Assembly: GCA_030615365.1 (NCBI GenBank)
Contig: JAUWZM010000108.1
Coordinates: forward strand, 1 to 7,203
DNA: 7,203 nt
Reading direction: 5' to 3'
DNA from: Candidatus Aerophobota bacterium
GTDB taxonomy: Bacteria; Aerophobota; Aerophobia; Aerophobales; B3-G15
The position numbers and the translations under genes were made by a program. The notes below the pieces were generated by a model. That model was not told the DNA's origin and ran no database searches. It was given only the letters and a program-made list of their open reading frames with translations. Below, in pieces: positions 1-7,203 of the stretch (the first letter of the stretch is position 1; the number at the start of each line of letters is the position of its first letter).

Positions 1-1
1 C

Positions 2-1510
2 AAGGAATTCCTCTCTCAGTTTGATCCCAAAATATATGTAGAAATGCTGAGTTTAGCTAAGGTTACCACGGCTATAGTGTATGCTAACTCTCATGTTGGC
101 CACTGTTACTGGCCCGCAAAAACAGGCTATATGCACAAGGGATTAAAAGGAAAAGATATATTAGGGGAGATTATAGATCTTTGTCATCAAAGGGGAATGA
201 ATGTAATAGTTTACTATAGTTTAATCTTTAATAATTGGGCCTATGACAATCATCCTGATTGGCGAATTATTACTTCAGAGGGAAAAGAAGGCAGCCGTTG
301 GTGGCGCTCTCGCTTTCTCATTTGTTGTCCTAATTCTCCTTATCGGGATTTTGCTGTGGCACAAATTGAAGAGCTCTGTAAAAACTATGAATTTGAGGGT
401 ATGTGGTTTGATATGACCTTCTGGACTGATGTGTGCTACTGCTCTCACTGCAAAAAAAGATATGCCTTGGAATTGGGGGGAAAGCTCTGCCAGGATGTTG
501 GGATTTACCTTGGTCTTGAGTCAAGGATTACTCCTGCCGATAACGGTAAAAAAGTTAGTGAGGCTTCTTTCAATGTCACTAAAGTTCCTCCTCATTCTCA
601 AGCCACTCTTGGCGCTGCTAAATCCCTTTTAAATCACCATGTCCCTTTTGGTGTTATCACCAAGAAAAACCTTAAGGACCTTTCCTCCTATCAGGTTATT
701 ATTCTGCCCAATCTAATAATGATTGATGAGGAAGAAGTTGAGGCACTAAAGAACTTTGTCGCCTCAGGTGGCAGCCTTTATGCAAGTAAGCACACCTCTC
801 TTATCACTAAACAAGGGGAAAGAGGAAAGGATTTTCTCCTATCCGATGTCTTTGGCATCTCCTGCTTAGGAGAAACAGAGGAAACAGTTACTTACGTTTC
901 TCCTAAAGAAAAAAAGGAGCTTTTCCCCTTTTATTACTCTGATAGGCATCCCTTAGCTATTCTTTCCTCCCAGTTAAAGGTAAAGCCAAAAGAGAAGGCA
1001 AAAGCTATAGCTACCCTTACTCTACCTTACACCGATCCCAAAGACCCAAGTCATTTTGCCTCTATTCACAGTAATCCCCCAGGTATTCCCACTGAGTATC
1101 CCTCTATCATCTTGAATCAATATGGGAAAGGGAAAGCTCTGTATGTTGCTGCGGATTTAGAATCAGTAGGACACGATACTCACCGCCTAATCTTTGCCAA
1201 TTTAATTAAGATGCTCTGCCCAAAAGGATTTTTCCTGGAAACAGATGCTCCTAAACCAGTAGAGGTAACCTCTTTTCATCAAAAGGATAAGAAGCGATAT
1301 CTTATTAACCTTCTTAATTTTCAAGCCCAGCTACCTAATATTCCTATAGAGGGAATAAAGCTGAGGGTAAAATTAGGTGGAAAAGAACCTAAAGGGTTAA
1401 CAAAACTTCCTGAGGAAAAAGAATTAGCCTATGAAGTGAAAGAAGGCTATCTGGAATTCACCTCTCCTAAATTGGAGACCTTTTTAATGTTAGCCCTGGA
1501 TTATAAGTAA
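2..1510 (+). CDS. GHL6/GH42-trimerisation-type putative glycosidase, 5' end outside the window, probably internally deleted
   Basis: The reading frame is open from base 2, so the ATG at 44 is probably internal: the 14 codons before it (K-E-F-L-S-Q-F-D-P...) read as protein. Residues are numbered from that ATG. Residues 1-140 resemble the hypothetical glycosyl hydrolase 6 barrel (PF14871 type), with GMWFDM at about 119-124 carrying a conserved Asp123 and then a C-Y-C-x-x-C-K-K-R-Y motif. Residues from about 150 (QDVGIYLGLES) to about 260 (FVASGGSLYASK) resemble the GH42 trimerisation, class I amidotransferase-like fold. YGKGKALYVAADLE near 365 and a beta-rich tail follow. Proteins of this type as I remember them have a further 200 or so residues between the Cys motif and QDVGIY; these are absent here, the join lying near 471-490. 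The substrate is unknown; a sugar hydrolase acting on plant or algal glycans is inferred from the fold and the neighbouring GH127 gene. Activity is doubtful if half of the barrel is missing. Confidence 0.75.
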   Translation, partial: KEFLSQFDPKIYVEMLSLAKVTTAIVYANSHVGHCYWPAKTGYMHKGLKGKDILGEIIDLCHQRGMNVIVYYSLIFNNWAYDNHPDWRIITSEGKEGSRWWRSRFLICCPNSPYRDFAVAQIEELCKNYEFEGMWFDMTFWTDVCYCSHCKKRYALELGGKLCQDVGIYLGLESRITPADNGKKVSEASFNVTKVPPHSQATLGAAKSLLNHHVPFGVITKKNLKDLSSYQVIILPNLIMIDEEEVEALKNFVASGGSLYASKHTSLITKQGERGKDFLLSDVFGISCLGETEETVTYVSPKEKKELFPFYYSDRHPLAILSSQLKVKPKEKAKAIATLTLPYTDPKDPSHFASIHSNPPGIPTEYPSIILNQYGKGKALYVAADLESVGHDTHRLIFANLIKMLCPKGFFLETDAPKPVEVTSFHQKDKKRYLINLLNFQAQLPNIPIEGIKLRVKLGGKEPKGLTKLPEEKELAYEVKEGYLEFTSPKLETFLMLALDYK

Positions 1511-1629
1511 AGCTGTTTTTTTAAGGAAGTTGAAAGCTCCTGGCAAAAGGAAATAAAAAATCTCAAAGGAGGTGAGGCTGAAAAAATAATTAGACAAGAT
1601 TAGATTAAAAAAAGAATAAGGAGAAAAAA
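1511..1629 (+). other. short intergenic gap with an unused strong Shine-Dalgarno sequence
   Basis: This 119-base purine-rich gap separates the two glycosidase genes. I see no hairpin followed by a T-run, so read-through from the first gene into the second is likely. AAAGGAGGTGA at 1565-1575 is almost a perfect match to the anti-Shine-Dalgarno sequence, but no ATG, GTG or TTG opens a frame of useful length a normal distance after it. Confidence 0.5.
1618..1623 (+). promoter_or_regulatory. ribosome-binding site of the GH127 gene
   Basis: AAGGAG lies six A residues upstream of the GTG at 1630. The spacing supports GTG as the start, and the residues that follow form a signal peptide. Confidence 0.75.
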
Positions 1630-3477
1630 GTGATACGAAAATTAGTAGTTTTATTGGTAAGTGGAGCAGTATGTCTTTTAGGAACAACTCTTCTATCAGC
1701 AGAGACCAGGGGGAATCACATAAACATTAAGGCTAAAGAAAAAATAAAATTTAAAGTAACAGAGGTTATTGCACCTTTTAATTTTCGTGGGGTTCAATTA
1801 AGAAAAGGTATGTTTCAAGAACAGTTCAACCAGATGAGACAATACTACTTAGATATTCCCAATGATGATATGCTAAAAGGTTTTCGTGAAAGAGCTGGGC
1901 TGAGCGCTCCTGGAAAAAATCTTGGGGGATGGTACTCCTACCCTGCAACATTCGGTCAATGGCTTGGTGCATTTGCCAGAATGGATAAAGTAACAGGTGA
2001 TGATGCAATTTGGAGAAAACTTAAGTATCTTTTGAGCGAATGGGGAAAAACAATTGAGGCAGGTGAGTACCTTCTCTCCCACAGCCATTACGGATTCGAT
2101 AAGATAGCAGGAGGATTAGTGGATATTTATGAATACACAGGCGATGAAGAATCTCTTGTGTATCTTAGGAAAATTACTGATTGGGCAATCAAAAATTTAA
2201 ATCGAAGAAGGATTCCGGCAACTCCGGATCTCTGTAATGGAGGAGGTCCAATAGACGGACAAAACGATATAGAGTGGTATACCTTATCGGAGAATCTCTA
2301 TCGGGCCTACCTTCTAACAGGTGATACTGTATATCGAGACTTTGCTAAGGTCTGGCATTATGATAACTACTGGGATGATCTGGCAAAGAAAAAAGACTGT
2401 ATGACGAGGCTACATGCCTACAGCCATGTCAATACTTTAAGCAGTGCAGCTATGGCCTATGCAGTAACTGGTGATACTCTTTATCTTAATACTATTGTGA
2501 ATGCGTACGAGATACTACAAAAAACACAAGTATTTGCAACTGGAGGCTATGGCCCTGGGGAGAAATTAGTTAACCAATACGGATCATTGGGAGATTCTTT
2601 GTATTTACAAGCAGGGCTGAGAAAAACATTTGAGACTCCCTGTGGCACCTGGGCTGCTTTTAAATTAGCTCGTTATCTTATGATCCTCACCGGCAAGTCA
2701 ATATACGGTGATTGGATAGAAAAGCTTTTATACAATGGCATTGGAGCTGCCTTGCCCATGGGAGAGGGAGGAAAAACCTACTACTACTCTGATTATAAGG
2801 TAAGTGGTGCAGAAAAAGGATACCTTAATTACCCCCCTAAAGGAGCTGCCAATTGGCCTTGTTGTTCTGGCACCTATCCTCTGGCAGTAACCGACTATCA
2901 CAACATCATCTACTTTAAAGATAAGGATAGCCTTTATGTTAACATCTTCATCCCCTCTCAAGTGAAATGGAACAGGTCAGGGACTACCATTACCCTTATT
3001 CAGGATACTGATTTTCCCAAAACAGGGAAAGTTTCTTTTAAGATTGGCACATCAGAGCCAGTTGAGTTTTCTTTAAAATTCAGGATTCCCCTTTGGGTTA
3101 AAGGCAGTATATCGGTGAGGATTAACCATAAACCCTTCTTAGGTGAGTGGCAATCCGGTGACTGGGGCAGGATTAACAGAGTATGGAACGAGGGGGATAT
3201 CGTTGATATAGAACTTCCCCTGGATCTGTATTTTACTCCAGTGGATACGTATCATCCTGATCTTGCCGCACTTGCGTATGGACCGGTAGTGTTAGTTGCA
3301 GATAAACCTGGAGTTTTAAAAGGGGATATAAAGGATCCCTCATCGTGGATCTTACCTGTATCTGATAAGGACCTTGTTTTTCAAACAAAGAAACCGGTAA
3401 ACAGCAAAAAATTCAGACCCTACTTTGCATATGGAAAGGGGGAGCGATACTACATGTATCAGGAGATAGAAAAATAA
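1630..3477 (+). CDS. secreted GH127-type (DUF1680) beta-L-arabinofuranosidase-like protein
   Basis: This complete 615-residue protein begins with GTG. Residues 1-24 are a signal peptide: basic I-R-K, a hydrophobic core, and a probable cut after L-S-A at 24. There is no lipobox, so the product should be exported and free. The body fits GH127: an (alpha/alpha)6 barrel from about residue 60 to 430, then beta-sandwich domains. In the family, HypBA1 of Bifidobacterium longum cleaves beta-L-arabinofuranosides with a zinc-bound Cys417 nucleophile, ligands Glu338, Cys340, Cys417 and Cys418, and acid/base Glu322. Here W-P-C-C-S-G places the equivalent Cys pair at 411-412, so Cys411 is the predicted nucleophile. 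F-E-T-P-C gives Glu335 and Cys338, one residue further apart than E-x-C. Glu311 in G-P-G-E is my candidate acid/base. The gene probably shares an operon with the upstream glycosidase and ends at the terminator at 3490. The exact substrate is uncertain, since many DUF1680 proteins are uncharacterised. Confidence 0.88.
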   Translation: MIRKLVVLLVSGAVCLLGTTLLSAETRGNHINIKAKEKIKFKVTEVIAPFNFRGVQLRKGMFQEQFNQMRQYYLDIPNDDMLKGFRERAGLSAPGKNLGGWYSYPATFGQWLGAFARMDKVTGDDAIWRKLKYLLSEWGKTIEAGEYLLSHSHYGFDKIAGGLVDIYEYTGDEESLVYLRKITDWAIKNLNRRRIPATPDLCNGGGPIDGQNDIEWYTLSENLYRAYLLTGDTVYRDFAKVWHYDNYWDDLAKKKDCMTRLHAYSHVNTLSSAAMAYAVTGDTLYLNTIVNAYEILQKTQVFATGGYGPGEKLVNQYGSLGDSLYLQAGLRKTFETPCGTWAAFKLARYLMILTGKSIYGDWIEKLLYNGIGAALPMGEGGKTYYYSDYKVSGAEKGYLNYPPKGAANWPCCSGTYPLAVTDYHNIIYFKDKDSLYVNIFIPSQVKWNRSGTTITLIQDTDFPKTGKVSFKIGTSEPVEFSLKFRIPLWVKGSISVRINHKPFLGEWQSGDWGRINRVWNEGDIVDIELPLDLYFTPVDTYHPDLAALAYGPVVLVADKPGVLKGDIKDPSSWILPVSDKDLVFQTKKPVNSKKFRPYFAYGKGERYYMYQEIEK

Positions 3478-3489
3478 GTAGAGAATTAG

Positions 3490-3514
3490 CTCGGCAGGGC
3501 AAGCCGAGGTTTTT
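3490..3514 (+). terminator. intrinsic terminator after the GH127 gene
   Basis: CTCGGC (3490-3495) and GCCGAG (3503-3508) form a GC-rich 6-bp stem with a 7-base loop, followed after one G by five T residues (3510-3514). It starts 12 bases after the stop codon, the expected place to end the glycosidase transcript. Confidence 0.85.
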
Positions 3515-3517
3515 CCA

Positions 3518-3546
3518 AGAAACTGGATAATTTCTGGGAAGTTTCT
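3518..3546. repeat. short inverted repeat between terminator and MITE
   Basis: AGAAACT (3518-3524) and AGTTTCT (3540-3546) are perfect 7-bp inverted arms around a 15-base loop. The function is unknown. It could be a weak hairpin or an operator, or chance in AT-rich sequence. Confidence 0.35.
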
Positions 3547-3575
3547 CTTAACTTTCTATGATACACTTTTTCCTT

Positions 3576-3583
3576 GGCAATTG
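3576..3583. repeat. left target-site duplication of the MITE
   Basis: GGCAATTG directly abuts the left terminal inverted repeat and recurs identically, in the same orientation, directly after the right one (3818-3825). This is the mark of an 8-bp staggered cut during insertion. Confidence 0.8.
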
Positions 3584-3600
3584 GTAACAGGTAAGTTTTC
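3584..3600 (+). repeat. left terminal inverted repeat of the MITE
   Basis: GTAACAGGTAAGTTTTC. It differs from the right end at only two positions (8 and 10 of 17) and starts with the GTAA typical of IS66-family termini. Confidence 0.8.
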
Positions 3601-3657
3601 CTAAAAAGTAAGGGAGATGGAGCTTTGGGTATCCCTACGGGAAACCTTTTTTGGCGA

Positions 3658-3679
3658 AGAGAAAAAGGGGATTTTCTCT
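3658..3679 (+). repeat. hairpin inside the MITE, left interior
   Basis: AGAGAAAA (3658-3665) and TTTTCTCT (3672-3679) form a perfect 8-bp stem around the loop AGGGGA. It is one of the local arms inside the foldback element. Confidence 0.6.
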
Positions 3680-3688
3680 AAAGCTAAC

Positions 3689-3749
3689 AATGTAGTGTAA
3701 ACCTTCAGGTCTGCCTAAATTTATCAGGCCTAAAGGCCTGAGCTACATT
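3689..3749 (+). repeat. nested hairpin at the centre of the MITE
   Basis: AATGTAG (3689-3695) pairs with CTACATT (3743-3749). Inside it TCAGGCC (3724-3730) and GGCCTGA (3735-3741) form a perfect 7-bp stem with a TAAA loop. A second TCAGG at 3705-3709 could compete for the same right arm, so two folds are possible. Confidence 0.6.
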
Positions 3750-3800
3750 TGAGGGATAAAGACGAGGTTGGCTATCCGTGGGATGCCCAAAGCCCTTTTT

Positions 3801-3817
3801 GAAAACTAAACTGTTAC
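3801..3817 (-). repeat. right terminal inverted repeat of the MITE
   Basis: On the - strand this reads GTAACAGTTTAGTTTTC, matching the left terminus at 15 of 17 positions. The right duplication GGCAATTG follows without a gap. Confidence 0.8.
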
Positions 3818-3825
3818 GGCAATTG
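3818..3825. repeat. right target-site duplication of the MITE
   Basis: GGCAATTG, identical to 3576-3583. Removing the element and one copy would rebuild an uninterrupted pre-insertion site. Confidence 0.8.
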
Positions 3826-3844
3826 GGTGGCAAAGAAGAAAAAT

Positions 3845-3872
3845 TTGCTAATATATAATATAGTAGTAAAAT
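3845..3872 (+). promoter_or_regulatory. possible sigma-70-type promoter for dhaKL
   Basis: TTGCTA (3845-3850) and TAAAAT (3867-3872) are separated by 16 bases and match the -35 and -10 consensus at 4 and 5 of 6 positions. A perfect TATAAT also occurs at 3854-3859 but without a good -35 at normal spacing. The stretch is very AT-rich, so chance matches are likely. A promoter is needed somewhere here because a terminator lies upstream at 3490. Confidence 0.35.
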
Positions 3873-3966
3873 TAGATTTTTTGTAAAAAGAGCTAAAAAT
3901 AAGGCTGGAAGGAAGGTGGAATATTAAATAGGCTGTTAGTCAAGACAAAAGAGAGCTTTCTTAAGG

Positions 3967-3997
3967 AGGACAAAACGAGAAAAGATCAATTTGTCCT
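3967..3997 (+). promoter_or_regulatory. inverted repeat before dhaK, possible operator or leader hairpin
   Basis: The 8-bp arms AGGACAAA and TTTGTCCT are perfect. The repeat lies 43 bases upstream of the dhaK start and downstream of the candidate promoter. It could bind a regulator as DNA, or fold as RNA and mask the AAGGAGG at its left edge. There is no T-run after it, so a terminator is unlikely. Confidence 0.4.
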
Positions 3998-4025
3998 TGA
4001 GAGATTTTGCAGAGAAAATGAACTT

Positions 4026-4030
4026 AGGAG
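4026..4030 (+). promoter_or_regulatory. ribosome-binding site of dhaK
   Basis: AGGAG lies nine bases before the ATG at 4040. The family start M-K-K-L-I-N-D confirms that ATG. Confidence 0.75.
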
Positions 4031-4039
4031 ATTAAACAA

Positions 4040-5035
4040 ATGAAAAAACTCATAAATGATCCTAATCGTCTGGTTGAGGAATTGGTTCAGGGCTATGTGG
4101 CTGCCTATCCAGATAAGATTCAATTGGTAGGAAATAATATCATAACCAGAAAGAATCCCAAGAAAAAAGGTAAGGTAGCTACTGTTATAGGTAATGGAAG
4201 TGGGCATGAACCGGCTATTCTGGGTTGGGTGGGATATGGTATGCTTGACGTAAGTATTCCCGGAGAGATATTTTCGGCTCCGGGCCCCGATCGAATTCTT
4301 GAAGGAATTAGATTGGCTGACCGGGGAGGAGGAGTGCTTTGTTATATAGCCAATCATAGTGGTGATGTTCTAAATGCAAACATGGCTTTGGAAATGGCCA
4401 AGGAACAGAACCTAAGAGTAGACTCTGTTCTCTTGTACGATGATATTTCCAGCGCTTGTCCGGAAAGAAGAGAAGAGAGAAGGGGAATTTCTGGAATATT
4501 CTTCGTTTTCAAAATAGCAGGTGCGCTTGCTGAAGAAGGAGCCTCTTTTAGCGAAGTAAAATCAATAGCACAGAAAGTTCGGGACAATACAAGAAGTTTA
4601 GCTATCTCCCTATCTTCATGCATTATGCCTACAACAGGTAAGGTTATGTTTGATCTACCTGAGGATGAAATAGAAATAGGAATGGGCGTGCATGGAGAAA
4701 GCTCACCAGAGAGGATCCCTATGGGAACGGCCGATGAGATAGTGGATATAATGGCCTCCCGAATTATCAATGATATGCCCTACCGGGAAGGTGATGAAAT
4801 TTTGGTTTTGATGAGTGGAGCTGGTTCTACTACTTTAATGGAAAGGTTTATCATGTATCGAAGACTCCACGAGATTCTGGAACAGAGAAAAATTAAAGTT
4901 TACAAGTGTCTAATACGCGATCTTATTACTACTCAGGAAATGGCTGGCGTATCCCTCTCTTTCTGCAAAATTGATGTGGCAATGAAGCGTTTATGGGATG
5001 CTTCAGCCGATACTCCTTATTTTGTAGTTAGATAA
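4040..5035 (+). CDS. dhaK: dihydroxyacetone kinase subunit DhaK (substrate-binding)
   Basis: A complete 331-residue cytoplasmic protein that starts M-K-K-L-I-N-D like E. coli DhaK. In the family, DhaK binds dihydroxyacetone covalently as a hemiaminal on a His, and the DhaL partner delivers phosphate. The key residues are present at the same numbers as in E. coli: G-N-G-S-G-H-E-P with His56, N-H-S-G-D-V-L-N with Asp109, and G-V-H-G-E with His218. P-G-E-I-F at 74-78 and E-R-R-G-I-S-G near 148-154 are further family landmarks. The length fits ordinary DhaK; it is some 25 residues shorter than E. coli in the C-terminal half. The next gene, dhaL, follows after 25 bases, so the two should be co-translated. 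The real substrate may be dihydroxyacetone or a related keto-sugar such as erythrulose, since related kinases act on tetruloses; the sequence does not decide this. Confidence 0.93.
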   Translation: MKKLINDPNRLVEELVQGYVAAYPDKIQLVGNNIITRKNPKKKGKVATVIGNGSGHEPAILGWVGYGMLDVSIPGEIFSAPGPDRILEGIRLADRGGGVLCYIANHSGDVLNANMALEMAKEQNLRVDSVLLYDDISSACPERREERRGISGIFFVFKIAGALAEEGASFSEVKSIAQKVRDNTRSLAISLSSCIMPTTGKVMFDLPEDEIEIGMGVHGESSPERIPMGTADEIVDIMASRIINDMPYREGDEILVLMSGAGSTTLMERFIMYRRLHEILEQRKIKVYKCLIRDLITTQEMAGVSLSFCKIDVAMKRLWDASADTPYFVVR

Positions 5036-5060
5036 AAGTGAATTACAATAGGTTGAAACA

Positions 5061-5714
5061 GTGAAGATGGAGCAGATCGATTTTCTTCGGGCAAAAAAAA
5101 TCATTGAACAAATGGCTAATACCATTATAGAACATGAAGAAGAGCTGTGTCAATATGACTCGATAATCGGTGATAGCGATCATGGAACAAACATGGCCAG
5201 AGGGTTCAGGGAGGTATTGAGACAGCTATCTTATTGGAAGAAAGAGGATGTTGATTCTCTTTTGAAGATGGTAGGCAACGTGCTGGTATCCAAAATTGGT
5301 GGAGCCATGGGTCCTCTGTTAGGATTGCTCTTTATGAAATTAGGGGAAGCTGGTAAGGATAAGAAAGTAATTGATCTCGATGCTTTAGCTGGCATGTTTG
5401 AATACGCTTTAAAGGGGGTAAAGAAATTTGGGAAAGTAGACATAGGCGAGAAAACAATTATTGATTCTTTACAGCCGGCAGTGATGGCATTAAAGGAAGC
5501 TGCTCAGAATAAACTAAGTTTAGTGGAGGGATTGAAAAGAGCAGCACAGGCCGCCGAGGAGGGAATGTTATTAACTGAATCTATGATCGCTAAGAAGGGA
5601 AGAGCACGATTCCTTGGTGAAAAAAGTATAAGTTACCGTGATCCAGGGGCCACTTCTATATATCTTCTGTTTCAAGCAATGTTTATTGGCATTACGACAG
5701 AGAGAGGAGACTAG
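5061..5714 (+). CDS. dhaL: dihydroxyacetone kinase subunit DhaL (nucleotide-binding)
   Basis: 217 residues from GTG 5061, close to the roughly 210 of E. coli DhaL. DhaL holds a nucleotide with two magnesium ions and passes phosphate to the substrate on DhaK. The metal-binding motif Y-D-S-I-I-G-D-S-D-H-G-T-N is intact, with Asp33, Asp38 and Asp40 spaced like Asp30, Asp35 and Asp37 of E. coli. G-G-A-M-G-P-L at 80-86 is the phosphate-binding turn, with Met83 where Ser is usual. G-R-A-R-F-L-G-E then Y-R-D-P-G-A-T-S near the C-terminus is the typical lid and closing motif. The start is ambiguous: GTG 5061 has a weak AGGTTGA a few bases upstream, while ATG 5067 would make the protein two residues shorter. 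No dhaM follows: hairpins and an insertion sequence come next. Split K and L subunits usually work with the PTS protein DhaM, which may be encoded elsewhere, or the pair may use ATP directly. Confidence 0.92.
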   Translation: MKMEQIDFLRAKKIIEQMANTIIEHEEELCQYDSIIGDSDHGTNMARGFREVLRQLSYWKKEDVDSLLKMVGNVLVSKIGGAMGPLLGLLFMKLGEAGKDKKVIDLDALAGMFEYALKGVKKFGKVDIGEKTIIDSLQPAVMALKEAAQNKLSLVEGLKRAAQAAEEGMLLTESMIAKKGRARFLGEKSISYRDPGATSIYLLFQAMFIGITTERGD

Positions 5715-5737
5715 GAGAGATGTGAAAAACCCTCTCC
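5714..5737 (+). repeat. small hairpin at the dhaL stop
   Basis: GGAGAG (5714-5719), starting at the last base of the stop codon, can pair with CTCTCC (5732-5737). There is no T-run, so it is a weak candidate for transcript-end structure. Confidence 0.3.
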
Positions 5738-5764
5738 AGACTCCAGAGAGATGGTGTTATCACT

Positions 5765-5787
5765 CCCTCCAAATTTTTTTTGGAGGG
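5765..5787. terminator. strong hairpin after dhaL, possible terminator without a trailing T-run
   Basis: CCCTCCAAA (5765-5773) and TTTGGAGGG (5779-5787) form a perfect 9-bp stem with a five-T loop, 51 bases after dhaL. The position suits a transcript end between dhaKL and the convergent transposase. No T-run follows on either strand, so termination is only inferred; it may act as a 3'-end stabiliser instead. Confidence 0.45.
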
Positions 5788-5877
5788 TAATTGAGAAATT
5801 TTGTCCATAATTTGACTACTTCAGTAAAATTCATGTTGATAATTAAAATAATTAGTCCTTAATTGGTAAAAATGAGA

Positions 5878-5897
5878 AGATAAATGTCCATTTATCT
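5878..5897 (-). terminator. AT-rich hairpin overlapping the transposase stop codon
   Basis: AGATAAAT (5878-5885) and ATTTATCT (5890-5897) form an 8-bp stem around GTCC. On the - strand it begins inside the TAG stop (5896-5898) and is followed by TCTCATTTTTACC, so it may be a weak terminator for the transposase. The stem is almost all A-T. Confidence 0.4.
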
Positions 5898-7203
5898 ATA
5901 TATTTACTGCATTAGCTACAACTATATCAAGAATTAGACGCTTCTCGCCTTGTTCTTTGAAAATTTTCTTAAGATTTACCCCGGCAGCGGTAAATAAAGC
6001 CTGAAGACGAGATTTTCTTTTTCCTTTGTATCTTGTTTTGCGAAGACCATGACGAATAAGCTCGGATATCTTCCTTTCTATGGGTGGACGTATCTTGTTA
6101 TAAATCTCTTTAAATGTTTTAGTTCTCTGTATCTTCCTCGCCTCTTGCAGATACTCCTCATAAGGGCCTACTTTAATAGTCCTTCCAGTATTTTTAGCAT
6201 GGGTACACTCATTTCTTTTAGAGCAGTTACTGCAAGTCTCTTTGGAGAAAACAAAGGTCTTGGTAACCGCTCCTTCAGCATCTTTACTCCTGTAGCATTT
6301 CTCAGCGACTTTTCCTTCTGGGCACACTACCTTCTCATTTCTAACATCTATATCAAATTCTTCCTTACTCAGTTTTCCTGTATCTATCACCGGAGGAACC
6401 TTACTGATAAGTTCAGTCTTTTTGCTACTCATCTTTTTTCGCATCTTACCTGAGCCATAGGCACCATCTCCACATAAAGATTTTGCTTTTACTTCAAATT
6501 CCTCTTTAGCTTCATTGATTAGTGGCTCTGCCATATCTCCATCAGGACAATTTCCGGGGGATACATCTATGTTGGTGATAATATCCGAATCTATATCTTT
6601 AAGGACATGGGTTTTGTATCCATTGAATTTACCAGACAAGGATTTTCTGCCATGACGCATTTCAGGGTCAGTAGTGGAGATAACACGGTCTTTGGCAACA
6701 TCCTTTCTTATCTTAGGTTTATCTTTCTTATCTTTTTTTATATTCTGGGAAACTATTTTAGCTAAAAGATTAACAGTACCTTTTAACTGAGTATCTACAT
6801 TCTCCTTGTCAACATCAACATGCGATAAGACTTTTTTTACATCAGAAACAAGTAAGGAAAGTAGTTCCTGACGTTCTTTCTTATCATTCCAATTAATTTT
6901 TGGTTTGGGATCACCTTTGTCATAAGCTTTTAAAGAGAGATTCATTTTAGATTTTGTCTTCTTATCCACAAAAGAAATGATATTTCTTATACCATCTCTA
7001 AGAAGCTCATAAGTGTCTTTGACAGCTCCTGCTCCAAGCATAGGGGTAGAATCTATTACCAGATTTACTTCTTTTTTTAGAAGCCCCATCTTTTTTGCAA
7101 GTTCCAGTGTTTTTTTAAAGATCATTTTATCTTTGTTATTGATAAGAAGACGAGCTCGAAAGTAGACTAACAAAGAGCGGTCAAAACCTTCATAGCCTAT
7201 GGG
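5896..7203 (-). CDS. IS1182-family DDE transposase, N-terminus outside the window
   Basis: This reads right to left and is still open at 7203: the codons before the TTG at 7173 (P-I-G-Y-E-G-F-D-R-S) continue the DUF772-like N-terminal region, so the true start is beyond the window. Residues are numbered from that TTG. The three acidic residues of the DDE core fit V-I-D-S-T-P-M (Asp41), C-G-D-G-A-Y-G (Asp236) and P-P-I-E-R-K-I-S-E (Glu366). G-A-G-A-V-K-D-T-Y-E-L-L-R after the first Asp and R-H-G-R-K-S before the second are typical of IS1182 transposases, as is the Cys cluster C-S-N-C-S-K-R-N-E-C-T at about 317-327. The visible frame has no stop or frameshift through 435 codons, so the copy may be active. 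It is very Lys-rich, fitting an AT-rich host. It converges on dhaKL. Confidence 0.9.
   Translation of the reverse strand, partial: PIGYEGFDRSLLVYFRARLLINNKDKMIFKKTLELAKKMGLLKKEVNLVIDSTPMLGAGAVKDTYELLRDGIRNIISFVDKKTKSKMNLSLKAYDKGDPKPKINWNDKKERQELLSLLVSDVKKVLSHVDVDKENVDTQLKGTVNLLAKIVSQNIKKDKKDKPKIRKDVAKDRVISTTDPEMRHGRKSLSGKFNGYKTHVLKDIDSDIITNIDVSPGNCPDGDMAEPLINEAKEEFEVKAKSLCGDGAYGSGKMRKKMSSKKTELISKVPPVIDTGKLSKEEFDIDVRNEKVVCPEGKVAEKCYRSKDAEGAVTKTFVFSKETCSNCSKRNECTHAKNTGRTIKVGPYEEYLQEARKIQRTKTFKEIYNKIRPPIERKISELIRHGLRKTRYKGKRKSRLQALFTAAGVNLKKIFKEQGEKRLILDIVVANAVNI
5896..7203 (-). mobile_element. IS1182-type insertion sequence, partial; ends not resolved
   Basis: The transposase defines an insertion sequence whose other end lies to the right of the window. 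Its left end must lie between dhaL and the transposase stop (5715-5895), but without the opposite terminus no inverted repeat can be matched, so only the coding core is given. The AT-rich stretch 5788-5895 shows no gene. Confidence 0.6.

Follow-up and report, generated by a model that had tools for sequence, protein, structure and literature searches.

What is the 234-bp sequence that lies between a GH127 gene and dhaK in the 7,203-nucleotide stretch of DNA analysed here (the window), and why does it stand where it does? The original prediction took it for a MITE with an 8-bp target duplication, of IS66 origin and fairly recently inserted. We find that it belongs to a mobile family with inverted ends, target duplications and further copies in related genomes, the members of which lie mostly in gene leaders in a single orientation. 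Its ends are of two distinct kinds, here called L and R, and the R kind mostly faces gene starts, an arrangement that is new.

The element occupies positions 3584–3817 of the window, starting with GTAACAGGTAAGTTTTC and finishing as the reverse complement of GTAACAGTTTAGTTTTC, the two being identical at 15 of 17 positions. The octamer GGCAATTG directly abuts both edges, as the left (3576–3583) and right (3818–3825) copies of the target duplication detected by repeat scan, and has no third occurrence in the window on either strand. When exact 8-bp direct repeats were sought, with copies at most 2000 bp apart and directly bordering 17-bp inverted ends that mismatch at two positions or fewer, this was the sole such pair in the window, and 0 of 200 first-order Markov shuffles of the window held anything comparable; the predicted length, ends and duplication were therefore exact. 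From left to right, the L end (GTAACAG-GTA-AGTTTTCCTA; 3584–3603, plus strand), typed by the G at its position 8, leads into a conserved L arm (3604–3663, plus strand), blastn matches over about 3584–3660 linking this side to copies in the genomes G301, G303 and G306. A hairpin in this arm (3627–3647, plus strand), followed by a T run at 3647–3652, is terminator-like in the L-to-R reading; the terminators returned by a stricter terminator scan do not include it. An inner hairpin segment (3692–3753, plus strand) recurs in G305 (L207, 87%) at a place that showed no element ends. By folding, a segment of the R arm (3776–3793, plus strand) is complementary to 3621–3640 of the L arm, the arms being complementary beyond their ends, with gaps. 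The R end (GTAACAG-TTT-AGTTTTC, read inward; 3798–3817, minus strand) is of a kind defined by TT at positions 8–9. The 234 bp contain no open reading frame as long as 60 aa.

The R end faces outward towards dhaK, the start of which is 222 bp off, and the L end lies 109 bp past the GH127 stop. The neighbours comprise a GHL6-type glycosidase, the GH127 protein, DhaK, DhaL and a transposase with DDE_Tnp_1 domains, called IS1182 family from its relatives. This IS1182-type transposase (5896–7173) is truncated by the window end, with 425 aa against about 530 aa in relatives. Between the GH127 gene and the element, directly past the former, lies a terminator-like hairpin with a T run of its own (3490–3508).

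The closest named relative of the window transposase is labelled Candidatus Aerophobetes (78%); the best GH127 match stands at 76% and the best DhaK match apart from the window's own at 61%. Scanning genomes with the window's IS1182 protein yielded no relative, and entry to relatives came through a GH127 alignment to a sequence titled Candidatus Atribacteria (L121, in G001). Among 291 relatives of G001 the transposase matched in three, as pieces at 69–71% in G077 and at 31–34% in two others. The 17 genomes of G077's phylum, which is probably Aerophobetes, form our focal set. Copies were read from stretches fetched around matched places in these draft genomes rather than from whole genomes, and gene calls for placement follow a crude longest-ORF rule.

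The prediction that the element would not be single-copy was borne out by both the 250-bp query and the end pattern, each of which matched further copies in relatives. The query matched 8 of the 17 focal genomes (E ≤ 0.01), with 15 matches in G301, 21 in G303 and 19 in G306, many of them short, and none of 50 genomes of G001's phylum. With at most one mismatch, GTAAYAGNTNAGYTTTNCTA gave 76 matches in 11 of the 17 focal genomes, compared with three for a backwards-read control, and the end pattern reached 22 copies in G306, 17 in G301 and 12 in G305. When no mismatch was allowed, it was found 33 times among 337 relatives of G301, in six genomes that all belong to the focal set, the control giving 0 among the matches listed. 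In viral contigs, the single-end pattern matched at least 120 stretches, none of the 120 listed having a partner end plus duplication; a two-end pattern had 0 matches there, and sharper patterns found one and two stretches, unpaired. Plasmids gave no match.

From 46 candidate pairs, some nested or overlapping rows of which were taken out by hand, we retained 24, the window included, with at most four mismatches at both ends and a length of at most 460 bp. These elements span 51–279 bp. Nine of the 24 carry exact 8-bp duplications, all different, when 0.0005 would be expected by chance; another has a single mismatch in its duplication, and the remaining 14 have at least two. Including by hand L255, which needed this since its R end reads TCT, brings the exact duplications to 10 of 25; L255 is 448 bp long and encloses an inner unit of 68 bp, with TAAGAAAC at three places. 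Over 11 of the 8-bp targets, positions 5–7 are almost always A or T. That other copies share these ends and carry their own exact duplications bears out the reading as a MITE with an 8-bp target duplication, and none of the outcomes named by the original prediction as refuting it was observed. The intact duplication in the window does suggest a fairly recent insertion. Two loci have unusual arrangements. At L255/L262 (G294:C86), the three copies of TAAGAAAC flank the 68-bp element and a 380-bp unit, resembling a tandem duplication or a double insertion at a single target; at L273 (G306:C211:1–118), the contig starts as a perfect palindrome, each arm of which has an L end, probably an assembly fold-back.

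A possible empty site, the only one seen and belonging to a copy other than that of the window, is found ahead of trpS, which is adjacent to a MerR-like gene (assigned by eye) and tRNA-Pro in six focal genomes. Apart from these six, an R end lies 7 bp ahead of trpS in G306. Among the six, the gap in G305 contains an R end and other repeats, with no L end found there; that in G301 is longer, with no element seen, and those in G294, G295, G299 and G300 are short and element-free. Absence from the trpS gap of these four relatives counts against a rival explanation, in which the sequence would be a conserved regulatory RNA leader and not a mobile element. Placement in leaders in a single orientation would suit such an RNA, as would the strong folding of the window copy, which exceeds that of shuffles on both strands (z of −5.8 and −7.5), and three hairpins of 51–55 bp in G224 (L211, L218 and L224), which have both ends and stand ahead of gene starts without duplications. 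The exact, differing duplications in 9 of 24 elements refute it as a whole explanation, however, and the genes downstream are unrelated. In the end stems of 24 elements, own partner ends pair at 13.83 of 17 positions and swapped ones at 13.95 (p = 0.88); because own partners pair no better, no selection is seen on the hairpin of the ends, which show none of the covariation that the original prediction had named as the mark of a structured RNA. Folding of 16 hand-picked L arms gave no consensus fold, and the only Rfam match with E up to 1 across the window scores far below gathering and lies elsewhere in the window, the element itself having none. We consider an RNA leader very improbable. The G224 hairpins could be old or domesticated copies, and domesticated copies could act as leaders.

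Returning to the mobile element, we typed 95 ends as 52 R and 39 L, leaving four that were neither unused. Typing rests on position 8 (and on 9 for R), such that L and R differ there by definition, leaving positions 9–10 free in L and 10 in R; these free positions agree, reading TA in nearly all 24 L ends and T in 21 R ends. At position 5, C prevails in L (16) and T in R (18). Pairing of L with R among the 46 candidates holds by construction, one end of each kind having been required; pairing without this requirement yielded 11 elements plus one nested unit, all 12 having one L and one R end by eye. Between the ends, the interiors are variable, containing other repeats of the GTAGCCGCAGGC and CGTCATTGCGAG types. 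A CGTCATTGCGAG...GCAATCTC repeat stands next to the R end inside many elements (L249, L257, L268, L285, L286, L287, L289 and others) and a GTAGCCGCAGGC hairpin repeat occurs inside other elements, the two being nested families of their own.

The two kinds of end face different surroundings. When the closest gene up to 600 bp outward is considered, 40 of 52 R ends face a start, 5 a stop and 7 no gene; 10 of 39 L ends face a start, 25 a stop and 4 no gene. Once the window and three viral loci are set aside, a start is faced by R in 38 of 42 cases (stop in 4) and by L in 9 of 33 (stop in 24). Against the background probability of facing a start, 0.52 by count or 0.54 by length over 254 intergenic gaps of the fetched loci, the bias is significant for R (p of 9e-8 to 4e-7) and for L (p of 0.004 to 0.002), and for R it still stands at 1e-5 under an assumed background of 0.60. 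Many R ends sit 5–40 bp ahead of a start codon. Among 25 complete elements, the R end faces a start in 22, a stop in 2 and neither in 1. The window copy obeys this rule.

Strong promoters, defined as sigma-70-like matches at 10 or more of 12 positions, are distributed unevenly around the ends. Outside L they point in at 12 of 37 ends (shuffles, 3.2%), and in these 12 cases the −10 match lies 5–88 bp from the L end, at no fixed distance. Outside R none of 48 points in. Promoters pointing away are also enriched outside both L (6/37; shuffles, 4.1%) and R (6/48; shuffles, 3.2%), a point against the proposal made below. Inside R, 9 of 49 ends have a strong promoter pointing out (shuffles, 2.4%) and 1 of 49 has one pointing in; inside L there is 1 of 37 in each direction. 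For three of the nine outward matches inside R (L211, L250 and L306), the element is so short that the match is in fact the promoter beyond its L end, which leaves 6 of 49 R arms with an outward strong promoter of their own (L216, L237, L243, L251, L253 and L259). In the window copy neither the L end nor the R arm shows a strong promoter, and the stretch from the R end to dhaK contains a weaker match (9 of 12). Among the 16 hand-picked L arms, 14 contain a T run of at least five, preceded by hairpins of −3 to −17 kcal/mol, and two have no T run; with no consensus fold among them either, the case for a terminator is a weak one.

Selection or oriented insertion could each have produced the bias, and the data do not separate them. 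The R end faces starts and stops in a ratio of 9 to 2 where the duplication is intact within one mismatch, and of 13 to 0 (with one facing neither) otherwise; the greater bias among decayed duplications is in the direction that selection predicts, with a difference that is not significant. Oriented insertion, by a transposase that discriminates between the two ends and places the element next to promoters in a single direction, would make the bias a product of transposition itself. It fits the bias already present in young insertions (9 of 11) and the consistent difference between L and R ends, and has precedent in TnGBS, ISLre2 and some ISKra4-group elements (PMC3942029). The known cases keep a fixed distance, however, whereas promoter distance here scatters over 5–88 bp, and at 25 of 37 L ends a strong promoter is lacking on the outer side. 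We regard oriented insertion as a rather unlikely cause of the bias.

Which transposase would move the element is a separate question. The IS66 family has inverted repeats beginning GTAAGCG and 8-bp repeats (PMC11946415), and the present family shares its GTAA-initial ends and 8-bp duplications. Most IS66 ends read GTAAGCG or GTAACCG, however, whereas the present family reads GTAAYAG and has no transposase. ISDge4, of the single-ORF ISBst12 group of IS66, has the ends GTGACTACTCAGCA and GTAACTGCTCAGCA (PMC12898284), and the latter, which covers 12 fixed positions of the present pattern, departs from it at two. We compared positions 5–12 with an IS66 end matrix drawn from 18 ends of nine loci, five of them without exact duplications; relative to random 8-mers, the R end of the window falls in the top 1.3%, the R variant in the top 2.4%, the R consensus in the top 8% and the L consensus in the top 9.6%, a weak likeness past GTAA. 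Of the predicted IS66 origin, the GTAA ends and 8-bp duplication stand, whereas the likeness beyond GTAA is weak and the IS66 domain PF03050 is found in 0 of 17 focal genomes (search control positive in 4 of 14). Among 386 wider relatives of G301, 41 carry PF03050. Among 30 IS66 loci, four (L397, L401, L404 and L409) combine exact 8-bp repeats with GTA-initial ends and three gave other, chance-like rows. No full-length element with identical ends came to light, and no autonomous partner with matching ends appeared in the fetched stretches or at the transposase loci of these partly fetched draft genomes. Because draft assemblies lose repeated genes, the absence of a transposase is weak evidence.

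A mobiliser from outside IS66, for example an IS256/Mutator-type transposase, is the principal alternative. PF00872 is present in 7 of 17 focal genomes, compared with 0 of 17 for PF03050, and IS256 members give 8- or 9-bp repeats (PMC3189936). GTAA ends combined with 8-bp repeats form the IS66 pattern, however, and a facing pair of these ends is absent from all 16 PF00872 loci, as it is from all 28 loci of PF01609, a domain found in 8 of 17 focal genomes. The nearest likenesses at the PF00872 and PF01609 loci have three mismatches and are the wrong way round (L392) or partnerless (L391 and L396). Two candidates were rejected: IS1182 as the mobiliser, the G077 loci L201 and L204 having no such ends within three mismatches; and, less firmly, a string in L392, L382 and L385 as an end, since it follows the transposase stop and reads away from the gene. 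PF06782, which we take to be the ISLre2 transposase, is found in 0 of 17 focal genomes, its control being silent as well (0/14), so that this absence carries no weight. Because IS256 also gives 8–9-bp repeats and occurs in the focal set, we have lowered our weighting of IS66; a mobiliser of IS66 type remains likelier than any other single family, at close to an even chance, and one from outside IS66 falls somewhat short of that.

We propose that a non-autonomous DNA transposon (MITE) entered the gap between GH127 and dhaK, duplicating 8 bp. A DDE transposase acting in trans, likelier of IS66 type than of any other one family, would recognise the distinct L and R ends and insert the element into AT-rich 8-bp targets. 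Most of the copies examined lie, as the statistics show, in a leader with the L side towards a promoter or upstream gene and the R side towards the next gene start. Selection against other placements would account for most of the bias: in leaders the element may be harmless or useful, and copies placed otherwise would be lost. In the L-to-R reading, the L arm, as a putative terminator, may halt read-through, and a minority of R arms may supply an outward promoter, as the predicted matches suggest. The proposal as a whole, a MITE mobilised in trans, perhaps by an IS66-type enzyme, and placed in leaders mostly through selection, is in our judgement evenly balanced between right and wrong.

A bolder extension, which we think distinctly unlikely, would make the family a phylum-wide mobile leader cassette that enters leaders one way, its direction set by a transposase reading the ends relative to an active promoter, with a terminator on the left and, in one subfamily, a promoter on the right. 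If true, many unrelated genes would have been rewired by one mobile element. Since most of the copies lie before genes and point in the same direction, they may influence how those genes switch on. In any case, a poorly known and mostly uncultured group gains a mobile-element family of its own, with duplications suited to counting insertions.

The open-access literature, with subscription papers mostly outside the search, gave no recognised account of Aerophobetes MITEs or of IS66-type MITEs so placed. Correia elements of Neisseria have other hosts and other ends than the present family. They are MITEs that often lie directly upstream of genes, some carrying promoters or sitting between promoter and gene (PMC10969869), and the present family differs in that one kind of end consistently faces the gene start. 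IS66 and orientation do not occur in the accessible part of that review, and the accessible part of PMC3189936 describes two MITEs and two unnamed IS66 pieces, with the MITEs not attributed to IS66.

The BOX, RUP and SPRITE repeats of pneumococcus resemble the present family as small repeats, sometimes nested, with variable interiors; some are transcribed in leaders, and SPRITE is terminator-like (PMC3049150, PMC10969869). They are enriched between convergent genes (PMC3049150, Table 1), whereas the present family lies mostly before gene starts, and its consistent facing of those starts departs from what is reported for them. A third comparison is with TnGBS, ISLre2 and some ISKra4-group elements, which enter in a fixed direction beside sigma-A promoters, a property attributed to the dissymmetry of their two repeats (PMC3942029), and which share with the present family a set orientation at promoters and unlike ends. 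They insert 15–17 bp upstream of the promoter with the right end adjoining it, whereas here the strong promoters lie outside L at 5–88 bp. Set beside these systems, the present family makes it testable whether transposase targeting or selection brings small elements into gene leaders.
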